In this document: positions 1 through 64,000 of the stretch, in pieces
Layout of the letters: the number at the start of each line of letters is the position of its first letter
Numbering within the stretch: position 1 is the first letter of the stretch
Origin: Aequorivita todarodis
Lineage (GTDB): Bacteria > Bacteroidota > Bacteroidia > Flavobacteriales > Flavobacteriaceae
Assembly: GCF_028561335.1 (NCBI RefSeq)
Contig: NZ_JAQQTG010000006.1
Coordinates: forward strand, 186,317 to 250,316
Direction: 5' to 3'
DNA length: 64,000 nucleotides
Notes under the pieces: generated by a model
Seen by the model: only the letters and a program-made list of their open reading frames with translations
Told to the model about the DNA's origin: nothing
The model's database searches: none
Program-made: the position numbers and the translations under genes

Positions 1-14
1 GTATATTGCTTTTG

Positions 15-215
15 ATGCGCAAAAAAATGGCCATTGCTATCTTCGGGATTTCCTTATTGGCAATCTTGATACAAATGGGGTACTGGATTTTTGGGATGGA
101 CTCGGTAGGTGTTATGGGGCCACAATCACTGATTATGCCTCTGATTGTCATCGCCATCGCTATTTTTGAATATTTCTACAGCAAAGGGGCTGCGCGCAAC
201 GGCTGGATTGGATAA
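15..215 (+). CDS. Small two-helix membrane protein, unknown function
   Basis: A 66-residue protein with two hydrophobic stretches, about residues 5-25 and 37-54, separated by a short loop containing GMDSVGVMGPQ, and an Arg/Lys-containing N-terminus and C-terminus that suggest both ends face the cytoplasm. I do not recognise a family. An upstream in-frame TTG at 6 would add three residues; the ATG at 15 followed by basic residues is the more ordinary start. The gene lies at the edge of the window, so its operon partners to the left are unknown. Confidence 0.6.
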   Translation: MRKKMAIAIFGISLLAILIQMGYWIFGMDSVGVMGPQSLIMPLIVIAIAIFEYFYSKGAARNGWIG

Positions 216-401
216 TCCTAAAAAAATTGAGTTGCAAACTATCGTCGCTCAAGCAGGTTCCAGTGTGCGTTTAAAGTTTCTGTAAAGATAATTATGATAC
301 GTGCTGCGTTTCGCAAGCTTACTATTTTTGCGGCCGCGGATGCACGGTTTAATAATTGCTTGTCCTAAATGCGGTAGGTGTTTTAAAACCATTCCGAAAG
401 G

Positions 402-429
402 AAAAACCATCCGTTAAGATGGCTTTTTC
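402..429. terminator. Bidirectional hairpin terminator
   Basis: AAAAACCATC and GATGGCTTTTT flank a six-base CGTTAA loop, with A-rich and T-rich ends on either side. It lies just downstream of the minus-strand cold-shock gene and also downstream of the small membrane protein on the plus strand, so it could serve both. Confidence 0.6.
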
Positions 430-449
430 ATTGCATTCAGTTAAGCGTG

Positions 450-641
450 TTATAGCAACCGTACTTTTACCGCGCTAAGCCCTTTTTCTCCTTGTTCCAC
501 GTCAAATTGAACTTTGTCATCCTCACGGATATTGTCGATTAGATTGGTGGAATGGACAAAAATATCCTGGTCGGTGTCCTTTAGTTTTATGAAACCAAAA
601 CCTTTGGCCTCATTGAAAAATTTTACTGTACCTTCTTTCAT
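450..641 (-). CDS. Cold-shock protein, CspA family
   Basis: A 63-residue single cold-shock domain, the usual CspA length, beginning MKEGTVKFFNEAKGFGFI. The RNP1-like KGFGFI and RNP2-like DIFVH motifs that stack on single-stranded nucleic acid are intact, and the end GLSAVKV is family-typical. Such proteins act as RNA chaperones that melt mRNA structure in cold or stationary cells. The frame is open 17 codons further upstream, but the start at 641 matches the conserved domain and leaves a long AT-rich leader, as is common for csp genes. A second cold-shock-domain gene with a long basic N-terminus is at 18758-19204. Confidence 0.92.
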   Translation of the reverse strand: MKEGTVKFFNEAKGFGFIKLKDTDQDIFVHSTNLIDNIREDDKVQFDVEQGEKGLSAVKVRLL

Positions 642-1020
642 TACTTCTATTTTTTTAATATTCATTAATTTATTTATAAATTCTTTTAGCATTTTATGAT
701 TCGTTTAAATTAAAATTTACTGTTTGCCTGTTTCGGACTAAGATGATTTGTTTTACCAAATTTGTGGAGATTTTACAGCGGGCCGCTCGGTCGTTGCCAT
801 AAAACGTCCCATAGCTTGTGACTATTGAAGGTAAAAAGAAAGCGAAGGATTAATTAAAATTCGGAAGAGATTAAAAAAAGATAGGCTTACTAAATCGTCT
901 ATTGGGTAAAGATAGACTAAAATAACCAACCCTATCCATTATATATGTTAAAGAATTTTTTTTTATAGGAATAAAACACGGGGACACGGGCGGGACTCCT
1001 GCGCCAACGGTGGTCCTTTT

Positions 1021-1143
1021 TTGTCATTCCGAAGAACGAGGAATCCCATTGGGCTGGGCTACGGGTAAGGTTTTCTTTTTATTGAAATTGAAAATAGTTC
1101 GTGGGCAAAGGTGGTGCGATTCCTCCGCTGTCGGAATGACAAA
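1021..1143. repeat. Imperfect inverted-repeat element (MITE-like)
   Basis: The left end TTGTCATTCCGA...GAGGAATC is repeated in inverse orientation at the right end GATTCCTC...TCGGAATGACAA, about 25 bp each with a few mismatches, separated by about 70 bp with no coding potential. This end sequence is a type often seen dispersed in Flavobacteriia genomes; only one copy was found in this window. Confidence 0.55.
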
Positions 1144-1185
1144 TACCAAACGCGAGACACGATTTATATAAGACGCTCGCGCCCC

Positions 1186-1482
1186 TCAAGGCTGTTGTAC
1201 ACGATAGTGGGTTAAGTCCCTAAAATTATCAACAAATGACAACGGATATGCTTCCAGTTCCAAAAACTCCTTCCGATAGTTTTCGTCAATAAAAAATATT
1301 GGGTACATCGAGTATCAATGAAGCCGCTTCTCGTGAACAAATTGCTCAATCTCCTCCCAACCCATTTCCCATTCGGCTCCTTGACCAACGCCTTTAAGAA
1401 TGCTGCACTGATCGTCCAAATAATATAATCTATCTCAGTCGAATTTAATGGTGTAATCCAGTAACTCCTTTCTAAATTTCAT
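1186..1482 (-). pseudogene. Remnant of a small hypothetical gene with two in-frame TGA codons
   Basis: Reading the minus strand from the ATG at 1482 gives a 98-codon frame ending at TGA 1188-1186, broken only by TGA at 1437-1435 and 1317-1315. The translated parts look like real protein: MKFRKELLDYTIKFD, then a segment with YYLDDQCSILKGVGQGAEW, then one with FFIDENYRKEFLELEAYP. Both interruptions would be tryptophan if TGG had mutated to TGA, which fits decay by single transitions. TGA acts as a normal stop for other genes here, such as the TIR gene. The family is not recognised; size and acidity resemble small immunity or hypothetical proteins, but that is only an impression. Confidence 0.45.
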
Positions 1483-1774
1483 AAAATCATTTAACTTCAG
1501 TCGAAGCCATCGCGAGCGTCCCGCATGTTACATTCCTGGGCACAATGTAAAGGAGCGCTTCGCACGAACAATGTCGCGACCGTCCCGATCATACACCCCG
1601 ATGCGTTGTTCGGCAGGTTGTTTAAATTCCCTTAAGATTTCGGGCTGCCCCAAACAAGGGCTGCATAATTATTTACACTACTTATCTATAAAAAATATTG
1701 TATAGGATAAATATATTTAATACCTTGTTTATCAGTTATTTGCAGTGGATTTCTCATTTATTAAATTTTAGCCT

Positions 1775-4579
1775 ATGAAAAACGATAATAATTTTGTCAT
1801 TCAAGGAACTGTTGCCTATTCAAATGGAAAGCCAGGAGATTCCCTTTACGTTGAGGTTTGGGATAAAGATTTATTAATTCCAGATTTTTTAGGCCGAACA
1901 ATCACGGATAACCAAGGGAAATTCAAGATCATGTTTGGCGAATCTGCATACAATAAATGGTTATTTGATTGTCTTCCTGATGTGTTTTTCAAAGTGTATA
2001 GAGGGACATCTATTGTACTGGATAGTCGGCAAACTACTTACTGGAACCTTCGCCCCGGAATACATAAAATTGAATTAATCATTAATCAATCCCATGATGT
2101 TTTATGCCCTTCACAATGGCATGGGCCAATTATTAATGAGAAATTGGTTGAAGGTTTCAAATCTAAATTGTCAAGTATATTGTTTGATCTGAATGGAGAA
2201 GATTACAGTACTGAAGTCGATTTGTTAAGGATTCCATTTTCAGGGGTTCCCAATCTAATGGATTTAACCGGAGAAGTATTATCCGGAAACCCAATTAGCG
2301 AACGTATTTTTAGGGAAACAATCCATAGTTTGGGCTATGGGGCAGTTCCATTGAAAGTAGCGGCAGCTATATGGCATTCCCACCAAGATAATGAATGCAC
2401 TTGTGCAAAAAAGCCCAAAGGGCAATTGTTAGCTATTAAAAAAGAATCAAAAAAGCAAAGTTGGTTGGGAAATACCCAAATTTTTGATTTGAACCACATG
2501 GAAGCAGTAATGGCTGCTACGGTGGCCGTGGCGCAAAATACAGAGGAATTAATTCAATTGACGGGCAATTTAATGTTAGGATTGAAAGGGGTTGATGAAC
2601 TCAATACTTTGTTTTCGCTAACCATCAACGGAGCAAATCCGATTGATATTGAAAGTGCCTTTAAAACAGCAGTGAGGACATCTGCTTTTTATGGCTTCCC
2701 TCCGTTTGATGGCTTCCCTCCCTTTGATGGATTTACTCCCAATGATTCTTGGCCATTGCCAGGCAATGAATTTATTCCTTGGCCGCCTTCATTTGGATGG
2801 CCCTTTCCTGAACCAGGATCATCTCCGGGATTTGACCCCAACCTGCCTGAATTTGGAATCCACGAATTAGATCCCAGTTTATCTACACATTTTGAAAATT
2901 GCTTTATTTTTAATGTAATTCCAGGATTGCACCGACTTGGAATTGGGTTTACAGGCTTAATATATGGAGCAGACAACTACGTCATTGAAAGCGTAGAACC
3001 CGATCACGCGTGTCCAAGAGAAGTTATTACCATAGAAGGGACAAATTTTGACGGAACAACAACCGTTAATTTTATTGATAGAACAGGTGGATCCATAAGC
3101 GTGGCTCCTTCAAGTGTTTCCGCTACAAGGATTACTGTTGTACTTCCGGAAAATGCTGCAACCGGTCCCGTTTGGCTATATATTCCTGTAAATGTTGGCC
3201 TTTGTCTAGAAACTTATGTTGTAGCAAAACCAGGTGTAAGGGGAAACATTATAGTGGGGAGACCAAGCATAACAACATTTGAAGTGATAGGCGGGGAATG
3301 CTATGATCGCGATCCCTCCCGTAATATTGTTCTCAGATGGAATGTTCAACCGCCAGGGGCAGAAATAGAGATTACCCTTGATGTTAATGGAACAACACAT
3401 ACTTTGTGCAGCGGTTGTCCAAATATTGGAACATTAACCCAACGCGCAAATGTGGTGGGTGTCTATACCTTTCATATTAGCGTCAATAATCCATTCGCAG
3501 AGGCTTGTGGCTCTGCTTCTGATACAGTGGTTTTAGAGGTAAAAGAGGTATCTCCGAATTTTGAGATTATGGGTGTAGAGTTAACTCAGGCCATACAGGT
3601 ATTTGATGCCACTAATTTTGAAGAACCCACCAATAACAGTATCGATATGATCGCCAATATGGATACTGTTTTAAGGGTATATTTTACGGTAACATCAGGT
3701 CACACGTTCAATTTTACCGGTTTTCTGGAATTAAACGGAACGGTTTATTTTCCAATAAATACACGAGGCTATGTTCCTGCAGTGGTAACACCCCTTAGAC
3801 AGGAAACCGACCATACTTTAAATTTTATGATTCCTGCAGCTGATGCAAATGGGTTGAACCAAAACGCACGTATCCATATGTACAGCACGGGCGACCATTG
3901 TTTCCGCTTGGTCAAAACTTGGGATCAACCCATATCATGGCTGGAGAGGCCTGCACTCCCATTAACCATACGAAGGATCAGGGAGTCCCATGGATTGGTC
4001 GTTTCACCAAGTGCCGCATTAGTTACTGTTAGAAGCGCATTTCGGAAGATGCCAAGCCCTATGACAGCAATTTCCTTACATCCTGGTGTACACCAAATAA
4101 GAGAAGGAACAACCGAGGATAATTTCTGTACCGACGGTGGTTATTATCAATTGGCACTATCCATCGCTTATGAACACAACGACAATGAAGGTTATCCCCC
4201 AGCTGGACACTCATCGAGTTGGCTGGGCCTATATTCCCGGATAGGTTGCCCAGTTAATGGAATGATGGCTTGGCCCAGTACATCCACCTGCATTAGTGAA
4301 AACAGACCAGCTGTGGTGGCTCACGAGATAATGCATACAGTGGGTTTAGGGCATACAGTTACAGGAATAGAAGAATGCGAAAATGTTGCACAGCCAGTTG
4401 CCTGTCATCGACTGCCCGGTAGATCTGATGGGTTATTGGATCAAATCCCTTTCGATATCGACAATAATACAACCGTTACTGGCGCCTCCGATTTGCAATC
4501 CTATAGAGATTATAACAACAAATGGTTGAGCCCAGAGTTGTGGGTGCTTGGGAGAGATTTAATGGACACACGTTATTAA
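1775..4579 (+). CDS. Large metzincin-like zinc metalloprotease with TTR-like and IPT/TIG domains
   Basis: A 934-residue multidomain protein. Residues about 8-105 look like a transthyretin-like/carboxypeptidase-regulatory beta-sandwich (VIQGTVAYSNGKPGDSL...GRTITDNQGKFKI). Residues about 300-360 are Pro/Phe/Trp-rich with an internal repeat. Residues about 400-480 match an IPT/TIG Ig-like fold (ESVEPDHACPREVITIEGTN). The C-terminal third holds the zinc motif HEIMHTVGLGH at 850-860, i.e. HExxHxxGxxH, and a candidate Met-turn GRDLMD near the C-terminus, both typical of metzincins. No N-terminal signal peptide or lipobox is visible, odd for a protein built of extracellular-type domains; it may use a non-Sec route or act inside the cell. 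It is followed after 12 bases by a partner gene. Substrate unknown. Confidence 0.7.
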   Translation: MKNDNNFVIQGTVAYSNGKPGDSLYVEVWDKDLLIPDFLGRTITDNQGKFKIMFGESAYNKWLFDCLPDVFFKVYRGTSIVLDSRQTTYWNLRPGIHKIELIINQSHDVLCPSQWHGPIINEKLVEGFKSKLSSILFDLNGEDYSTEVDLLRIPFSGVPNLMDLTGEVLSGNPISERIFRETIHSLGYGAVPLKVAAAIWHSHQDNECTCAKKPKGQLLAIKKESKKQSWLGNTQIFDLNHMEAVMAATVAVAQNTEELIQLTGNLMLGLKGVDELNTLFSLTINGANPIDIESAFKTAVRTSAFYGFPPFDGFPPFDGFTPNDSWPLPGNEFIPWPPSFGWPFPEPGSSPGFDPNLPEFGIHELDPSLSTHFENCFIFNVIPGLHRLGIGFTGLIYGADNYVIESVEPDHACPREVITIEGTNFDGTTTVNFIDRTGGSISVAPSSVSATRITVVLPENAATGPVWLYIPVNVGLCLETYVVAKPGVRGNIIVGRPSITTFEVIGGECYDRDPSRNIVLRWNVQPPGAEIEITLDVNGTTHTLCSGCPNIGTLTQRANVVGVYTFHISVNNPFAEACGSASDTVVLEVKEVSPNFEIMGVELTQAIQVFDATNFEEPTNNSIDMIANMDTVLRVYFTVTSGHTFNFTGFLELNGTVYFPINTRGYVPAVVTPLRQETDHTLNFMIPAADANGLNQNARIHMYSTGDHCFRLVKTWDQPISWLERPALPLTIRRIRESHGLVVSPSAALVTVRSAFRKMPSPMTAISLHPGVHQIREGTTEDNFCTDGGYYQLALSIAYEHNDNEGYPPAGHSSSWLGLYSRIGCPVNGMMAWPSTSTCISENRPAVVAHEIMHTVGLGHTVTGIEECENVAQPVACHRLPGRSDGLLDQIPFDIDNNTTVTGASDLQSYRDYNNKWLSPELWVLGRDLMDTRY
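2693..2746 (+). repeat. 18-bp tandem repeat inside the metzincin gene
   Basis: Two nearly identical 18-base copies of GGCTTCCCTCCNTTTGAT plus a third degenerate copy encode GFPPFD-GFPPFD-GFTPND in the proline-rich linker. Being in frame, copy-number change would alter linker length without breaking the gene. Confidence 0.7.
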
Positions 4580-4591
4580 AACAACACATCT

Positions 4592-5572
4592 ATGGAAACA
4601 AAAGATTTTTCCTTTATCATTTTAGAGGCATTGGTTTCAGAAACCGGAGCGTTTCAGCTTTTAAGAGGTTATGAAAGTACCACTGCGCCATCTGCTTTTC
4701 GAAGATCTGAAAAAAATGGAGATTTAGTAATTTCATTGATTGGATCGAACAGCGAGGTTTTGGATAGTTTAATGCCAGAAATAAAATATCCTAAAGGATG
4801 CACTACAGCAGCCACAAGGCCTGGAACAGCGTTGGTCAATGCTGCAATTCCCCTGCATAAGCAAGCTTCGATTATCAGGATGGAACACAAAGGGAATATA
4901 ATTTTTGAAAGTAAGATAAATGATGTAAAGCCTGCATTGCCCAACGTTCAGCTTTCTACCAAAGATGAAGTCGCAATAGTTAGCGTTGGCAATGATACAA
5001 ACCAAGAGAAGTTTTGGATAGGAGCCTTGCTTAAGGATGGTCGAATGTTAAGGCCAGCGGCAGCGTTTAAAAATGGGGCTTTTTATGTAGCTTTAAACCA
5101 ATTAGCTGGATTAGTTGAAGCAAGGATTGTTTTAGAAAAAACCCAAGATTTTAGGACAAGCCAATTTACAAGTGAACCCATAAAACTGCCAGCTTCGGAA
5201 ATAACGGGCTTGATTGTGGAACCACTGAATGGAAGCAAGTGGCCATTCGGATGTAGAGGAAGTTTGATTGCCACCATTTTTGATAACAATGGCAAACGCA
5301 TGGAATGGAAAAAAGATCAAATTATTTGGCGAATTAATGGCGAAAAAACAAAAATAAACAAGCAACTAACACCTTGGTTTGCAGACAAAGCTGGTCAACA
5401 TACTATTCAATTAGTACTTATGGATAATGAAAAAGAGGTGAAGATATTAGATGAAGTAGAAATTAAGGTGCTGCCCCCTTCTGTCGAACAATTAGAATAT
5501 TTTAAGCTCCTCAAGCAGGTTCGTCCTGAAATTGAGGTACCTCTTTATGAAGCTGCCAAAACCCAAAAATAA
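4592..5572 (+). CDS. Hypothetical partner of the metzincin-like protein
   Basis: A 326-residue protein I cannot assign to a family. It has no signal peptide or membrane segment. Sequence texture (alternating hydrophobics, for example EITGLIVEPLNGSKWPFGCRGSLIATIFDNNGKRM...WRINGE...GQHTIQLVLMD) suggests one or two Ig-like beta-sandwich domains, the C-terminal one at about residues 205-300, followed by a short helical tail. The gene starts 12 bases after the metzincin stop and was very likely cotranscribed with it, so a chaperone, inhibitor or binding partner role is possible; this is inference from position only. Confidence 0.6.
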   Translation: METKDFSFIILEALVSETGAFQLLRGYESTTAPSAFRRSEKNGDLVISLIGSNSEVLDSLMPEIKYPKGCTTAATRPGTALVNAAIPLHKQASIIRMEHKGNIIFESKINDVKPALPNVQLSTKDEVAIVSVGNDTNQEKFWIGALLKDGRMLRPAAAFKNGAFYVALNQLAGLVEARIVLEKTQDFRTSQFTSEPIKLPASEITGLIVEPLNGSKWPFGCRGSLIATIFDNNGKRMEWKKDQIIWRINGEKTKINKQLTPWFADKAGQHTIQLVLMDNEKEVKILDEVEIKVLPPSVEQLEYFKLLKQVRPEIEVPLYEAAKTQK

Positions 5573-5712
5573 ATCCAACTTATGGAAGTTGACTATAAAA
5601 TTTAACTTTCATTGAGGTTCTTGCTATTTGTAGATTTTTGGCTAAAAACGTTTTGCCAATTATGGTAGTTTTTTCAAATTTAGCTTTATTCCTGCTGTTG
5701 GTAAAAAAATGC

Positions 5713-6654
5713 TCACTTCTTCTTATCAGCACCAACCTTCCCCGAAAACCTCGGAACTGTAACAGTAGTTTTGGAAGTATTGATGAAATAAACCCCCGTA
5801 AGCAACACCGCAGCCGCAATAATGGACTGAAGCGTTATTTGCTCATCCAGAATATACCATCCCAAAATCAGCGCTATAATCGGATTTACATAGGTAGAGG
5901 TTGCAACTTTATCTGGTGATACCACTTTTAATAAATAATTAAAAGATGTAAAAGCAACGATGCTTCCAAAAATAACCAAAAGCACCATGCTCCACTGCAC
6001 GGGCTGGGTCCAATGGTTCGGTGCGATCCATTGTTCCCCAAAAAGCAAACTAGCGATTGCAAGCGTAATACCTGCCGTAAACATTTGGTACCCTGTGTTT
6101 ACGAAGAAGTTCTTTGGAAGATCCGCCTTGCCCACAAAAAGACTGCCATAGGCCCAACTGAGCATACAGGCAAAGATCATAATCATTCCCAAAACCGTGC
6201 CTTCTTTTGCGATTAGCTGTTTTTGGGCAACCAGAAGAAATATCCCAATAATACCCAGGCCAACTCCTACCAAGGACATGGGCTTGATGCGTTTTCCCTG
6301 CAAAAGTCGCATCAACAACAAAACCACCAAGGGCTGTGCGGAAATCTCCAGAGCCGCAAAACCACTATCTACGTATTTTAAAGCCCAAACAATGATGCCA
6401 TTTCCAAAAGAGAGAAACAGTACGCCCACGATAAAAGCATTTTTAAACTGCTTTTTAGTAATAGCGAGGCTTTTGCCCATCGCTTTTGAAATAATAAATA
6501 TGAGCAACCCAGCAGTGGTAAACCGGATGGATGCCAAAAAGAAAGGTGGCAGTTCGGCCACCGCGACCTTGTTGAGCATATAGGTGGAGCCCCAAATAAC
6601 GTAAATGGAGAAAAAAGCCAGTATAATAAGAATTTTGCTTTTGGGGAAGCCCAT
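5713..6654 (-). CDS. DMT-superfamily transporter, EamA family
   Basis: A 313-residue protein with about ten hydrophobic segments arranged as two repeated EamA halves, beginning MGFPKSKILIILAFFSIYVIWGSTYMLNK, where the IWGSTY motif is typical of EamA/RhaT-type carriers. These export or import small metabolites such as amino acids; the substrate cannot be read from sequence. It is encoded opposite to its neighbours and ends with a Lys-rich cytoplasmic tail. Confidence 0.88.
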   Translation of the reverse strand: MGFPKSKILIILAFFSIYVIWGSTYMLNKVAVAELPPFFLASIRFTTAGLLIFIISKAMGKSLAITKKQFKNAFIVGVLFLSFGNGIIVWALKYVDSGFAALEISAQPLVVLLLMRLLQGKRIKPMSLVGVGLGIIGIFLLVAQKQLIAKEGTVLGMIMIFACMLSWAYGSLFVGKADLPKNFFVNTGYQMFTAGITLAIASLLFGEQWIAPNHWTQPVQWSMVLLVIFGSIVAFTSFNYLLKVVSPDKVATSTYVNPIIALILGWYILDEQITLQSIIAAAVLLTGVYFINTSKTTVTVPRFSGKVGADKKK

Positions 6655-6939
6655 TGTAGATCAGGTTGATGGTTTTAAGGGTGCGAAGATAGTTATTTTC
6701 AACAATGGTTTTTCATAGATATCAATCGTCAGCCAAAATCCCGTCTGGGCAAAGTTGTGCCATTGCATTATTTGGAAGTAGGATTCACTATGACTAATGA
6801 ATTTTAATGAAATGATATATTTTATTGAAAATTAGACAGATAAATACTTCATAATTTGTAAATTAGTGCGGTTATTATTCTTTCCTCACAGTCTTTTAGC
6901 GCATCTATTTTTTTGATTTTCATTTAATAATGATATACT

Positions 6940-8457
6940 ATGGCTTTAATTCCGGGATACGAATATGATATTTTTATTAGCTACGTCCATACCGATAACG
7001 AATCGGAAACCCTAGAAGAAGACGGCTGGATAGATCAGTTTTATAAATATTTGGATACAAAGCTGAGCAAGCATTCCAAAAAGATAAAAATTTGGTGGGA
7101 TTCCAACAATCTGGATCGCAGTGAGGTTTTTGACAACTCAATAGCCGAGGCCATAGATAAATCTGCCATAATGATCTGTCTCTATTCAAGGCTCTATCCG
7201 CAATCTGCGTATTGCAAAAAGGAGTTGGAGCATTTTTACGAAAAAGCATCAAAGGAAAAAATGGGCCTCATCGTGGGAAATCGTTCCCGTATTATCCCGG
7301 TTTTTTTGTCGAACATACCCTATACCGATTGGTTGGATAAACTAACCGGTACCAGTGGCTTTCCGTTTCACGACAATAATGATTATGGCGATCCGCTAAA
7401 AAACACAAGCCCAGAATTTGGTAGCCAAATGATCCAATTGCGAAACTCCTTAGTACATATTTTTGAAGATTTATCAAAGGAATTGGCTACTTCCACAGTT
7501 ACACAAACCCCTGTTAAAGCAGAAAAAAAAGATACTGATTTTACCATATTTTTAAGTGAAGTAAATGATTCTATGCTCGATAGACGCGATGGGATCATTG
7601 CGGAATTAATTGAAAAAGGCTACACAGTTCTTACCGGAGACTCTTCCGCTATCGATGCCGAAACCCACGATACTATAACGAAAGAAGCAATTGCCAAGTC
7701 AGATTTTGCGGTACATATTTTAGGCGAATTTCCTGGCAGAAAGATTCCCGGAGAAACGGAGGCACGTTACATTCAAAAACAAACGGAAATCGGTCTGGAA
7801 TCCAAAATTCCCCAATTAATATGGATTTCAAGGGATACGGATTTCAACAAAATAGAAAACAAAGAGCACCAAGCGTTCTTAAGAGGTTTGGAAGAAGCCA
7901 CCCTCTCTTCAAAAAATTATGAATTTGTCCGAAGCAATGAAGGCGAATTGTCCAAGTTAATTGACGATTATGCCAAACAATTACAAGAAGCCCAACACCA
8001 AAAATCCATAGCGCAAACAAACACAAGTGGAGCTCCCATAAAAGTACTGCTGGACACACATACAGATGATTTTAAGCAAGCTTTCAACCTAAAAAAAATC
8101 TTGAGTGAATATAACGTAGATTTAATTTTCAACCCAGAAGATGGCGATCCACAGGAAAACATCAAATCATTGTATTCAAACATCAGTGAGGCCAAAAAAT
8201 TTATCTTTTTGTACGGTAATGAAACCAATAAGGATTGGGTGGACATTCGCGTAAAGAACACGCTGAAAAAATTGATGGATTACGATCGGTACGGCCAAGA
8301 TATCTTTATTTATGCAGCTCCTCCAGAAAAATCCATGGATGCCATAAAAGTGGCCCAAAACCCCATGGTAAAATTGGTAGATCAAAGCCATAATGCGCAA
8401 TTGGACGAAGCCTCATTGGCCGCATTTTTAAACGACCTTAAAGCCGAAAACCTATGA
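6940..8457 (+). CDS. TIR-domain protein with two further TIR-like modules
   Basis: A 505-residue soluble protein. Residues 8-175 form a TIR domain: YDIFISY at 9-15, WWDSNNL near 52-58, and SAYCKKELE at 89-97, where Glu95 is at the position of the catalytic glutamate of NAD-cleaving TIRs. Two further alpha/beta segments, about 199-350 (TDFTIFLSEVNDSM..., ending in a short coiled stretch) and about 366-500 (IKVLLDTHTDDFKQ...FIFLYGNETNKDW), have a TIR-like or flavodoxin-like layout but lack the full motif set. The gene overlaps the next by ATGA, so the two are translationally coupled. Known bacterial TIR proteins deplete NAD or make signal nucleotides during phage defence; here that role is inference from domain and partner. 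Confidence 0.82.
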   Translation: MALIPGYEYDIFISYVHTDNESETLEEDGWIDQFYKYLDTKLSKHSKKIKIWWDSNNLDRSEVFDNSIAEAIDKSAIMICLYSRLYPQSAYCKKELEHFYEKASKEKMGLIVGNRSRIIPVFLSNIPYTDWLDKLTGTSGFPFHDNNDYGDPLKNTSPEFGSQMIQLRNSLVHIFEDLSKELATSTVTQTPVKAEKKDTDFTIFLSEVNDSMLDRRDGIIAELIEKGYTVLTGDSSAIDAETHDTITKEAIAKSDFAVHILGEFPGRKIPGETEARYIQKQTEIGLESKIPQLIWISRDTDFNKIENKEHQAFLRGLEEATLSSKNYEFVRSNEGELSKLIDDYAKQLQEAQHQKSIAQTNTSGAPIKVLLDTHTDDFKQAFNLKKILSEYNVDLIFNPEDGDPQENIKSLYSNISEAKKFIFLYGNETNKDWVDIRVKNTLKKLMDYDRYGQDIFIYAAPPEKSMDAIKVAQNPMVKLVDQSHNAQLDEASLAAFLNDLKAENL

Positions 8458-10682
8458 GCAGCCCATCCTTTAACCCGTATGTTGGGCTCAGACCTTTTCG
8501 CGATGATGAAAACCTTTTGTTTTTTGGTCGCGAGGAGCAGACTTTGGAATTATTGCAACGTTTGCACACCAACCGTTTTGTCGCGGTTGTGGGAAGTTCG
8601 GGCAGTGGCAAGTCGTCATTGATCCGTGCAGGACTCACCCCCTCGTTAAAAGGTGGTTTTTTAGTTGAAAACAGTAGCCAATGGCTCATAGCAATAATGA
8701 AACCGGGGCAAAACCCGATGTATAATCTGGCCGAAACCATTTTACACCAAATTGATCCAAAAATAGAATCTTCACAAATTATAGCATTTATTAAACGAAT
8801 TAAAAAAGAAGGTGTTTCCGCTATTTTGGATGTTATAGAACCGCTTCGGGAAAACAAGAACTCCAATTTCTTTTTATTGGTGGATCAATTTGAGGAGCTT
8901 TTTCGCTTTTCACTAAAACAAAAACAAGCCTCCTTTAAAACGGAAGCAATTGATTTTGTAAACCTGATTTTAAAGCTTTCAGAACAAAAAAGCATTCCAT
9001 TCTATGTGGTACTCACAATGCGTTCCGATTTTATTGGAGACTGCGCCCAGTTTTTCGGCCTGCCGGAAGCTCTGAACAAAAGCCAGTATCTGGTGCCAAG
9101 ATTAAACAGATTGGAGCTTAAAAAAGTGATTGAAGGTCCAGCAAAATTATACGGCGGCAAATTCAATTCCGCCCTCACCTCCCAACTTATAAATGATTTG
9201 GGAGAAGTAAAAGACGAACTACCTTTAGTGCAGCACGCTTTAATGCGGATGTGGAATCACAAACACGGCGCAGGCACAAATGGCGAACTCAATCTGGAGA
9301 GCTACAAACAAATTGGCGGAATTGAAAACGCCCTATCCATGCATGCCGATGAAGCCTTAAAAGAATTAAAACCAGACGAGTTGTCGTTAGCAAAAGCACT
9401 TTTTCAAGCGCTGACTACCATTGATGAAAACGGAAGGAAAATACGCAGGCCCGCAAAATTGAGTGATTTAAAGAAATTAACGAACGCCAGTGAAGAAAAG
9501 CTAATGGGCGTAATCAGTAATTTTATCAAGAATGACCGTTCCTTTTTGGTCATAGACAACATAGGCGATTCTGATGATAAACTTATAGACATATCCCACG
9601 AAAGTCTTATTAGGCATTGGAAAACCTTAAATAGTTGGGTGGACGAAGAAAGTGATGCAGCACTTCAATACACGCGTATTTGCGATGCCTACACGGCGCA
9701 CGAGGAAGACCGGAAGGATTTATTGTCGGGCAGGGAATTTGAAATTGCACAGGAATGGTTTAATAAGTTTAAGCCCAATAAAATCTGGGCAGCACGGTAC
9801 AACGACAATTTTGACGAAGCAATGAAATACCTCTCTGATAGCGCGAAGGTTTACAATATAAAAATGAGAAATGCGCGAAGAATTAAGCGCATTAAAAAAG
9901 GAAGCTTATATACTTTGATTGCCCTCGCATTTATCCTGCTTTTCAGTTATTTTCTATATAAGCCCAGCATTGAACAAATTGATTGGAGCAAAGCCAAATC
10001 TGGAAATAATGTGGAAAGTTTTACCGCTTATTTAGAATCACATCCGAAAGGGGAATATTCCGAAGTTGCACAAAACTTTCTTGATTCAATAAATCTTCAA
10101 CAAGCTTGGTTGGTTGCCGAAAAAGATAATACCGTAAAAGCATACCAGAAATACCTGAATGTTGCCGCTACAGAAAAAGACTCTTTAAACAACATACTTG
10201 CGTATTCAAAATTTGCAAAAGATACCCTCACGGCCCTCTCAAGAATTGATTCGCTTAAAGATGAAATGGAAAATTCAAACTTGGATCACGAAGCGTGGCA
10301 AGTAGCAATTAGCAAGGATAACGTAGCTTCCTATTTAAATTACATCAAAAATGATTCTATTTTGGGCACCCATAATGAAGATGCACATAACAAGATTCAG
10401 GAAATAGGCAAAAGTGGCTTTTTATATTGCGGAAGAGTCGTTAACAATAGAATTCCCGACCCCATATTCGATATTATTTACAGAAAAGATAGCGAGTATA
10501 AAGCCGACGAGGTACCACAGGCCAACGATATTGTTAGGGCAATAAAAAATCGCTATATCTACAGAGACCAAGCCGTAAATAGCAAATCGGGAAACAGTGT
10601 GAAAATGAACCAGATATATCTCATCAAAAGCGTTAATTTACAGGCCAATGCCGTTTTTGTGGAGATTATTTATGATCCGTAA
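8454..10682 (+). CDS. Membrane-anchored STAND NTPase (nSTAND1 type), TIR partner
   Basis: A 742-residue protein. It opens NPYVGLRPFRDDENLLFFGRE, the signature of the novel STAND NTPase 1 family, followed by Walker A GSSGSGKS at 47-54 and Walker B FLLVDQFEEL at 140-149. The winged-helix/sensor part extends to about residue 400. A single membrane segment at about 483-502 separates the NTPase from an outer C-terminal part with three repeats of the form W-x-x-A...Y-x-x-Y-L (starting about 509, 548 and 617) and a final globular domain ending FVEIIYDP. STAND NTPases are threat sensors that oligomerise on ligand binding; the overlapping TIR gene would be the effector. The topology suggests sensing outside the membrane or envelope anchoring. 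The precise ligand is unknown. Confidence 0.82.
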   Translation: MSSPSFNPYVGLRPFRDDENLLFFGREEQTLELLQRLHTNRFVAVVGSSGSGKSSLIRAGLTPSLKGGFLVENSSQWLIAIMKPGQNPMYNLAETILHQIDPKIESSQIIAFIKRIKKEGVSAILDVIEPLRENKNSNFFLLVDQFEELFRFSLKQKQASFKTEAIDFVNLILKLSEQKSIPFYVVLTMRSDFIGDCAQFFGLPEALNKSQYLVPRLNRLELKKVIEGPAKLYGGKFNSALTSQLINDLGEVKDELPLVQHALMRMWNHKHGAGTNGELNLESYKQIGGIENALSMHADEALKELKPDELSLAKALFQALTTIDENGRKIRRPAKLSDLKKLTNASEEKLMGVISNFIKNDRSFLVIDNIGDSDDKLIDISHESLIRHWKTLNSWVDEESDAALQYTRICDAYTAHEEDRKDLLSGREFEIAQEWFNKFKPNKIWAARYNDNFDEAMKYLSDSAKVYNIKMRNARRIKRIKKGSLYTLIALAFILLFSYFLYKPSIEQIDWSKAKSGNNVESFTAYLESHPKGEYSEVAQNFLDSINLQQAWLVAEKDNTVKAYQKYLNVAATEKDSLNNILAYSKFAKDTLTALSRIDSLKDEMENSNLDHEAWQVAISKDNVASYLNYIKNDSILGTHNEDAHNKIQEIGKSGFLYCGRVVNNRIPDPIFDIIYRKDSEYKADEVPQANDIVRAIKNRYIYRDQAVNSKSGNSVKMNQIYLIKSVNLQANAVFVEIIYDP

Positions 10683-10685
10683 ATT

Positions 10686-12032
10686 TTACCTTCCTTTTTT
10701 GCGTCTGTTGTAATTCTTGTCTCCCCTGGTCTTGGGCTTTTTGTATTTCTGCTTTATGATTCGCTTATACGAGCCGCCCTGGTTTTCCTTTTTATTTTTT
10801 TCTTTCTTTTCGTGAAAGGCGGGGCCTACTTCTTCGGTATTATTGGGATTGTTTATTTCTAAAACTTGCGGTTGTTCTTCGTAAGTGAGCTGTTTTGAAA
10901 TTTCAACTTCCTTGGGGAGTTCCAACTCGGCGATCCTTAGATTCATTAAACTTTCAATGGTTGCTTTTGCATCTTGTTCCTTTTCGGTATAAAGCAAGAT
11001 AGCGGTCCCCTCCTGCTCTGCCCGTCCGGTTCTTCCTATGCGGTGCATATAATTTTCAGGGAAGTTCGGCACGTCGAAATTGATAACGTGACTGATGCGG
11101 TCCAAATCCAAACCACGCGCCATAACATCCGTCGTTACGAGGATTCGCGTTTTTTCGGCATTAAAATTTTCTATGGAACGGATTCTGTAATTCTGGGTTT
11201 TGTTGCTATGGATTACCGCAACTTCACTTCCGAAGAATTCATCCAATATATCAAAAAGCAGATCGGCGCTTTTTTTATTCGGAACGAAAACGAGCACTTT
11301 TTTGAAATCGCTTTCATGCTGAAGTAAATATTTTAAGAGATTCGCTTTCGTATAAAAATTAGGAACTGCATAGGCAAACTGCGAAATGTTTTCCAAAGGT
11401 GTTCCGCTAACGGCCACCGATACCGTAGTAGGCGCAATAAAGAAATCGTGGATAAACACATTTACATCATCGGTCATCGTTGCCGAGAACATAATGTTTT
11501 GGCGTTTGTTGGGAAGCAGTTCCAAAATATTGGTAAGCTGAAACCGGAACCCGAGATCGAGCATGACATCCACTTCGTCAATCACCACCTTTTTGACGGC
11601 CTTTAACTGAAGTGCACGGCTAACCACTAAATCATAAAGTCTTCCGGGAGTGGCGACAATAATATCCGCTCCCTCGGCAACGGCTTCCTTTTGGCGGTTG
11701 ATGTTTGTACCGCCAAAAACACCAATTACACGAATAGAGGAATATTTTCCAAATTTTTCAATCTCTTCAACCACCTGTAGAACCAATTCCCGTGTGGGAA
11801 CCAGTACCAAAACCCGCGGATTGGTTTCCTTTGAAAACTTTAAATCCTGCAAAATGGGCAACATATAGGCAAAGGTTTTCCCCGTTCCGGTCTGCGCTAT
11901 CCCAACCATATCGGTCCCCGACATAATTACGGAAAACGATTGCGCCTGTATGGGCGTTGGTTTTTCAAAACCCAAATCGGTTATCGCATACTGAAGCTGT
12001 TTGGAAATATTAAACTCGTTGAATGATTCCAT
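10686..12032 (-). CDS. DEAD-box-type ATP-dependent RNA helicase
   Basis: A 448-residue SF2 helicase starting MESFNEFNISKQLQYAITDLGF, a standard Q-motif region (KPTPIQAQ). Motif I is AQTGTGKT, motif II is DEVD rather than DEAD, motif III SAT, and motif VI HRIGRTGR. The C-terminal tail is basic (KKEKNKKENQ...KYKKPKTRGDKNYNRRKKGR), as in RhlE-like helicases that bind structured RNA in ribosome assembly or decay. The open frame continues 51 codons further upstream, but that part is low-complexity and encodes a dispersed palindrome (PDSYRDPNP), so the start at 12032 is preferred. It converges with the STAND gene. Confidence 0.9.
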   Translation of the reverse strand: MESFNEFNISKQLQYAITDLGFEKPTPIQAQSFSVIMSGTDMVGIAQTGTGKTFAYMLPILQDLKFSKETNPRVLVLVPTRELVLQVVEEIEKFGKYSSIRVIGVFGGTNINRQKEAVAEGADIIVATPGRLYDLVVSRALQLKAVKKVVIDEVDVMLDLGFRFQLTNILELLPNKRQNIMFSATMTDDVNVFIHDFFIAPTTVSVAVSGTPLENISQFAYAVPNFYTKANLLKYLLQHESDFKKVLVFVPNKKSADLLFDILDEFFGSEVAVIHSNKTQNYRIRSIENFNAEKTRILVTTDVMARGLDLDRISHVINFDVPNFPENYMHRIGRTGRAEQEGTAILLYTEKEQDAKATIESLMNLRIAELELPKEVEISKQLTYEEQPQVLEINNPNNTEEVGPAFHEKKEKNKKENQGGSYKRIIKQKYKKPKTRGDKNYNRRKKGR

Positions 12033-12096
12033 CGATGGTTGTTTGGTGCAAAAGTAGTGAATTGTTAACTGGGGAGTTGATTCTTTGGGATTCGGG

Positions 12097-12114
12097 TCCC
12101 GATAGCTATCGGGA
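12097..12114. repeat. Dispersed 18-bp palindrome, copy 1
   Basis: TCCCGATAGCTATCGGGA, a perfect palindrome, just upstream of the DEAD-box helicase start. Identical copies lie inside rnpB (61138-61155) and dnaX (62669-62686). Confidence 0.85.
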
Positions 12115-12190
12115 TGGGATTCGTGAATTCGTGAATTTGGAATTTGTTCAACATATATTTCTGATAAACTTAAAATCCCTATCATATTTA

Positions 12191-12281
12191 ATCTTGAATC
12201 TTGAACCTTGAATCTTGAATCTTGAATTTTGAATTTTGAATCTTGAACCTTGAATTTTGAATCTTGAATCTTGAATCTCGA
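12191..12281. repeat. Heptanucleotide tandem array, 13 units (ATCTTGA)
   Basis: Thirteen consecutive 7-base units, consensus ATCTTGA with variants ACCTTGA, ATTTTGA and ATCTCGA, running without gaps. The array begins three bases beyond the stop codon of the SF2 helicase at 12285-13838 and lies about 160 bases upstream of the DEAD-box helicase start, so it may fall in that gene's promoter region. Confidence 0.9.
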
Positions 12282-12284
12282 AAC

Positions 12285-13838
12285 CTAATCCTCCGGCGGA
12301 TGCCCGTGTATTTCTTCAAAAACCGTATCGAAATTTTCACGGAGATAACTTCTCAGTTTTAGACGGTAATCGTCCTTTAGCCAAGTTATAAAATTATGCG
12401 TGCTTTTGCTGATGCACTGCGAATATTTTTCAATACGGTGGTCAATATCATCGCCCAGCATTTTCGCCAAACCTAACGCATCATACACATCTTCACTGTT
12501 TTCAATACAAATATAGGCGTGTTGCGCAATGGATCGCTCCAGCACAACTTTTGAGGATTCCCCTCTATAAGTTGCCTCTTGGTAGGTAGCCTTTATATCG
12601 AAATACACTTCCTTGCTATTGGCAAATTCCGCGCGAAGCTCATCGGGCATTTCATATCTAAAATGGCTTTCCAGCTCCTCATCGCTCAACAGGCGGTCCA
12701 TATAATAATCGGGCGAACGGAATATTGCCTGCCAATCCAAGGGCGCCTCCCAAGGGCCAAAACGCTGGTAATTGTTCCCCAAATCGATTACCGAAAATTT
12801 TGATTTGTTGTTCAAAATTCGCGAACCACGCCCAATCATTTGGAAATACAAAGTCAACGAACGGGTCGCCCTATTCAGGATTATTGTATCAATGGTAGGT
12901 TCGTCAAAACCTGTGGTCAAAATACTCACGGAAGTTAAAATAGCATCGGGAGTTTCGCGAAACCATCGCAGTATTTGCTTTCGCTGCTTTTTGGTAGCCG
13001 TATTGTCCAAGTGCATAATGGGCAAACCTTCCGCCTTTAAATGGTAATACACTTGAATCGAGGTGTTTATACCATTATTGAAAATCAACGTTTTCTTTCC
13101 TTTGGAATGGTTCAAATACGCTTGATACAATTGGTCCAACATTCCCACTGCGGAATACAGATCATCGGAAGATTTCACGGTATAGTCGCCATTGGAGCCA
13201 ATTTCCAGGGAAGTCAGCCCCATATTGTACTGAAAAACCTCAACCTGTGCCAAAAACTCATTTTCAATTAATGACTGTATGCTTTCGCCAACAATCAGTT
13301 CCTGATAATTGTCCTTCATCGGGAGGTTTCTGTTGGAACTGAGCGGCGTTGCGGTAACCCCGAGTATAAACGATTTCTCGAAGAATTTGAAAAGTTTTGT
13401 GAACGAATTGTAATGCGCCTCGTCAATAATTACCAATCCAATGTCTGAAATATCCAGTTTGTTGTCGTTCAGACGATTGTTCAAGGTTTCAACCATCGCG
13501 ACAAAACAACTGTATTTATCTTGGTCTGAAAGATTTGCGGTGCTGTTCACCACTTTGTTTACCACGCCAAAACTGGTCAACATTTCCGAAGTTTGCTTGC
13601 AAAGTTCCACGCGGTGCGTCATTACAAGCACTTTTTTGTTGTGGTGCTTTAAATATTGGCGGACAATTTCAGAAAAGATAACGGTTTTCCCGCCGCCAGT
13701 TGGCAATTGGTACAGCAAATGATAATCGTCTGGCGCAGTTTCAAATTTTTCAAATATCTTGTCAATAGCCCCTTTTTGGTAGCTATAAAGTTCTTTGTCA
13801 GTCTTTTTTTCTTGAATTGCGTCTTTGGCCTCTATCAT
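12285..13838 (-). CDS. Superfamily II DNA/RNA helicase (ResIII/SSL2-like)
   Basis: A 517-residue SF2 translocase. Residues about 18-190 form the first RecA lobe with motif I PTGGGKT, motif II IIDEAHYN and motif III TATPL; the second lobe follows with TGFDEP and the motif VI region QMIGRGSR. About 130 C-terminal residues are outside the helicase core and carry no recognised nuclease motif. Related proteins are the translocase subunits of restriction systems and XPB-like repair helicases; without a nuclease or methylase beside it, a stand-alone repair or RNA-processing helicase is as likely. The start at 13838 gives a short N-terminal extension before the Q-like SYQKGAI. Confidence 0.85.
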   Translation of the reverse strand: MIEAKDAIQEKKTDKELYSYQKGAIDKIFEKFETAPDDYHLLYQLPTGGGKTVIFSEIVRQYLKHHNKKVLVMTHRVELCKQTSEMLTSFGVVNKVVNSTANLSDQDKYSCFVAMVETLNNRLNDNKLDISDIGLVIIDEAHYNSFTKLFKFFEKSFILGVTATPLSSNRNLPMKDNYQELIVGESIQSLIENEFLAQVEVFQYNMGLTSLEIGSNGDYTVKSSDDLYSAVGMLDQLYQAYLNHSKGKKTLIFNNGINTSIQVYYHLKAEGLPIMHLDNTATKKQRKQILRWFRETPDAILTSVSILTTGFDEPTIDTIILNRATRSLTLYFQMIGRGSRILNNKSKFSVIDLGNNYQRFGPWEAPLDWQAIFRSPDYYMDRLLSDEELESHFRYEMPDELRAEFANSKEVYFDIKATYQEATYRGESSKVVLERSIAQHAYICIENSEDVYDALGLAKMLGDDIDHRIEKYSQCISKSTHNFITWLKDDYRLKLRSYLRENFDTVFEEIHGHPPED

Positions 13839-14045
13839 AAAAATCCCCCATTTGTGAAGTTTTGCAAAACTACGTCCTTTTGTAGGTTTTTGACGAAGAA
13901 ATAGAGGATTTATTTCTTTTGAAAAAAAATATTTTGAATCGTATCTGTGGTTAGGCGATTAATAATGCACTTGATTATTTTACCACAAAGTTCACAGAGG
14001 TTTTCACTAAGGGCACAAAGACAGTACTACACGATTTTTCCAGTT

Positions 14046-14267
14046 CTATTTGAATTTGGTCTTCAAATAAAGCTGTTCTACTTTTTCACGCGCCCAAGGT
14101 GTTTTCCGAAGAAAGGTTAAGCTGGATTTGATAGAGGGGTTGCTATTGAAAGAATTGATTTTAATCTTTTCACCCAAAACCTCCCAGCCGTAATAATCAA
14201 CGAGGTATTCCAAAATATCCGCAAGTTTAATTCCGTGCAAGGGGTTGTTGGGCTGTTGGTTGTCCAT
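14046..14267 (-). CDS. VF530-family DNA-binding protein (DUF2132)
   Basis: A 73-residue protein whose central part, [20 protein letters not shown] and [20 protein letters not shown], matches the small VF530/DUF2132 family, whose Vibrio member has a helical fold with double-stranded DNA binding activity. The family is short and single-domain and this copy is complete. It follows the large SDR gene on the same strand, separated by a purine/pyrimidine-biased 7-base-period array. Confidence 0.88.
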
Positions 14268-14283
14268 AATAATTTGTAAAAAT

Positions 14284-14325
14284 CTTTCCTCTTTATTCTT
14301 TCCTCTTTATTCTTTCTTCTTTATT
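14284..14325. repeat. Heptamer-period array, three 14-bp units
   Basis: Three copies of CTTTCCTCTTTATT (last one CTTTCTTCTTTATT), each made of two related 7-mers CTTTCCT and CTTTATT. It fills the spacer between the SDR stop and the VF530 start; on the coding strand it is purine-rich. Confidence 0.85.
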
Positions 14326-14337
14326 CCCCAAAAAAAA

Positions 14338-15948
14338 CTACCAATCAATCGGTCTATAATCCTTCAAAAACTTCCCGCTCCAGTGTTTTCCTGTGTTTAT
14401 ACCGTCAATCAACGGATCCATTACCCGGGCGGCGCCATCAACAATATCCAGCGGTGGCTGAAAATCGTGCAGTTCCATTTTGCGCTTTGTGAGTTCTACG
14501 GGGTCTTCGTCCGTTACCCAACCCGTATCAACGGCGTTTATGTAAATTCCTTCCTTTGCAAGACTTCCCGCTGCCGTGTGCGTCAACATATTGAGCGCGG
14601 CCTTTGCCATATTGGTATGTGGATGGCGATCTTCCTTAAAGAAACGATGGAACTTTCCCTCCATTGCAGAAACATTTATGATGTGTTTTTTGCCCGTATT
14701 TTTCTTCTTCATTATTTCACCCAAACGGTTGCAAAGCACAAAAGGCGCTATTGAGTTTACCAATTGAACCTCAATCATTTCAGTGGTTTCAATTTCACCA
14801 AGCCTTAAACGCCAGCTATTCGTTTTCCGAAGGTCAACTTGCTGTAAATCTGCATCCAATTTCCCTTCGGGGAAAACTTCTTTTGCGCTCAACGAATTGT
14901 CAAAACTATACGGAATCTGCGAAAGTTTTGCGGAAGCCCGAATGCCAATTCCCGGTTCCGAACCATGCCAAGTTACTGGAAGATTTTTGTTTTTGCCAAT
15001 GTCGGCCGTAAGTGTTTTCAACTCTTGTAAACAATTTATATGGTCGTGCAACAAATCCTTTACAAATTGTGGGTGTTCCTCAAAAGGCATTTCTTCCTTC
15101 GCCATCAAATGATGATAAAACCCTGCGGGCCTGCGAACGGTTTGCGCAGCGTTGTTTATAAGAATGTCAAGATTTTCATGTTTCTGCTCTATATAATTGC
15201 AGAAAATTTCCACACTCGGAATATGCCGAAGGTCCAATCCGTGAATCTTCAAGCGATCTGCCCATTGATGAAAATCCGCTTCCTGCGCGAAACGATATGC
15301 CGAATCTGCCGGAAACCGTGTTGTGGCGACCACAGTAGCACCCGCGCGAAGCAGCATCAAAGAAATATGATAACCAATTTTTAGGCGGGAACCTGTCAAT
15401 ACCGCAACCTGTCCAGTTAAATCTGCGGTTTGGAAACGCTTTGCGTAATTGAAATCGCCACACTCGGTACACATAGTATCATAAAAGTGGTGCAGTTTTG
15501 TGTAAAGAGTCTTGCAAACGTAGCAGTTGCGGGGCGTTTCGAGTTCCAGTTCTTTTTTGGAGGAAAGCTCGGAGGTTTCCAGCAATTTTGGAGCTACAAA
15601 AACAACGTTTTCACGCGCGCTCCGTATTCCGGTTTCTTTGCGGGCAGTTCTATCTTTATTGGCCTGTTTGCGCTTTTCGGCCTTTTTGGCATCTTTTTTT
15701 CTTCGGGAAAACTCATCGCGGTTTGGTCGCGAAAATTGGCCGGAAGCTTTTATTAAAGCAGTGCGCTGCTCTTTTGGAATTTCAAATATCTTATCAGTGT
15801 TATTGTTTAAATGTTCAAGAATGGCGATACACTTCGCTATTTCTTCAGCATTGATCTCTTTTGTGGAATCAATTCCGGAAACGTTTTTTTTCAAATCTTT
15901 CACTTCTTCCCCGGGGGAAGTCTCCATTTCAGAAACCCGCTGCGACAT
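14338..15948 (-). CDS. Atypical SDR oxidoreductase with N-terminal zinc-ribbon-like region
   Basis: A 536-residue protein, about twice the length of a classical short-chain dehydrogenase. Residues 1-135 are charged and helical with a Lys/Arg-rich stretch near 75-105. Four cysteines (Cys142, Cys145, Cys160, Cys163) form a CxxC-x14-CxxC zinc-ribbon-like motif. A Rossmann SDR domain follows from about 178 ([14 protein letters not shown], then ILINNAAQ). The active-site serine is present in NVSAMEG, but the catalytic YxxxK is replaced by TNMAK in [13 protein letters not shown], so ordinary SDR chemistry is doubtful. It may bind a dinucleotide as a regulator or use another residue. Substrate unknown. 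Confidence 0.75.
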
Positions 15949-16009
15949 AAATTAATTTTCGGCAAATATAGTCACAGTTTCAATGTGCAAAAGAATTTAT
16001 TTTAATTGG

Positions 16010-18112
16010 CTATTGGCTAACCAATTCCTTTTGAACATTGGCCGGAACGGGCTGATAGGATGAAAACGAGGATTTGAAAGTTGCCCTGCCCTGTGTCAAC
16101 GAGCGCAAATCTGTTGAAAACCCATAGAGTTCTGCTTCGGGGGTCAAGCATTTTAAAATTTGGTAATTGTTGTTGCTTTCAATTCCCTGAATCATCGAGC
16201 GGCGCGCCTGCAGATCGGTCATTACGTTGCCCACCATTTCCTCGGGAACTTTTACGGTAAGTTCCAAAACGGGTTCCAAAAGTTTGGGATTCGCATTCAT
16301 AAATGCTTCTTTAAAAGCATGTGCACCCGCTATTTTGAAAGAAATATCGTTGGAATCTACCGAGTGCATTTTGCCGTCATAAACCATCACGCGCACGTCG
16401 CGGATATAGGACCGCACCAAAGGCCCTTCTTCCATTACCTCCAAAACGCCTTTCATGATGGAGGGTAAATAACGCTGGTCTATCACTCCGCCAACTATGC
16501 AATTGTAGAAAACCAGTTTGCCGCCCCAGGAAAGATCCACCTCTTCCTTACCGCGAATGTTGAAACCCTGCGGCTCTTCCATATTTTCATACCAAGGCTC
16601 AATTTTTAAGTGAACCTCCGCAAACTGCCCAGAGCCTCCCGACTGTTTTTTGTGCCTATAATTTGAAGCCGAAGACCGTTGAATGGTTTCGCGGAAGGCT
16701 ATTTTTGGTTTTTCAAAACGCGCCTCTACGCCATAAATATTGTTTAACGTCCAGTCTATAGTAGCAAGATGCAGATCGCCTTGGCAGGAAAGGATGAGTT
16801 GTTTTGCCTCTTTTGAAAAGGAAATTTCAACCGTTGGATCTTGGCTGTGGATTTTCTTTAAGGATTCGCTGAGTTTCTCTTCATCCTTTGTATTTACGGC
16901 AAAAACCGCTTTTTTAATTCTCGGCTGCGGAAATTTGATGGGCTTTATGGCAATTACATTTTTGGGTGAAGCCAGCGTGTCGTTGGTTTCGGTGTATTTC
17001 AATTTCAGCGTCGCGCCGATGTCGCCAACCGTCAATTTCGTTACGGGCTGTCTTTCCTTGCCGTCCATTATGAAAAGTTGGTTTATAACTTCCGTTTCGC
17101 CATTTTGCGAATTAATCAGTTTGTCGTTCAGCCGTACTTCCCCGCTCATCACCTTGAAAAACGTAATCTGACCCAAATTGGGCTGATAAACGGTTTTAAA
17201 AACGAAGAGCGCCGTTGGGCTTTCCTTTGAAGCAACTATTTCTTTTCCTTCGGTACTTTGTTCGGGTTTTAAATCGGCCGCTGCGGGAGCTACGTTATCA
17301 ATAAAACCCATTAAACGTCCTGTGCCCATATCGTTTAAGGCAGAAACGCAAAACACAGGAAATAGTTCATGGTTCAACATGCCAGCCTTGATGCCGAGGC
17401 GCATTTCGTCTTCGTTCAAAGTGCCCTTATCAAAAAAAAGCTCCATCAATGTTTCATCATTTTCTGCAGCTTTTTCTATCAATTCATTATTTAGTTCTTT
17501 GGCCAATTCCTTTTGATCGTCGGGAATTTCCAACTTTTCGGGCTTTCCTCCATCTGGAGAGAACTTGTACATTTTCATCTTCAGCACATCAATTATGCAC
17601 TGCGCGCCATCAACGACCAACGGATATTGGATTTTCACGGCATTGTTCCCCACCAAACTTTTAATGCTTTTGAAGCTTTCGTCAAACTTCGCATTTATGT
17701 GATCTATTTGGTTTATCACAAAAAGTGTGGGTTTGTGGTATTTATCGATGTAATTCCAAATAATCTCGGTGCCCACTTCCACGCCTTGTTGGGCGCTCAA
17801 GACCGTAACGATGGTATCGGCCACACGGATGGAGGAGATAATTTCGCCTATAAAATCATCCAAACCGGGCGTGTCAATAATGTTGATCTTGTAATTGCGC
17901 CATTCCGTGTGCAAGGGCGTGGCGAAGACCGAGTTGCCCCTTTCGTGCTCCACGTCGTGATAGTCTGAAACCGTGTTTTTGTTTTCAACCGTTCCGCGAC
18001 GGTTTATGAGGCCTGCTTCAAAAAGCATCGTTTCTGCAAGTGTAGTTTTGCCACTGTTATGGGCGCCTACAAAAACTACATTTTTAATGTGTTTGTCGTC
18101 GTATATTTTCAT
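16010..18112 (-). CDS. EF-G-like translational GTPase (divergent paralogue)
   Basis: A 700-residue protein with EF-G domain order: GTPase domain, beta-barrel domain II (about 310-400), then domains III-V. G1 is GAHNSGKT (16-23), G3 is DTPGL (80-84) and G4 NQID. In translating EF-G, G3 is DTPGH and the histidine promotes GTP hydrolysis; here it is leucine. The C-terminus contains typical domain V sequence (MTDLQARRSMIQGIE) but little else conserved. It resembles EF-G2-type paralogues, whose function is uncertain, rather than the main fusA product. The start at 18112 (MKIYDDKHIKNVVFVG) is chosen because the 29 codons upstream are not conserved-looking. Confidence 0.82.
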   Translation of the reverse strand: MKIYDDKHIKNVVFVGAHNSGKTTLAETMLFEAGLINRRGTVENKNTVSDYHDVEHERGNSVFATPLHTEWRNYKINIIDTPGLDDFIGEIISSIRVADTIVTVLSAQQGVEVGTEIIWNYIDKYHKPTLFVINQIDHINAKFDESFKSIKSLVGNNAVKIQYPLVVDGAQCIIDVLKMKMYKFSPDGGKPEKLEIPDDQKELAKELNNELIEKAAENDETLMELFFDKGTLNEDEMRLGIKAGMLNHELFPVFCVSALNDMGTGRLMGFIDNVAPAAADLKPEQSTEGKEIVASKESPTALFVFKTVYQPNLGQITFFKVMSGEVRLNDKLINSQNGETEVINQLFIMDGKERQPVTKLTVGDIGATLKLKYTETNDTLASPKNVIAIKPIKFPQPRIKKAVFAVNTKDEEKLSESLKKIHSQDPTVEISFSKEAKQLILSCQGDLHLATIDWTLNNIYGVEARFEKPKIAFRETIQRSSASNYRHKKQSGGSGQFAEVHLKIEPWYENMEEPQGFNIRGKEEVDLSWGGKLVFYNCIVGGVIDQRYLPSIMKGVLEVMEEGPLVRSYIRDVRVMVYDGKMHSVDSNDISFKIAGAHAFKEAFMNANPKLLEPVLELTVKVPEEMVGNVMTDLQARRSMIQGIESNNNYQILKCLTPEAELYGFSTDLRSLTQGRATFKSSFSSYQPVPANVQKELVSQ

Positions 18113-18455
18113 CTGTACGGATTTTTGGTTAGAATTTTTTTCAGATGCAATGCGCCAAACAATTCCCCTAAAAGCTTGGACTTGCTTATTTGATATCAAC
18201 CATATAATTATTGTTGGTTTATTTGATTCTTAAAGATATGAATTTATTCTATAAAAATTTTCAGATTCCCAGGCTTTTGTTTGTTGTTTTAATCGATTTT
18301 CTGAAAGTTATATTCTGAAAAAAGAGCCGCTGAAAGAAATTGTGAATACTTTATTAAATGAAATCCTTAAGTATTAAATAAATACTAAAGTCCAATCAAA
18401 ATGGTATAGGAAGGCCGCCAAAACCTTATCTTTATGGAAACTAAAAAAAAACAAC

Positions 18456-18689
18456 ATGAACAATAAAGGAAAAGGATTATTGGCATTGCTGGGAGTAGCT
18501 GCCGGTGCATTTGCGTTTTGGAAATATAAAAACATGACGCCCGAAGAAAAACAAAGACTTAAGGATAAGGCCAACGAAACCGGCAGAAAAATAAAGGAAA
18601 AGGCCGGAGAAGTTGAGGATACTATTTCTGAAAAATACGAACAGCTTAAAAACGCTGCCAAAAAAGAAGTAAACGATATTACTAATTAA
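18456..18689 (+). CDS. YtxH-domain small membrane protein
   Basis: A 77-residue protein: a glycine/alanine-rich membrane segment at about 8-23 (LLALLGVAAGAFAFW), then MTPEEKQRLKDKANETGRKI and a long charged amphipathic helix, the YtxH pattern. Members are stress-linked and of unknown mechanism. A TATCTTTA sequence at 18427-18434 resembles a -7 box. A hairpin terminator follows the stop. Confidence 0.8.
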   Translation: MNNKGKGLLALLGVAAGAFAFWKYKNMTPEEKQRLKDKANETGRKIKEKAGEVEDTISEKYEQLKNAAKKEVNDITN

Positions 18690-18707
18690 TATTCTGGTTA
18701 TTAAAAC

Positions 18708-18738
18708 AAAAAAATCCCGTGATTGCGGGATTTTTTTT
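18708..18738. terminator. Bidirectional rho-independent-type terminator
   Basis: AAAAATCCCG, a short loop, then CGGGATTTTTTTT between the convergent YtxH gene and the cold-shock-domain gene. Confidence 0.85.
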
Positions 18739-18757
18739 ATTCGTAAACTTTCGGAGG

Positions 18758-19204
18758 TTAGATTTTGGTGACCTTTACCGCGTTCATTCCGCGTTGGCCT
18801 TTTTCGAGCTCAAAGGACACCGCGTCGTTTTCCGCAATTTCGTCAATTATTCCGCTTACGTGGGTGAAGTACTTTTCGTTGTTTTCGTTGTCAATAATAA
18901 ATCCAAAACCCTTTGAGGAATCATAAAATGAAACCGTTCCTTTTCTAACCGGGTCAAAAGCTTCGCGATCGCCTTCTTCCTTTGGGGGAATCCCAAGTAC
19001 AATGTCTTCGGCTTCAATTTCAACTTTCATTGATGGATCTGGCGGGGTATCCACCAAATTTCCATTGTAGTCAACATATACAAAGTCAATTCCCGGAGTT
19101 TTATCTGCTTTGCGGGCTTCTTTCTTTTTTTGCTTTTCTTCCCGCTTTTTCAGCTTTGCTTTTTCCTTTTCTTTTTTACTGTATGTCTGTTGCGATTTTG
19201 CCAT
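18758..19204 (-). CDS. Cold-shock-domain protein with basic N-terminal extension
   Basis: A 148-residue protein. The first 40 residues are almost all Lys, Glu, Arg and Gln (for example KKEKEKAKLKKREEKQKKK), a linker with IDFVYVDYNGNLVDTPPDP follows, and the last 65 residues form a cold-shock domain (RKGTVSFYDSSKGFGFI, YFTHVSGI, GMNAVKV). RNP1 is intact; RNP2 is YFTHV rather than the canonical FVHF type. The basic arm probably adds RNA affinity. The start at 19204 is chosen over 19237 because MAKSQQTYSKKEK looks like a natural N-terminus. It is likely an RNA chaperone. Confidence 0.88.
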   Translation of the reverse strand: MAKSQQTYSKKEKEKAKLKKREEKQKKKEARKADKTPGIDFVYVDYNGNLVDTPPDPSMKVEIEAEDIVLGIPPKEEGDREAFDPVRKGTVSFYDSSKGFGFIIDNENNEKYFTHVSGIIDEIAENDAVSFELEKGQRGMNAVKVTKI

Positions 19205-19423
19205 GCTTGTTTTTTTTGAATAAAAAAAGCCATCCACGGTGAGCAGATGACTTTTGAATTAGTTATATGTGATTGTTCGTTTTATTGGTTTACCTAGGTG
19301 GGTTTTTGATATTGCTCATCTTAGTGATACAAAGGTACAGTAAATTAAATAGTTAAAGTCATAAAAATGGTTAAAGGTTTGCGGCCCAAAATTTTTAAAG
19401 GGACCGTTCGATTTTCTGGATCG

Positions 19424-19447
19424 AAAAAAAACCTCCCGAAGGAGGCT
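19424..19447 (-). terminator. Terminator of msrB
   Basis: On the minus strand GCCTCC-TTCG-GGAGG followed by eight T, directly after the msrB stop. Confidence 0.8.
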
Positions 19448-19473
19448 TTCCAAGCATAACTATAATTGGGGAA

Positions 19474-20028
19474 TTAGTCCTGCTTTATAAATTTTAATGC
19501 TGCTGAATTCATACAGTAACGCAAATGCGTGGGCGCGGGCCCGTCATTAAAAACGTGCCCCAAATGCAATCCTGTTGATCTTTCCACAATTTCATCGCGA
19601 ACCATTCCCAGGCTGTTATCTTTTATCCAAACCACCGCGCTGTCATTGATTGGTTTTGTAAAGGAAGGCCATCCGGTTCCCGAATCAAATTTATCCTCAC
19701 TGCTGAACAAGGGTTCTCCCGTAGCGGCACTTACATAAATGCCTTTTTCATGATTGTCGTAGTATTCATTTTTAAATGGGGTTTCCGTTCCTTTTTCTAC
19801 CATTATTTGGTATTGTTTGGGTGTAAGTTCTTTTTTCCATTCCGCATCCGTTTTTGCCTTTGGAAATTTGTTGTGTATTTCGGATGCTTCCGGCATATTC
19901 ACTTTTTCAGAAGTACTGAGCATTGATTTTTCGGCATTTTTGGTTTGGCTATTTTGACAAGCAACTTGCGAAAGGCTTACCAATAACCCAAAAGAAAGTG
20001 CAAATGTTTTTAATACATAGTTTTTCAT
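19474..20028 (-). CDS. msrB: Peptide-methionine (R)-S-oxide reductase, exported
   Basis: A 184-residue protein with an N-terminal signal sequence ending SLSQVAC (about residue 24), which could be a lipoprotein cleavage site, then a MsrB domain from about 60. The recycling region SGTGWPSF, the HLGHVFNDGP segment and the catalytic cysteine in RYCMNSAAL are present. The two CxxC zinc motifs of classical MsrB are absent, so this is the zinc-free form. It reduces methionine-R-sulfoxide in proteins, here most likely in the periplasm or at the outer membrane. It lies about 100 bases downstream of msrA on the same strand. Confidence 0.93.
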   Translation of the reverse strand: MKNYVLKTFALSFGLLVSLSQVACQNSQTKNAEKSMLSTSEKVNMPEASEIHNKFPKAKTDAEWKKELTPKQYQIMVEKGTETPFKNEYYDNHEKGIYVSAATGEPLFSSEDKFDSGTGWPSFTKPINDSAVVWIKDNSLGMVRDEIVERSTGLHLGHVFNDGPAPTHLRYCMNSAALKFIKQD

Positions 20029-20132
20029 GGTCTTCAGTATTTAAATAGTATTTTTTATGTGTACTATAAAAATATACGAAGACTGAGTCGGAATGGTTTC
20101 ATAAAACTATCATCATAAAACATAAAAAAATG

Positions 20133-20675
20133 TTATTGTTTCAGCTTGTTTAGGTGCATCTGCCGAAGTCGGGCCAGTTTTGGCAAAATAACAGCCGTGC
20201 AATATCCTTGCGACGGATTGTTGGCATAATAATTTTGGTGATTGACTTCAGCTGGGTAAAACTTTTGCAAAGGACTTAACTCGGTAACTATCGGGTTTTC
20301 ATAATAGGGCGCCATTTCGTTTAGCACCTTTTCAGCAATCTGTTTCTGGTTTTTATTGTGATAAAAAATAACCGAGCGATACTGTGTGCCCCTATCTGCC
20401 CCTTGCCGGTTCAGCGTTGTGGGATCGTGGCTGGTCATGAAAATAACGAGCAAATCTTCAAAGGAAACAACGGCAGGGTCATAGGTTACCTGTATCACTT
20501 CCGCATGGCCGGTTAGCCCGGAACAAACTTCGCGGTAGGTTGGCGTTCCGGGAACACTTCCGCCCGAATAGCCCGAAACCACTTTTTCCACCCCTTTTAT
20601 TTGGTCGAAAATTGCTTCGGTACACCAAAAGCAACCTCCGCCCACAGTCATTTGTTCAAAATTTTTGCGCTCCAT
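20133..20675 (-). CDS. msrA: Peptide-methionine (S)-S-oxide reductase
   Basis: A 180-residue MsrA. The catalytic GGGCFWC motif lies near the N-terminus (about 14-20), followed by the family blocks GYSGGSVPGTPTY, GHAEVIQVTYDP, DPTTLNRQGADRGTQYRS and the C-terminal NHQNYYANNPSQGYC with a possible resolving cysteine. It has no signal peptide, so it is cytoplasmic, complementing the exported MsrB next door. The start at 20675 (MERKNFEQM) is preferred over the in-frame MDCCKF nine codons upstream. Confidence 0.95.
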   Translation of the reverse strand: MERKNFEQMTVGGGCFWCTEAIFDQIKGVEKVVSGYSGGSVPGTPTYREVCSGLTGHAEVIQVTYDPAVVSFEDLLVIFMTSHDPTTLNRQGADRGTQYRSVIFYHNKNQKQIAEKVLNEMAPYYENPIVTELSPLQKFYPAEVNHQNYYANNPSQGYCTAVILPKLARLRQMHLNKLKQ

Positions 20676-20826
20676 ATTTTTTTGAAATTTACAACAATCC
20701 AAAGATACTCACTGGGTTTCTATAGCTCTATAAAATAGTGTTAAAGCTATTTCGGTTCTGTTTGGATTATTTTTTTTTAAATCTTGTTGAAATTTATATC
20801 TTCGAAAAAATATAAAACTGTCCCAA

Positions 20827-21438
20827 ATGTTGAAAAAAATACCCTTCCTATTTGTCGTTTTACTAAGCTGTGCTCCCCTATTTTCACAGATAAGACCCAT
20901 TGAAATTGTTGAAGAGGCAAAGGCAAATCGGCTTTTTTTGTATGCACTTAATAAAAACGAACAAGACCTAGACGTTTCCATAACAGTGGAGGGCACAAAC
21001 TTTCGGCAAAGTAAGGGTGTGCCGAGGGCGGTTCGTGTTCCCGCCGCATCAAAAGTTTTGGTAGCCAATTTGATTGTTGACAGGGGCAAACGGGCAAATT
21101 ATACCTATGAACTTAAAGTAAGTGATAGCCTTTCCCGCCGTGCATTGCGCAAGGAGTATGAGGCTATAAAAATAGCGCCAAAGAAAAAAGTAATAGTTTA
21201 CATTCCCGAGAACTGCGCAAGTTGCGACACCTTGGTTTCCAATCTCGACAATAGCCGCTACTTATATACTTTATACAAATTTTCCGAAAAGCCCGAATTG
21301 AAAGCCCAACTGGCTCCAGCCTTTGCCAATGCCATCGTAAAGATTGATTCCGTTACTGCCCCAATCATCAGCTTGGGCGGGGTGCTTCACGTAAAAATTG
21401 AGGATTACGATCAGTTATTGGAGGAAATGAATAAATAA
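20827..21438 (+). CDS. Secreted protein with CxxC motif, unknown function
   Basis: A 203-residue protein with a clear signal peptide (MLKKIPFLFVVLLSCAPLFSQ). The first half after cleavage looks like a beta-sandwich (DLDVSITVEGTNFRQSKG). The second half, from VIVYIPENCASCDTL, resembles a thioredoxin/glutaredoxin-like fold with a CxxC redox pair, followed by FANAIVKIDSVTAPIISLGG where the cis-proline-like TAPIISLGG fits such a fold. A periplasmic thiol-disulfide role is a reasonable guess. It is divergently oriented from msrA, which fits an oxidative-damage theme. Confidence 0.65.
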   Translation: MLKKIPFLFVVLLSCAPLFSQIRPIEIVEEAKANRLFLYALNKNEQDLDVSITVEGTNFRQSKGVPRAVRVPAASKVLVANLIVDRGKRANYTYELKVSDSLSRRALRKEYEAIKIAPKKKVIVYIPENCASCDTLVSNLDNSRYLYTLYKFSEKPELKAQLAPAFANAIVKIDSVTAPIISLGGVLHVKIEDYDQLLEEMNK

Positions 21439-21470
21439 CTTCAAGTAAAGTGCAACCCGATTTCTTATCA

Positions 21471-21508
21471 TACATCAATGCAAGGGTCGGTTATTCGCCT
21501 TAATTTTG
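21471..21508 (+). promoter_or_regulatory. Palindromic operator plus -7 box ahead of the YceI gene
   Basis: TACATCAATGCA (21471-21482), one base off the palindrome TACAT-N2-ATGTA, is followed so that a TAATTTTG box (21501-21508, matching TAnnTTTG) begins exactly 30 bases after the palindrome begins. The same palindrome and spacing occur before the pirin gene. The centre would lie near -40, a class-II activator position. Confidence 0.6.
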
Positions 21509-21543
21509 TCCTGTAAATAATTAATAACCAATAAATTATAAAT

Positions 21544-22065
21544 ATGGAAAATACAAAGACAGTTTGGAATATCGATACTACCCATTCCGAAATCAATTTT
21601 AAGGTGAAACATATGATGATTTCTACGGTAAGCGGTAGTTTCGAGAAATTTGACGGCAAGGTTGAAACTCCGAATGACGATTTTAAAAACGGGAAATTTT
21701 CATTCTCTGCGGAAATCAATTCTGTAAACACAAATAATAAAGATCGCGACACCCATTTAAAGAGCGATGATTTCTTTGGGGCTGAAAAAAATCCACAGTT
21801 AACGTTCAAATCAAGATCATTTGACGGAAACAAAATGGTGGGCGATTTAACCATAAAAGGAGTTACCCAAGAAATAACCTTGGATGCAGAATACAACGGC
21901 ACCGCGGTTGATCCCTATGGGCAAACAAAAGCTGGTTTTGAGTTTGAAGGCAGTATAAGCCGAAAAGATTTCGGTTTAAGTTGGAATGCCGTAACCGAAG
22001 CCGGAAGCATTGTGGTGAGCGATAAGGTGAAAATGATTGCTTCGTTACAATTCATAAAACAATAA
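21544..22065 (+). CDS. YceI-family lipocalin-like protein
   Basis: A 173-residue YceI-like domain (VWNIDTTHSEINFKVKHMM, then SRSFDGNKMVGDLTIKGVTQEITL, then SRKDFGLSWN). YceI proteins form a lipocalin-like barrel that binds isoprenoid or amphiphilic ligands and are often stress induced. Most are secreted; this one lacks a signal peptide and begins MENTKTVW directly, so it is probably cytoplasmic. Its promoter carries the palindrome shared with the downstream pirin gene, which suggests joint control. Confidence 0.9.
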   Translation: MENTKTVWNIDTTHSEINFKVKHMMISTVSGSFEKFDGKVETPNDDFKNGKFSFSAEINSVNTNNKDRDTHLKSDDFFGAEKNPQLTFKSRSFDGNKMVGDLTIKGVTQEITLDAEYNGTAVDPYGQTKAGFEFEGSISRKDFGLSWNAVTEAGSIVVSDKVKMIASLQFIKQ

Positions 22066-22178
22066 TTTTTCAAGATTTTACTGTTCCCCTTTTTAAAGAA
22101 TCGAGAGCCTTGTTTTTATAAATAGGGTTCTCGATTTGTAATTTAAAACGGGCCATTCGCTAAAAACAGTTCTTAACA

Positions 22179-22216
22179 TACATCAATGTAAGACAAGCAT
22201 TTGCGAAGTAATTTTA
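22179..22216 (+). promoter_or_regulatory. Palindromic operator plus -7 box ahead of the pirin gene
   Basis: Perfect palindrome TACATCAATGTA-type (TACAT-CA-ATGTA, 22179-22190) with a TAATTTTA box at 22209-22216, again beginning exactly 30 bases after the palindrome begins. Flanks are also shared with the YceI site (CATACATCAATGnAAG). Confidence 0.6.
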
Positions 22217-22242
22217 CACTATAAAATAAAAGCGATTTAAAA

Positions 22243-23118
22243 ATGAAAACACGACATATAGAACGCGTATTTATACCGCCGGCACCACATATGGTTGGTG
22301 ATGGGTTTAGGGTGCATCAATATATTCCTTCCGGAATACAGCAAGGTTTTGAACGCATGGATCCCTTTATCTTGATGGATTACAACAGCAAATTCTACTT
22401 CCCTCCCACCGATCGGCCCCGTGGCGTTGGCGTGCATCCGCACAGAGGCTTTGAAACGGTTACGATTGCCTATAAAGGAAGCGTTGCCCACCACGACAGC
22501 GCCGGAAACAGTGGCGTAATCGGTGAGGGCGATGTGCAGTGGATGACCGCTGCTTCGGGAATACTCCACAAAGAATATCACGAAGAAAAATTCAGCAAGG
22601 CCGGGGGCGATTTCCAGATGGTACAGTTGTGGGTGAATCTTCCCGCGAAGGACAAAATGAGCGCCCCAAAATATCAGGGAATCACAAAGGCGGAAATGAA
22701 AAAAGTAGAGCTTCCCGAAAATGCGGGTACTATTGAAGTAATCGCGGGCGAATACAACGGGGAAAAAGGGCCTGCTTTCACTTTTACGCCCGTCCACCTG
22801 TTTAACGCAAAGCTGAATAAAGGCGGAAAAGCCACGTTCAGTTTTCCCGAAAATTACAACACTGCGGTTTTGGTGATTGAAGGAAATATAAAAGTGAACA
22901 ATTCCGAAGTAATAAAAACCGACAGTTTGGGATTGTTTGCAAATGACGGCGAACAATTCACCATGGAAGCAACGGATGACGCAGTGGTTTTAATACTCAG
23001 CGGCCAACCCATAAACGAGCCCATTGCCGCCCAAGGCCCATTTGTGATGAATACCCGCAGCGAACTTGTGCAGGCGATAAGTGATTTCAATATGGGAAAA
23101 TTTGGTTATTTGGAATAA
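22243..23118 (+). CDS. Pirin-family protein
   Basis: A 291-residue bicupin. The N-terminal cupin has the pirin metal ligands in place: His65 and His67 in HPHRGFET, then His109 and Glu111 in ILHKEY, with normal spacing. The C-terminal cupin has the pirin_C pattern. Bacterial pirins act as quercetinase-like dioxygenases or as redox-sensing modulators of central metabolism, including the pyruvate dehydrogenase node; the sequence does not decide. It ends at a strong terminator shared with the convergent Crp/Fnr-type regulator. Confidence 0.93.
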   Translation: MKTRHIERVFIPPAPHMVGDGFRVHQYIPSGIQQGFERMDPFILMDYNSKFYFPPTDRPRGVGVHPHRGFETVTIAYKGSVAHHDSAGNSGVIGEGDVQWMTAASGILHKEYHEEKFSKAGGDFQMVQLWVNLPAKDKMSAPKYQGITKAEMKKVELPENAGTIEVIAGEYNGEKGPAFTFTPVHLFNAKLNKGGKATFSFPENYNTAVLVIEGNIKVNNSEVIKTDSLGLFANDGEQFTMEATDDAVVLILSGQPINEPIAAQGPFVMNTRSELVQAISDFNMGKFGYLE

Positions 23119-23140
23119 TTTAAGAAAAAAGAATCCTCTT

Positions 23141-23175
23141 AAGCCTGTTGAAAATTGATTTTGACAGGCTTTTTT
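23141..23175. terminator. Terminator between pirin and Crp/Fnr genes
   Basis: AAGCCTGT and ACAGGCTTTTTT enclose a 15-base loop; T-tract on the plus strand serves the pirin gene. Confidence 0.8.
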
Positions 23176-23185
23176 ATGAAATACC

Positions 23186-23803
23186 TTAGCTTGGCTTAAA
23201 ATTTCTATGCGCCAGTTCCTTCCGCACGCGGCTCAAACTTTCGGGCGTAATGCCCAAATAGGAAGCGATCATCCATTGTGGAACGCGCAACAAAAGATCT
23301 GGGTACATGTCAATAAAACTCAGATAGCGTTTTTCCGCAGTGGCGCCGAGCAATAAATTGATGCGTTTCTGCATCTGCCTGATGTGATTGTGCAAAAGCT
23401 TGTCGTTGTACCGACTAAAAACAGAGCTCACTTCCGCTGCCTGGCACATAAAATCCTCACCGATAAGAACCACATCTGTAGCTTCAATGGCCTCAATATA
23501 GCTTTCCGACGGGTCATTAAAATAAACGCTACTCCTGTCCACCATAAACCAGTTTTCAGGAGCGAACTGGATGACGTGCTCCTTTCCACTTTCATCAAGC
23601 ATATACGACCGCAAGAGGCCTTTTTCAACAAAAAAGGAGTGCTTGCAAATGTCTCCATTTTTCAGAAGAACACTGCCCTTTTCATACTGCATCCGTGTTA
23701 ATGGCAGCGACAGTTGCTCTGCCTCAGTTTCAGACAGTCCCACTGTTTTTACCAGATAGGAAGTGAAAGTTTTTGGAGCTGCTTGATTTTCGTTTTTAAT
23801 CAT
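23186..23803 (-). CDS. Crp/Fnr-family transcriptional regulator
   Basis: A 205-residue protein. Residues about 20-130 form a cyclic-nucleotide-binding-type jelly roll (LLKNGDICKHSFFVEKGLLR, then APENWFM) without the Arg/Ser cAMP ligand set or Fnr iron-sulfur cysteines. The C-terminus carries a helix-turn-helix with VPQWMIASYLGITPESLSRVRKEL, typical of the large Bacteroidota Crp/Fnr branch. It could bind the palindrome before the adjacent pirin and YceI genes, but this is inference from proximity and from the class-II position of the site. Confidence 0.9.
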   Translation of the reverse strand: MIKNENQAAPKTFTSYLVKTVGLSETEAEQLSLPLTRMQYEKGSVLLKNGDICKHSFFVEKGLLRSYMLDESGKEHVIQFAPENWFMVDRSSVYFNDPSESYIEAIEATDVVLIGEDFMCQAAEVSSVFSRYNDKLLHNHIRQMQKRINLLLGATAEKRYLSFIDMYPDLLLRVPQWMIASYLGITPESLSRVRKELAHRNFKPS

Positions 23804-23843
23804 TTCAAAAAAATCATATTTCGTCTAAAAATAAGGTATTCTT

Positions 23844-23954
23844 TTGAAAGCTGTTTCCGAAGTTTTAAAAACGAATAAAAATATATCAGAAGAAGAAGCA
23901 TTAAAAAAGATACAAAAAGCCTATTTCTTCAAAAGAGTTGCATCCTCACTGTGA
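23844..23954 (+). CDS. Possible 36-residue peptide or gene fragment
   Basis: From a TTG at 23844 the frame reads KAVSEVLKTNKNISEEEALK and on to KRVASSL, a helical, protein-like composition. There is no ATG and no clear promoter. It may be the tail of a decayed helical gene or a real short gene; support is weak. Confidence 0.2.
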   Translation: MKAVSEVLKTNKNISEEEALKKIQKAYFFKRVASSL

Positions 23955-24037
23955 AATTTTCTTTAAAAATACCGCTGTTCTTTTCAAAAGAATGATTTAA
24001 GTGGTAATTTTAAAATAAGATTTTAAAAGCCCACAAA

Positions 24038-24214
24038 ATGAATTGGACATTTAGAAATTTCAAGCCGGAAATTGATAAATTGGCGCCCCAAGTTCGTGAG
24101 AAAGCCATGGAAATAGCCAATCAACTGATGGAGAAAGGTGGCATTTCAGAAGAAAATGCAATTCAACAAGCTATTGTAAGAGCCGAGGAATGGTTTTATA
24201 ATTCAGAAGGATAA
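24038..24214 (+). CDS. YdaT-like small protein (DUF2188-type)
   Basis: A 58-residue protein beginning MNWTFRNFKPEIDKLAPQVR and continuing EKAMEIANQLMEKG...AIQQAIVRAEEW. The pattern of PW/NW start, LxPxVREKAxEIANxLxxxG and AIxxAxxxAEEW matches the small YdaT-like stress-associated family of Bacillus and Bacteroidota. It is 14 bases upstream of the DUF4256 gene and probably cotranscribed. Confidence 0.7.
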   Translation: MNWTFRNFKPEIDKLAPQVREKAMEIANQLMEKGGISEENAIQQAIVRAEEWFYNSEG

Positions 24215-24228
24215 ACCCATTTTTGATT

Positions 24229-24798
24229 ATGAAAAAAGTAGGCCAAAAGGAATTGACCCCAGAAGAAACCGAAGATCTTCTCAAAAAATTAAAGACCCGT
24301 TTCGAGAAAAACAAGCATCGCCACCAAGCTATTGAATGGTTACAGGTGCAAAATAAACTAACGGCCAACCCAGCAAATCTTTGGTCGCTCCACCAAATGG
24401 AAGAAACCGGTGGTGAACCCGATGTTGTTGGTTTGGACAAAAAGACAAACGAATATATTTTTTATGACTGCGCTGCGGAAAGTCCCAAAGGCAGGCGAAG
24501 CTTTTGCTACGACCCGGAAGCCTTGGAAGCGAGAAAGGAACACAAGCCAAAGCACAGTGCTATTGGGATGGCAGCCGAAATGGGTATAGAGCTTTTAAAC
24601 GAGGAACACTATAGAAATCTGCAAAATTTAGGAAAATTCGACAGTAAAACCTCCAGTTGGTTAAAAACCCCGGACAATATCCGAAAATTTGGGGGTGCTA
24701 TTTTTGGGGATTTTCGTTACGGGACAGTCTTTGTATATCACAATGGAGCGGAGTCATATTATGCAAACAGAGGTTTTCGGGGAATGTTAAAACTTTAA
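24229..24798 (+). CDS. DUF4256 family protein
   Basis: A 189-residue soluble protein that matches DUF4256: an N-terminal helical part (LTPEETEDLLKKLKTRFEKN), LWSLHQMEETGGEPDVVG, YDCAAESPKGRRSFCYD, and FGGAIFGDFRYGTVFVYHNG. Function unknown. The ATG at 24229 is preferred to the TTG two codons upstream. It pairs with the preceding YdaT-like gene. Confidence 0.85.
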   Translation: MKKVGQKELTPEETEDLLKKLKTRFEKNKHRHQAIEWLQVQNKLTANPANLWSLHQMEETGGEPDVVGLDKKTNEYIFYDCAAESPKGRRSFCYDPEALEARKEHKPKHSAIGMAAEMGIELLNEEHYRNLQNLGKFDSKTSSWLKTPDNIRKFGGAIFGDFRYGTVFVYHNGAESYYANRGFRGMLKL

Positions 24799-24826
24799 AC
24801 CAATCCCGAATTAACAAATCAAAATA

Positions 24827-26092
24827 TCACTCGCGTTCGTGTTCCTCCATATCCTTCCGAAGATCCAGTTTCCGTAGTTTTGGGAAAAAGAAACCCGTTC
24901 CAATTACCGTAAGTATGGTCATTCCACCTCCAAAAACAACGGCGGTAACCGTTCCCATCAGTTTTGCGGTAAGCCCACTCTCAAAAGCGCCCAATTCATT
25001 GGAAGACCCCACAAACATAGAATTAACCGATGCTACGCGCCCACGCATGGCATCTGGAGTCCTGAGCTGTAAGATCGTGGAGCGAATGACCATAGAAATG
25101 CCATCCGTGGCGCCACTAAGAAAAAGTGCAATTACGGAAAGCCAAAACCAAGTGGAAACCCCAAATACAATAATACAGATACCAAACCCAAAAATGGCGG
25201 CAAGCAGTTTCATTCCTGCATTTTTATTGAGCGGAAAATGTGCAGAAGTAAACATAATGAGCAACGCACCCACAGCAGGAGCGGCACGGAGTATTCCAAA
25301 ACCTTCCGGGCCTACTTTAAGAATGTCCTGTGCATAAATGGGCAATAATGCCACTGCTCCCCCAAAAAGCACCGCAAACATATCTAAGGTAAGAGCGCCC
25401 AAAATGACCCTCGTGTTCATTACGAATTTGATGCCCTCTTTTAAGCTTTTCATCACCGGCTCCCCAATTTTTGGGTTCATAATTGGTTTCTTCGGAATTT
25501 GTAGCAATAGCAACAAGGCCATCAACGAAAAGGCAAAAACAAAACACATGGACCAGTGAACGCCGATCCAATGGATAAAGAAACCTCCTGCCGCAGGTCC
25601 TACAACCGATCCCATTTGCCAAACGGAGCTACTCCACGTGGCTGCATTGGGATATATTTTTTTAGGAACCAACAAAGAGAATAACGAAAAAATAGTTGGG
25701 CCCAAGAAAGCCCGAACAATTCCGCCAAGAAAAACCAAAAAGTAAACCGAATAAAGTATCGTGTTGGTGGAGAGATCTTCCACTATACGAGGCCAGGTTA
25801 TAAGAAACAATCCGAGGCTCACAATGGAAAATCCAAAAATACACTTAAACAAAAGGCTGCGTTTTTCCCGCTGATCTACAATATGTCCCGCGAAAAGTGC
25901 CATGGAAACCGCTGGAATAACTTCCATCAAACCGATGATTCCCAGCGAAAGTGGATTTTTGGTAATGCTGTAAACTTCCCACTCTATTACCACAAACTGC
26001 ATGCTCCATGCAAAGACCATTGCAAACCGCACCAAAAGAAATAGATTAAACTCCCGAAATCGTAACGCGGCGTAGGGATCGTTTTTCTTCAT
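24827..26092 (-). CDS. MFS transporter (EntS/MFS_3-like)
   Basis: A 421-residue protein with about twelve membrane segments and the MFS loop motif GHIVDQREKRSLL between segments 2 and 3. The start MKKNDPYAALRFREFNLFLLVRF is typical of the exporter group related to EntS. Such proteins export siderophores, drugs or small metabolites; no neighbour indicates the substrate. Confidence 0.88.
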   Translation of the reverse strand: MKKNDPYAALRFREFNLFLLVRFAMVFAWSMQFVVIEWEVYSITKNPLSLGIIGLMEVIPAVSMALFAGHIVDQREKRSLLFKCIFGFSIVSLGLFLITWPRIVEDLSTNTILYSVYFLVFLGGIVRAFLGPTIFSLFSLLVPKKIYPNAATWSSSVWQMGSVVGPAAGGFFIHWIGVHWSMCFVFAFSLMALLLLLQIPKKPIMNPKIGEPVMKSLKEGIKFVMNTRVILGALTLDMFAVLFGGAVALLPIYAQDILKVGPEGFGILRAAPAVGALLIMFTSAHFPLNKNAGMKLLAAIFGFGICIIVFGVSTWFWLSVIALFLSGATDGISMVIRSTILQLRTPDAMRGRVASVNSMFVGSSNELGAFESGLTAKLMGTVTAVVFGGGMTILTVIGTGFFFPKLRKLDLRKDMEEHERE

Positions 26093-26163
26093 TTAAGAGA
26101 AGTTGCTGTTTAAAATTGGATTGGTTGCTACCGAATCAAAACTGCTCCGGTATGCCAAAAGTA

Positions 26164-26778
26164 CTACAGCAAGCTGAATATGGCAATGGCATAAAGATAA
26201 AACCGTACAAAACGAAGCAAGCCAAAGAGAAGATAGTTTGTAAACTTATAATGGATCATTCCTGCGGCCATACTGGTCATTGAGAACGGAATTGGCAACA
26301 AGGCACCAACCACAATCAGGAAACCACCCCACTTACGGATCTGTTTTAGATGCTTTTTCATTTTCCCTTCCATATAGGCATAAACGCTAGGAATCGTAAA
26401 AATCCATTTTCCGATGAAGAATGAAATAATTCCACCCAAATAAGACAATGCGGCCAAGAGCGTCAAATAAAGAAGTGGCTGTGGCATCTTGTCGCTCCAA
26501 GCAATAAAAATTTCCGGCGGAACGAGCCCCAACAATGATTCCGAAGCAAGAAAAACAAGCAGGATGTTGATTGGCGCGTAGGTTTCGGTAATGTAGGTGA
26601 AAAGATTGCTAAAATCCACAACATAAAGATCCAGCACAACCAGCAAGGCTATTACCAAAACTATGGGAATAATGGCCTTTTTTAGGCTCTGCCCTACAAA
26701 AGAATAAAACCCAGTGTATTTGTAATACAAATGGGCGCGCTTTATTTTATTGGTTTCGGTTTTTTTTATGGTATTCAT
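26164..26778 (-). CDS. DedA/VTT-like membrane protein
   Basis: A 204-residue membrane protein. The core LVPPEIFIAWSDKMPQP, GGIISFFIGKW, and GGFLIVVGALLPIPFSMTSMAAG follows the VTT/SNARE-associated fold (E...G/S-x-P... and a G-x-x-x-x-P re-entrant region) seen in DedA and YqaA proteins, which scramble or transport lipids. The N-terminal 35 residues are basic and cytoplasmic. Divergence from canonical DedA is considerable. Confidence 0.75.
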   Translation of the reverse strand: MNTIKKTETNKIKRAHLYYKYTGFYSFVGQSLKKAIIPIVLVIALLVVLDLYVVDFSNLFTYITETYAPINILLVFLASESLLGLVPPEIFIAWSDKMPQPLLYLTLLAALSYLGGIISFFIGKWIFTIPSVYAYMEGKMKKHLKQIRKWGGFLIVVGALLPIPFSMTSMAAGMIHYKFTNYLLFGLLRFVRFYLYAIAIFSLL

Positions 26779-27006
26779 GTTAATGTGGGATACAAAATAT
26801 TCAAGGGTGCAAATATATGGCTAAAGACCCTCCCCTGCAACCATTTGGCAAAGCATTCACGGTTAATAGTTTGTTAAACAGTTTCTGCGGGCCGTCTTTT
26901 CGCCAAAAGTTAATATTTAGTTAAATCATTACTTTGTATAACATAGTACTGTAACAAAAATATAATTCGTACGTCTTTTAAGTATAACCAGTAAATCAAA
27001 TTTATT

Positions 27007-27093
27007 ATGAGAACTTTAAACAGCAATCACTTGACGGACAAAATGAAAACTTCAAAAGCCTATTCTTGGAATTTAAAAAGGAGATTTCGCTAA
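27007..27093 (+). CDS. 28-residue basic peptide, first of a trio
   Basis: ATG frame encoding MRTLNSNHLTDKMKTSKAYS followed by WNLKRRFR. It is paralogous to the next frame: both have MRTL-x-SN at the start and SKAY-x-WN-x-KRR near the end, 28 residues each, with the same AT-rich leader just before the ATG. Conservation of protein sequence between two adjacent copies supports translation. Function unknown. Confidence 0.6.
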   Translation: MRTLNSNHLTDKMKTSKAYSWNLKRRFR

Positions 27094-27127
27094 AAACTAA
27101 TTATTAAACATTTAAAACTTAAAAATC

Positions 27128-27214
27128 ATGAGAACATTGGACAGCAACGAAAACATTCACAGACCACACGATTCCAAAGCCTATACCTGGAATTCGAAAA
27201 GGCGCTATAAATAA
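27128..27214 (+). CDS. 28-residue basic peptide, second of a trio
   Basis: ATG frame encoding MRTLDSNENIHRPHDSKAYT then WNSKRRYK. It shares start, length and the SKAY-WN-KRR tail with the preceding frame, 34 bases upstream. The basic aromatic C-terminus could contact RNA, ribosome or membrane; this is speculative. Confidence 0.6.
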   Translation: MRTLDSNENIHRPHDSKAYTWNSKRRYK

Positions 27215-27247
27215 TGGCCTTGATTAAAACCAATAAAAAAATTAACT

Positions 27248-27382
27248 ATGAAAACCTTGAGAAACATCCAAAAGCGCATTAAATGCGGATCGCAAAAGCA
27301 GCACACGTTGCAGTACCTAAACGGAAACCAACACCTGTTTGAAGATCCCACAATCAGAAAAACATGCAGATACGTGTATTGA
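27248..27382 (+). CDS. 44-residue basic peptide, third of a trio
   Basis: ATG frame encoding MKTLRNIQKRIKCGSQKQHT, ending IRKTCRYVY. It shares the M(R/K)TL start and the strongly basic character of the two preceding peptides but has a longer body with two cysteines. The three frames are spaced 34 and 33 bases apart and end at one terminator, so they look like one transcript. Confidence 0.5.
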   Translation: MKTLRNIQKRIKCGSQKQHTLQYLNGNQHLFEDPTIRKTCRYVY

Positions 27383-27407
27383 AATATAGAAAGCCGAAAA
27401 GCCACTG

Positions 27408-27440
27408 AAGCTGGATTGAAGAAATTTGATCCAGCTTTTT
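27408..27440 (+). terminator. Terminator of the small-peptide transcript
   Basis: AAGCTGGAT...ATCCAGCTTTTTT with an 11-base loop, located 25 bases after the third peptide stop and touching the end of the convergent DUF1456 gene. Confidence 0.8.
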
Positions 27441-27748
27441 TATTTTTTTGTTTTCGGTTTATATTTTGGGCGTGGATTCGGTTTGGTTTTTGCTTCGGCC
27501 TTTGGCGCCGACGCTTTCTTCTCCGGCATCGGCCCGCGCAGATGGATTACCAATCCATTTAGAAAATTACGAAGAAACTGATCGCCGCACTCCATATATT
27601 TTTCGTGGTTCTCATTTCTGAAGATTGCTCCAAGTTCACTTTTTGTGACCGCAAAATCAACCAACGAGCATATTTTTACTATATCCTCATCGCGTAACTT
27701 GTGTGCCACGCGCAGTTTTTTCATTATATCGTTATTGGTTAACGCCAT
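27440..27748 (-). CDS. DUF1456 (YehS-like) protein, single-domain form
   Basis: A 102-residue protein beginning MALTNNDIMKKLRVAHKLRD, matching the DUF1456 repeat (TNNDIxxxLRxAxxLxDxxIxxI...FLNGL). Classical YehS has two such repeats and about 155 residues; this one has a single repeat followed by a Lys/Pro-rich tail (PKAEAKTKPNPRPKYKPKTK). The tail suggests nucleic-acid or ribosome contact. The start at 27748 is chosen because it begins the conserved domain. Confidence 0.8.
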   Translation of the reverse strand: MALTNNDIMKKLRVAHKLRDEDIVKICSLVDFAVTKSELGAIFRNENHEKYMECGDQFLRNFLNGLVIHLRGPMPEKKASAPKAEAKTKPNPRPKYKPKTKK

Positions 27749-27813
27749 GCCAAAATTTGTTTTTTTCAAAGGTAAGTTTATTTATTCACCTTAAAAAATA
27801 ACTCACTTCCCTC

Positions 27814-28272
27814 CTATTTTTCTCCCGTGGGGACCATATAAACCGGGATTTTCGTATGCTCTAAAACACTGGAGGCAACTGTTCCCAAGAATAGCTTTTC
27901 CAAGGTGCCGTGGCTGTGCGTTCCCATAACTATTAAATCTGCTTTCCACGCTTCGGCATATTCCAAGATTTTTTTGGCTGTATCGCCTTCTGCCAAATGG
28001 GTCGAAATATTTTCGCCTTTCAAATGTGCTTTTGTTTTATCAAGGTAGTCCTGTGCTACTTTTACAAATTCCTCTTGAATTTTATAATCCACGGGAAACG
28101 CGTAACCTTCGTACCCCATAAAAGGTTCGTATTGCATTCCGTAGTAACGCACTTCTGAAAGTACGTGGAACAAACAAACTTCAGCCTGCATCAACTGTGC
28201 AAGTTCATAGCCCATCTTCACAACTTTTTCTGAATTGGGGTTATAATCCAGGGTAATCAGTACCTTTTTCAT
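27814..28272 (-). CDS. Universal stress protein, UspA family
   Basis: A 152-residue Usp domain starting MKKVLITLDYNPNSEKVVKM. The C-terminal ATP-binding signature GTHSHGTLEKLFLGTVASSV (G-x2-G-x9-G-S/T) is present, so the nucleotide-binding type is likely. It follows the glutamate-synthase-like gene by 23 bases and is likely in its operon. Usp proteins accumulate in energy limitation or stress. Confidence 0.92.
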   Translation of the reverse strand: MKKVLITLDYNPNSEKVVKMGYELAQLMQAEVCLFHVLSEVRYYGMQYEPFMGYEGYAFPVDYKIQEEFVKVAQDYLDKTKAHLKGENISTHLAEGDTAKKILEYAEAWKADLIVMGTHSHGTLEKLFLGTVASSVLEHTKIPVYMVPTGEK

Positions 28273-28295
28273 AATAACATTATTTATGGTTAGCT

Positions 28296-29819
28296 TCACA
28301 AACTTGTCTTTTGAAGAAATTGTCCTGCAGAAACCGGAGGGTAAATCTCTTCATAGCACTTAATATCTGTTTCTATTTGCTTAAAGATATAACTTCTATT
28401 CAAATCTGAAAGGGTATTGCAGCCCGCTGCCGCAAAAAGTTCTAAAAACTCATTCACAGTTCTTCCGTGGTAATTGCGGACGCGCTTCCATTTGTCTTCA
28501 ACAACCAGCCCGCGCATTAGTGCAGGATTATTAGTGGTAACGCCTGTTGGGCACTTGTTGGTATCGCATTTCAACGCTTGAATACACCCCAAGGCAACCA
28601 TCATTCCTCTGGCTGAATTGCATACATCGGCCCCAATGCACAAAGCCTTAAAAATATCAAACGCCGTGAATATTTTGGTTGCTGTTATAACTTTTATGTC
28701 CTTTTTGAGCCCATATCCATTTAAGGTGTCCACTACAAAAACCAGCGCTTTTTCCCACGGCATTCCCACGTAGTTTGAAAAATCTATGGGTGCCGCTCCC
28801 GTGCCACCTTCGGAACCATCAACGGTTATAAAATCTGGTTTTATTCCAGTTTCCACCATTTTTTCGCAGATGTCAATGAACTCTTGCTTGCTTCCAATAC
28901 AGAGTTTAAATCCAATAGGTTTTCCATCGCTCAGGTCGCGCATTTGTTTCACAAAACGGAGCAGACCTTCGGCATCGTGGAAGGCAGTATGGCCCGGTGG
29001 GGAAATAACGTCAATATGTGGTTTTATTCCTCTAATTTTCGCGATTTCCTCATTGTTCTTTACCGCCGGCAAAACGCCTCCATGACCGGGTTTTGCCCCT
29101 TGCGATATTTTAATCTCTATCATTTTTACCGTGGGATACGCCGCTTTTTCTTTAAATATCTCTGGCGAAAAGTTACCATCTTCGGTTCGGCATCCAAAAT
29201 AACCCGTACCTACTTCATAAACCAAATCGCCTCCTTTTAAGTGGTATTCCGAAATTCCACCTTCACCCGTGTCGTGAAAAAAGTTTCCTGCCTTTGCGCC
29301 AAGATTTAGCGCCATAACCGCATTCTTGCTCAATGCGCCAAAACTCATTGCAGAAATATTAAAAATACTGGCACTATAGGGTTGTTTGCAATCCGGTCCA
29401 CCAATGAGTACTCGCGGTGCCTCTGTTAATAACGGTGTTGGATAAATACTGTGTTTCATCCATTTGGCGTTTTCGGCCTCTACATTTAATTCTGTTCCAA
29501 AGGGATGGGTTTCCTTTTGAAGTTTGGCGCGTTCATAAATATAGGTTCTGTGGTTCCGGTCTATCGGTTTTCCATCGGTATCATTTTCAACAAAATACTG
29601 GTGAAGTTCGGGCCCGATCATTTCCAACAGGTACCGCATATGTCCCAAAACCGGAAAGTTTCTGAGGATGGTATGTTTTTTCTGAAACAAATCATAAATG
29701 CCAATTCCGAAAATCAAAACGCCCAAAATTGAAAACCCATAGGCCGGCCATATTGCGGTGCAGGTAATAATTGCAACGATTCCCAGGGCTATAAACGTAA
29801 ACTGTATTGCTTCTCTCAT
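28296..29819 (-). CDS. FMN-binding glutamate-synthase-family protein, membrane-anchored
   Basis: A 507-residue protein with two membrane segments at about 6-45, then a GltS central/FMN barrel domain (GGISEYHLKGGDLVYEVGTG, then GHGGVLPAVK, HIDVISPPGHTAF, DGSEGGTGAAP). A C-x5-C-x4-C 3Fe-4S motif is visible in CIQALKCDTNKCPTG. The glutaminase domain and the GXGXR structural domain of true glutamate synthase are absent, so it is the short FMN-barrel form common in bacteria, with unproven substrate. Together with the downstream Usp gene and upstream PoxB-like gene it forms a same-strand redox/stress run. Confidence 0.85.
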   Translation of the reverse strand: MREAIQFTFIALGIVAIITCTAIWPAYGFSILGVLIFGIGIYDLFQKKHTILRNFPVLGHMRYLLEMIGPELHQYFVENDTDGKPIDRNHRTYIYERAKLQKETHPFGTELNVEAENAKWMKHSIYPTPLLTEAPRVLIGGPDCKQPYSASIFNISAMSFGALSKNAVMALNLGAKAGNFFHDTGEGGISEYHLKGGDLVYEVGTGYFGCRTEDGNFSPEIFKEKAAYPTVKMIEIKISQGAKPGHGGVLPAVKNNEEIAKIRGIKPHIDVISPPGHTAFHDAEGLLRFVKQMRDLSDGKPIGFKLCIGSKQEFIDICEKMVETGIKPDFITVDGSEGGTGAAPIDFSNYVGMPWEKALVFVVDTLNGYGLKKDIKVITATKIFTAFDIFKALCIGADVCNSARGMMVALGCIQALKCDTNKCPTGVTTNNPALMRGLVVEDKWKRVRNYHGRTVNEFLELFAAAGCNTLSDLNRSYIFKQIETDIKCYEEIYPPVSAGQFLQKTSL

Positions 29820-29925
29820 TTTGAAAAATTTATTTGAATTATAATGCTTATCAATTTAGAAAATTGACTTAGTACAGTACAAATTAAGACCCCCCTATGT
29901 CTTACCATCCTACGTCATATTTGAA

Positions 29926-31674
29926 TTATTTTGAATTGTGAAAGAACGCCTTTATCTCGTCCATCAAATTGTTTTTTTGATTTTTATCGCCTTCCACAGA
30001 AAGCAGGATTTCCTTCACTTTCGATTTTCCGAAACCCCAAGCCTCTTCCAGCGTAATATTTGGCGGCAACGAAAGTTCTCCCGGATTGGTGATGGCATCA
30101 ATTATAAAAGGTTTGGGCGAAGCGATTGCCATTTCTATAGCCTTTTCAATATCTGCGGCATGTTCAACTCGCACCCCGTCGCCACCACAAAGTTTGGCGT
30201 ATTCGGCAAAGTTTGGATTTTGGAGTCCGAGGGCCTCATCTGCCATTGCGTAGCCAGCTTCTTCCATTTCAATTTTCACAAAGCCGAGCTGGCTGTTGTT
30301 ATAAACCAAAATTTTTGCGGGCCAATTGTAACGGACGGCGGTAATAAAATCATTCATACACATTCCGAAAGCCCCATCGCCGACGATTGCCCAAACCTGC
30401 CTGCCGGGATTTACGGATTGAATACCCATTGCGGCGGGGAAACCAACAGCCATGGAACCGTGATTGAAAGAGCCCAACAATCTTCTCTCTCCGTGGAGCG
30501 TTAAATGGTGGGCTACCCAAATGGCGCTTTCGCCAACATCAACGGTAAAACAGGCATCGTCCGAAGCTTTTTTGTTCAAAACATTCATAAAAAGTTGGGG
30601 GTGCAAAGGTTCTTCGTCATTTTTTAAACTGCTGGCTTCCTCTTTGTGCTTTTTCCACTTTTTAAAGTTTTCAACCAAGGTATCCAAAAATTCAGTGTCA
30701 TTTTTTGGAAGGATTTTGGCATCCATTTTTTGAAGGGTTGCTAAAATATCGCCCTGAACACCAATATCAACTTTCACGCGATTGCCGATGTTTTCAGCTC
30801 GTGTGTCCACTTGAATGATTTTTACGTCGTCTGGCAGGAAATTGCTATATGGAAAATCAGTTCCCAACATGAGCAGTAAATCTGGCTTCATCACAGCGTG
30901 ATAGGCTGAAGGATTTCCGATAAGCCCCGTGAGGCCGACCACGTTTTTATCGTCATTGTGGATTATGTCTGAAGAGCGAAAGGTATGTGCGATCGGCGCT
31001 TTTATTTTTTCTGAAAGGGCCAAAACTTTTTCCCTGCTATTTCTGCAACCGGCACCAGCTAAAATGGTAATCTTTTTGGCTTCGTTTATGGCATTTGCAA
31101 TTTTGTTGATGTCTTCATCAGAAGGAACCAAAACAGCGTTGCCCCGAAATACCGGATGCGCATAATGAGTGCCTTCGGCTTCTTCAACGGCAATATCAAC
31201 CGGAACTTCAACGCGAACTACCGCCCGTTGTTCCAAAGCAATTTGAATTGCGCGAAGTACAACGCGAGGCGCTTCTTCCGCAGAACGGATTACAGCTTGG
31301 TAGGCACACACATCGTCAAAGATTTTGGTGAGCCCCACTTCCTGAAAATAGTTGGTTCCCATATTTACACGTGCCACTTGCCCGCTAATGGCAAGCACTG
31401 GAACGCGCTCTTTTTTTGCATTGTATAGACCATTTATTAAGTGAAGTGTTCCGGGCCCAACGGTACCGGCGCAAACCGCGAGATTGTCGGTCATTTGTGC
31501 TTCGGCACCTGCTGCAAAGGCACCGTTTTCCTCATGGCGCACGGCAATCCATTTTATGTCTTCATCATCGCGAAGGGCATCGGTAAAAGTGTTGAGGGCA
31601 TCGCCGGTCACACCCCATATTTGGGTTACCCCGACGCTTTTTAGGATTTGGATAATTTGTTCGGAAACATTCAT
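29926..31674 (-). CDS. Thiamine-pyrophosphate enzyme, pyruvate oxidase/dehydrogenase (PoxB)-like
   Basis: A 582-residue three-domain TPP enzyme. The N-terminal Pyr domain has the catalytic glutamate region VRHEENGAFAAGAEA, the middle domain a dinucleotide-type fold, and the C-terminal PP domain the TPP motif GDGAFGMCMND...NN. Length and texture fit PoxB-type pyruvate:quinone oxidoreductases, which make acetate and CO2 at the membrane; an acetolactate-synthase-type role is less likely without a regulatory subunit gene. MNVSEQIIQ at 31674 is the chosen start; an ATG six codons upstream is possible. Confidence 0.85.
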   Translation of the reverse strand: MNVSEQIIQILKSVGVTQIWGVTGDALNTFTDALRDDEDIKWIAVRHEENGAFAAGAEAQMTDNLAVCAGTVGPGTLHLINGLYNAKKERVPVLAISGQVARVNMGTNYFQEVGLTKIFDDVCAYQAVIRSAEEAPRVVLRAIQIALEQRAVVRVEVPVDIAVEEAEGTHYAHPVFRGNAVLVPSDEDINKIANAINEAKKITILAGAGCRNSREKVLALSEKIKAPIAHTFRSSDIIHNDDKNVVGLTGLIGNPSAYHAVMKPDLLLMLGTDFPYSNFLPDDVKIIQVDTRAENIGNRVKVDIGVQGDILATLQKMDAKILPKNDTEFLDTLVENFKKWKKHKEEASSLKNDEEPLHPQLFMNVLNKKASDDACFTVDVGESAIWVAHHLTLHGERRLLGSFNHGSMAVGFPAAMGIQSVNPGRQVWAIVGDGAFGMCMNDFITAVRYNWPAKILVYNNSQLGFVKIEMEEAGYAMADEALGLQNPNFAEYAKLCGGDGVRVEHAADIEKAIEMAIASPKPFIIDAITNPGELSLPPNITLEEAWGFGKSKVKEILLSVEGDKNQKNNLMDEIKAFFHNSK

Positions 31675-31795
31675 TGGACTGCAATTTTTCATAAAATTAC
31701 AGACCTTCAATAGAAATTTGAAGAATATGAAGTATTATTTCGGCTTTATTAAGGGAAATTTAACGGAGAAGAAAAATTAAAGAATCAAATATAAA

Positions 31796-32449
31796 TTATT
31801 GCTTTACCAAAATGGCGGTAGCCTTGTTGCCCGTGAGCAGGTTCCATTCATAGGAAGCGAGCAGGTTACCAATTTCATCGTAAATATTGAGCTGTGCCGT
31901 ATTTGGCCCGGAAGAACCTTGATTGAGGGCTTCAAAATCTATTTTGTTGAAGCCCGATTGCAATGGAAGGTCAAATCCTCTAAAGCTGCCTTCCAGTCTG
32001 GCCTGGGGGATCACAATATCGCCGTTCACATATACGCGTATCATATCGCCATCCACAAACTCGTGGTCGCGGTACATAAATGTGGCCGTTTTAGCGGTTG
32101 TTTTAAAATCGCCGAGATATTGGTCTTTTCCGTATTCGGGTTTTTCCTCTTTGTCTTTTGTAAAGTATTTTGGAGCTTTGTTTGTGCCTGTATATTCAAG
32201 CAACCCGTCTCCATTTTGCATATCAATTTGCTTTTCTTTTTCAACGCCCAAATCAGAATTGTTGGGAGTATTGGGATTCTTTGTGTTTGAAAGGGTTGGT
32301 GCCTTAATTGCCGGAATCTCGAATCCGGTAGGACTGTCCATATTGGATTGGGAAGAATCAAACTGTACGGAATTATTGGGCAAATCTATTTGTGCAACTA
32401 CAGTTCCGGTAATTACGATAAAACCAACTAAAAGGAATCTCTTCAACAT
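31796..32449 (-). CDS. Secreted hypothetical protein
   Basis: A 217-residue protein with a signal peptide (MLKRFLLVGFIVITGTVVAQ). The mature part begins with a disordered Asn/Ser/Pro-rich linker and ends with a compact beta-rich domain (DHEFVDGDMIRVYVNGDIVI, then LNIYDEIGNLLASYEWNLLT). The latter resembles small lectin-like or secretion-associated domains found widely in Flavobacteriia. Function unknown; the family is often recognised only as hypothetical. Confidence 0.65.
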   Translation of the reverse strand: MLKRFLLVGFIVITGTVVAQIDLPNNSVQFDSSQSNMDSPTGFEIPAIKAPTLSNTKNPNTPNNSDLGVEKEKQIDMQNGDGLLEYTGTNKAPKYFTKDKEEKPEYGKDQYLGDFKTTAKTATFMYRDHEFVDGDMIRVYVNGDIVIPQARLEGSFRGFDLPLQSGFNKIDFEALNQGSSGPNTAQLNIYDEIGNLLASYEWNLLTGNKATAILVKQ

Positions 32450-32538
32450 AACTATAAAATTTTCAAAAGTCCATAACAACAATTACACCAAAAATAGTGT
32501 GCAAAGTATTACAAATTGCGGTTTAATCTTAAAATGAG

Positions 32539-32754
32539 CTATTGATTTTTTCTTTTTCGTTTTCCTCTCCAGATAAAGAACAGCAATACGGCGCATAGTG
32601 GCAGCACGATATAAATTATTATATCCGCAGGATTGGTAAGATCTATTGGTTTTTCACTAGGTTTCGGGACTTCCGTTGGTTTTTGCGCAAATCCTGTGGT
32701 CATTGTAAACAAGATCAGGGAAAAAAGTATATTTTTTAAATTCTTCATCTTCAT
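32539..32754 (-). CDS. Small membrane protein with signal peptide
   Basis: A 71-residue protein: signal sequence up to about TTGFAQ, a proline-rich stretch (KPTEVPKPSEKPIDL), one membrane helix (IIIYIVLPLCAVLLFFIW) and a basic end RGKRKRKNQ. Small proteins of this build recur in Flavobacteriia near envelope genes. An alternative start two codons downstream is equally possible. Function unknown. Confidence 0.7.
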   Translation of the reverse strand: MKMKNLKNILFSLILFTMTTGFAQKPTEVPKPSEKPIDLTNPADIIIYIVLPLCAVLLFFIWRGKRKRKNQ

Positions 32755-32875
32755 TTTTTTTTCAAATTAAGAAAAAAAAATGACAAGTAAAATTTTAACA
32801 ACTTCTGTTAACTTTTTGGAAATTAGCCCAAAATGTCTTACTATGCCGTGTTATTATAAAAAACACAGAGAATAT

Positions 32876-33742
32876 ATGAGACAACTTAAAATCACGAAGC
32901 AGGTAACCAACCGGGAAACCAAATCTTTAAACAGTTATTTACAGGATGTTAGCAAGATAGATTTGATAACGGCTGAGGAAGAAGTAGAGTTGGCACAGCG
33001 CATTCGTGAAGGAGACCAAGCTGCACTGAACAAACTGAGCAGGGCCAATTTACGATTTGTGATTTCGGTGGCAAAACAATACCAAAATCAAGGTCTTAGT
33101 CTTCCCGACCTTATCAATGAGGGAAACGTAGGTTTGGTAAAAGCCGCCAAAAGGTTTGATGAAACCCGGGGTTTCAAATTTATTTCGTATGCGGTTTGGT
33201 GGATTCGTCAAGCCATCCTGCAAGCCATCGCAGAACAATCACGTGTGGTACGTTTGCCATTGAACAAAATTGGCGATATAAACAAAATCAAGAAAGCGTC
33301 CATACATCTTGAACAAAAGTTTCAGCGTATTCCCACGGCTTCCGAAATAGCCCAAGAGCTGGATTTTAGCGAGGCCAAGGTTAAAAGCTCGCTTAAAAAT
33401 TCAACGCGGAGCCTTTCTATGGATGCTCCATTCCAAGAGGGTGAAAACGACAACAATCTTTACGATGTTCTCAGTTCGGGCGAAAGCCCCAACCCAGACA
33501 AAAATTTGATGCACGAATCCCTTAGAATTGAAATCAACCGTGCTTTGGACACCTTGGCCCCCCGGGAAGCCGATGTGGTAAAATTGAATTTTGGGCTTTG
33601 TGGCCAGCCCCCGATGACGCTTCAGGAAATTGGGGATACTTTTGATTTGAGCCGCGAGCGTGTTCGCCAAATTCGCGAGAAGGCAATCAGAAGATTGCGC
33701 CAAACCTCCAAAAGCCATATTTTGAAGAAGTATTTGGGCTAA
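32876..33742 (+). CDS. rpoD: Primary-type sigma-70 factor (RpoD/SigA family)
   Basis: A 288-residue sigma factor of the short Bacteroidota RpoD type without region 1.1. It opens [20 protein letters not shown], has region 2 intact ([36 protein letters not shown]) and region 4.2 [23 protein letters not shown]. Region 2.4/4.2 of this type recognises TAnnTTTG -7 boxes. The frame is open 32 codons upstream but that part is unrelated to the family. Flavobacteria can carry a second RpoD-like sigma, so this may be either the main factor or a paralogue; the gene symbol is provisional. Confidence 0.88.
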
Positions 33743-33842
33743 AAAAAAACGTTAAAAATATTGGTTTTCCCAATATTTTATGAAATTCTTAGGAACGAGT
33801 TTTATTTCTGCGGTTATCTTTATAAGACCAACCATCTAAACA

Positions 33843-35669
33843 ATGACCCCAGAAATAATACTCGTTTTTTCTATTCTGCTCATTACCATCATCCTTTTTG
33901 CCTTTGAAGTCTTTTCAGTGGACAAAATAGCGATGCTTGTTATTGCCTCGCTGGCGCTGACAGGTTTGGTAAAACCAGAAGAAGCTATCTCGGGCTTTTC
34001 CAATACCGCAACAATTACGGTGCTTTCTTTAATGATTATCGCGCTGGCCCTTGAGGACAATGGCGTGATTGCCTCGTTGGCGCGTTTTCTGAAAAACCTT
34101 CACATACTTCCACTCTTTCTGTTGTTGCCTATTTTTATGTTCATAACAGGCGGTATTTCAGCATTTATAAATACCACGGCGGTTGTAATTGTTTTCATAA
34201 AAATCATTTCAGAATTGGCCAAACGTTTTAACGTGTCGCAATCAAAACTACTGCTGCCCATTTCTTTTGCTGGTATTTTGGGCGGAAGCTGCACACTGAT
34301 GGGAACATCAACCAACCTGATTGTAAATTCTGTTGCGCGTGACCTTGGTGCCGAAAGATTCAGTTTTTTTGAGTTCTCCTTCTTTGGATTGATTTTTTTG
34401 ATCGTTGGAATTATTATTGTAACCATTACCTCAAGATGGCTGCCCAATGACTCCAAAGAAAATTTACAAGATGCCTATGATCTGGAAAACTATGTGACCA
34501 CGGTGGTAATCAACAAGGATTCCAATTTGATCGATAAGAACATTGAAGATACTTTTCTTTATAAAAATCCCGAAATATCCATTTTAAAGCTTACCCGCAG
34601 GAAACAAATAACCAATGCTCCCGGGCGGTACATCACGTTAAAAGCAAATGATAAATTGCTGCTCATGTGCGACTTGGAAACCCTGGCCCAACTAAACGAG
34701 GCCGAAGGCGTGAGCGTTCATAAAACACAGGAAAACCACAAAAAAAAGATGGCGGATGAAAATGAAGAGGAAAGCGAGACCAAAAAAAAGCAGGACGATC
34801 TGGGATTTGTGGAATTGCTGATTTTGCCCGGTTCCATTTTAATCGGGAAAACATTAAAACAGCTCAGAAAGCAAACCTTCCAAAGTGCGTTGCCCATTGC
34901 TATTAAAAAACGAAGAAACATCCGCAACACCAAAGAGCGCTTGGTCCGAAAGAATATTGAGCAGATCACCATAAAACCGGGAGATAGATTGTTGGTTGAA
35001 ATTCCGAGAAACCAAATAAGCCAACTTTACGAAATGGAGAACGTGGCAGTTCTACGGGAACATAAAACCAAGCCCGCAGTAAATATAAGGAAGAAGTCGC
35101 TATCGTTCGCAATATTGCTTCTCGTTGTGGGTTTAGCGGCCAGTGGAATCCTCTCCATTTTAGTAAGTGCCATTACCGGGGTGTGCCTATTGTTGCTGAC
35201 CAGATGTTTAGATTTGAACGATGTGTATCACCGCATTAACTGGCAAGTAATTTTTCTACTTGCGGGAATGATACCGCTTGGCATCGCTATGAACAATACG
35301 GGTGCAGATACATGGATTTCAGACCAATTATTAAACGTTCTGAGCGGGCAGTCAAACCTAATCGTTATTGGGCTCATCTTCTTAATAACCATGCTGATGA
35401 GCAGCGTGGTGAGCAACAATGCAACGGCAATTATAATGACGCCCATTGCTATAGCGGTAGCGGTAGGTCTTGACCTTTCCATGAAACCCTTCATACTCTC
35501 GGTTTTGTTTGGCGCCAATTTTAGTTTTTTCACGCCTATGGGCTATCAGACCAATACGTTGATCTATGGAATGGGAATATATAAATTCAAACATTTTTTT
35601 ATAATTGGAGGCATATTATCCATTATTCTTTGGGTTTTGGGTACTTTTATGCTTTCCACACTTTTTTAA
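33843..35669 (+). CDS. SLC13/DASS-type permease with two TrkA-C domains
   Basis: A 608-residue membrane protein. Two membrane bundles (about 1-195 and 415-608) carry DASS-type motifs, notably LGGSCTLMGTSTNLIVN, the sodium/anion-site SNT-like signature, and SSVVSNNATAIIMTPIA. Between them lie two TrkA-C/RCK_C domains (about 215-300 and 320-415), which in other transporters sense ligands and gate transport. Family substrates are dicarboxylates, sulfate or related anions. It starts 100 bases after rpoD and is followed by an MscS gene after 12 bases. Confidence 0.87.
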   Translation: MTPEIILVFSILLITIILFAFEVFSVDKIAMLVIASLALTGLVKPEEAISGFSNTATITVLSLMIIALALEDNGVIASLARFLKNLHILPLFLLLPIFMFITGGISAFINTTAVVIVFIKIISELAKRFNVSQSKLLLPISFAGILGGSCTLMGTSTNLIVNSVARDLGAERFSFFEFSFFGLIFLIVGIIIVTITSRWLPNDSKENLQDAYDLENYVTTVVINKDSNLIDKNIEDTFLYKNPEISILKLTRRKQITNAPGRYITLKANDKLLLMCDLETLAQLNEAEGVSVHKTQENHKKKMADENEEESETKKKQDDLGFVELLILPGSILIGKTLKQLRKQTFQSALPIAIKKRRNIRNTKERLVRKNIEQITIKPGDRLLVEIPRNQISQLYEMENVAVLREHKTKPAVNIRKKSLSFAILLLVVGLAASGILSILVSAITGVCLLLLTRCLDLNDVYHRINWQVIFLLAGMIPLGIAMNNTGADTWISDQLLNVLSGQSNLIVIGLIFLITMLMSSVVSNNATAIIMTPIAIAVAVGLDLSMKPFILSVLFGANFSFFTPMGYQTNTLIYGMGIYKFKHFFIIGGILSIILWVLGTFMLSTLF

Positions 35670-35681
35670 ACTTAAAATATT

Positions 35682-36572
35682 ATGTCAGAAAAATTTTCAG
35701 TAAACGATTCTATTTCAAATTTGTGGGACAAATTAGACAGCTGGCTTGATGCTATTATCCTGAAACTTCCCAACTTCGCCGTCGCCATCATTGTAATGGT
35801 AATTTTCTATTTCGTTGCCAAAGGGTTAAAAAGGTTTTCATATAAAGTCCTTTTTAGAAAGATTGCAGATGAGTCTGTAAAACAAATGATGGCAAAAATA
35901 GTGAAGGCCGTCGTGATTCTTATTGGCTTCTTTGTTGCCCTGGGCGTTATGCAACTGGACAAGGTGCTAACCTCTGTACTTGCCGGTGCGGGTGTGGTTG
36001 GTTTGGCAATCGGTTTGGCATTGCAGGGAACACTTAGCAATACCTTCTCTGGCCTAATGCTTTCCTTTTTGCCAAAAGTGCGCATTGGCGACTTTATTGA
36101 CGCGCAAGGAAAAAGCGGTTACGTAGATGAAATTAACCTTAGGAACGTTACCATTCGCCAAACGGATAATGAATATGTAGTAATCCCCAATTCAATTTTT
36201 ATAGAAAACCCATTTACCAACTACTCGTGGTCCACTCGTTCAAGAGTGGAAGTTAGCTGTGGTGTGGGCTACGAAAGCGATCTTCAAAAAGTAGAAGATT
36301 TGGTAAGGAAAATTATTTCTGAAAATTTTGAACAACAGGAAAACGAAGGCGTGGAATTCTTTTTTACTGAATTTGGAGATAGCTCCATAAATTTTGTGAC
36401 CCGTTTCTGGATCGAGAGCACAAAGCCTAAGCCAAAAATGGAAGCGCGGCATAAATCCATTAAGCTTATCAAAAAGAATTTCGATGAAGCTGGCATCAAC
36501 ATTCCTTTCCCTATCCGCACGTTGGATTTCGGAAAAAACAAGTTGCGGATGGCGCCGAACAAAGACGAATAA
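35682..36572 (+). CDS. Small-conductance mechanosensitive channel, MscS family
   Basis: A 296-residue MscS protein. A membrane helix at about 26-46, a second at about 80-102, and the pore helix region VVGLAIGLALQGTLSNTFSG precede the MscS beta domain (VRIGDFIDAQGKSGYVDEIN, VVIPNSIFIENPFTNYSW) and the C-terminal domain (NFVTRFWIES...INIPFPIRTL). It opens on membrane tension to release solutes in osmotic downshock. It is the first of three MscS-family genes between 35.6 and 44.2 kb. Confidence 0.93.
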   Translation: MSEKFSVNDSISNLWDKLDSWLDAIILKLPNFAVAIIVMVIFYFVAKGLKRFSYKVLFRKIADESVKQMMAKIVKAVVILIGFFVALGVMQLDKVLTSVLAGAGVVGLAIGLALQGTLSNTFSGLMLSFLPKVRIGDFIDAQGKSGYVDEINLRNVTIRQTDNEYVVIPNSIFIENPFTNYSWSTRSRVEVSCGVGYESDLQKVEDLVRKIISENFEQQENEGVEFFFTEFGDSSINFVTRFWIESTKPKPKMEARHKSIKLIKKNFDEAGINIPFPIRTLDFGKNKLRMAPNKDE

Positions 36573-36600
36573 ACACAGTATAAACGTTAATTAATCACAG

Positions 36601-36738
36601 ATGAAAAAACTGCTCAGGATTTTGCTAGCCGGCTGGGGCGCCAAAAAAATTGGCGGCGGAAAATGTGGGTGCATCGGTACCATCGTTGTCTTTATTATTC
36701 TTTATTGGTTGTTGGGCTACGTATTTAAGGTGTTCTAA
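36601..36738 (+). CDS. 45-residue membrane peptide
   Basis: ATG frame encoding MKKLLRILLAGWGAKKIGGG, a CGC motif, then a hydrophobic helix (IGTIVVFIILYWLLGYVF). It sits 28 bases after the MscS stop and could belong to that transcript. The glycine-rich KKIGGGKCGCIG linker followed by a single helix is a pattern seen in small flavobacterial proteins; function unknown. Confidence 0.6.
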   Translation: MKKLLRILLAGWGAKKIGGGKCGCIGTIVVFIILYWLLGYVFKVF

Positions 36739-36799
36739 AAAATCTTCTTTTAACAAAACAATAGCATCCATTAACTAATTTTTTGGTGAGTTGTGCGGT

Positions 36800-36807
36800 T
36801 ATATTTG
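36800..36807 (+). promoter_or_regulatory. -7 box TATATTTG of the OmpA-family gene
   Basis: Exact TAnnTTTG match 27 bases before the start codon; no convincing -33 element at the usual distance. Confidence 0.5.
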
Positions 36808-36834
36808 CACTACAAACCTTTAAAACTTAGTATT

Positions 36835-37677
36835 ATGAAAAAAGTTATTGCACTAACCGCGCTTGCGGGCCTATTTCTTATGGGCTCCTGCGTTTCAAAA
36901 AAGAAGTATGTAGCACTGGAGAATCAATACAATGATACCCGCTCTACCCTATCTAAAACCCAGCTTGAAAAAGAAGAAATCGAGGCCAAATACGCCAAGA
37001 TTGAAGAGCGCGTTGCCAGCTACAATTCAAAAATCCAATCGTTGACTGATAGCAACAACAGTCGTCTTCAGGAAATTGAAGGCGTTGTGGTTTCAGAAAA
37101 TGACAAAGAGAAGATGAGGAAAGCCCTCGCCAATGTAGATCCCCAAGAATTGGCACAGGCAAAGACCCTTAAAGATTCAATGAATCTTATCGTTTCCCAC
37201 AATCTTAAAAAGAACCTGGACAGCAGTTTGGTTGGCGAAGGTGAAGAAGATGACATCGATATTGATATTGATGAAACCGTGGTGATGATTACTATTTCCG
37301 ATAAATTATTGTTCAGTTCGGGAAGTGCTCGTGTTAATCCAAAGGCAAATCCACTTTTAGAGCGTCTTGCCAATGTAATCAACAGCGAACCAGCCTTGGA
37401 AGTAATGGTTGAAGGCCACACCGACAGCCAGACCGTGAAGCCAGGTGCCTACATTAAAGACAACTGGGAGCTGAGCGTGGACCGTTCCACAGCCGTTATC
37501 CGTAAATTACAGAATGATTACGGCGTAGCGCCTGAAAAATTGATTGCCGCGGGACGTAGCAGCTATCACCCACTCACAGAAAACGACACCAAGGAAGGCC
37601 GCGCTACCAATAGAAGAACGCGCATTGTAATCCTGCCCAACCTTGACAAATTTTTGGCCTTGCTTTCTGCCAACTAA
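36835..37677 (+). CDS. OmpA-family lipoprotein
   Basis: A 280-residue protein. Signal sequence ends MGSC with Cys19 as the likely lipidated residue. A coiled-coil region (about 25-95: YVALENQYNDTRSTLSKTQL and onward) precedes an acidic patch (EGEEDDIDIDIDET) and a C-terminal OmpA peptidoglycan-binding domain (about 165-275) with MVEGHTDSQTV and WELSVDRSTAVIRKL. It tethers the outer membrane to peptidoglycan. The start at 36835 is chosen because it begins the signal peptide and lies downstream of the TATATTTG box. Confidence 0.92.
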   Translation: MKKVIALTALAGLFLMGSCVSKKKYVALENQYNDTRSTLSKTQLEKEEIEAKYAKIEERVASYNSKIQSLTDSNNSRLQEIEGVVVSENDKEKMRKALANVDPQELAQAKTLKDSMNLIVSHNLKKNLDSSLVGEGEEDDIDIDIDETVVMITISDKLLFSSGSARVNPKANPLLERLANVINSEPALEVMVEGHTDSQTVKPGAYIKDNWELSVDRSTAVIRKLQNDYGVAPEKLIAAGRSSYHPLTENDTKEGRATNRRTRIVILPNLDKFLALLSAN

Positions 37678-37702
37678 AAAATGAGAGTAAACAACTATGG
37701 TA

Positions 37703-37738
37703 AGAGCGACCTGTTGGATAAACAGGTCGCTCTTTTTT
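37703..37738 (+). terminator. Strong terminator after the OmpA-family gene
   Basis: GAGCGACCTGTT-GGATA-AACAGGTCGCTC stem followed by seven T. Confidence 0.92.
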
Positions 37739-37859
37739 TATTTCCTTATATAATCATTTTACGTTATCCCTCCCATAATAAAGGTTTTGAAAACAGAACT
37801 GCTTGTTTAAGCAATCAAAAAAAAGTTTATCTTTAGTCAAACCAACCTATTGAAAAGAG

Positions 37860-38225
37860 ATGGAAAAAAAACTTCTTTCCGAGTTTTGCGAACTTTATCT
37901 GTATGACACCTATTCCCTGCTGCGTGTTTTTGAGAACCAGCATATCGATTTAGAGAAAAATGATTGGATCAGGTCGAACTATAGAGAACATTTTGGCAAC
38001 AGACCATTCGTCGTAATTGCCGATAGAAGGTACCAGCATACCATCGATCTAAACATTTATAAAAATGGAAAAATGAAGAACAAGAAAGGAATGGCGATTG
38101 TTTCTACTTTGGAAGCGGAAAGGGAAAGAGCTCTTGTGGAACAAAAACTTTTCCCCCATAGTTTTGCTTTTTTTGACACTTTGGAAAATGCGCGTGCCTG
38201 GGCCGAATCATTTTCTTTCAAATAG
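37860..38225 (+). CDS. SpoIIAA/STAS-like small protein
   Basis: A 121-residue protein with alternating strands and helices: FVVIADRRYQHTIDLNIYKN, then KGMAIVSTLEAERERALVEQ, then FAFFDTLENARAWA. The ADRR...D-x-x-IYK and LE-x-A-x-x-WA patterns fit the SpoIIAA-like/STAS-fold proteins common in Flavobacteriia, with a likely relative in this window at 60630-61013. Function unknown; such folds are usually regulatory or ligand-binding. Confidence 0.6.
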   Translation: MEKKLLSEFCELYLYDTYSLLRVFENQHIDLEKNDWIRSNYREHFGNRPFVVIADRRYQHTIDLNIYKNGKMKNKKGMAIVSTLEAERERALVEQKLFPHSFAFFDTLENARAWAESFSFK

Positions 38226-38226
38226 C

Positions 38227-38952
38227 CTATTTTGAAGGTGGCATTGTGGGCCGAACTTCAATCTTGCTTGGCAAAGTGCGCGGATTCATTTTCAATAGAT
38301 CCACAACCAATTTCCCAATATCTTCCTTTTGTATTTTCCAAGCATCCTTGGCATCGGGCTTATTTCCGTTAAAATTAGTAGAAACCGAGCCAGGCATAAT
38401 GGTAGAAACTTTCACGCCGTGATCACGCAGATCGAGCATTGCTGCTTGTGTGAAACCCGTTAGACCGAATTTACTTGCGTTGTAGGCACTTCCCCCTTTA
38501 AAAAAGTTGGTGCCTGCCAAACTGGATATGCTTATAAAATACCCCTTATTTTTCTTTAATTGGTCCACGCTCGCCTTCAAAGAATAAAAGGGCCCTGTGA
38601 GGTTCGTGTCAATAGTTTCCTGCCATTCCTCAATACTGATATCTTCCACCGAACCAAAATGCCCCAAACCGGCATTTGCAATTACTATATCAACCCTTCC
38701 GAATTTATCAATTGCAATTTTTACGGCATGCTGCTGACTTTCATAACTGCGGACGTCTGCCTCCAAACCAATTGCCTGCGCCCTATCGTTTCCGTGGGAA
38801 TTCAATTTTTTGGCCGCTTCCTCAGCCGTTGCTTTTGTCCTTCCGGTTATGGCCACGTTTATGCCCTCCTTGAGCAGTGCTTCGGCTATTCCGTAGCCTA
38901 TTCCTTTTGTACCGCCTGTAATGAGTGCGGATTTGTTTCCTAAATCGTTCAT
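38227..38952 (-). CDS. Short-chain dehydrogenase/reductase
   Basis: A 241-residue classical SDR with all active-site elements: cofactor motif TGGTKGIGYG, NAG in IVIANAGLG, catalytic Ser in SISSLAG and YxxxK in SAYNASKFGL. It resembles 3-oxoacyl-ACP reductase-type (FabG-like) enzymes using NADP(H). The physiological substrate is not evident; it stands alone, convergent with the STAS-like gene. Confidence 0.9.
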   Translation of the reverse strand: MNDLGNKSALITGGTKGIGYGIAEALLKEGINVAITGRTKATAEEAAKKLNSHGNDRAQAIGLEADVRSYESQQHAVKIAIDKFGRVDIVIANAGLGHFGSVEDISIEEWQETIDTNLTGPFYSLKASVDQLKKNKGYFISISSLAGTNFFKGGSAYNASKFGLTGFTQAAMLDLRDHGVKVSTIMPGSVSTNFNGNKPDAKDAWKIQKEDIGKLVVDLLKMNPRTLPSKIEVRPTMPPSK

Positions 38953-39084
38953 AGTTTTTCGTTTTTCCCAAAGTTACCAATTGCGGAAGGGAATGTTATT
39001 AAATTCTGCTTAAATTCTGTAGGATTTCTTCTTCGGAATATATCCTGACAAAATATAACTACCTTTACATTTTATAACAATTCA

Positions 39085-39993
39085 ATGACTGATAAAGAAA
39101 AGCATTCCAAGGAATTTGAGGAAAAATTGAACAAATTCGTTGAGGAGTTAAAGAAATACGTCTCCACTGAAACCGGTGAATGGACGGTGAAGGGATTTAT
39201 AGATGTCTATAAGAATATCTATACCATATCTTCGGATACCAAAATTGTATCAAAAATTTTGGAAATACACCTTTTCCCTGCTATTTTGAAGTTTGCCGAT
39301 AAGGCCGGTTATAAAATAATTCTTGCTGAACATCAAAATTGGTATCCGGATTTAACCTTCATCCATAAAAAAAACGATAGTATAAAGTTTGCATTGGATC
39401 TTAAAACTACCTTCAGAAGAAATAAAAATTCAGCAGGTTTCACTTTAGGCAGTCATGGAGCATATTTTAAAGAAAGGGACAAGGACAAAAATATTCAGTT
39501 TTCTTATAATGAATATACTGGCCATTACTGTCTGGGTGTTATTTACACGAGAATAGATTTTAAAGATGATCTTTCAGACACCCACATTTACCAGGTAAAT
39601 GAACTGAAAGAAAAGTATGATGACGAGCCTGACCCAATTGGAGAGCGAGAGATCACTACGGTAGAAAATCTTAAATCCATTCCTTCGGTCATCAAAGATT
39701 TTGAGTTTTTTGCCGCACCGAAATGGAAAATTGCAAGTGATGCCCGCGGCTCCGGAAATACCGCAAATATAGGATCAATTAAAAATATAAACGACTTAAA
39801 AAACGGTCGAGGTGTGTTTAGCACCCTCGGTGAAGATTGGTTTGACGAATATTGGATCAACTATGGAAAAGTTTCAAAAGTAGTTGATGGCAAAACAGTG
39901 CCAATCACAAATATTTGGGATTTTTTGGAATTTAAAGGAAGAACGGATCTATTTGATAAAGTGGGCAACGGAGCCAAAAAAAGAAAGAAATGA
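39085..39993 (+). CDS. EcoRV-type type II restriction endonuclease
   Basis: A 302-residue protein that aligns by eye with EcoRV. The PD-(D/E)xK core is NWYPDLTF (Asp89) and [10 protein letters not shown] (Asp105, Lys107), matching EcoRV NWYPDFT...AIDIKTTY. Further EcoRV-like blocks follow: [20 protein letters not shown] and [14 protein letters not shown], the last close to the EcoRV recognition/Q-loop region (AGSGNTTNIGSI). It is therefore predicted to recognise GATATC or a close relative. It is longer than EcoRV (245 residues) with an extra C-terminal basic end. It overlaps the methylase gene by four bases (ATGA), with the nuclease first. Confidence 0.9.
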
Positions 39994-40967
39994 AAACATT
40001 TGTACCGCCTATTAAATCGCAGGGAATAAAAACCAAACTTGTACATTGGATTTCTTCAAATGTAAAGGATATTGATTACGAGAGATGGGTTGAACCGTTT
40101 ATGGGAACTGGCGTGGTGGCTTTTAACGTACGGCCACCCAAGGCATTGCTCTGTGATAGCAACCCACATTTAATAAGGTTCTACAAAGCATTGCAGAAAA
40201 AGGAAATAAGCGGTGGTCTGGTAAAATCATTTCTCACAAAAGAAGGCGAAATGTTGCTCAAAACCGAAGGAGCCTATTACTATACCGTACGGGAACGATT
40301 CAACCAGGAAGGCAATCCACTCGATTTTTTATTTTTGAGCCGTTCCTGTTTCAATGGCATGATGCGTTTCAACCAAAAAGGAGGGTTCAACGTACCGTTC
40401 TGTAAAAAACCCAATCGATTTGCGCCAGCTTTGGTTACAAAAATCACAAACCAAGTAGAATATATTTCACAGATTATTGAACAGGGGGATTATGAGTTCA
40501 AACACCAAGATTTTAAAAAAACGCTTTCTGAGTTAAAGAGAGGAGATTTAGTCTATTCAGATCCTCCATATATTGGCAGGCACGTGGATTATTTCGATTC
40601 GTGGTCTGAAGAGGAAGAAATTATTTTAAAACAAGGGTTATCGAAATCCGGCTGTAATTTCATTCTATCTACGTGGCTTAGCAATAGGCACCGCACAAAC
40701 GATTATATTTTCTCAGTTTGGAATGATTGTTATATTGCCACTAAAGAACATTTCTATCACGTTGGAGGCAAAGAAAAAAACAGGAATGCGGTTTATGAAG
40801 CGTTATTGTCAAATATTCCTTTAACGGACAGTATAGGTAATCTGGAAATGAAAGAACGGATTGAAAATAAAAAATCGCAACTGACGTCTGAAAAGTTGGT
40901 TTATCAAACCCCACAGCAATTGCTTTTGGAACTTGAGGAAGAACATAAGAACCACTATAAAAACTGA
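39990..40967 (+). CDS. Adenine-specific DNA methyltransferase, Dam/M.EcoRV type
   Basis: A 325-residue D12-class N6-adenine methylase. The SAM-binding motif is [13 protein letters not shown], the catalytic motif SDPPYIG, and the intervening [20 protein letters not shown] matches the Dam/EcoRV group. It would protect GATATC-type sites against the nuclease encoded just upstream. Translational coupling by ATGA overlap ensures both are made together. Functional-looking; no truncation. Confidence 0.93.
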
Positions 40968-40987
40968 AATGGTTCAAAAAATGAAAT

Positions 40988-41602
40988 ATGAAATTCATCT
41001 TATTTATATTTTTCACCTTTCTATTCTTCAGTTTTTCTTCAGAAGAAAAGTTTCAGGAACCCTTAGTAAACCTGAAGGACCTTTCTACGGAATTTGTTTA
41101 TGAAATACGCTACGCCACTCCCAACAATTTTATAGGAGAAACCCTGTACGACTGCGCCGAATGCCTACTCCGTCCCGAAGTAGCCGAAGCTCTTTTGCAG
41201 GCCAACCAATACTTTTGTGAAAAAGGCTACCGCATAAAAATTTATGACTGCTATCGCCCGTTGGACGTTCAGAAAAAGATGTGGGCAAAAGTGCCGCGCC
41301 CCACTTATGTGGGCAACCCCTATGGCAATGGATCAGTTCACAATAAGGGCGCAGCGGTGGATATTACTTTGGAAACCTTGGAGGGTTGCTATGTAGAAAT
41401 GGGCAGCGATTATGATTACTTCGGAAGGGAAGCGCATATTGACAACTACAATTTTTCAAAAGAAATACTCGCCAACCGAAAGTTGCTCTTTGAAGGCATG
41501 CGAAAATTCGGTTTCCACACCATCCGTACCGAATGGTGGCATTTCAGCTTCCGAAAAAATTGGAGCTATAAAACCTTGAATGTTCCCCTGCCTTGTGATT
41601 AA
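40988..41602 (+). CDS. D-alanyl-D-alanine dipeptidase (VanX-like, M15D)
   Basis: A 204-residue exported protein (signal-like MKFILFIFFTFLFFSFSS). The M15 zinc motifs SVHNKGAAVD (His, Asp) and RTEWWHF (Glu, His) are present, and YRIKIYDCYRPLDVQKKMW is typical of VanX/DdpX. It hydrolyses D-Ala-D-Ala dipeptide in peptidoglycan recycling. Four additional cysteines (CAEC, CYR and others) may form disulfides. It is 20 bases downstream of the methylase on the same strand, probably a chance neighbour of the acquired R-M pair. Confidence 0.9.
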   Translation: MKFILFIFFTFLFFSFSSEEKFQEPLVNLKDLSTEFVYEIRYATPNNFIGETLYDCAECLLRPEVAEALLQANQYFCEKGYRIKIYDCYRPLDVQKKMWAKVPRPTYVGNPYGNGSVHNKGAAVDITLETLEGCYVEMGSDYDYFGREAHIDNYNFSKEILANRKLLFEGMRKFGFHTIRTEWWHFSFRKNWSYKTLNVPLPCD

Positions 41603-41609
41603 ATAACTT

Positions 41610-42530
41610 TTAGTCGTTTGGAAGTTCTTTCTCGGGATTTCCACTTATCTTAAATGGAATTTCAGGTGTATTCTTATAAAGTTTCAGCTCAACAACATCT
41701 GATGGCAGATTGAAATCATGGGCGGCCAAAGCTTCTTTTACATCTTTAATTATCAGCCCGCGCAAAACTCTGGAAGCTCTTCTGTAATCAACGGTATCTA
41801 CCCAAAAGAAAACTTTTAAATTTACGGTGCTCGCAGCCAGCTCGTCCTCAATTACAAAATTTTCGTGGTCTGCATCCCTGACTATTTCCTCGTGTTTATT
41901 CAAAATGTCTTGGATTACCTTTTTTGCCGCTTCAATATCATCTTCGTAGCCAATCCCCACCGTGAAATCCACTCTGAAAAAACCGTCCGCGGTATAGTTC
42001 TCAACGGGTTTTGTGAGCACATCGCTATTCGGAATATAAATATCGCGGCCATCAAAAGTTTTTATGTGGGAGTACCGAAAGCTGAGTGCCTTTACCTTTC
42101 CAAAAATATTGTCTATTTTAATGGTATCGTCAATATTAAAAGGTCTGTTGAAGGCGAGGATAACTCCTGCCAAAAAGTTCTTCCCAATATCCTGAAAGGC
42201 GAACCCCAAAATAATGGCCCCGCCGCCAACGGCCGTTAGCAGCCCAGCTGCAATGCCGTCCAGACCTGCCACGCGCAGGGCGATCATTATGGTTATTATG
42301 ACCAAGACGATTTTCACCGCCTGGGCCAAAAACCTTGACATTAAGGGGTCTTCAGACTTTTTTTGAAATTGACGCTTGTAGAAGTTGGTCAGCAACTGCG
42401 CCAGCAAAATGCCCAATATTATAACCAAAATGGCCAAAGCAATCCGAGGGAGCACTTTCAGGAATTCTTCGTAATAGGTTTCCAAGGAATTTTGGATTGT
42501 TTCTGTAGGAGACTGTATGAGTATGGGCAT
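41610..42530 (-). CDS. Mechanosensitive channel, MscS family
   Basis: A 306-residue MscS protein. Three membrane segments (about 25-50, 68-90, 95-125) include the pore helix GGGAIILGFAFQDIGKNFLAG, then the beta domain (FNIDDTIKIDNIFGKVKALSF, IYIPNSDVLTKPVENY) and C-terminal domain. It has the DIGKNFLAG signature of the standard small channel group. It converges with the dipeptidase gene. Confidence 0.93.
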   Translation of the reverse strand: MPILIQSPTETIQNSLETYYEEFLKVLPRIALAILVIILGILLAQLLTNFYKRQFQKKSEDPLMSRFLAQAVKIVLVIITIMIALRVAGLDGIAAGLLTAVGGGAIILGFAFQDIGKNFLAGVILAFNRPFNIDDTIKIDNIFGKVKALSFRYSHIKTFDGRDIYIPNSDVLTKPVENYTADGFFRVDFTVGIGYEDDIEAAKKVIQDILNKHEEIVRDADHENFVIEDELAASTVNLKVFFWVDTVDYRRASRVLRGLIIKDVKEALAAHDFNLPSDVVELKLYKNTPEIPFKISGNPEKELPND

Positions 42531-42618
42531 CTATTTTTCTTTTAAAGATAACAATTCTTCACAGAATAATTCTTCCCATAAAATAATCTTAAAGTCTCGT
42601 GGGGCAAGCAGCAACATG

Positions 42619-42626
42619 TATCTTTG
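42619..42626 (+). promoter_or_regulatory. -7 box TATCTTTG
   Basis: Exact TAnnTTTG match. It overlaps the most upstream possible start (TTG at 42624), so translation of the DUF3817 gene should begin downstream, at the TTG at 42642, probably on a very short leader. Confidence 0.5.
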
Positions 42627-42641
42627 CAAAAAAATACTATT

Positions 42642-42920
42642 TTGGAAATTTCAATAAAATCATTTCGATTGATCAGCACCCTGGAGGCTATATCCTTTCT
42701 TGTACTTTTAGGAATTGCAATGCCCTTAAAATATATCTGGCACCTGCCACAAATGGTCCAAATTGTGGGCATGGCACACGGTGTGCTATTTGTGCTCTAC
42801 GTGGGCGGCGCGCTTTATATGTACAAAAAACTAAAGTGGTCCATCAAGGATTTGTTTATTGTTGTAATGTGCTCGGTATTGCCTTTCGGGCCATTTTATG
42901 TTGAACGTAAGTATTTATAA
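42642..42920 (+). CDS. DUF3817 integral membrane protein
   Basis: A 92-residue protein with three membrane segments and the DUF3817 blocks FRLISTLEAISFLVLLGIAM, MAHGVLFVLYVGGAL and LPFGPFYVERKYL. A TTG start at 42642 is inferred because a TATCTTTG promoter box covers the upstream alternative and no ATG exists. Its stop overlaps the next start as TAATG, so the two are coupled. Function unknown. Confidence 0.8.
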   Translation: MEISIKSFRLISTLEAISFLVLLGIAMPLKYIWHLPQMVQIVGMAHGVLFVLYVGGALYMYKKLKWSIKDLFIVVMCSVLPFGPFYVERKYL

Positions 42921-44182
42921 TGGATAGCGAAACAATCCAACATTACAGTTGCTTGTTGCAGGATTACCTTGTTAACGAGGGAATGGCCGCACAATGGGCT
43001 ATATTCCTAAATGTTGTTTTAAACTGCATTATCGTCTTGGTTGCGGTTTTTATTATAGATATTGTTTTTAGAAAAATCATTATTGAATCCTTTAAAGCGT
43101 TCAGCAACAAGACCAAGACCACCTTTGACGATTATCTTGTAAAGAGCAATTTCCCAAAGTTTGTTGCACATCTATTGCCGCTCTGGATTATTTGGTATTT
43201 GCTTCCCATAATTTTTGTGGAATCTCCGTTTGTCACAAATCTTTTACAGATTGCCGCGCAGATTTATTTGATAGTCCTTTGCATCTATATTTTCAGAAGC
43301 ATTTTGCGAAGTACGCGTAATTTTCTTGAGGAAAACGAGCGCTACAAAGACAAGCCGATGGAAAGCTACGTGCAAGTAATGATGATCTTTGCTTGGGGAA
43401 TTGGTATTTTTTGGGCCGTTCAGCTTCTTACGGGTTTTTCGGTCGTTAGCCTAACTACCCTTGGAGCCGCTTCAGCGGTAATACTTTTGATTTTTAAGGA
43501 CACGATCCTTGGTTTTGTGGCGAGCATCCAGGTTTCCGTGAACGATATTGTTCGTATTGGCGATTGGATCACCTTCAGCAAATTCGGCGCCGATGGCCTT
43601 GTAACGGAGATAAACCTTGCAACCGTTCGGGTTCAAAACTGGGACAATACCTACACCACCATCCCCACCTACAGCCTGATTGCGGATTCATTCCAAAACT
43701 GGCGTGGAATGCAGGAAAGCGACGGCAGAAGAATAAAACGGTCCATTTTTATAAAACAGTCTTCCATCAAATTTCTTTCGGGGGAAGATGTGGAGCGATT
43801 GAAAAAAATTCAGTTGATTAAGCCTTATTTGGAGCATCGACAAAGAGATGTTGACAAATTCAACGAGAAAAACGAAATTGACAAAGAATTGCTCATAAAC
43901 GGCAGAAACCAAACAAACCTCGGCGTTTTCCGCTATTATGCCGATGCGTTTTTAAATGAAAACTCAGCCATCAATAAGGATTTGTTCTTAATGGTGCGCC
44001 ATCTGGCTCCTACAGATAAAGGAATTCCTATTGAAATATTCTGCTTTAGCAAAGACAAGCGCTGGGTAAATTATGAACACATCCAGGCCGATATTTTTGA
44101 CCATCTTTTGGCGGCCATCCCCTATTTCGATCTGGAAGTGTTTGAACTGCCCACGGGCAAAGATTTTCATGCCGTTAACTAA
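42920..44182 (+). CDS. Large MscS-family channel (YbdG-like)
   Basis: A 420-residue protein with about five membrane segments. The pore/beta region VVSLTTLGAASAVILLIFKD, NDIVRIGDWITFSKFGADGL and YTTIPTYSLIADSFQNW matches the YbdG/MscM branch of the MscS family, which has longer N- and C-terminal parts than MscS. YbdG-type channels open under milder tension. It is translationally coupled to the DUF3817 gene. Confidence 0.9.
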   Translation: MDSETIQHYSCLLQDYLVNEGMAAQWAIFLNVVLNCIIVLVAVFIIDIVFRKIIIESFKAFSNKTKTTFDDYLVKSNFPKFVAHLLPLWIIWYLLPIIFVESPFVTNLLQIAAQIYLIVLCIYIFRSILRSTRNFLEENERYKDKPMESYVQVMMIFAWGIGIFWAVQLLTGFSVVSLTTLGAASAVILLIFKDTILGFVASIQVSVNDIVRIGDWITFSKFGADGLVTEINLATVRVQNWDNTYTTIPTYSLIADSFQNWRGMQESDGRRIKRSIFIKQSSIKFLSGEDVERLKKIQLIKPYLEHRQRDVDKFNEKNEIDKELLINGRNQTNLGVFRYYADAFLNENSAINKDLFLMVRHLAPTDKGIPIEIFCFSKDKRWVNYEHIQADIFDHLLAAIPYFDLEVFELPTGKDFHAVN

Positions 44183-44184
44183 TT

Positions 44185-44574
44185 TTATTTAGCCAAACGG
44201 TCCTTTACGTATTCCGTTTCTGTTTTTCCGTGCGGCGAAGGATTCCCGGCCTCGTCCAGACTGACCATTATAATCTTGTCTATGCTGATGATTACTTCCC
44301 GTGTCATTTTGTTCCGCACTTCGCAGGCAAGGGTGAGTGACGTTCTTCCAAAGTGGGTAACTTCGAGCCCAATTTCAATAATATCGCCCTTTTTTGCGGA
44401 GCTCCTAAAATTTATTTCACTCATAAACTTGGTAACCGTCCGCGGGTTCTCAAGCTGGATGATGGCGTAAAGCGCTGCTTCCTCGTCAATCCATTCCAAT
44501 AGTCTTCCTCCAAACAGTGTTCCGTTCGGGTTTAGGTCTTCAGGTTTTATCCATTTGCGCGTGTGAAAGTTCAT
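44185..44574 (-). CDS. Acyl-CoA thioesterase, hotdog fold (YciA-like)
   Basis: A 129-residue hotdog protein with LNPNGTLFGGRLLEWIDEEA, the N-G-T-x-F-GG-x-L-x-x-x-D/E motif of the acyl-CoA hydrolase group, and the conserved INFRSSAKKGDIIEI. It cleaves acyl-CoA thioesters. It lies two bases from the DUF72 gene on the same strand and is likely cotranscribed with it. Confidence 0.88.
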   Translation of the reverse strand: MNFHTRKWIKPEDLNPNGTLFGGRLLEWIDEEAALYAIIQLENPRTVTKFMSEINFRSSAKKGDIIEIGLEVTHFGRTSLTLACEVRNKMTREVIISIDKIIMVSLDEAGNPSPHGKTETEYVKDRLAK

Positions 44575-44576
44575 AA

Positions 44577-45464
44577 TTAAAATTTGGTTTTTGGGTCGTC
44601 CATTTGTGGTATGTGAAGGTCTGTTCCAAACCGTTCATTCGCTTTTTTTATAAAATGGGCCGACAGCAAAGGGGATGCTTTTTCAATGTTTTGATGGACG
44701 AAAAAGTAGATGTCCCGCAAGCCTTGGTCAATCCAAGTTTCCAAGCGGTCTATCCAATCATCAAGTCGCGTGTAGTCGCTTTGGTGGTTTGCTCCGTTAT
44801 ATCGAATAAATGCCGTGGGCGTGGTAAGCCGCATGTGCAGCAGATCGCGCCTTCCCGCAGCATCTACAATGGCGTTGGTTATATTGTATCTTTCAAGAAT
44901 TTCATAAAGTGCTTCTGCCACTTCTTCGTTATTGAACCAATCGGTATGTCGAAACTCTATCGCTGGTTTTATGTCTTTCGGGAGCATTTTAAAGAATGGC
45001 TCCAGTCTGTCCATATTTTTTGGGCCAAAGTTATCGGGCAATTGTACAAAAGGCATTTCCAGTTTTTCCTTCAAATTTGAAGCGTTCAAAACGTATTCCT
45101 TCACCGTATCTTCACAATCCTGAAGCCTTTTCCAATGGGAGATCCCTTGAAAAAATTTTGGAAAAAACCTGAAATCCGGCGGGGTTTTCTCATACCAACC
45201 CGCAAAAGTATCGGCCGGAAAAATTCTGTAAAAGGTAGCGTTCAGTTCAATACTGTTAAATTGGGTGGAATAATAGGCAAGTTCGTCCTTTGTGCCCCGT
45301 GGATAAAATCCCTTTAAATCTGTCTTGTTCCATTTTGCACAGCCTACGTAAAGATTGGGCTTTTTAACTTTCTTCTGTTTCGAAAGGATTTCCTTCGTCC
45401 CCGGATGGTCTTTCGGCAACGTAAAGTCTATGTTTTCGGGATTGTCAACTTTTCCGAATTTCAT
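44577..45464 (-). CDS. DUF72 (YecE-like) protein
   Basis: A 295-residue TIM-barrel-type protein: LYVGCAKWNKTDLKGFYPRG, then FNSIELNATFYRIF, KPAIEFRHTDWF and RLTTPTAFIRYNG. These match YecE/DUF72, a widespread family of unknown function. The start at 45464 (MKFGKVDNPENIDFTL) is chosen over a longer frame because it gives a natural N-terminus. Confidence 0.9.
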   Translation of the reverse strand: MKFGKVDNPENIDFTLPKDHPGTKEILSKQKKVKKPNLYVGCAKWNKTDLKGFYPRGTKDELAYYSTQFNSIELNATFYRIFPADTFAGWYEKTPPDFRFFPKFFQGISHWKRLQDCEDTVKEYVLNASNLKEKLEMPFVQLPDNFGPKNMDRLEPFFKMLPKDIKPAIEFRHTDWFNNEEVAEALYEILERYNITNAIVDAAGRRDLLHMRLTTPTAFIRYNGANHQSDYTRLDDWIDRLETWIDQGLRDIYFFVHQNIEKASPLLSAHFIKKANERFGTDLHIPQMDDPKTKF

Positions 45465-45528
45465 ATTTTCCGTTTTCAGTAAAGATACTTTATAAATCAA
45501 ATTTCAAAAAAATATTAGCCTGTAACTT

Positions 45529-45555
45529 TTTGTAAAGCTGTTAGTCTTATATTTA
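45529..45555 (+). promoter_or_regulatory. Candidate promoter of the secreted LolA-like gene
   Basis: TTTTTG ending at 45532 and TATATTTA at 45548-45555, 22 bases before the ATG. The 15-base spacing is shorter than usual for this phylum, so the assignment is tentative. Confidence 0.35.
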
Positions 45556-45576
45556 CTGAAACTTAAAAAATCTTTT

Positions 45577-46335
45577 ATGAAAATCATTAAAACACTTACC
45601 ATCGCCCTATTATTAACCGTTATTGCTCCCGTTACAGCGCAGACGGCCGATGAAATAATCAATAATTATTTTGAGAACACGGGCGGAAAAGCCGCTTGGG
45701 AAAAGCTGGAAGGCGTAAAAATGTCAGCGACCGCACAGGCTCAGGGAATGGAGATTCCCGTGGAAATATACCAAACAAAAGATGGCAAACAGTTGATAAA
45801 AATAAATATCCAAGGGCAGGATATAACCCAACTTGCCTTTGACGGAAATACCATGTGGACCACCAATTTTATGACCTTGGCGCCCGAAAAGAGCGATGCC
45901 GAGGCTACTGCGAATATGAAGAAGAAAACCAAGGATTTTCCTTCCCCATTCTTGAATTATAAAGACAAAGGTTTTACCGTGGAATTGATGGGAAAAGAAA
46001 CCAAGGAAGGAACTGAAACCTATAAAATAAAATTGACCCAAGAGCCTATGATGGTTGGCGGGGTTGAAGAACCAAACGTTTCCTATTATTATTTTGACAC
46101 TGAAAACTATGCGCCCATTGTTGTTGAAAGTGAAATAAAGCAAGGCAACAATAAAGGCCAGATGAACGTTACCACCATGAGCGATTATCAGGAAGTGGAC
46201 GGTCTGTATTTTCCTTTTTCGCTTTCAATGGCCGGGCAGGGAATCCAATTAAAGGAAATCGTTCTAAATCCTGAAATTGACGCCGCAATGTTTGCATTTC
46301 CCGCCACAACTACCGATACGGAAAAAAAGGAATAA
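45577..46335 (+). CDS. Exported LolA/outer-membrane-lipoprotein-sorting-like protein
   Basis: A 252-residue protein with a signal peptide ending VTAQ (about residue 22). The mature part is a half-barrel-like sequence (ADEIINNYFENTGGKAAWEK, DGKQLIKINIQGQDITQLAF, DGNTMWTTNF, PIVVESEIKQGNNKGQM), the style of LolA/LppX-type proteins that carry lipids or lipoproteins across the periplasm. It is not the canonical lolA. A terminator follows. Confidence 0.7.
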   Translation: MKIIKTLTIALLLTVIAPVTAQTADEIINNYFENTGGKAAWEKLEGVKMSATAQAQGMEIPVEIYQTKDGKQLIKINIQGQDITQLAFDGNTMWTTNFMTLAPEKSDAEATANMKKKTKDFPSPFLNYKDKGFTVELMGKETKEGTETYKIKLTQEPMMVGGVEEPNVSYYYFDTENYAPIVVESEIKQGNNKGQMNVTTMSDYQEVDGLYFPFSLSMAGQGIQLKEIVLNPEIDAAMFAFPATTTDTEKKE

Positions 46336-46350
46336 CCTGAATATTTATAT

Positions 46351-46380
46351 AAAAATCCCTGCCTGCACGGGGATTTTTTT
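46351..46380 (+). terminator. Terminator after the LolA-like gene
   Basis: AAAAATCCC-loop-GGGATTTTTTT. Confidence 0.85.
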
Positions 46381-46395
46381 ATAAAATATATTTCC

Positions 46396-46501
46396 GTACA
46401 GACGCACGGACGTGCGCCTCACAAATTAAATGTACAGACGCACGGACGTGCGTCTCTATATAACCATAACTATAATGAGACGCACGTCCGTGCGTCTCTA
46501 C
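46396..46501. repeat. Three copies of a 25-bp palindromic repeat
   Basis: GTACAGACGCACGGACGTGC at 46396 and 46432 (direct orientation), and GAGACGCACGTCCGTGCGTC at 46477 in the opposite orientation. The core GACGCACG-GAC-CGTGCGTC is self-complementary. Spacing is 36 and 45 bases. The block directly precedes the BNR-repeat protein start and generates a spurious in-frame extension of that gene. Confidence 0.88.
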
Positions 46502-46510
46502 CGAAACGCC

Positions 46511-49500
46511 ATGAAAAAATACCTCTTTTCAATTCTCATTCTTCCGCTAACCCTGAACATTTCCACCGCACAGGAAATCTCGTTAAAAGGAAAGGAACTC
46601 TTCGGCAATATGAAGGCACGGCACATTGGCCCGGCGCTTATGAGTGGGCGCATCAACGATCTTGAAAACCATCCCACCAATGCACGTATTCTCTATGCAG
46701 GTGCAGCAGGCGGCGGGGTATGGAAATCTAACGATGGCGGTGCTACCTTCGCTCCTATTTTCGACAAACACGCTCAATCCATCGGAGTCGTAAAATTAGA
46801 TCCGAAAAATCCAGACCAGATTATTTGGGTAGGAACGGGTGAAACTTGGACGCGGAACTCAGTTTCGGTCGGGAATGGGCTCTATAAATCTACCGATGGC
46901 GGCAATAATTGGAAAGAAATCCCGGGTTTTGAAAATTCGGAGCGGATTGCTTCCATAGCCATCAACCCAAACAATACCGATGAGGTTTATGTAGGCGTAT
47001 TGGGCGCATTATGGAGCGACAGCGAAGATCGGGGCGTTTATAAAACTACGGATGGTGGAAAAACCTGGAACAAAATCCTTTACGTTGGGCCATCCACAGG
47101 GGTTTCCGATGTTTTGATGGATCCAAATAATCCAAATGTGCTGTTTGCCTCCATGTGGCAATTCCGAAGAACAGCTTGGGGGTTCAATTCCGGCGGCGAA
47201 AACAGCGCGATCTACAAATCTACCGACAGCGGAAAAACCTGGGACAAATTGACCAATAATCTTCCCACAGGAAAGCTGGGAAGAATAGGCATTGCAATGG
47301 CGCCAAGCGACAGCAAAATAATTTATGCGGTTATTGAAACGGGCAAAAAAGAAACCAACGGACTTTGGAGGTCCAATGACAGCGGCACTTCCTGGGAACA
47401 TTTAAACAATGATTTCGGACTTACCGTGCGTCCCTTTTACTTTTCGCGAATTACTGTGGATCCCAAAAACCCTGATATTGTAGTTAAGGGCGGTTTAACG
47501 GGCTCCATCAGTCGCGATGGCGGAAAAACCTTCAAAAATTTAGGGAATATGCATAGCGATATTCACGACATTGTTTTCGATATAAAGAATAGCGACATAA
47601 TCTATTCAGGAACTGATGGCGGCGTTTACCGCTCTTGGGATGGGGGCTCTACTTTTGAGATCGTTGAAAATCTTCCGCTTTCGCAATTCTATCACATAAG
47701 TGTTGATGATGCCGAACCCTACAATGTTTACGGTGGCCTGCAAGACAATGGCTCATGGTATGGCCCCTCCTCCGCTCCCGGCGGCGTTGCGGCACGGGAC
47801 TGGAACAGCGTTGGCTACGGCGACGGTTTCCGGGTATTGAAACATCCCACAAAGAATATAATCTATTCCGAAATGCAGGGCGCTGCAAACGTTTGGCGCT
47901 ACGACGTGGACCGAAACAGAACAACCACCGTGCAACCGCAACCCAAAAAAGGCGATCCAGAGCTTCGTTTTAACTGGAATGCGCCTATGGCCGTGAGCAA
48001 TTTCGTTCCCGATCGATTTTATATGGGAAGCCAATTTCTGCACCGTTCAGACGATATGGGCGATAGTTGGACCATCATTTCGCCAGATTTAACCACGAAC
48101 GATAAAACCAAACAGGACCAGGCAAAATCCGGTGGGCTCTCTGTGGACAATAGCGGTGCCGAAAAATACACCACTATTTTCACGATCGCTGAATCTCCGC
48201 TAGACCAAAACATAATCTGGGTGGGTACCGATGACGGCAATGTTCAGCTTACGACCGACGGCGGAAAAACGTGGACAAACCTTACCGAAAATCTCATCGG
48301 AATCCCAAAAAACACGTGGGTGTACCATATTGAAGCCAGCGTTCACGGAAAAGGGACAGCGTATGCGGTTTTTGAAGGCCACACTACCGGCGATATGAAA
48401 CCGTATGCCTTGAAAACAACCGATTATGGAAAAACTTGGAAATCCATCATTTCAGAGGATATTGATTCAAAAGCGTTCGTCCGCAATATTCAAGAAGATT
48501 ATGTGAACGAGGATTTACTATTTCTTGGCACTGAACTGGGGCTGTATGTAACAATAGATGGCGGAAAAAACTGGTCAGAATTTACAAATAACATGCCTCC
48601 CGTAGCGGTTCATTTTATAGAGCTTCAAAAGAGAACAAATGATGTGGTAATGGGCACCCACGGCCGCGGCGTTATAATTATTGACGACATTAGCCCCTTG
48701 CGCGAACTAAGTTCCGAAATTCTAAATAAAGAGGTTCATTTCTTTAAAACAGAACCTTTCACAATGACCGAAGATAGCGGCTTTAGTGGCAGTTTTGGCA
48801 CAGAGACCCAATTTGTGGGCGACAACAAAAATACCGCCGCCCAAATTGTTTATTACCTAAAAAAGCGCCACACCTTTGGAAAGATGGAAATGGAAATCCA
48901 AGATATGCAAGGCAATAAAATAACCTCGCTGTCCCCTGGAAAATCAAAAGGGATCAATATAGTAAGTTGGGATTTCAAGACAACATCTCCAAAAATGGCA
49001 CAGGCAAAAACACTTGCTTTTAGCGGGTTTACGGCGCCAAGGGTCCCAGCGGGAAAATACAAGGTGGTGCTTACAAAAGGTAGTGAAACCTACAGTCAGG
49101 ATATCGAGATAAAATATGACGAGAAATCGATAACCACATTGGAACAGCGAAAAGAGCAGGAAGCACTCACCAAAAAACTGTATGATATGGTCGAAGATTT
49201 AGCCTTTATGGTTTATGAAATTAATGAAACACAAACCAAGGCTACCGAGGTAATGGAAAACAACCCGAAGGGAAAAAAGGATTCCCAAAAACTATATACT
49301 GCACTGGAAAATCTGAGAAAAGATTTGGTGATTACCACAGGTGATAATTATGTGGCCTCTGCCGATCCCGAATTGCGTGAAAAAATGGCCGATCTTTACA
49401 GCAATGTAGCCGCAAATTTCAACAAGGTTTCCGGGGCTTCCAAAGCAAATTATGAATTGATTTCCGAGGAGTTCTCGAAAGCGAAAAAGCGCTATGAAAA

Positions 49501-49603
49501 CATAATGGAAAAGGAAGGAAAGAAATTCAATTCATTTTTGGAAAAAAACAACATCCCGAAAGCTGAGATACAAAGCAAAGAGGAGTTTTTGAAGAAAGGG
49601 TAA
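46511..49603 (+). CDS. Exported VPS10/BNR-repeat beta-propeller protein
   Basis: A 1030-residue protein with a signal peptide (MKKYLFSILILPLTLNISTAQ). The body carries at least ten Asp-box-like repeats such as SNDGGATF, STDGGNNW, TTDGGKTW, STDSGKTW, SWDGGSTF and TIDGGKNW, which form sortilin/BNR-type propellers. The last 250 residues change to a beta domain (KMEMEIQDMQGNKITSLSPG) and a helical bundle rich in Lys/Glu. Such proteins are often labelled glycosyl hydrolases without proof of activity; a peptide- or glycan-binding role is as likely. No type IX C-terminal sorting domain was recognised. The upstream repeat-encoded 27 residues are excluded. Confidence 0.88.
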   Translation: MKKYLFSILILPLTLNISTAQEISLKGKELFGNMKARHIGPALMSGRINDLENHPTNARILYAGAAGGGVWKSNDGGATFAPIFDKHAQSIGVVKLDPKNPDQIIWVGTGETWTRNSVSVGNGLYKSTDGGNNWKEIPGFENSERIASIAINPNNTDEVYVGVLGALWSDSEDRGVYKTTDGGKTWNKILYVGPSTGVSDVLMDPNNPNVLFASMWQFRRTAWGFNSGGENSAIYKSTDSGKTWDKLTNNLPTGKLGRIGIAMAPSDSKIIYAVIETGKKETNGLWRSNDSGTSWEHLNNDFGLTVRPFYFSRITVDPKNPDIVVKGGLTGSISRDGGKTFKNLGNMHSDIHDIVFDIKNSDIIYSGTDGGVYRSWDGGSTFEIVENLPLSQFYHISVDDAEPYNVYGGLQDNGSWYGPSSAPGGVAARDWNSVGYGDGFRVLKHPTKNIIYSEMQGAANVWRYDVDRNRTTTVQPQPKKGDPELRFNWNAPMAVSNFVPDRFYMGSQFLHRSDDMGDSWTIISPDLTTNDKTKQDQAKSGGLSVDNSGAEKYTTIFTIAESPLDQNIIWVGTDDGNVQLTTDGGKTWTNLTENLIGIPKNTWVYHIEASVHGKGTAYAVFEGHTTGDMKPYALKTTDYGKTWKSIISEDIDSKAFVRNIQEDYVNEDLLFLGTELGLYVTIDGGKNWSEFTNNMPPVAVHFIELQKRTNDVVMGTHGRGVIIIDDISPLRELSSEILNKEVHFFKTEPFTMTEDSGFSGSFGTETQFVGDNKNTAAQIVYYLKKRHTFGKMEMEIQDMQGNKITSLSPGKSKGINIVSWDFKTTSPKMAQAKTLAFSGFTAPRVPAGKYKVVLTKGSETYSQDIEIKYDEKSITTLEQRKEQEALTKKLYDMVEDLAFMVYEINETQTKATEVMENNPKGKKDSQKLYTALENLRKDLVITTGDNYVASADPELREKMADLYSNVAANFNKVSGASKANYELISEEFSKAKKRYENIMEKEGKKFNSFLEKNNIPKAEIQSKEEFLKKG

Positions 49604-49616
49604 TCGCTTATTTAGC

Positions 49617-49683
49617 CACGAACTCACGAATATCCTGCAAGGTTTTCAAAACCTTGTAGGTTTAAGTTATTCGTGATTTCGTG
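49617..49683. repeat. Nested palindrome between genes
   Basis: Outer arms CACGAACTCACGAATA and TTATTCGTGATTTCGTG surround an inner perfect palindrome CAAGGTTTTCAAAACCTTG. It lies right after the BNR protein stop and could act as a terminator or mRNA stabiliser. Confidence 0.7.
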
Positions 49684-49761
49684 TTTCTTTTAATTTTCGC
49701 ATTCCTATTTTTAATTTGGAAATTAACCTCGCAAACACTCGTTAACTTTTGTGTATTGTAA

Positions 49762-49769
49762 TACATTTG
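49762..49769 (+). promoter_or_regulatory. -7 box TACATTTG of gcvT
   Basis: Exact TAnnTTTG match 17 bases before the gcvT ATG; no clear -33 element. Confidence 0.5.
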
Positions 49770-49786
49770 CGAAAATCTTTTGCATC

Positions 49787-50869
49787 ATGAAAAACACAGC
49801 ACTCACACACATACACGAACAATTGGGCGCCAAGATGGTTCCCTTTGCAGGTTACAATATGCCTGTTTCATACGAAGGCGTAAACGCAGAACACGAAACC
49901 GTCCGCAAAGGTGTGGGCGTTTTTGACGTTTCGCATATGGGCGAATTTTTGATAACCGGGCCAAAAGCGCTGGATTTAATCCAGAAAGTATGTAGCAATG
50001 ATGTTTCAAAAATTGTTGATGGGCAAGCCCAGTACAACTGCCTTCCCAACGAAACCGGCGGTATCGTGGATGACCTGATTGTTTACAAATTAAAGGACGA
50101 AGAGTATTTACTGGTGGTAAATGCCTCAAACATTGACAAGGATTGGGCTTGGATTACAAAACACAATACCATGGGCGCCGAAATGCGCAACCTTTCCGAT
50201 GATTATTCGCTATTGGCAATCCAGGGCCCAAAGGCCATTGAAGCCATGCAGTCATTGACTTCGGAAGATTTGAGCGCCATAAAATTCTATCATTTCAAAG
50301 TAGCCGATTTCGCCGGAATTGAACACGTAATCATCAGCGCAACTGGTTATACGGGAAGCGGTGGTTTTGAAATTTATTGCAAGAATTCTGAAGTTGAACA
50401 AGTTTGGAACAAGGTAATGGAAGCCGGAAAGAATTTCGGCATTAAACCAATCGGTTTGGCGGCGCGCGATACGCTCAGGCTTGAAATGGGCTTCTGCCTT
50501 TACGGAAATGATATAAACGATTCCACTTCCCCCTTGGAGGCAGGGTTGGGCTGGATCACAAAGTTCACAAAGGATTTTATCAATTCCGAAAACCTGAAAA
50601 AGCAAAAAGAGGAAGGTGTAAAAAGAAAATTGATTGGATTTGAACTGAACGAACGCGGCATTCCGCGCCACGACTATGAAATTGTTGATAAAGACGGAAA
50701 AAATATCGGCATTGTTACCAGCGGCACGATGGCGCCTTCATTAAACAAAGGCATCGGGCTGGGTTATGTAACTACCGAGCACAGTGCGCCGGGCACCGAA
50801 ATTTATATTCAAATTAGAAACAAACCCGTTGCAGCAACGGTAGTAAAAACTCCATTCTACAAAGGGTAA
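49787..50869 (+). CDS. gcvT: Aminomethyltransferase (glycine cleavage T protein)
   Basis: A 360-residue T protein. Family blocks: [88 protein letters not shown] and the C-terminal [18 protein letters not shown]. It moves the methylene group from lipoyl-H-protein to tetrahydrofolate. The other gcv genes are not adjacent, as is normal in Flavobacteriia. The start at 49787 is downstream of a promoter box and removes 12 atypical residues. Its stop overlaps the glutaminase start as TAATG. Confidence 0.97.
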
Positions 50870-51783
50870 TGTTGGATTATCAGGCCATTTTAGAAGAAAT
50901 TCACGAGTCCCTCAAAAAAACTGAAAATACGGGAGAAGTTGCAAGCTATATCCCTGAATTGGCGAACATTCCAAAAAACAAATTCGGAATCCATCTGAAA
51001 TTGATCACGGGTGAGGATTACTTTGTTGGCGATGCTTCCGAAAAATTTTCAGTCCAAAGTATTTCTAAAGTACTTTCACTTGCCAAAGCATTTCAGTTGG
51101 TGGGAAATGAGCTGTGGAAACGTGTGGATGTGGAACCCTCGGGAAACCCGTTCAACCATCTTTCGCTTTTGGAGCTTGAAAACGGCATCCCCAGAAATCC
51201 GTTGATCAATTCGGGAGCCATTGTGGTTGCCGATGTTTTACTTTCACATTTAAAAAATCCGAAAGAAGATTTTTTGGATTTCGTAAGGGAATTGACGCAT
51301 GACGACAGCATTCAGTACAGCGAAAAAATAGCCGAATCTGAACGGATTACCGGTTTCAACAATTACGCCGCGGCCAATCTTTTAAAAGCGTACGGCAATC
51401 TAAACAATAAAGTGGAGGATGTCTTGGATTTTTATTTCCACCAATGCGCCATATTGATGGATTGCAGACAACTTACCAACGCTTTTTTCGTTTTCGCAAA
51501 CAAGGGTAACTGTTTGAAGAACGTACAACATTTATCATCAAGCCAAGTAAAGCGGATAAACTCAATCATGCTCACTTGCGGTTTTTATGACGAAGCCGGC
51601 GAGTTTGCCTTTGAAGTGGGCCTGCCCGGAAAGAGTGGCGTTGGCGGCGGCATTGTAGCGCTTTTGCCACATTGCTTCACCATTGCAACTTGGGCCCCTG
51701 CATTGAACGCCAAAGGAAATTCGTACATGGGGATGCAGGCTTTGGAACAATTTACCACAAAAACGAAACTGTCCATTTTTTAA
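50869..51783 (+). CDS. glsA: Glutaminase (GlsA family)
   Basis: A 304-residue serine-dependent glutaminase with the beta-lactamase-like fold: the SxxK motif in SVQSISKVLSLAKAF, NPLINSGAIVVADVL, and the glycine-rich GLPGKSGVGGGIVALLPHC. It converts glutamine to glutamate and ammonia. Coupled to gcvT by a one-base overlap, so the pair links glycine and glutamine nitrogen use. Complete. Confidence 0.96.
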   Translation: MLDYQAILEEIHESLKKTENTGEVASYIPELANIPKNKFGIHLKLITGEDYFVGDASEKFSVQSISKVLSLAKAFQLVGNELWKRVDVEPSGNPFNHLSLLELENGIPRNPLINSGAIVVADVLLSHLKNPKEDFLDFVRELTHDDSIQYSEKIAESERITGFNNYAAANLLKAYGNLNNKVEDVLDFYFHQCAILMDCRQLTNAFFVFANKGNCLKNVQHLSSSQVKRINSIMLTCGFYDEAGEFAFEVGLPGKSGVGGGIVALLPHCFTIATWAPALNAKGNSYMGMQALEQFTTKTKLSIF

Positions 51784-51804
51784 GAAATTTAGGAAAGGAT
51801 TTTA

Positions 51805-52662
51805 ATGAAGAAGAAAGCAGAAAAACAACGGATTTTAATTTTGGGCGGTAGCGGCTTTATAGGCAATGGCCTCTACAAAGAGCTTCTGCCCTATTTTGAT
51901 GTTCATTGTACCTACTGCCAACAGCAGGGCACTTTTTCGGAAAATCAGGTTTTCCACAATTATTGTGTGGAAGAAGATTCTATGTTTTTGCTGCTGAATA
52001 AAATCCGACCTACGGTTGTGATTTCGGCAATAGACGGAGATTATAAAAGCCAGTTTGAAGCGCAGCGACAAATCGTGGATTACGCGTTGCTGAACGTGGA
52101 TTGTTCCGTTTTATACATTTCTTCCGCCAAAGTTTTTGACGGAAAATTTAGGCATCCTTCCTATGAAAACGATGTGCCATTGTCAGAAACGGTTTCGGGA
52201 AAATTTCAAATTTCAGTTGAAAAGTTGTTGTTGGAAACCATTCCGCAGCAAACCGCGATTATACGGCTGCCATTGGTTTTGGGCATCAACTCACCCGAAA
52301 TTCTGCATTTGCGACAGTGCATTCGCCACCAGGCTACCTTTGAAGTATTTTCAAATTTGGTAATTACAACAACGACCATCAACAAAGTGTGCCAACAGGT
52401 TCATTATATCATCAACCAATCGCTTTGTGGAATTTTTCATTTGGCAAGCAATGATATGGTGCACCACGAAGATCTTTTTAGGGAAATCACTTCAAAAATA
52501 GGCGATAAAATGCCTATCTTTAAAAGTGTATTTAGCAGTAATGAAGACAGATACAGCGCTATTCTTCCGAAGGAAAACAAATTGCCCAATCCATTGCAAA
52601 TTACTGTTTCACAGGTTATTGAAGCGTGTAGCCTAAATGAAGAGATTATATCAATTAAGTAA
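51805..52662 (+). CDS. NAD(P)-dependent epimerase/reductase (RfbD-like)
   Basis: A 285-residue extended SDR-type protein. The nucleotide motif is LGGSGFIGNGLY, and LYISSAKVFDGKFRHPSYEN resembles dTDP-4-dehydrorhamnose reductases. The active-site tyrosine of YxxxK appears to be replaced in KFQISVEKLL by phenylalanine, so catalysis is uncertain. It lies 21 bases after glutaminase in the same transcription run. A sugar-nucleotide or cofactor-binding role is inferred from fold only. Confidence 0.75.
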   Translation: MKKKAEKQRILILGGSGFIGNGLYKELLPYFDVHCTYCQQQGTFSENQVFHNYCVEEDSMFLLLNKIRPTVVISAIDGDYKSQFEAQRQIVDYALLNVDCSVLYISSAKVFDGKFRHPSYENDVPLSETVSGKFQISVEKLLLETIPQQTAIIRLPLVLGINSPEILHLRQCIRHQATFEVFSNLVITTTTINKVCQQVHYIINQSLCGIFHLASNDMVHHEDLFREITSKIGDKMPIFKSVFSSNEDRYSAILPKENKLPNPLQITVSQVIEACSLNEEIISIK

Positions 52663-52713
52663 AGCCACGATATATCGTGGCTCATATAAGTAAAGCCATG
52701 ATATATCGTGGCT
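52663..52713. repeat. Tandem palindrome pair
   Basis: AGCCACGATATATCGTGGCT at 52663-52682 and a copy with one change (AGCCATGATATATCGTGGCT) at 52694-52713, a 31-base direct repeat of a palindrome. It begins directly after the epimerase stop codon. Confidence 0.88.
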
Positions 52714-52733
52714 CAACAACTAAAATAAAACCT

Positions 52734-53015
52734 ATGAAAGCATTAACAGAAAAACAGATCAACGAGAAACTAAAGGAATTTGAAGGATGGGAATATCGCG
52801 AAGGTGCCCTGCACACTATTTTTGAATTCGAGGATTTTAAGGAAGCCTTTTCCGCCATGACGCGCATTGCCTTTGAAGCCGAAAAACTGCAGCACCACCC
52901 CGAATGGAGCAATGTGTACAATTCCTTGGAAATCTATTTATCAACGCACGATGCCGATGGCGTTACCGAAAAGGATTTTGAGCTGGCGAAGATTATTGAT
53001 GAGCTAATCGGTTAG
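52734..53015 (+). CDS. Pterin-4a-carbinolamine dehydratase
   Basis: A 93-residue PCD/DCoH protein with the active-site block EKLQHHPEWSNVYNSLEIYL and STHDADGVTEKDFELA. It dehydrates 4a-hydroxytetrahydrobiopterin during aromatic amino-acid hydroxylation. The start at 52734 (MKALTEKQINEKL) is chosen; the frame upstream runs through the palindrome repeat. Complete. Confidence 0.95.
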   Translation: MKALTEKQINEKLKEFEGWEYREGALHTIFEFEDFKEAFSAMTRIAFEAEKLQHHPEWSNVYNSLEIYLSTHDADGVTEKDFELAKIIDELIG

Positions 53016-53078
53016 AAATTTCAAATCTCAAGCACCAAATTCCAAAGGATTTATGATTTGGATTTTGGATTTTTTTAT
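53016..53078. repeat. Degenerate heptamer-period array, about 9 units
   Basis: Starting at the base after the PCD stop: AAATTTC AAATCTC AAGCACC AAATTCC AAAGGAT TTATGAT TTGGATT TTGGATT TTTTTAT. The second half is roughly the complement of the first, so the array can also fold into a hairpin. Confidence 0.6.
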
Positions 53079-53127
53079 ATTTGAACCTTTTTAAGAATAG
53101 AGAATAAAAAATAATAGACAATAATTT

Positions 53128-53850
53128 ATGGGAAGAGCTTTTGAATTTAGAAAAGCAAGAAAAATGAAGCGTTGGTCTGCAATGTCCAAAGCGTTTACGC
53201 GAATTGGAAAAGACATCGTTATGGCCGTAAAAGAAGGCGGTCCGGACCCGGACGCCAATTCGAGGCTGCGTGCGGTAATCCAAAACGCGAAAGCGGTAAA
53301 CATGCCCAAGGAAAATGTGGAACGCGCCATAAAGCGCGCTAGCGACAAAAGTTTGGGCGATTATAAGGAAGTCCTTTTTGAGGGCTACGCGCCACACGGC
53401 ATCGCTATTTTAATTGAAACCGCAACCGATAACAACACCCGTACCGTTGCAAACATTCGCAGTTATTTTAACAAATGTGATGGCAGCCTGGGAACTTCGG
53501 GCTCCGTTTCGTTCATGTTTGACCATACCTGTAATTTCAGGATAAACCCAGAAGGTTTGGATATTGAAGAACTGGAACTGGAACTAATTGATCACGGCGT
53601 TGAGGAAATTTTTGAGGATGAGGATGGAATACTAATCTACGCTCCTTTTGAGAGTTTTGGCGCAATCCAGTCTTATTTGGAAGAAAACAAAATTGAGATT
53701 CTTTCCTCGGGTTTTGAGCAAATTCCGCAGGTTACCAAAAAATTAACCGCAGAAGAAGCCGCAGACGTGGAGAAGCTTTTGGAAAAGATTGAAGAAGATG
53801 ACGACGTTCAGAATGTATATCACACCATGGAAGAAACTTCGGAGGATTAA
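53128..53850 (+). CDS. yebC: YebC/PmpR-family protein
   Basis: A 240-residue TACO1/YebC protein: MGRAFEFRKARKMKRWSAMS, ...DPDANSRLRAVIQNAKAVNM, FEGYAPHGIAILIETATDNN and GSLGTSGSVSFMFDH. Family members bind ribosomes or DNA; in recent work YebC proteins help translation of proline stretches, in older work they act as regulators. The N-terminus KKRWSAMSKAFTRIGK resembles the YebC2-type. Complete. Confidence 0.93.
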   Translation: MGRAFEFRKARKMKRWSAMSKAFTRIGKDIVMAVKEGGPDPDANSRLRAVIQNAKAVNMPKENVERAIKRASDKSLGDYKEVLFEGYAPHGIAILIETATDNNTRTVANIRSYFNKCDGSLGTSGSVSFMFDHTCNFRINPEGLDIEELELELIDHGVEEIFEDEDGILIYAPFESFGAIQSYLEENKIEILSSGFEQIPQVTKKLTAEEAADVEKLLEKIEEDDDVQNVYHTMEETSED

Positions 53851-53943
53851 TTACCGGTGCCAATTAAAAAATGGCACGGAAATCAATACGCGTTGAAATT
53901 TGCTTAGTCTTGGGTATTTTTTTAAAAAGCTACTTCGCTTTTT

Positions 53944-54480
53944 CTAAGAATATTCTGCCTTCTTTCCCACGATTCCTTTATAAAAAGAACGGAGTTTTCG
54001 GGTATCTGCCTCAATATTGCCCGTGGGATAAAATGGTTCGTTTACAATAACTCTCTTTGTGGGATAATCAAAGGCTACCGCAATGATGGGAACGTTTGCA
54101 GCCAAGGCAATATAGTAATACCCTGTTTTCCAAACGGCCACCTTTTTCCGGGTGCCTTCGGGCGATAAAGCCAATCGAAATTCGTCCTTGGCCTTGAATA
54201 TTTCAGCAATTGCCTCAACTTGGTTTTGTCCCGGGCTTCTATCCAGGGGCGCGCCCCCCATCCATCGGAAATACGAGCCAAAGGGCCATTTAAACAATTC
54301 CTTTTTGGCGATATAATTAATTTCGGTTTTTAATATCTTTCGGGCAAAAGCGCCAATATAAAAATCATGCCAACTGGTATGCGGTACAACAATTACTACG
54401 GCTTTTTTTATTGAAGGGTCGAAGGAACCTTCAATTTTCCAGCCCATTAATTTTTCAAAAATAAATTTTGTTAGACCCAT
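53944..54480 (-). CDS. 1-acyl-glycerol-3-phosphate acyltransferase-like (PlsC)
   Basis: A 178-residue acyltransferase domain. The catalytic HxxxxD is in HTSWHDF, the substrate motif SPEGTRKKV, and the glycine/proline motif GGAPLDRS. It is shorter than classical PlsC and without clear membrane helices. It follows the KdsB-KdnB gene by 16 bases on the same strand, which suggests a role in lipid A or related envelope lipid. Confidence 0.85.
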   Translation of the reverse strand: MGLTKFIFEKLMGWKIEGSFDPSIKKAVVIVVPHTSWHDFYIGAFARKILKTEINYIAKKELFKWPFGSYFRWMGGAPLDRSPGQNQVEAIAEIFKAKDEFRLALSPEGTRKKVAVWKTGYYYIALAANVPIIAVAFDYPTKRVIVNEPFYPTGNIEADTRKLRSFYKGIVGKKAEYS

Positions 54481-54496
54481 TTAGATGGCGTTCTTA

Positions 54497-56326
54497 TTAC
54501 ATTCTTAGATATAATCCTCTAAGTTTGTCTGGGGTAATTATTGCTTCCCAATTACTTCCGAGAGCATTCTCCCATAGCGGAACCATTCCCAAAGCCACGG
54601 TAATCATTGTATCCATCTGCTCTTCGGAAAGGTTTTTGCAGATTCCCTGTGGAATTTCAACCCCGTGCTTTTCAACCATTTTTTTGAAGAGCGCCACATC
54701 CTTTGGATAGAATTCCTCCAAATGTTGAAAAACAATACAGTTCCCCACCCCGTGCTTTGTGCCCAAAACGTAGCCCAGCCCATAGCTCATGGCGTGCGCA
54801 ACGCCCACTTGCGAATAGGCTATGCTCATTCCACCGTGCCAGGAAGCCATCATCAATTTGGCCCGCGACTCTTCCTCGGAAAGCGAATCGCCCAAGAATA
54901 TTTCCATACACAAATCGTACGCCTTTTCACCATAACTCTGGCTAAAGGCATTTAGAAACGTACCGTTCAATGATTCCACACAATGGATAAAGCAATCCAT
55001 CCCGGTAAAGAACCATTGGTTTTTGGAAACGCCCTTGGTAAGCTCCGGATCAAGGATTACTTGGTCAAAAGGTGTAAAGTCGCTGTTAATGCCCAATTTG
55101 CGAATAGGCCCCGTTAAAACCGTTGTTCGTGAAACTTCTGCACCGGTACCAGAAATAGTTGGAACGCCCACGTGGTAAACCGCTTTGTGCTTTACCAAAT
55201 CCCACCCTTGATAGTCTGCGGCACTTCCTTGGTTTATCAACATTATGGAAACGGCTTTTGCCAAATCCATCACGGTACCGCCGCCAATACCTATAATTCC
55301 CGAAGGCGTGTAAGTGAATTCTGTTTTAATATCCTTTACCAAGTCGTCAACCTGCGACGTTTTTGGTTCTTCCTCGGCGGAGACGAATATCAATTTATCA
55401 TTGAAGCGAAGGTTTATTCTATCTAAAAATTCAGTATTTCTCTCAAAAACATCATCTACCAAAAATATGAAAGGTGCCTTTTCCTTTTTATGGGAAGCAA
55501 GAATCGAGGAAAGTTGATCAAAACATCCTTCCCCGAAAACCACTTTGGGGACCATAGGGAAGTTTCTGAATTTATTATTGACGGTATCGGGTTTGTTCTG
55601 TTTCAATATCTTATTCGCTCTCGCAAGATCTTCCGGGGTATCTATTTCTACACCATTTGTATTTGAAATGGCCATTTTTATGTTTTTTCCGTATTCCAGG
55701 TAACGGATACATTCTATTTTTTCCACGGCTTCCAAAGAACGCATGGGCAGGCGGTAAAAATCCATTATGGCCTGCTTTCTGAACGCATAAATGCCCTTGT
55801 GCTTGTAGTACTGCATCGCCACATTTTTATCGCGTGGATATGGAATGGGCGAACGTGAAAAGTAGAGTGCAAAATTGTCCTTATCAACAATTACCTTCAC
55901 ACAATTGGGGTCGCTAATTTCTTTCCAGTCGTGGATTTCGGTCATCAGCGAGGCCAAATCTATTTTGTCGGCATCCGGTTCGTTGAATACCGCAAGCACT
56001 TTTTCCAGCCCTTCCCTATTTGTGAAAGGTTCGTCTCCCTGCACGTTTACCACAATATCCACGTCCATGTTTTCAACAGCCTCGGCAATGCGGTCGCTGC
56101 CGCAATCGTGCTCTTTTTGGCTCATGATGGCTTTTCCGCCATTGGTTTCAATTTCTTGAAAAATCACCTCGCTATCCGTTACCACATACACCTCATCAAA
56201 AAGATTTGTTGCTTTCGCGGCTTCATAAGTTCTTACTATCACAGGTTTTCCGCCCAAGTCCTGCATTAATTTTCCTGGAAATCGAGACGCGCCATAACGC
56301 GCGGGAATCATTGCTATTATTTTCAA
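54497..56326 (-). CDS. KdsB-KdnB fusion: CMP-Kdo synthetase plus Kdo 8-oxidase-like domain
   Basis: A 609-residue two-domain protein. Residues 1 to about 243 are CMP-Kdo synthetase ([20 protein letters not shown], ...VNVQGDEPF, ...[12 protein letters not shown], ...[12 protein letters not shown]). Residues about 256-609 are an iron-type alcohol dehydrogenase domain ([37 protein letters not shown], metal-site His in [15 protein letters not shown] and TKHGVGN) closest by texture to KdnB, which oxidises Kdo at C8 before KdnA adds an amino group. The fusion would channel Kdo to Kdo8N. No kdnA-type aminotransferase is in this window. A short linker rich in Asn/Lys joins the domains. Confidence 0.85.
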
Positions 56327-56364
56327 GATAACGTTTTTTTAAAATGATTTCAAAAATAAGAAGA

Positions 56365-56943
56365 TTAAGTTCTTGGCGCTCTTTTTTTCCGAAGCTTTTT
56401 GTAAAACCTAAAAATTACGAAGAAAAGAAACAGCACTAACACAAAAGCAATAATGGGAACAAAAATGGAAGCCACCGCCATGACTATTGAAGTACCGGTT
56501 TCCACTGTGGTCAGAACTGGATTTGCCAGTCCTCCGGTCGTGGTGCTTGACGTAAGCCGGGCAGCTGAAGTATTTCCTTTGATTGCCGCCGCTGTTCCGC
56601 CCCCTGCTATTATAGCCAAGGCCCAAGTTACCACAGGGCTTAAATCCGTAACCGTTGCAACCATTACAGCAGTTCCGGCCAAGGTTGCCAAAGGCAGGGC
56701 GATGGTATCCAGCACATTGTCCAGCCACGGAATATAGTAGCCGAAAATTTCAATCAAAGTGGCAACTCCCATAGTGATTACCGCAGTAAGGCTTCCAACC
56801 CATTGCCAGCTTTCGTTTAAGGGGATTACATCGTAATAACCCGCCAAGCTCAAAATCAACAAGGGAAAGAACACGCGAAAACCGACGGCCGCTGAAAGGC
56901 CGATACCGAGAAAGATGCTGATAATTATATCGAAAGTTTCCAT
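56365..56943 (-). CDS. DUF4126 membrane protein
   Basis: A 192-residue membrane protein of about five helices with the DUF4126 texture (ISIFLGIGLSAAVGFRVFFP, ALPLATLAGTAVMVA, WALAIIAGGGTAAAIKGNTS and TTGGLANPVLTTVETG). Function unknown. The start at 56943 (METFDII) is preferred to one 29 codons upstream in low-complexity sequence. Confidence 0.85.
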   Translation of the reverse strand: METFDIIISIFLGIGLSAAVGFRVFFPLLILSLAGYYDVIPLNESWQWVGSLTAVITMGVATLIEIFGYYIPWLDNVLDTIALPLATLAGTAVMVATVTDLSPVVTWALAIIAGGGTAAAIKGNTSAARLTSSTTTGGLANPVLTTVETGTSIVMAVASIFVPIIAFVLVLFLFFVIFRFYKKLRKKRAPRT

Positions 56944-57046
56944 TGGGAGTTTATGGGTTGAGAAGTTGATGAGTCGATGGGACGATGAGTTTAGGAGGTT
57001 TAGGTATGCAAAGGCGTCATAAAAGTACAAAATTTCAGATTAATTA

Positions 57047-57081
57047 GCATCGGCCAGCCGGCATCCAGCATCCATCATTCC
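57047..57081. repeat. Heptamer-period array, five units
   Basis: GCATCGG CCAGCCG GCATCCA GCATCCA TCATTCC, overlapping the stop codon of the RecD/Pif1-like helicase (57075). Sequence differs from the other arrays but the period is again seven. Confidence 0.55.
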
Positions 57082-58499
57082 ACAAAAAATTCATCCTTAA
57101 AACCTATTAAGTACAATTTTTCCTGGGCTCGGGTAACGGCAGTATATAGCCAGCGCAGGTATTCCTTGTCAATTCCGTTGGGGAGATAGGGTTGTTCCAC
57201 AAAAACGGTATTCCACTGCCCACCCTGACTTTTGTGGCAGGTTATGGCATAGCTGAACTTCACTTGCAGCGCGTTAAAATATTTATTGTTCTTTACTGCC
57301 AAAAACTTCTTGTATTTGGATTTTTCGGAAGCGTAATCCTTCATCACTTCCTGATAAAGTTTATTTGATTCATCGTAAGTAAGCGAAGGACTCTCAGATG
57401 TTAATGTGTCCAAAAGAAGTACAGTTTCCAAAGGTTTCATATTTGGATAATCCACCATCCTGATTTTCACTTCGGCAAAACGGAAACCGTATAATTCCTT
57501 AAAAGCGAAAATTTCCAAAACCTCCACAATATCGCCATTGGCAATAAAACCGGCCTCGCTCGTGTTGTCCACCCAAAAATAATTGTTTTTTACCACCATT
57601 AAATAATCGCCAGCGGAAAGTTCCGATTCCTGAAAAAGAATCCGCTCCCGAATGCTTTGGTTGTATAGGTTCGCACGCTTATTGGATCGAACGATTATAA
57701 CCGTATCTTCATTTCCCAAAGCGGAATAGCTGTCATTAATGGCATCCATAATTTCCTGGCCATCTATAGGGCGGATAACATCGGGAAAATTGACTCCAGA
57801 AAATTTAAATGCTTCATAAAGCTCATCGTCCAGACGCTCCCTAATTCTGGTGGCGTTCTCCAAAATACCGCTGTCCTTTTGCTGCCTAACCACTTCGTCC
57901 AGCTCCAGTTGGATTACTTCCCGGCTGTATTGGTTTTCCAGCACTCTGGCATCCAGCGCCGGACTGATGGAAAGATGCACGGGAGGCAACTGGGCCGAAT
58001 CGCCAATCAATAGCAGTTTGCAGTTATTGCCACTGTAAACATATTGCATCAAATCGTCCAGCAATGAACCGTTGCCAAAAAGTTTGGATTCTTGGTTAAT
58101 GTCCGGTATCATCGAGGCCTCGTCAACTATAAAAATGGTATCGCGGTGTTTGTTTTCCTGTAAGGTGAAGGAAACGCCCCCTTTTTCCGCTTTTGGAAAA
58201 TATATTTTTTTGTGAATGGTAAAAGCTTGTTTCTTGGAATAGTTGCTTATCACTTTTGCGGCTCTTCCCGTTGGCGCCAACAGTACGGAGCGTTTTTTCA
58301 CTTTCCCAAGATTTTTTACCAAAGAGCCCACAATCGTAGTTTTTCCGGTTCCCGCATATCCTTTCAGCAAAAACGTTTCATTTTTGCCTGTGCCCAACAC
58401 AAATTTTGCCAACAATTGAAGTGCAATATCCTGTTTGGCGGTGGTGTTATGGGGAAAATCATTCTTTAAAAAACCGTAAAATTCGGGTACGTTCATCAT
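57075..58499 (-). CDS. RecD/Pif1-like ATP-dependent DNA helicase
   Basis: A 474-residue SF1B helicase: motif I GYAGTGKTT, Q-region FVLGTGKNE, motif II FIVDEASMI, motif III LIGDSAQLPPV and C-terminal motif FSYAITCHKSQGGQW with AVTRAQ. It resembles the stand-alone RecD2/PIF1-like helicases of Bacteroidota, which work with the RecBCD-free repair route. Two adjacent ATG codons (58499, 58496) are possible starts. Confidence 0.9.
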   Translation of the reverse strand: MMNVPEFYGFLKNDFPHNTTAKQDIALQLLAKFVLGTGKNETFLLKGYAGTGKTTIVGSLVKNLGKVKKRSVLLAPTGRAAKVISNYSKKQAFTIHKKIYFPKAEKGGVSFTLQENKHRDTIFIVDEASMIPDINQESKLFGNGSLLDDLMQYVYSGNNCKLLLIGDSAQLPPVHLSISPALDARVLENQYSREVIQLELDEVVRQQKDSGILENATRIRERLDDELYEAFKFSGVNFPDVIRPIDGQEIMDAINDSYSALGNEDTVIIVRSNKRANLYNQSIRERILFQESELSAGDYLMVVKNNYFWVDNTSEAGFIANGDIVEVLEIFAFKELYGFRFAEVKIRMVDYPNMKPLETVLLLDTLTSESPSLTYDESNKLYQEVMKDYASEKSKYKKFLAVKNNKYFNALQVKFSYAITCHKSQGGQWNTVFVEQPYLPNGIDKEYLRWLYTAVTRAQEKLYLIGFKDEFFVE

Positions 58500-58573
58500 T
58501 CACTACTGTCAATAAGGGTTTAAAGATAGGTATGATTTTTTCGGAATATACTTTTACGAACAAAAAAAAATTG

Positions 58574-58581
58574 TAGATTTG
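58574..58581 (+). promoter_or_regulatory. -7 box TAGATTTG
   Basis: Exact TAnnTTTG match 42 bases before the ATG at 58624; promoter of the DUF3822/RsmD run. Confidence 0.5.
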
Positions 58582-58623
58582 CGATAGACCTTTTAGTAAA
58601 TCAACACTTAAATAAAATCAATA

Positions 58624-59286
58624 ATGAAATTAGTAATTCAGATTGTTCTTTGGATTGTCATCATCTTTTTGGGCTGGAAATTGTGGAATTCGGTCATGGG
58701 CCCGGTGGAATTCAACAAAATTAAGGAAGCGCGTTACGTTAAAGTAATCAAGAGTTTGAAGGACATTCAAGCTGCAGAACTTGCGCACAAAGAGATAACA
58801 GGAAGTTTTACGGGAGATTGGGACAGTTTGGTGCGTTTTATCGATACTGCTAAATTTGCCATCACCCAAAGAAGAGATACGAGTTATGCCGATGTTGCCA
58901 AAAACAAGGCCTATGGAATTGACCAAGGTTATTTTATTGAAGAATCCCTGATTGATACTTTAGGTTTCACCCCTGTTAAGGATTCACTTTTTGGAGGTAC
59001 CGACAGATACAAAACGATGATGAACGTGCCCATAGAAGGCGTAAATGCAAAATTTGATCTTAAATCCGGAAAAATCACAAAAAACGATGCCACCTACTCC
59101 GTTTTTGAGGCCAAAGTTTCAAAAAAGACAATATTATCAGATCTTGATAAAGACCTTGTAATACAAGAAATGCAAGTACAATCCGTAGATGGGGTTAATG
59201 GACCAGATATTAAAGTAGGTTCATTGGAAGAAGTGAATACTTCTGGAAACTGGCCAAAACTTTATGATTCTGCAAAAGACCAATAA
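58624..59286 (+). CDS. Membrane-anchored hypothetical protein
   Basis: A 220-residue protein with one N-terminal membrane helix (about 5-25) and a periplasmic or cytoplasmic soluble body: helical ARYVKVIKSLKDIQAAELAH, then mixed alpha/beta with DKDLVIQEMQVQSVDG. The start and composition resemble pilin-like or PilP-like membrane proteins. Its end overlaps the DUF3822 gene. Function unknown. Confidence 0.7.
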   Translation: MKLVIQIVLWIVIIFLGWKLWNSVMGPVEFNKIKEARYVKVIKSLKDIQAAELAHKEITGSFTGDWDSLVRFIDTAKFAITQRRDTSYADVAKNKAYGIDQGYFIEESLIDTLGFTPVKDSLFGGTDRYKTMMNVPIEGVNAKFDLKSGKITKNDATYSVFEAKVSKKTILSDLDKDLVIQEMQVQSVDGVNGPDIKVGSLEEVNTSGNWPKLYDSAKDQ

Positions 59287-60085
59287 CATACAAAACACAT
59301 TAAACAACAGACTGTCCGTTCAAGTTTCTTTGAACGGGCTTTCTTTTTTGGTGACAAACCCTGAAAGCGAAACCCCCGTTTTTTTTATTGAGAAAGCACT
59401 GGACCGCAGCACCACGCCAGAAGAATTATTAATGGACATTGAAGCCACTATGTTCAAAAACGATATTCTGAATGAAGCCTTTGCCGAGGTGGCCGTTGTT
59501 TATTCCACGCCCGTTTATAGCTTGGTACCTACTTCCCTTTTTGATGAAACAAAAGCCAGCGAATATTTAAAATTCAATTCAAAGATCCTGGCCAATGACT
59601 ACATGGCACACGATGTAATCGAAGAGCATGACATTACTGTGGTCTATGTTCCATTTATGAACATCAACAATTTTTTCTTTGACAAATATGGCTCTTTCAG
59701 CTATTACCACTCCATTACCATTATGCTGAAAGCAATTCTGGAAAAGGAAAAATACTCACTTCCGAAAATGTATTTACATTTTCAGAAAAACACCTTCGAT
59801 TGTATCGTTCTGAAAAACGGCGAACTTCAGCTTTGCAACAGCTATACCTATAAAACGCCCGAAGATTTTATCTATTACACCCTTTTCTGTATGGAACAGT
59901 TGCACTTGGATCCAGAAAATATCCCGGTAATACTTTGTGGCGAAATTGAAAAGGAGGATGACAACTTCAAAATTGCCTATACCTACATCCGCAATCTGGA
60001 ATTTATGGATTCAAATTTTACTTCCATAAAAAACTTGGGCAACGATAGGCCACACAACCATTTCATTTTAAAAAACACGCTTTAA
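59264..60085 (+). CDS. DUF3822 family protein
   Basis: A 273-residue protein of the DUF3822 family (LSVQVSLNGLSFLVTNPESE, VAVVYSTPVYSLVPTSLFDE, MYLHFQKNTFDCIVLKNGEL). The actin/ASKHA-like layout is reminiscent of PilM, but motif evidence is weak. The ATG at 59264 overlaps the previous gene by 23 bases. It is coupled to rsmD by TAATG. Confidence 0.82.
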   Translation: MILQKTNNIQNTLNNRLSVQVSLNGLSFLVTNPESETPVFFIEKALDRSTTPEELLMDIEATMFKNDILNEAFAEVAVVYSTPVYSLVPTSLFDETKASEYLKFNSKILANDYMAHDVIEEHDITVVYVPFMNINNFFFDKYGSFSYYHSITIMLKAILEKEKYSLPKMYLHFQKNTFDCIVLKNGELQLCNSYTYKTPEDFIYYTLFCMEQLHLDPENIPVILCGEIEKEDDNFKIAYTYIRNLEFMDSNFTSIKNLGNDRPHNHFILKNTL

Positions 60086-60618
60086 TGCGGATTATTTCGG
60101 GAACATATAAAGGAAGAAGACTAACGGCACCCAAAAATCTGCCCGTTCGCCCCACGACCGATTTTGCAAAAGAAGCCCTTTTCAACATTTTACGGGTTCG
60201 GTATTATTTTGATGAAATTGCCGTTTTGGATCTATATGCAGGAACAGGAAACATAAGCTTTGAATTCGCCTCGCGCGGGGTCCCCGTTATTACAGCGGTT
60301 GATGGGCATTTAGGATGCGTTCAGTATATTAATAAGGTTTCAGAAGAATTTGAATTCCCCATCAGTACCGTAAAATCTGATGTAAGTAAATATTTGGAGA
60401 AAGCATCGGGCAACTATGATGTTATCTTTGCAGACCCTCCCTATGACTTTACTACCGAAGCTTTAAAGGATTTGGTGGAAGTAATTATGGCCAATTCTTT
60501 GTTGAATTCAGAAGGAATGCTTATTATTGAACATGCAAAACAAAATGATCTTTCCTCACTTCCACATTTTGTAGAAGCTCGAAAATACGGAAGCTCCGTA
60601 TTCAGTTTTTTTAATTAA
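60085..60618 (+). CDS. rsmD: 16S rRNA (guanine966-N2)-methyltransferase
   Basis: A 177-residue RsmD: MRIISGTYKGRRLTAPKNLP, RPTTDFAKEALFNIL, SAM motif VLDLYAGTGNISFE and catalytic ADPPYDF. It methylates G966 of 16S rRNA during 30S assembly. Linkage to DUF3822 is typical in Flavobacteriia. Complete. Confidence 0.95.
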   Translation: MRIISGTYKGRRLTAPKNLPVRPTTDFAKEALFNILRVRYYFDEIAVLDLYAGTGNISFEFASRGVPVITAVDGHLGCVQYINKVSEEFEFPISTVKSDVSKYLEKASGNYDVIFADPPYDFTTEALKDLVEVIMANSLLNSEGMLIIEHAKQNDLSSLPHFVEARKYGSSVFSFFN

Positions 60619-60629
60619 AACATACACTC

Positions 60630-61013
60630 TTGTCGTTCACAAGCAAAACTATTGATCTAGGCTTCATTGTCATGGAGCTTACCGAACACTGTGTTACTGC
60701 CACTGTGAAGGAAGGTGTTTTAATTGAATTAGAGCATATCGCTGCGCTTCATGAAGTATTTGCCGAATATTACTCCGAAAGAAGTTTTGGTTATATTGAC
60801 AATCGAATAAACCAATACGCCATAAACCTAAATCCCGAACTCTACAATACTCGTTATGCCAAAATGGTTGGAATAGCCATTGTATGCTATACCGACAACT
60901 GTATCAAAAATGCAAATTTTGAAAAAACTTTCTACAATTGGCCCTTTGGCGTTTTTAAAGATTTGGATGAAGCAAAACTGTGGATTGAGAAATTAATTGC
61001 CGAAGAAAAATAA
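60630..61013 (+). CDS. SpoIIAA/STAS-like small protein
   Basis: A 127-residue protein, related in layout to the gene at 37860-38225: FGYIDNRINQYAINLNPELY, then AIVCYTDNCIKNANFEKTFY, then FKDLDEAKLWIEKL. Only a TTG at 60630 captures the first conserved-looking strand (DLGFIVMELTEH); the alternative ATG at 60672 would remove it, so a TTG start is preferred. It follows rsmD by 11 bases. Function unknown. Confidence 0.6.
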   Translation: MSFTSKTIDLGFIVMELTEHCVTATVKEGVLIELEHIAALHEVFAEYYSERSFGYIDNRINQYAINLNPELYNTRYAKMVGIAIVCYTDNCIKNANFEKTFYNWPFGVFKDLDEAKLWIEKLIAEEK

Positions 61014-61137
61014 AAAAATGCAGGCCTATAAGCCGGGTTCTGTCCCCGATTTAACATCGGGGCCTTATCATTTATCTAGACGTATGGTTACCCATACGCT
61101 CAATCTGCCTACCCTCCTGCATCGGGCGGGTACCCTC

Positions 61138-61155
61138 TCCCGATAGCTATCGGGA
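61138..61155. repeat. Dispersed 18-bp palindrome inside rnpB, copy 2
   Basis: TCCCGATAGCTATCGGGA, identical to the copies at 12097 and 62669, forming one hairpin arm of RNase P RNA. Confidence 0.88.
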
Positions 61156-61245
61156 CACAGGTTTACGTGGCATTTCACCGCATAGAGTTTACCTGATTTC
61201 ACTACAGCATTACCTGTACATCCTTTCTGTTGCACTTGTCCTGAA

Positions 61246-61265
61246 ATCCCCGCGAAGGCGGAGAT
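61246..61265. repeat. GCGAAGGCG-type palindrome inside rnpB
   Basis: ATCCCCGCGAAGGCGGAGAT, a hairpin with GAAG loop sitting before the conserved GTGCAACAG segment. It is nearly identical to the hairpin behind the dnaX slippery site (62522-62539). Confidence 0.8.
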
Positions 61266-61445
61266 CCCGACGGCCGTTAGCCGCTATGCTTCCCTGTGGT
61301 GCCCGGACTTTCCTCTCCCGAATTAACTTCGGCAGCGATAAGGCGGCCTGCTGCGCAAAAATACGCCAATGTTAATAAATATAGGAAAATACAAACAGCT
61401 ATTTTTTAAAAACCCGTTGTACATCTTTATATTTGTTTCCGCACT

Positions 61446-63308
61446 ATGGAACACTTCATTGTATCAGCCCGAAAGTACCGCCCCGCCGTTTTTAAAGACG
61501 TTGTTGGGCAACAGGCCATTACCAATACCCTGGAGAATGCCATAGAGAACAACCACCTCGCGCAGGCATTGCTTTTTACGGGACCCCGTGGCGTGGGAAA
61601 AACTACCTGTGCCCGAATTCTCGCAAAAAAAATAAATTCTGACGGCACCGAAAAGGAAGGCGAGGATTTCGCTTTCAATATTTTTGAACTGGATGCCGCT
61701 TCAAACAATTCAGTGGATGATATTCGGAATTTGATAGACCAGGTTCGAATTCCACCACAAGTTGGGAAATACAAGGTTTATATTATTGACGAGGTGCATA
61801 TGCTTTCCTCAGCGGCTTTCAACGCATTTTTGAAAACCTTGGAAGAACCGCCGAAGCACGCTATTTTTATCCTGGCTACTACTGAAAAGCACAAAATAAT
61901 TCCCACGATTCTCTCGCGCTGCCAGATTTTTGATTTTAGACGTATCGGCGTTCGAGACATCAAGGAACATTTGGCGGAAGTAGCAAAGGCAGAAAACATT
62001 GAAGCCGAAGACGACGCCCTGCACATCATCGCCCAAAAAGCGGATGGTGCCTTGCGAGACGCACTTTCCATTTTTGATAGGGTTGTTAGTTTCGCAGGAA
62101 AAAACCTTACCCGCGAGGCAGTTACCGAAAATCTGAACGTACTTGATTATACGTGGTATTTCCAAATAACCGATTTGCTTTTGGAAAACAACATTCCACA
62201 TGTTTTGGTTACGTATAACGACATTCTTTCAAAAGGATTTGACGGGCACCATTTTGTTATGGGCCTTGCCTCCCACTTCCGTGATTTATTGGTTTGCAAG
62301 AACCAGGAAACCATCGAGCTTTTGGAAGTTGGCGAACAGGTTAAAACAATGTATTTTGAGCAATCGCAAAAAACATCGCCACAGTTTTTAATTGAGGCCA
62401 TAGACATCGCTAACAGCTGCGACCTAAAATATAAAAACAGCCAAAACCAACGATTGCTCGTTGAGCTTTGTTTAATGCAGCTTGCTTCCCTGACCTTTCA
62501 GGGCGAAAAAAAAAAGCGTAATCCCCGCGAAGGCGGGGACCTCATGAAAGAAAGCCCATATCGTTTCGTAATACCTCCCTCCTATTTTAAATCTGAAAAA
62601 TTTACTTCGGAAAAAATAACTTCCGCAGGGAGTGTTGTGCCCAAACCTGCGAAGAAAATCGAAACAGATCCCGATAGCTATCGGGACGAAGCCGAAAAAG
62701 AAATAGTACGCGAGCCTTCCGAGGAAATTGCTTCAAAGAATAAAATTTCCGAAGAGAATATTTCCGAAGAAAAAGTAACGCAAAAACCGAATGGGGGCCA
62801 ACCCGAAAAGGTAATCGAACGGCCACAGATCCTCGCGGAACGCAATGCCAAAAAAGTCTCTGCCCTTTCGCTGAAAAGCATTCAAAAGAAGCAGGAAATA
62901 AAGCAGGAACTGGTTGCAAACCAACCCGATGCCGAAAACCTGCCGGTAACTGAATTTTCAGAAGAAGAAATGCAGGCGGCTTGGGACGAATATACCACAA
63001 ACGTTGAAAGCGACGGCAAATACAACCTGCTTTCGCATTTAACGATGGGCGTCCCAAAACTGGATGGTTCCGTAATCCATCTTGAATTTCCCAACCAAAC
63101 CATAAAAACTGAAGTGGAGCGTGCCAAATATGAATTGCTCGGCTTTTTGCGCGAAAAACTTCAGAATTATGAAATAGACCTGGACATAACCGTAAACGAA
63201 ACTGCCGAAAAACGGTATGCCTACACCACCCGCGAAAAATTTGAAAAAATGAAGGAGAAAAATCCGTTGATAGAAAAATTGCGGAGGGAATTTGATTTGG
63301 ATATATAA
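61446..63308 (+). CDS. dnaX: DNA polymerase III gamma/tau subunit
   Basis: A 620-residue clamp-loader ATPase. Walker A is GPRGVGKTT (near 40-48), Walker B YIIDEVHML, and the SRC motif TILSRCQIFDFR. The zinc-finger cysteines between lobes are absent (SDGTEKEGEDFAFNIFELDA), normal for this phylum. The tau-specific part after about 360 is low-complexity, Glu/Lys-rich and contains two repeat-encoded stretches (NPREGGD and PDSYRDE). A short C-terminal domain ends the protein. A programmed -1 frameshift at codon 357 would give a 358-residue gamma form (see the slippery-site entry). Confidence 0.97.
   Translation: MEHFIVSARKYRPAVFKDVVGQQAITNTLENAIENNHLAQALLFTGPRGVGKTTCARILAKKINSDGTEKEGEDFAFNIFELDAASNNSVDDIRNLIDQVRIPPQVGKYKVYIIDEVHMLSSAAFNAFLKTLEEPPKHAIFILATTEKHKIIPTILSRCQIFDFRRIGVRDIKEHLAEVAKAENIEAEDDALHIIAQKADGALRDALSIFDRVVSFAGKNLTREAVTENLNVLDYTWYFQITDLLLENNIPHVLVTYNDILSKGFDGHHFVMGLASHFRDLLVCKNQETIELLEVGEQVKTMYFEQSQKTSPQFLIEAIDIANSCDLKYKNSQNQRLLVELCLMQLASLTFQGEKKKRNPREGGDLMKESPYRFVIPPSYFKSEKFTSEKITSAGSVVPKPAKKIETDPDSYRDEAEKEIVREPSEEIASKNKISEENISEEKVTQKPNGGQPEKVIERPQILAERNAKKVSALSLKSIQKKQEIKQELVANQPDAENLPVTEFSEEEMQAAWDEYTTNVESDGKYNLLSHLTMGVPKLDGSVIHLEFPNQTIKTEVERAKYELLGFLREKLQNYEIDLDITVNETAEKRYAYTTREKFEKMKEKNPLIEKLRREFDLDI
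62510..62539 (+). other. Candidate programmed -1 frameshift site in dnaX
   Basis: Heptamer A-AAA-AAG at 62510-62516 lies in the zero frame as X-XXY-YYZ, within a run of ten A (62506-62515). After a -1 slip the next codons are GCG then TAA (62519-62521), ending the protein one residue after the slip. A perfect 7-bp hairpin TCCCCGC-GAAG-GCGGGGA follows at 62522-62539, five bases from the slip. AGGG at 62500-62503 is a weak upstream Shine-Dalgarno-like element. The parts match the E. coli dnaX recoding signal; transcriptional slippage on A10 is an alternative. Confidence 0.75.
62669..62686. repeat. Dispersed 18-bp palindrome inside dnaX, copy 3
   Basis: TCCCGATAGCTATCGGGA in the tau-specific linker, translated as part of DPDSYRDEA. 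Confidence 0.88.
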
Positions 63309-63352
63309 GCCCCCTAACCCCCGAAAGGTGGAACTAATCAATCGGCAACAAA

Positions 63353-63394
63353 AAATCGTAAATCGACAATCGTATATCGTAAATTATAAATCAA
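63353..63394. repeat. Heptamer-period array, six units, abutting miaE
   Basis: AAATCGT AAATCGA CAATCGT ATATCGT AAATTAT AAATCAA, ending one base before the miaE ATG at 63396. It must form the translation-initiation region of that gene. Confidence 0.75.
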
Positions 63395-63395
63395 A

Positions 63396-63977
63396 ATGCT
63401 TGGCTTAAAACTTCCCACAGACCCGCGCTGGGTAAACATCGTTGAAAAAAACATAGAAGACATTCTTACCGACCACGCTTGGTGCGAGCAGAAAGCAGCT
63501 TCCACAGCGGTTTCCTTGATTGTGAGCTTTCCGGAATATACTGAGCTCGTTCAGGAAATGATTGCTTTGGTAAAAGAAGAAATAAGCCACTTCAAAATGG
63601 TGCACGACAAAATTCTGGAGCGCGGCTGGGTTCTGGGCCGCGACAGAAAGGACGAATATGTGCTGCAGATTGTCCAATTCTTCCCAAAAGGCGGAAGCAG
63701 AACCACACAATTAGTCCACAGATTACTTTATGCAGCCTTGATTGAAGCCCGAAGTTGCGAACGCTTTCGGCTTTTAAGCGAGGAATTGGAAGACAACGAA
63801 TTGGCAGAATTTTACCGAAAACTGATGGTAAGCGAGGCAAACCACTACACGATGTTCCTCGGCTTTGCCCGCCAATACGGCGACCGAAAAGAAGTGGACC
63901 AAAAATGGAACGAACTCCTTACCTTTGAAGCCGATGTAATGAAAAAGCTGGGGAAACATCAATCCATTCACGGATAA
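63396..63977 (+). CDS. miaE: tRNA-(ms2io6A37)-hydroxylase
   Basis: A 193-residue ferritin-like di-iron monooxygenase: MLGLKLPTDPRWVNIVEKNI, DHAWCEQKAASTAVSLI, EEISHFKMVHDKILERGW, RLLYAALIEARSCERFRLL and SEANHYTMFLGFARQYG. The E...ExxH...E...E...ExxH iron ligands are present in EISH and EANH. It hydroxylates the isopentenyl group at A37 of tRNAs reading UNN codons. Complete. Confidence 0.95.
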   Translation: MLGLKLPTDPRWVNIVEKNIEDILTDHAWCEQKAASTAVSLIVSFPEYTELVQEMIALVKEEISHFKMVHDKILERGWVLGRDRKDEYVLQIVQFFPKGGSRTTQLVHRLLYAALIEARSCERFRLLSEELEDNELAEFYRKLMVSEANHYTMFLGFARQYGDRKEVDQKWNELLTFEADVMKKLGKHQSIHG

Positions 63978-64000
63978 AACTTTATAAACTCTTCCAAATG

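Follow-up and report, generated by a model that had tools for sequence, protein, structure and literature searches.

A conserved run of ten adenines behind an RNA hairpin in dnaX of Aequorivita and other Bacteroidia: a probable programmed slippage cassette

Results

The dnaX locus and its slip site

The window, the whole 64,000-nucleotide stretch of the Aequorivita todarodis genome analysed here, carries dnaX on its forward strand (61446..63308). The 620-residue tau reading frame spans the gene and contains the Pfam domains DNAX_ATPase_lid (residues 172-217) and DNA_pol3_gamma3 (residues 222-349), and the RNase P RNA is encoded divergently from it on the reverse strand (61013..61354). Directly after domain III of the protein (the Pfam match at 222-349), the codons read GGC GAA AAA AAA AAG CGT AAT and thus hold a run of ten As on the forward strand (62506..62515). 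An earlier note on this DNA had described here an in-phase A AAA AAG heptamer, a stop soon after a -1 slip and a 7-bp hairpin five bases past the heptamer, and had predicted a tau of 620 and a gamma of 358 residues; the recomputed frames agree with all of this. The heptamer occupies 62510-62516, and the -1 frame, entered by the gain of one nucleotide, closes at once in a TAA (62519..62521), so that the 358-residue product ends in GEKKKA. The +1 frame, entered by the loss of one nucleotide, ends in a TGA (62545..62547) and yields a product of 366 residues. Tau is encoded in frame 0, unlike the two-ORF form of dnaX, in which frame 0 encodes gamma.

A hairpin lies on either side of the run, both on the forward strand. 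The one on the 3' side (62522..62539), TCCCCGC-GAAG-GCGGGGA, has a computed energy of -15.0 kcal/mol. The other, absent from the earlier note, lies on the 5' side (62488..62503); its six base pairs, CCCTGA/TCAGGG, enclose a CCTT loop and end 2 nt before the run, and it is the stimulator that we propose.

Across both strands of the 3.33-Mb genome there are 24 matches to A10, representing 22 distinct runs. Of these 22, four are located over 100 codons into stop-to-stop frames of at least 168 aa, and six others sit near the beginning (codons 1-42) of long frames with putative start codons. Because so few of the genome's A10 runs lie deep inside long frames, the one in dnaX is more than a chance occurrence. 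The three other deep runs (L234, L241 and L244) have little upstream fold (0, -0.8 and -2.2 kcal/mol); by eye, one of the genes concerned resembles a glycosyltransferase and another a gliding-type surface protein.

Conservation of the run and of the flanking stops

We compared 216 dnaX loci: 28 from the genus Aequorivita, 108 from other members of the family and 80 from the class. The family set covers 108 of 114 matching genomes outside the genus (G042, G081, G088, G091, G093 and G107 were left out), and the class set covers 80 of the 116 matching genomes besides the window's, about one per genus, including two loci of the same family (L154, L233) and one of the same order (L168). The run was sought near the end of the conserved match, a procedure that runs elsewhere would escape. 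Stems were counted in the 201 loci with a run of at least nine As, and stops in the 158 of those that have tau in frame.

A run of at least nine As is present in all 28 genus loci, in 106 of the 108 other family loci and in 67 of the 80 class loci, as well as in 70 of 80 named loci, some of which repeat genomes of the other sets. The most frequent length is exactly ten, more than a ribosomal heptamer needs: the genus has A10 in 27 loci and A11 in one; the rest of the family has A10 in 84, A11 in 16, A9 in five, and A13, A8 and no run in one each; and the class has A10 in 54, A9 in ten, A11 in three, and a shorter run or none in 13. The searched stretch of three Bacteroidaceae/Bacteroides loci (L363, L369, L400), where tau is in frame, holds no A-run. 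Two of the three genes with a GC content above 55% (63% and 69%) still have A10. A chance run in a lysine-rich, AT-rich linker was considered and rejected on the rarity of long A runs elsewhere in the dnaX stretches: at least nine consecutive As occur there 0 times in about 53 kb of the genus, 0 times in 204 kb of the family and nine times in 152 kb of the class, with Lys-Lys elsewhere encoded as AAA-AAA in 358 of 735 cases.

The base that follows the run varies within the genus (G in nine, C in 17 and T in two), leaving the A AAA AAG form in nine of 28 congeners. The -1 stop is conserved in the genus (computed for 27-28 loci), and across the 158 tau-in-frame loci a -1 stop within five codons is found in 98.7% against 43% of control positions, a +1 stop within 12 codons in 97.5% against 59%, and both together in 96.2% against 25%.

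A hairpin directly 5' of the run

Comparison of the sequences places the conserved structure at this site immediately 5' of the run, as a hairpin whose pairs covary in the family and whose signal weakens beyond it. The 40 nt upstream of the run fold at -8.1 (genus), -7.9 (family) and -7.7 kcal/mol (class), against -4.3, -3.9 and -4.9 for the respective controls. Where the window has CCCTGA-CCTT-TCAGGG at 2 nt from the run, the common family form, CTCYATCA-NTTT-TGATGGAG, has no gap to it, and strong gapless stems are seen in 61 of the 106 family loci outside the genus. Both forms stand in the same register, yet their inner pairs differ on both sides (ATC/GAT versus CTG/CAG). Distant relatives such as Rufibacter hautae have stems of unrelated sequence in the same place. 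With regard to an upstream Shine-Dalgarno-like stimulator of the E. coli type, the 3' arm holds AGGG in the genus and GGAG in the common family form; the distant stems do not resemble a Shine-Dalgarno sequence by eye.

Bulge-free stems (score at least 13) that end 0-2 nt from the run were found in 23 of 28 loci in the genus, 71 of 106 in the family and 13 of 67 in the class. At 399 control positions such stems average 2-3%, with maxima of 64% (genus), 25% (family) and 10% (class) that are all below the observed values, these position counts being uncorrected for kinship. Clear 5' stems are thus a minority outside the family, all the more so as two of the 13 class loci are family members. Relative to synonymous-codon shuffles, the mean z is -1.65 in the genus, -1.89 in the family and -0.89 in the class, while eight control sites per group range from -0.89 to 0.37, from -0.41 to 0.09 and from -0.66 to 0.33, respectively; the class value is thus not far from the lowest of its own controls, and a single control site in the genus went as low as -0.89.

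The alignment used for covariation has 134 family rows, 97 of them distinct. Sliding the partners out of register served as the control. In the distinct rows, 75.8% of cells pair, and no slide exceeds 54.7%; double-sided changes number 67 cells, where slides give 27 or fewer; and the covariation score of 0.319 compares with a slid maximum of 0.152. The number of pairs changed on both sides (seven of eight) does not discriminate, since slide -2 equals it, as do 31 of 500 shuffles; the pair-type count is reached by 23 of 500. RNAalifold, given all 134 family rows together, returned no structure. Independent contrasts, too few to test, favour pairing at columns 15 and 17 and are neutral at column 18; those of A11 versus stem and of split gene versus stem had too few supported pairs to give a result.

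Within the family, a strong stem within 0-3 nt accompanies A10 in 86 of 111 loci and A11 in seven of 17 (Fisher test of A10 versus at least 11 As, p 0.008, not corrected for kinship), a difference that is absent in the class (15 of 54 versus one of three).

The 3' hairpin and the dispersed palindromes

The earlier note had regarded the 3' hairpin as a dispersed repeat. This is borne out by its core, CCCGCNNNNGCGGG, with 32 copies in the genome against two for the reversed control (in six of the 32 the loop differs from that of this repeat), and by a one-mismatch copy in an arm of the RNase P RNA (61248-61263); the consensus of the repeat is, by eye, near AATnCCCGCGnAGGCGGGnATCTCnTGA. A second dispersed palindrome, CCCGATAGCTATCGGG, with 35 genome copies against none for its reversed control, lies in frame in the tau linker on the forward strand (62670..62685). 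Both palindromes also occur in the RNase P RNA, where the copies at 61139-61154 and 61248-61263 are insertions relative to the Rfam model. In G002, G026 and G023, repeat copies about 170-180 nt before dnaX match the distance of the rnpB copy, which suggests that these genomes have it too. Several of the 35 copies of CCCGATAGCTATCGGG stand beside tRNA genes (G000:C11:226923-227166, C8:134067-134220, C50:16226-18350, C38:494 and C38:49653), and five copies spaced 57 nt apart stand just before a tRNA-Leu.

The role that the note had given to this hairpin, that of a repeat palindrome turned recoding element in an E. coli-type layout, did not hold up on comparison with relatives, even though the A-run itself proved conserved in all 28 genus loci. 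Between the run and the conserved motif that follows it lie 16-19 nt in 21 of the 28 genus genomes and 46-49 nt in the other seven, and the repeat lies within this extra stretch of about 30 nt. Its stem is intact in three of the 28 (L016, which is the window, L020 and L025), decayed in inserts of the same length in L022, L034 and perhaps L041, and absent in the sisters L017 and L018, whose protein is 98% identical; L043 has a longer stretch after the run with no recognisable repeat. With L016, L020, L022, L025, L034 and L041 scored as carriers, repeat presence changes five times on a gene tree in which 16 of 34 inner branches are weak. All three intact inserts share GACCTC after the palindrome, a sequence found in two of the 55 repeat copies listed, both in dnaX (G000, G008), and differing in the other 53; this suggests a single insertion event, inherited or passed on by recombination. 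Downstream of the run, 40-nt segments fold at mean energies of -3.9 (genus), -2.7 (family) and -5.6 kcal/mol (class); the first two are no better than at control positions, and the class value is slightly better than its control of -4.9. The 3' repeat was accordingly rejected as a general stimulator. What stands of the earlier proposal is the frameshift site predicted to give a 358-residue gamma, and what falls is the 3' hairpin as its conserved stimulator; the latter is probably a later repeat insertion not needed by the slippage device.

Split genes and switching of the frame

A short 0-frame dnaX ORF is found in 46 of the 216 loci. In 36 of these, the tau C-terminus could be placed by tblastn (E 1e-5 for the family or 1 for the class; weak class placings include L230, E 0.003, and L226, E 4e-5), and it lies in the -1 frame in 31 and in the +1 frame in five. 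Hence, 31 of the 36 placed split genes require a net gain of one nucleotide or loss of two. The tau-in-frame and split states change 34 times on a FastTree tree. Split genes are also present in single-contig genomes (G050, G052, G087) and in named strains, such as Flavobacterium denitrificans DSM 15936, Chryseobacterium lathyri and Halpernia humi. With A9 where otherwise similar loci have A10, L121 illustrates how a switch of frame can come from a single base gained or lost in the run. In L148 (G047), the run is lost and the gamma and tau parts are still in different frames; L232 and L151 have short A-runs. Strong stems are rarer in the split genes of the family (10 of 19) than in its tau-in-frame genes (85 of 115).

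Discussion

The observations above probably reflect an old programmed slippage cassette in dnaX, in which an RNA hairpin, an A10 run and stops in both other frames follow one another and on which the RNA polymerase would slip. The parts of this cassette, their conservation, their spacing and the frequent change of the DNA frame can be read from the genomes, and from these we infer the polymerase rather than the ribosome as the slipping machine. A stem followed by a homopolymer resembles an intrinsic terminator in geometry. The polymerase would slip while the RNA-DNA hybrid, about as long as the run, consists entirely of A-T pairs, and a hairpin forming in the nascent RNA where the hybrid ends upstream would promote realignment in the manner of a terminator but without release. 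The resulting mRNAs would vary in the length of their A-run, such that one frame gives tau and the other two end within a few codons to give gamma (domains I-III). Under this mechanism, it would matter little which product is in frame in the genome, and tau and gamma could thus trade places in evolution. In Thermus polymerase, the hybrid measures 9-10 bp (PMC5009743). A more far-reaching form of the proposal, in which a module of nascent-RNA hairpin and A10, with a run as long as the polymerase hybrid, sets the tau:gamma ratio at transcription throughout the class, is one on which we are evenly divided; here the frame past the run would be nearly neutral (about 34 flips), and the need to keep bases paired would go so far as to steer which amino acids change (Ile/Asp with Leu/Gln) where the hairpin is encoded.

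The chief rival is slippage or sliding of the ribosome on the A-run, with an E. coli-like -1 shift at A AAA AAG or A AAA AAA, no slippage of the polymerase, and stimulation by the 3' repeat in the window. We consider it unlikely, though it deserves serious weight. The window has the in-phase heptamer with a 7-bp stem five bases on, and ribosomes are known to slide on homopolymeric A in E. coli (PMC4363877). Moreover, as in E. coli, a single tRNA-Lys (UUU) and no CUU species were found among the typed tRNAs (34 of 35 hits, with 150 of 194 first-look candidates scored), which makes a ribosomal slip on A AAA AAG possible; the remaining hit, of 88 nt, is presumably too long for a tRNA-Lys. Against such a shift stand the varying base after the run in the genus, a 3' structure that exceeds control level slightly in the class and not at all in the genus or family, the nearly identical sisters that lack the 3' hairpin, a run held at ten As rather than seven, and split genes with tau in either of the other frames. 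Furthermore, an upstream hairpin adjoining the shift site attenuates -1 ribosomal frameshifting (PMC6321510). A stem so near behind the decoding site should also be unwound while the ribosome reads the run.

Polymerase slippage, in turn, does not predict that strong stems are less frequent in the split genes of the family, which depend on slippage for tau. A further point against it comes from the hairpin-driven slippage of an insertion sequence (IS), which deletes one base; to make tau, most of the placed split genes would have to gain one or lose two.

It is improbable that both layers operate, with polymerase slippage everywhere and, in the few repeat carriers, a co-opted repeat that aids ribosomal frameshifting. 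All three intact inserts do lie 5 nt past A AAA AAG with the -1 stop in the spacer, but the shared GACCTC makes them look like one insertion spread by descent or recombination, and the stems have decayed in other inserts of the same length. Phase variation at the DNA level, with replication slippage on the run toggling tau on and off between cells, would fit the differences in run length and frame between species but is very improbable, as A10 recurs throughout the class with the hairpin beside it in many loci and on/off switching would ill suit a replication gene.

Polymerase slippage on dnaX has precedents. The Thermus thermophilus gene undergoes programmed transcriptional slippage on nine As (PMC5009743, PMC1088944), and PMC5009743 reviews it along with the E. 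coli and reversed forms of dnaX. Like Thermus, the genes studied here combine a conserved A-run of at least nine As with nearby stops in both other frames, and tau and gamma would come from one gene. They differ in that a hairpin abuts the run, none being mentioned for Thermus in the accessible parts of these sources, and in having apparently one tRNA-Lys rather than two. Two-ORF dnaX genes with ten As are likewise already known: in 2013, GeneTack yielded 17 two-ORF dnaX fs-genes from 12 genera, nine with 10 As, for which slippage of the Thermus type was proposed (PMC3711429). In these, as in our split genes, frame 0 encodes gamma, the -1 frame encodes tau, and runs of ten As occur. However, that set is all -1, with no hairpin mentioned in the portions of the paper at hand, whereas here tau-in-frame and split forms interchange throughout the class and some are +1. 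The same source regards slippage in both directions within one gene as indicating the polymerase; by that standard, tau in the -1 or +1 frame of split dnaX supports slippage of the polymerase. Full-text searches of largely open-access literature, judged mostly on titles and the beginnings of abstracts, turned up neither the 5' hairpin nor the class-wide reach nor such frequent switching of frame.

The hairpin has its closest parallel in a Roseiflexus IS, where transcriptional slippage on a T5C5 motif depends on a stem-loop and deletes one base (PMC5009743). Both cases have a nascent-RNA stem-loop adjoining the slippage motif immediately on its 5' side, here less clearly outside the family, but they differ in that one concerns an IS and a T5C5 motif and the other a replication gene and a homopolymer. 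The E. coli gene, with its A AAA AAG, short spacer, 3' stem-loop and early -1 stop, is matched in the window species, where the in-phase heptamer and immediate -1 stop are found; across relatives, however, the 3' stem-loop is not conserved, the slippery context is longer and variable, and the conserved structure lies 5' of the run. As for the repeat itself, palindromic repeats inserted in genes include the Rickettsia RPEs and the REP-like palindromes. The present elements resemble these as short palindromes in frame in a protein gene, and they also lie in the RNase P RNA; our literature search found no report of Rickettsia RPEs inside RNase P RNA.

More generally, these findings correct the reading of the repeat palindrome as the recoding element. 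If the proposed mechanism is true, stem-loop-assisted polymerase slippage, a mode described, in the source available to us, for an IS, would be a conserved mode of expression of an essential replication gene. Natural variants in stem strength, run length and frame are available for tests of the mechanism, and the short or split dnaX frames of many Bacteroidota genomes may be genuine features, not errors.
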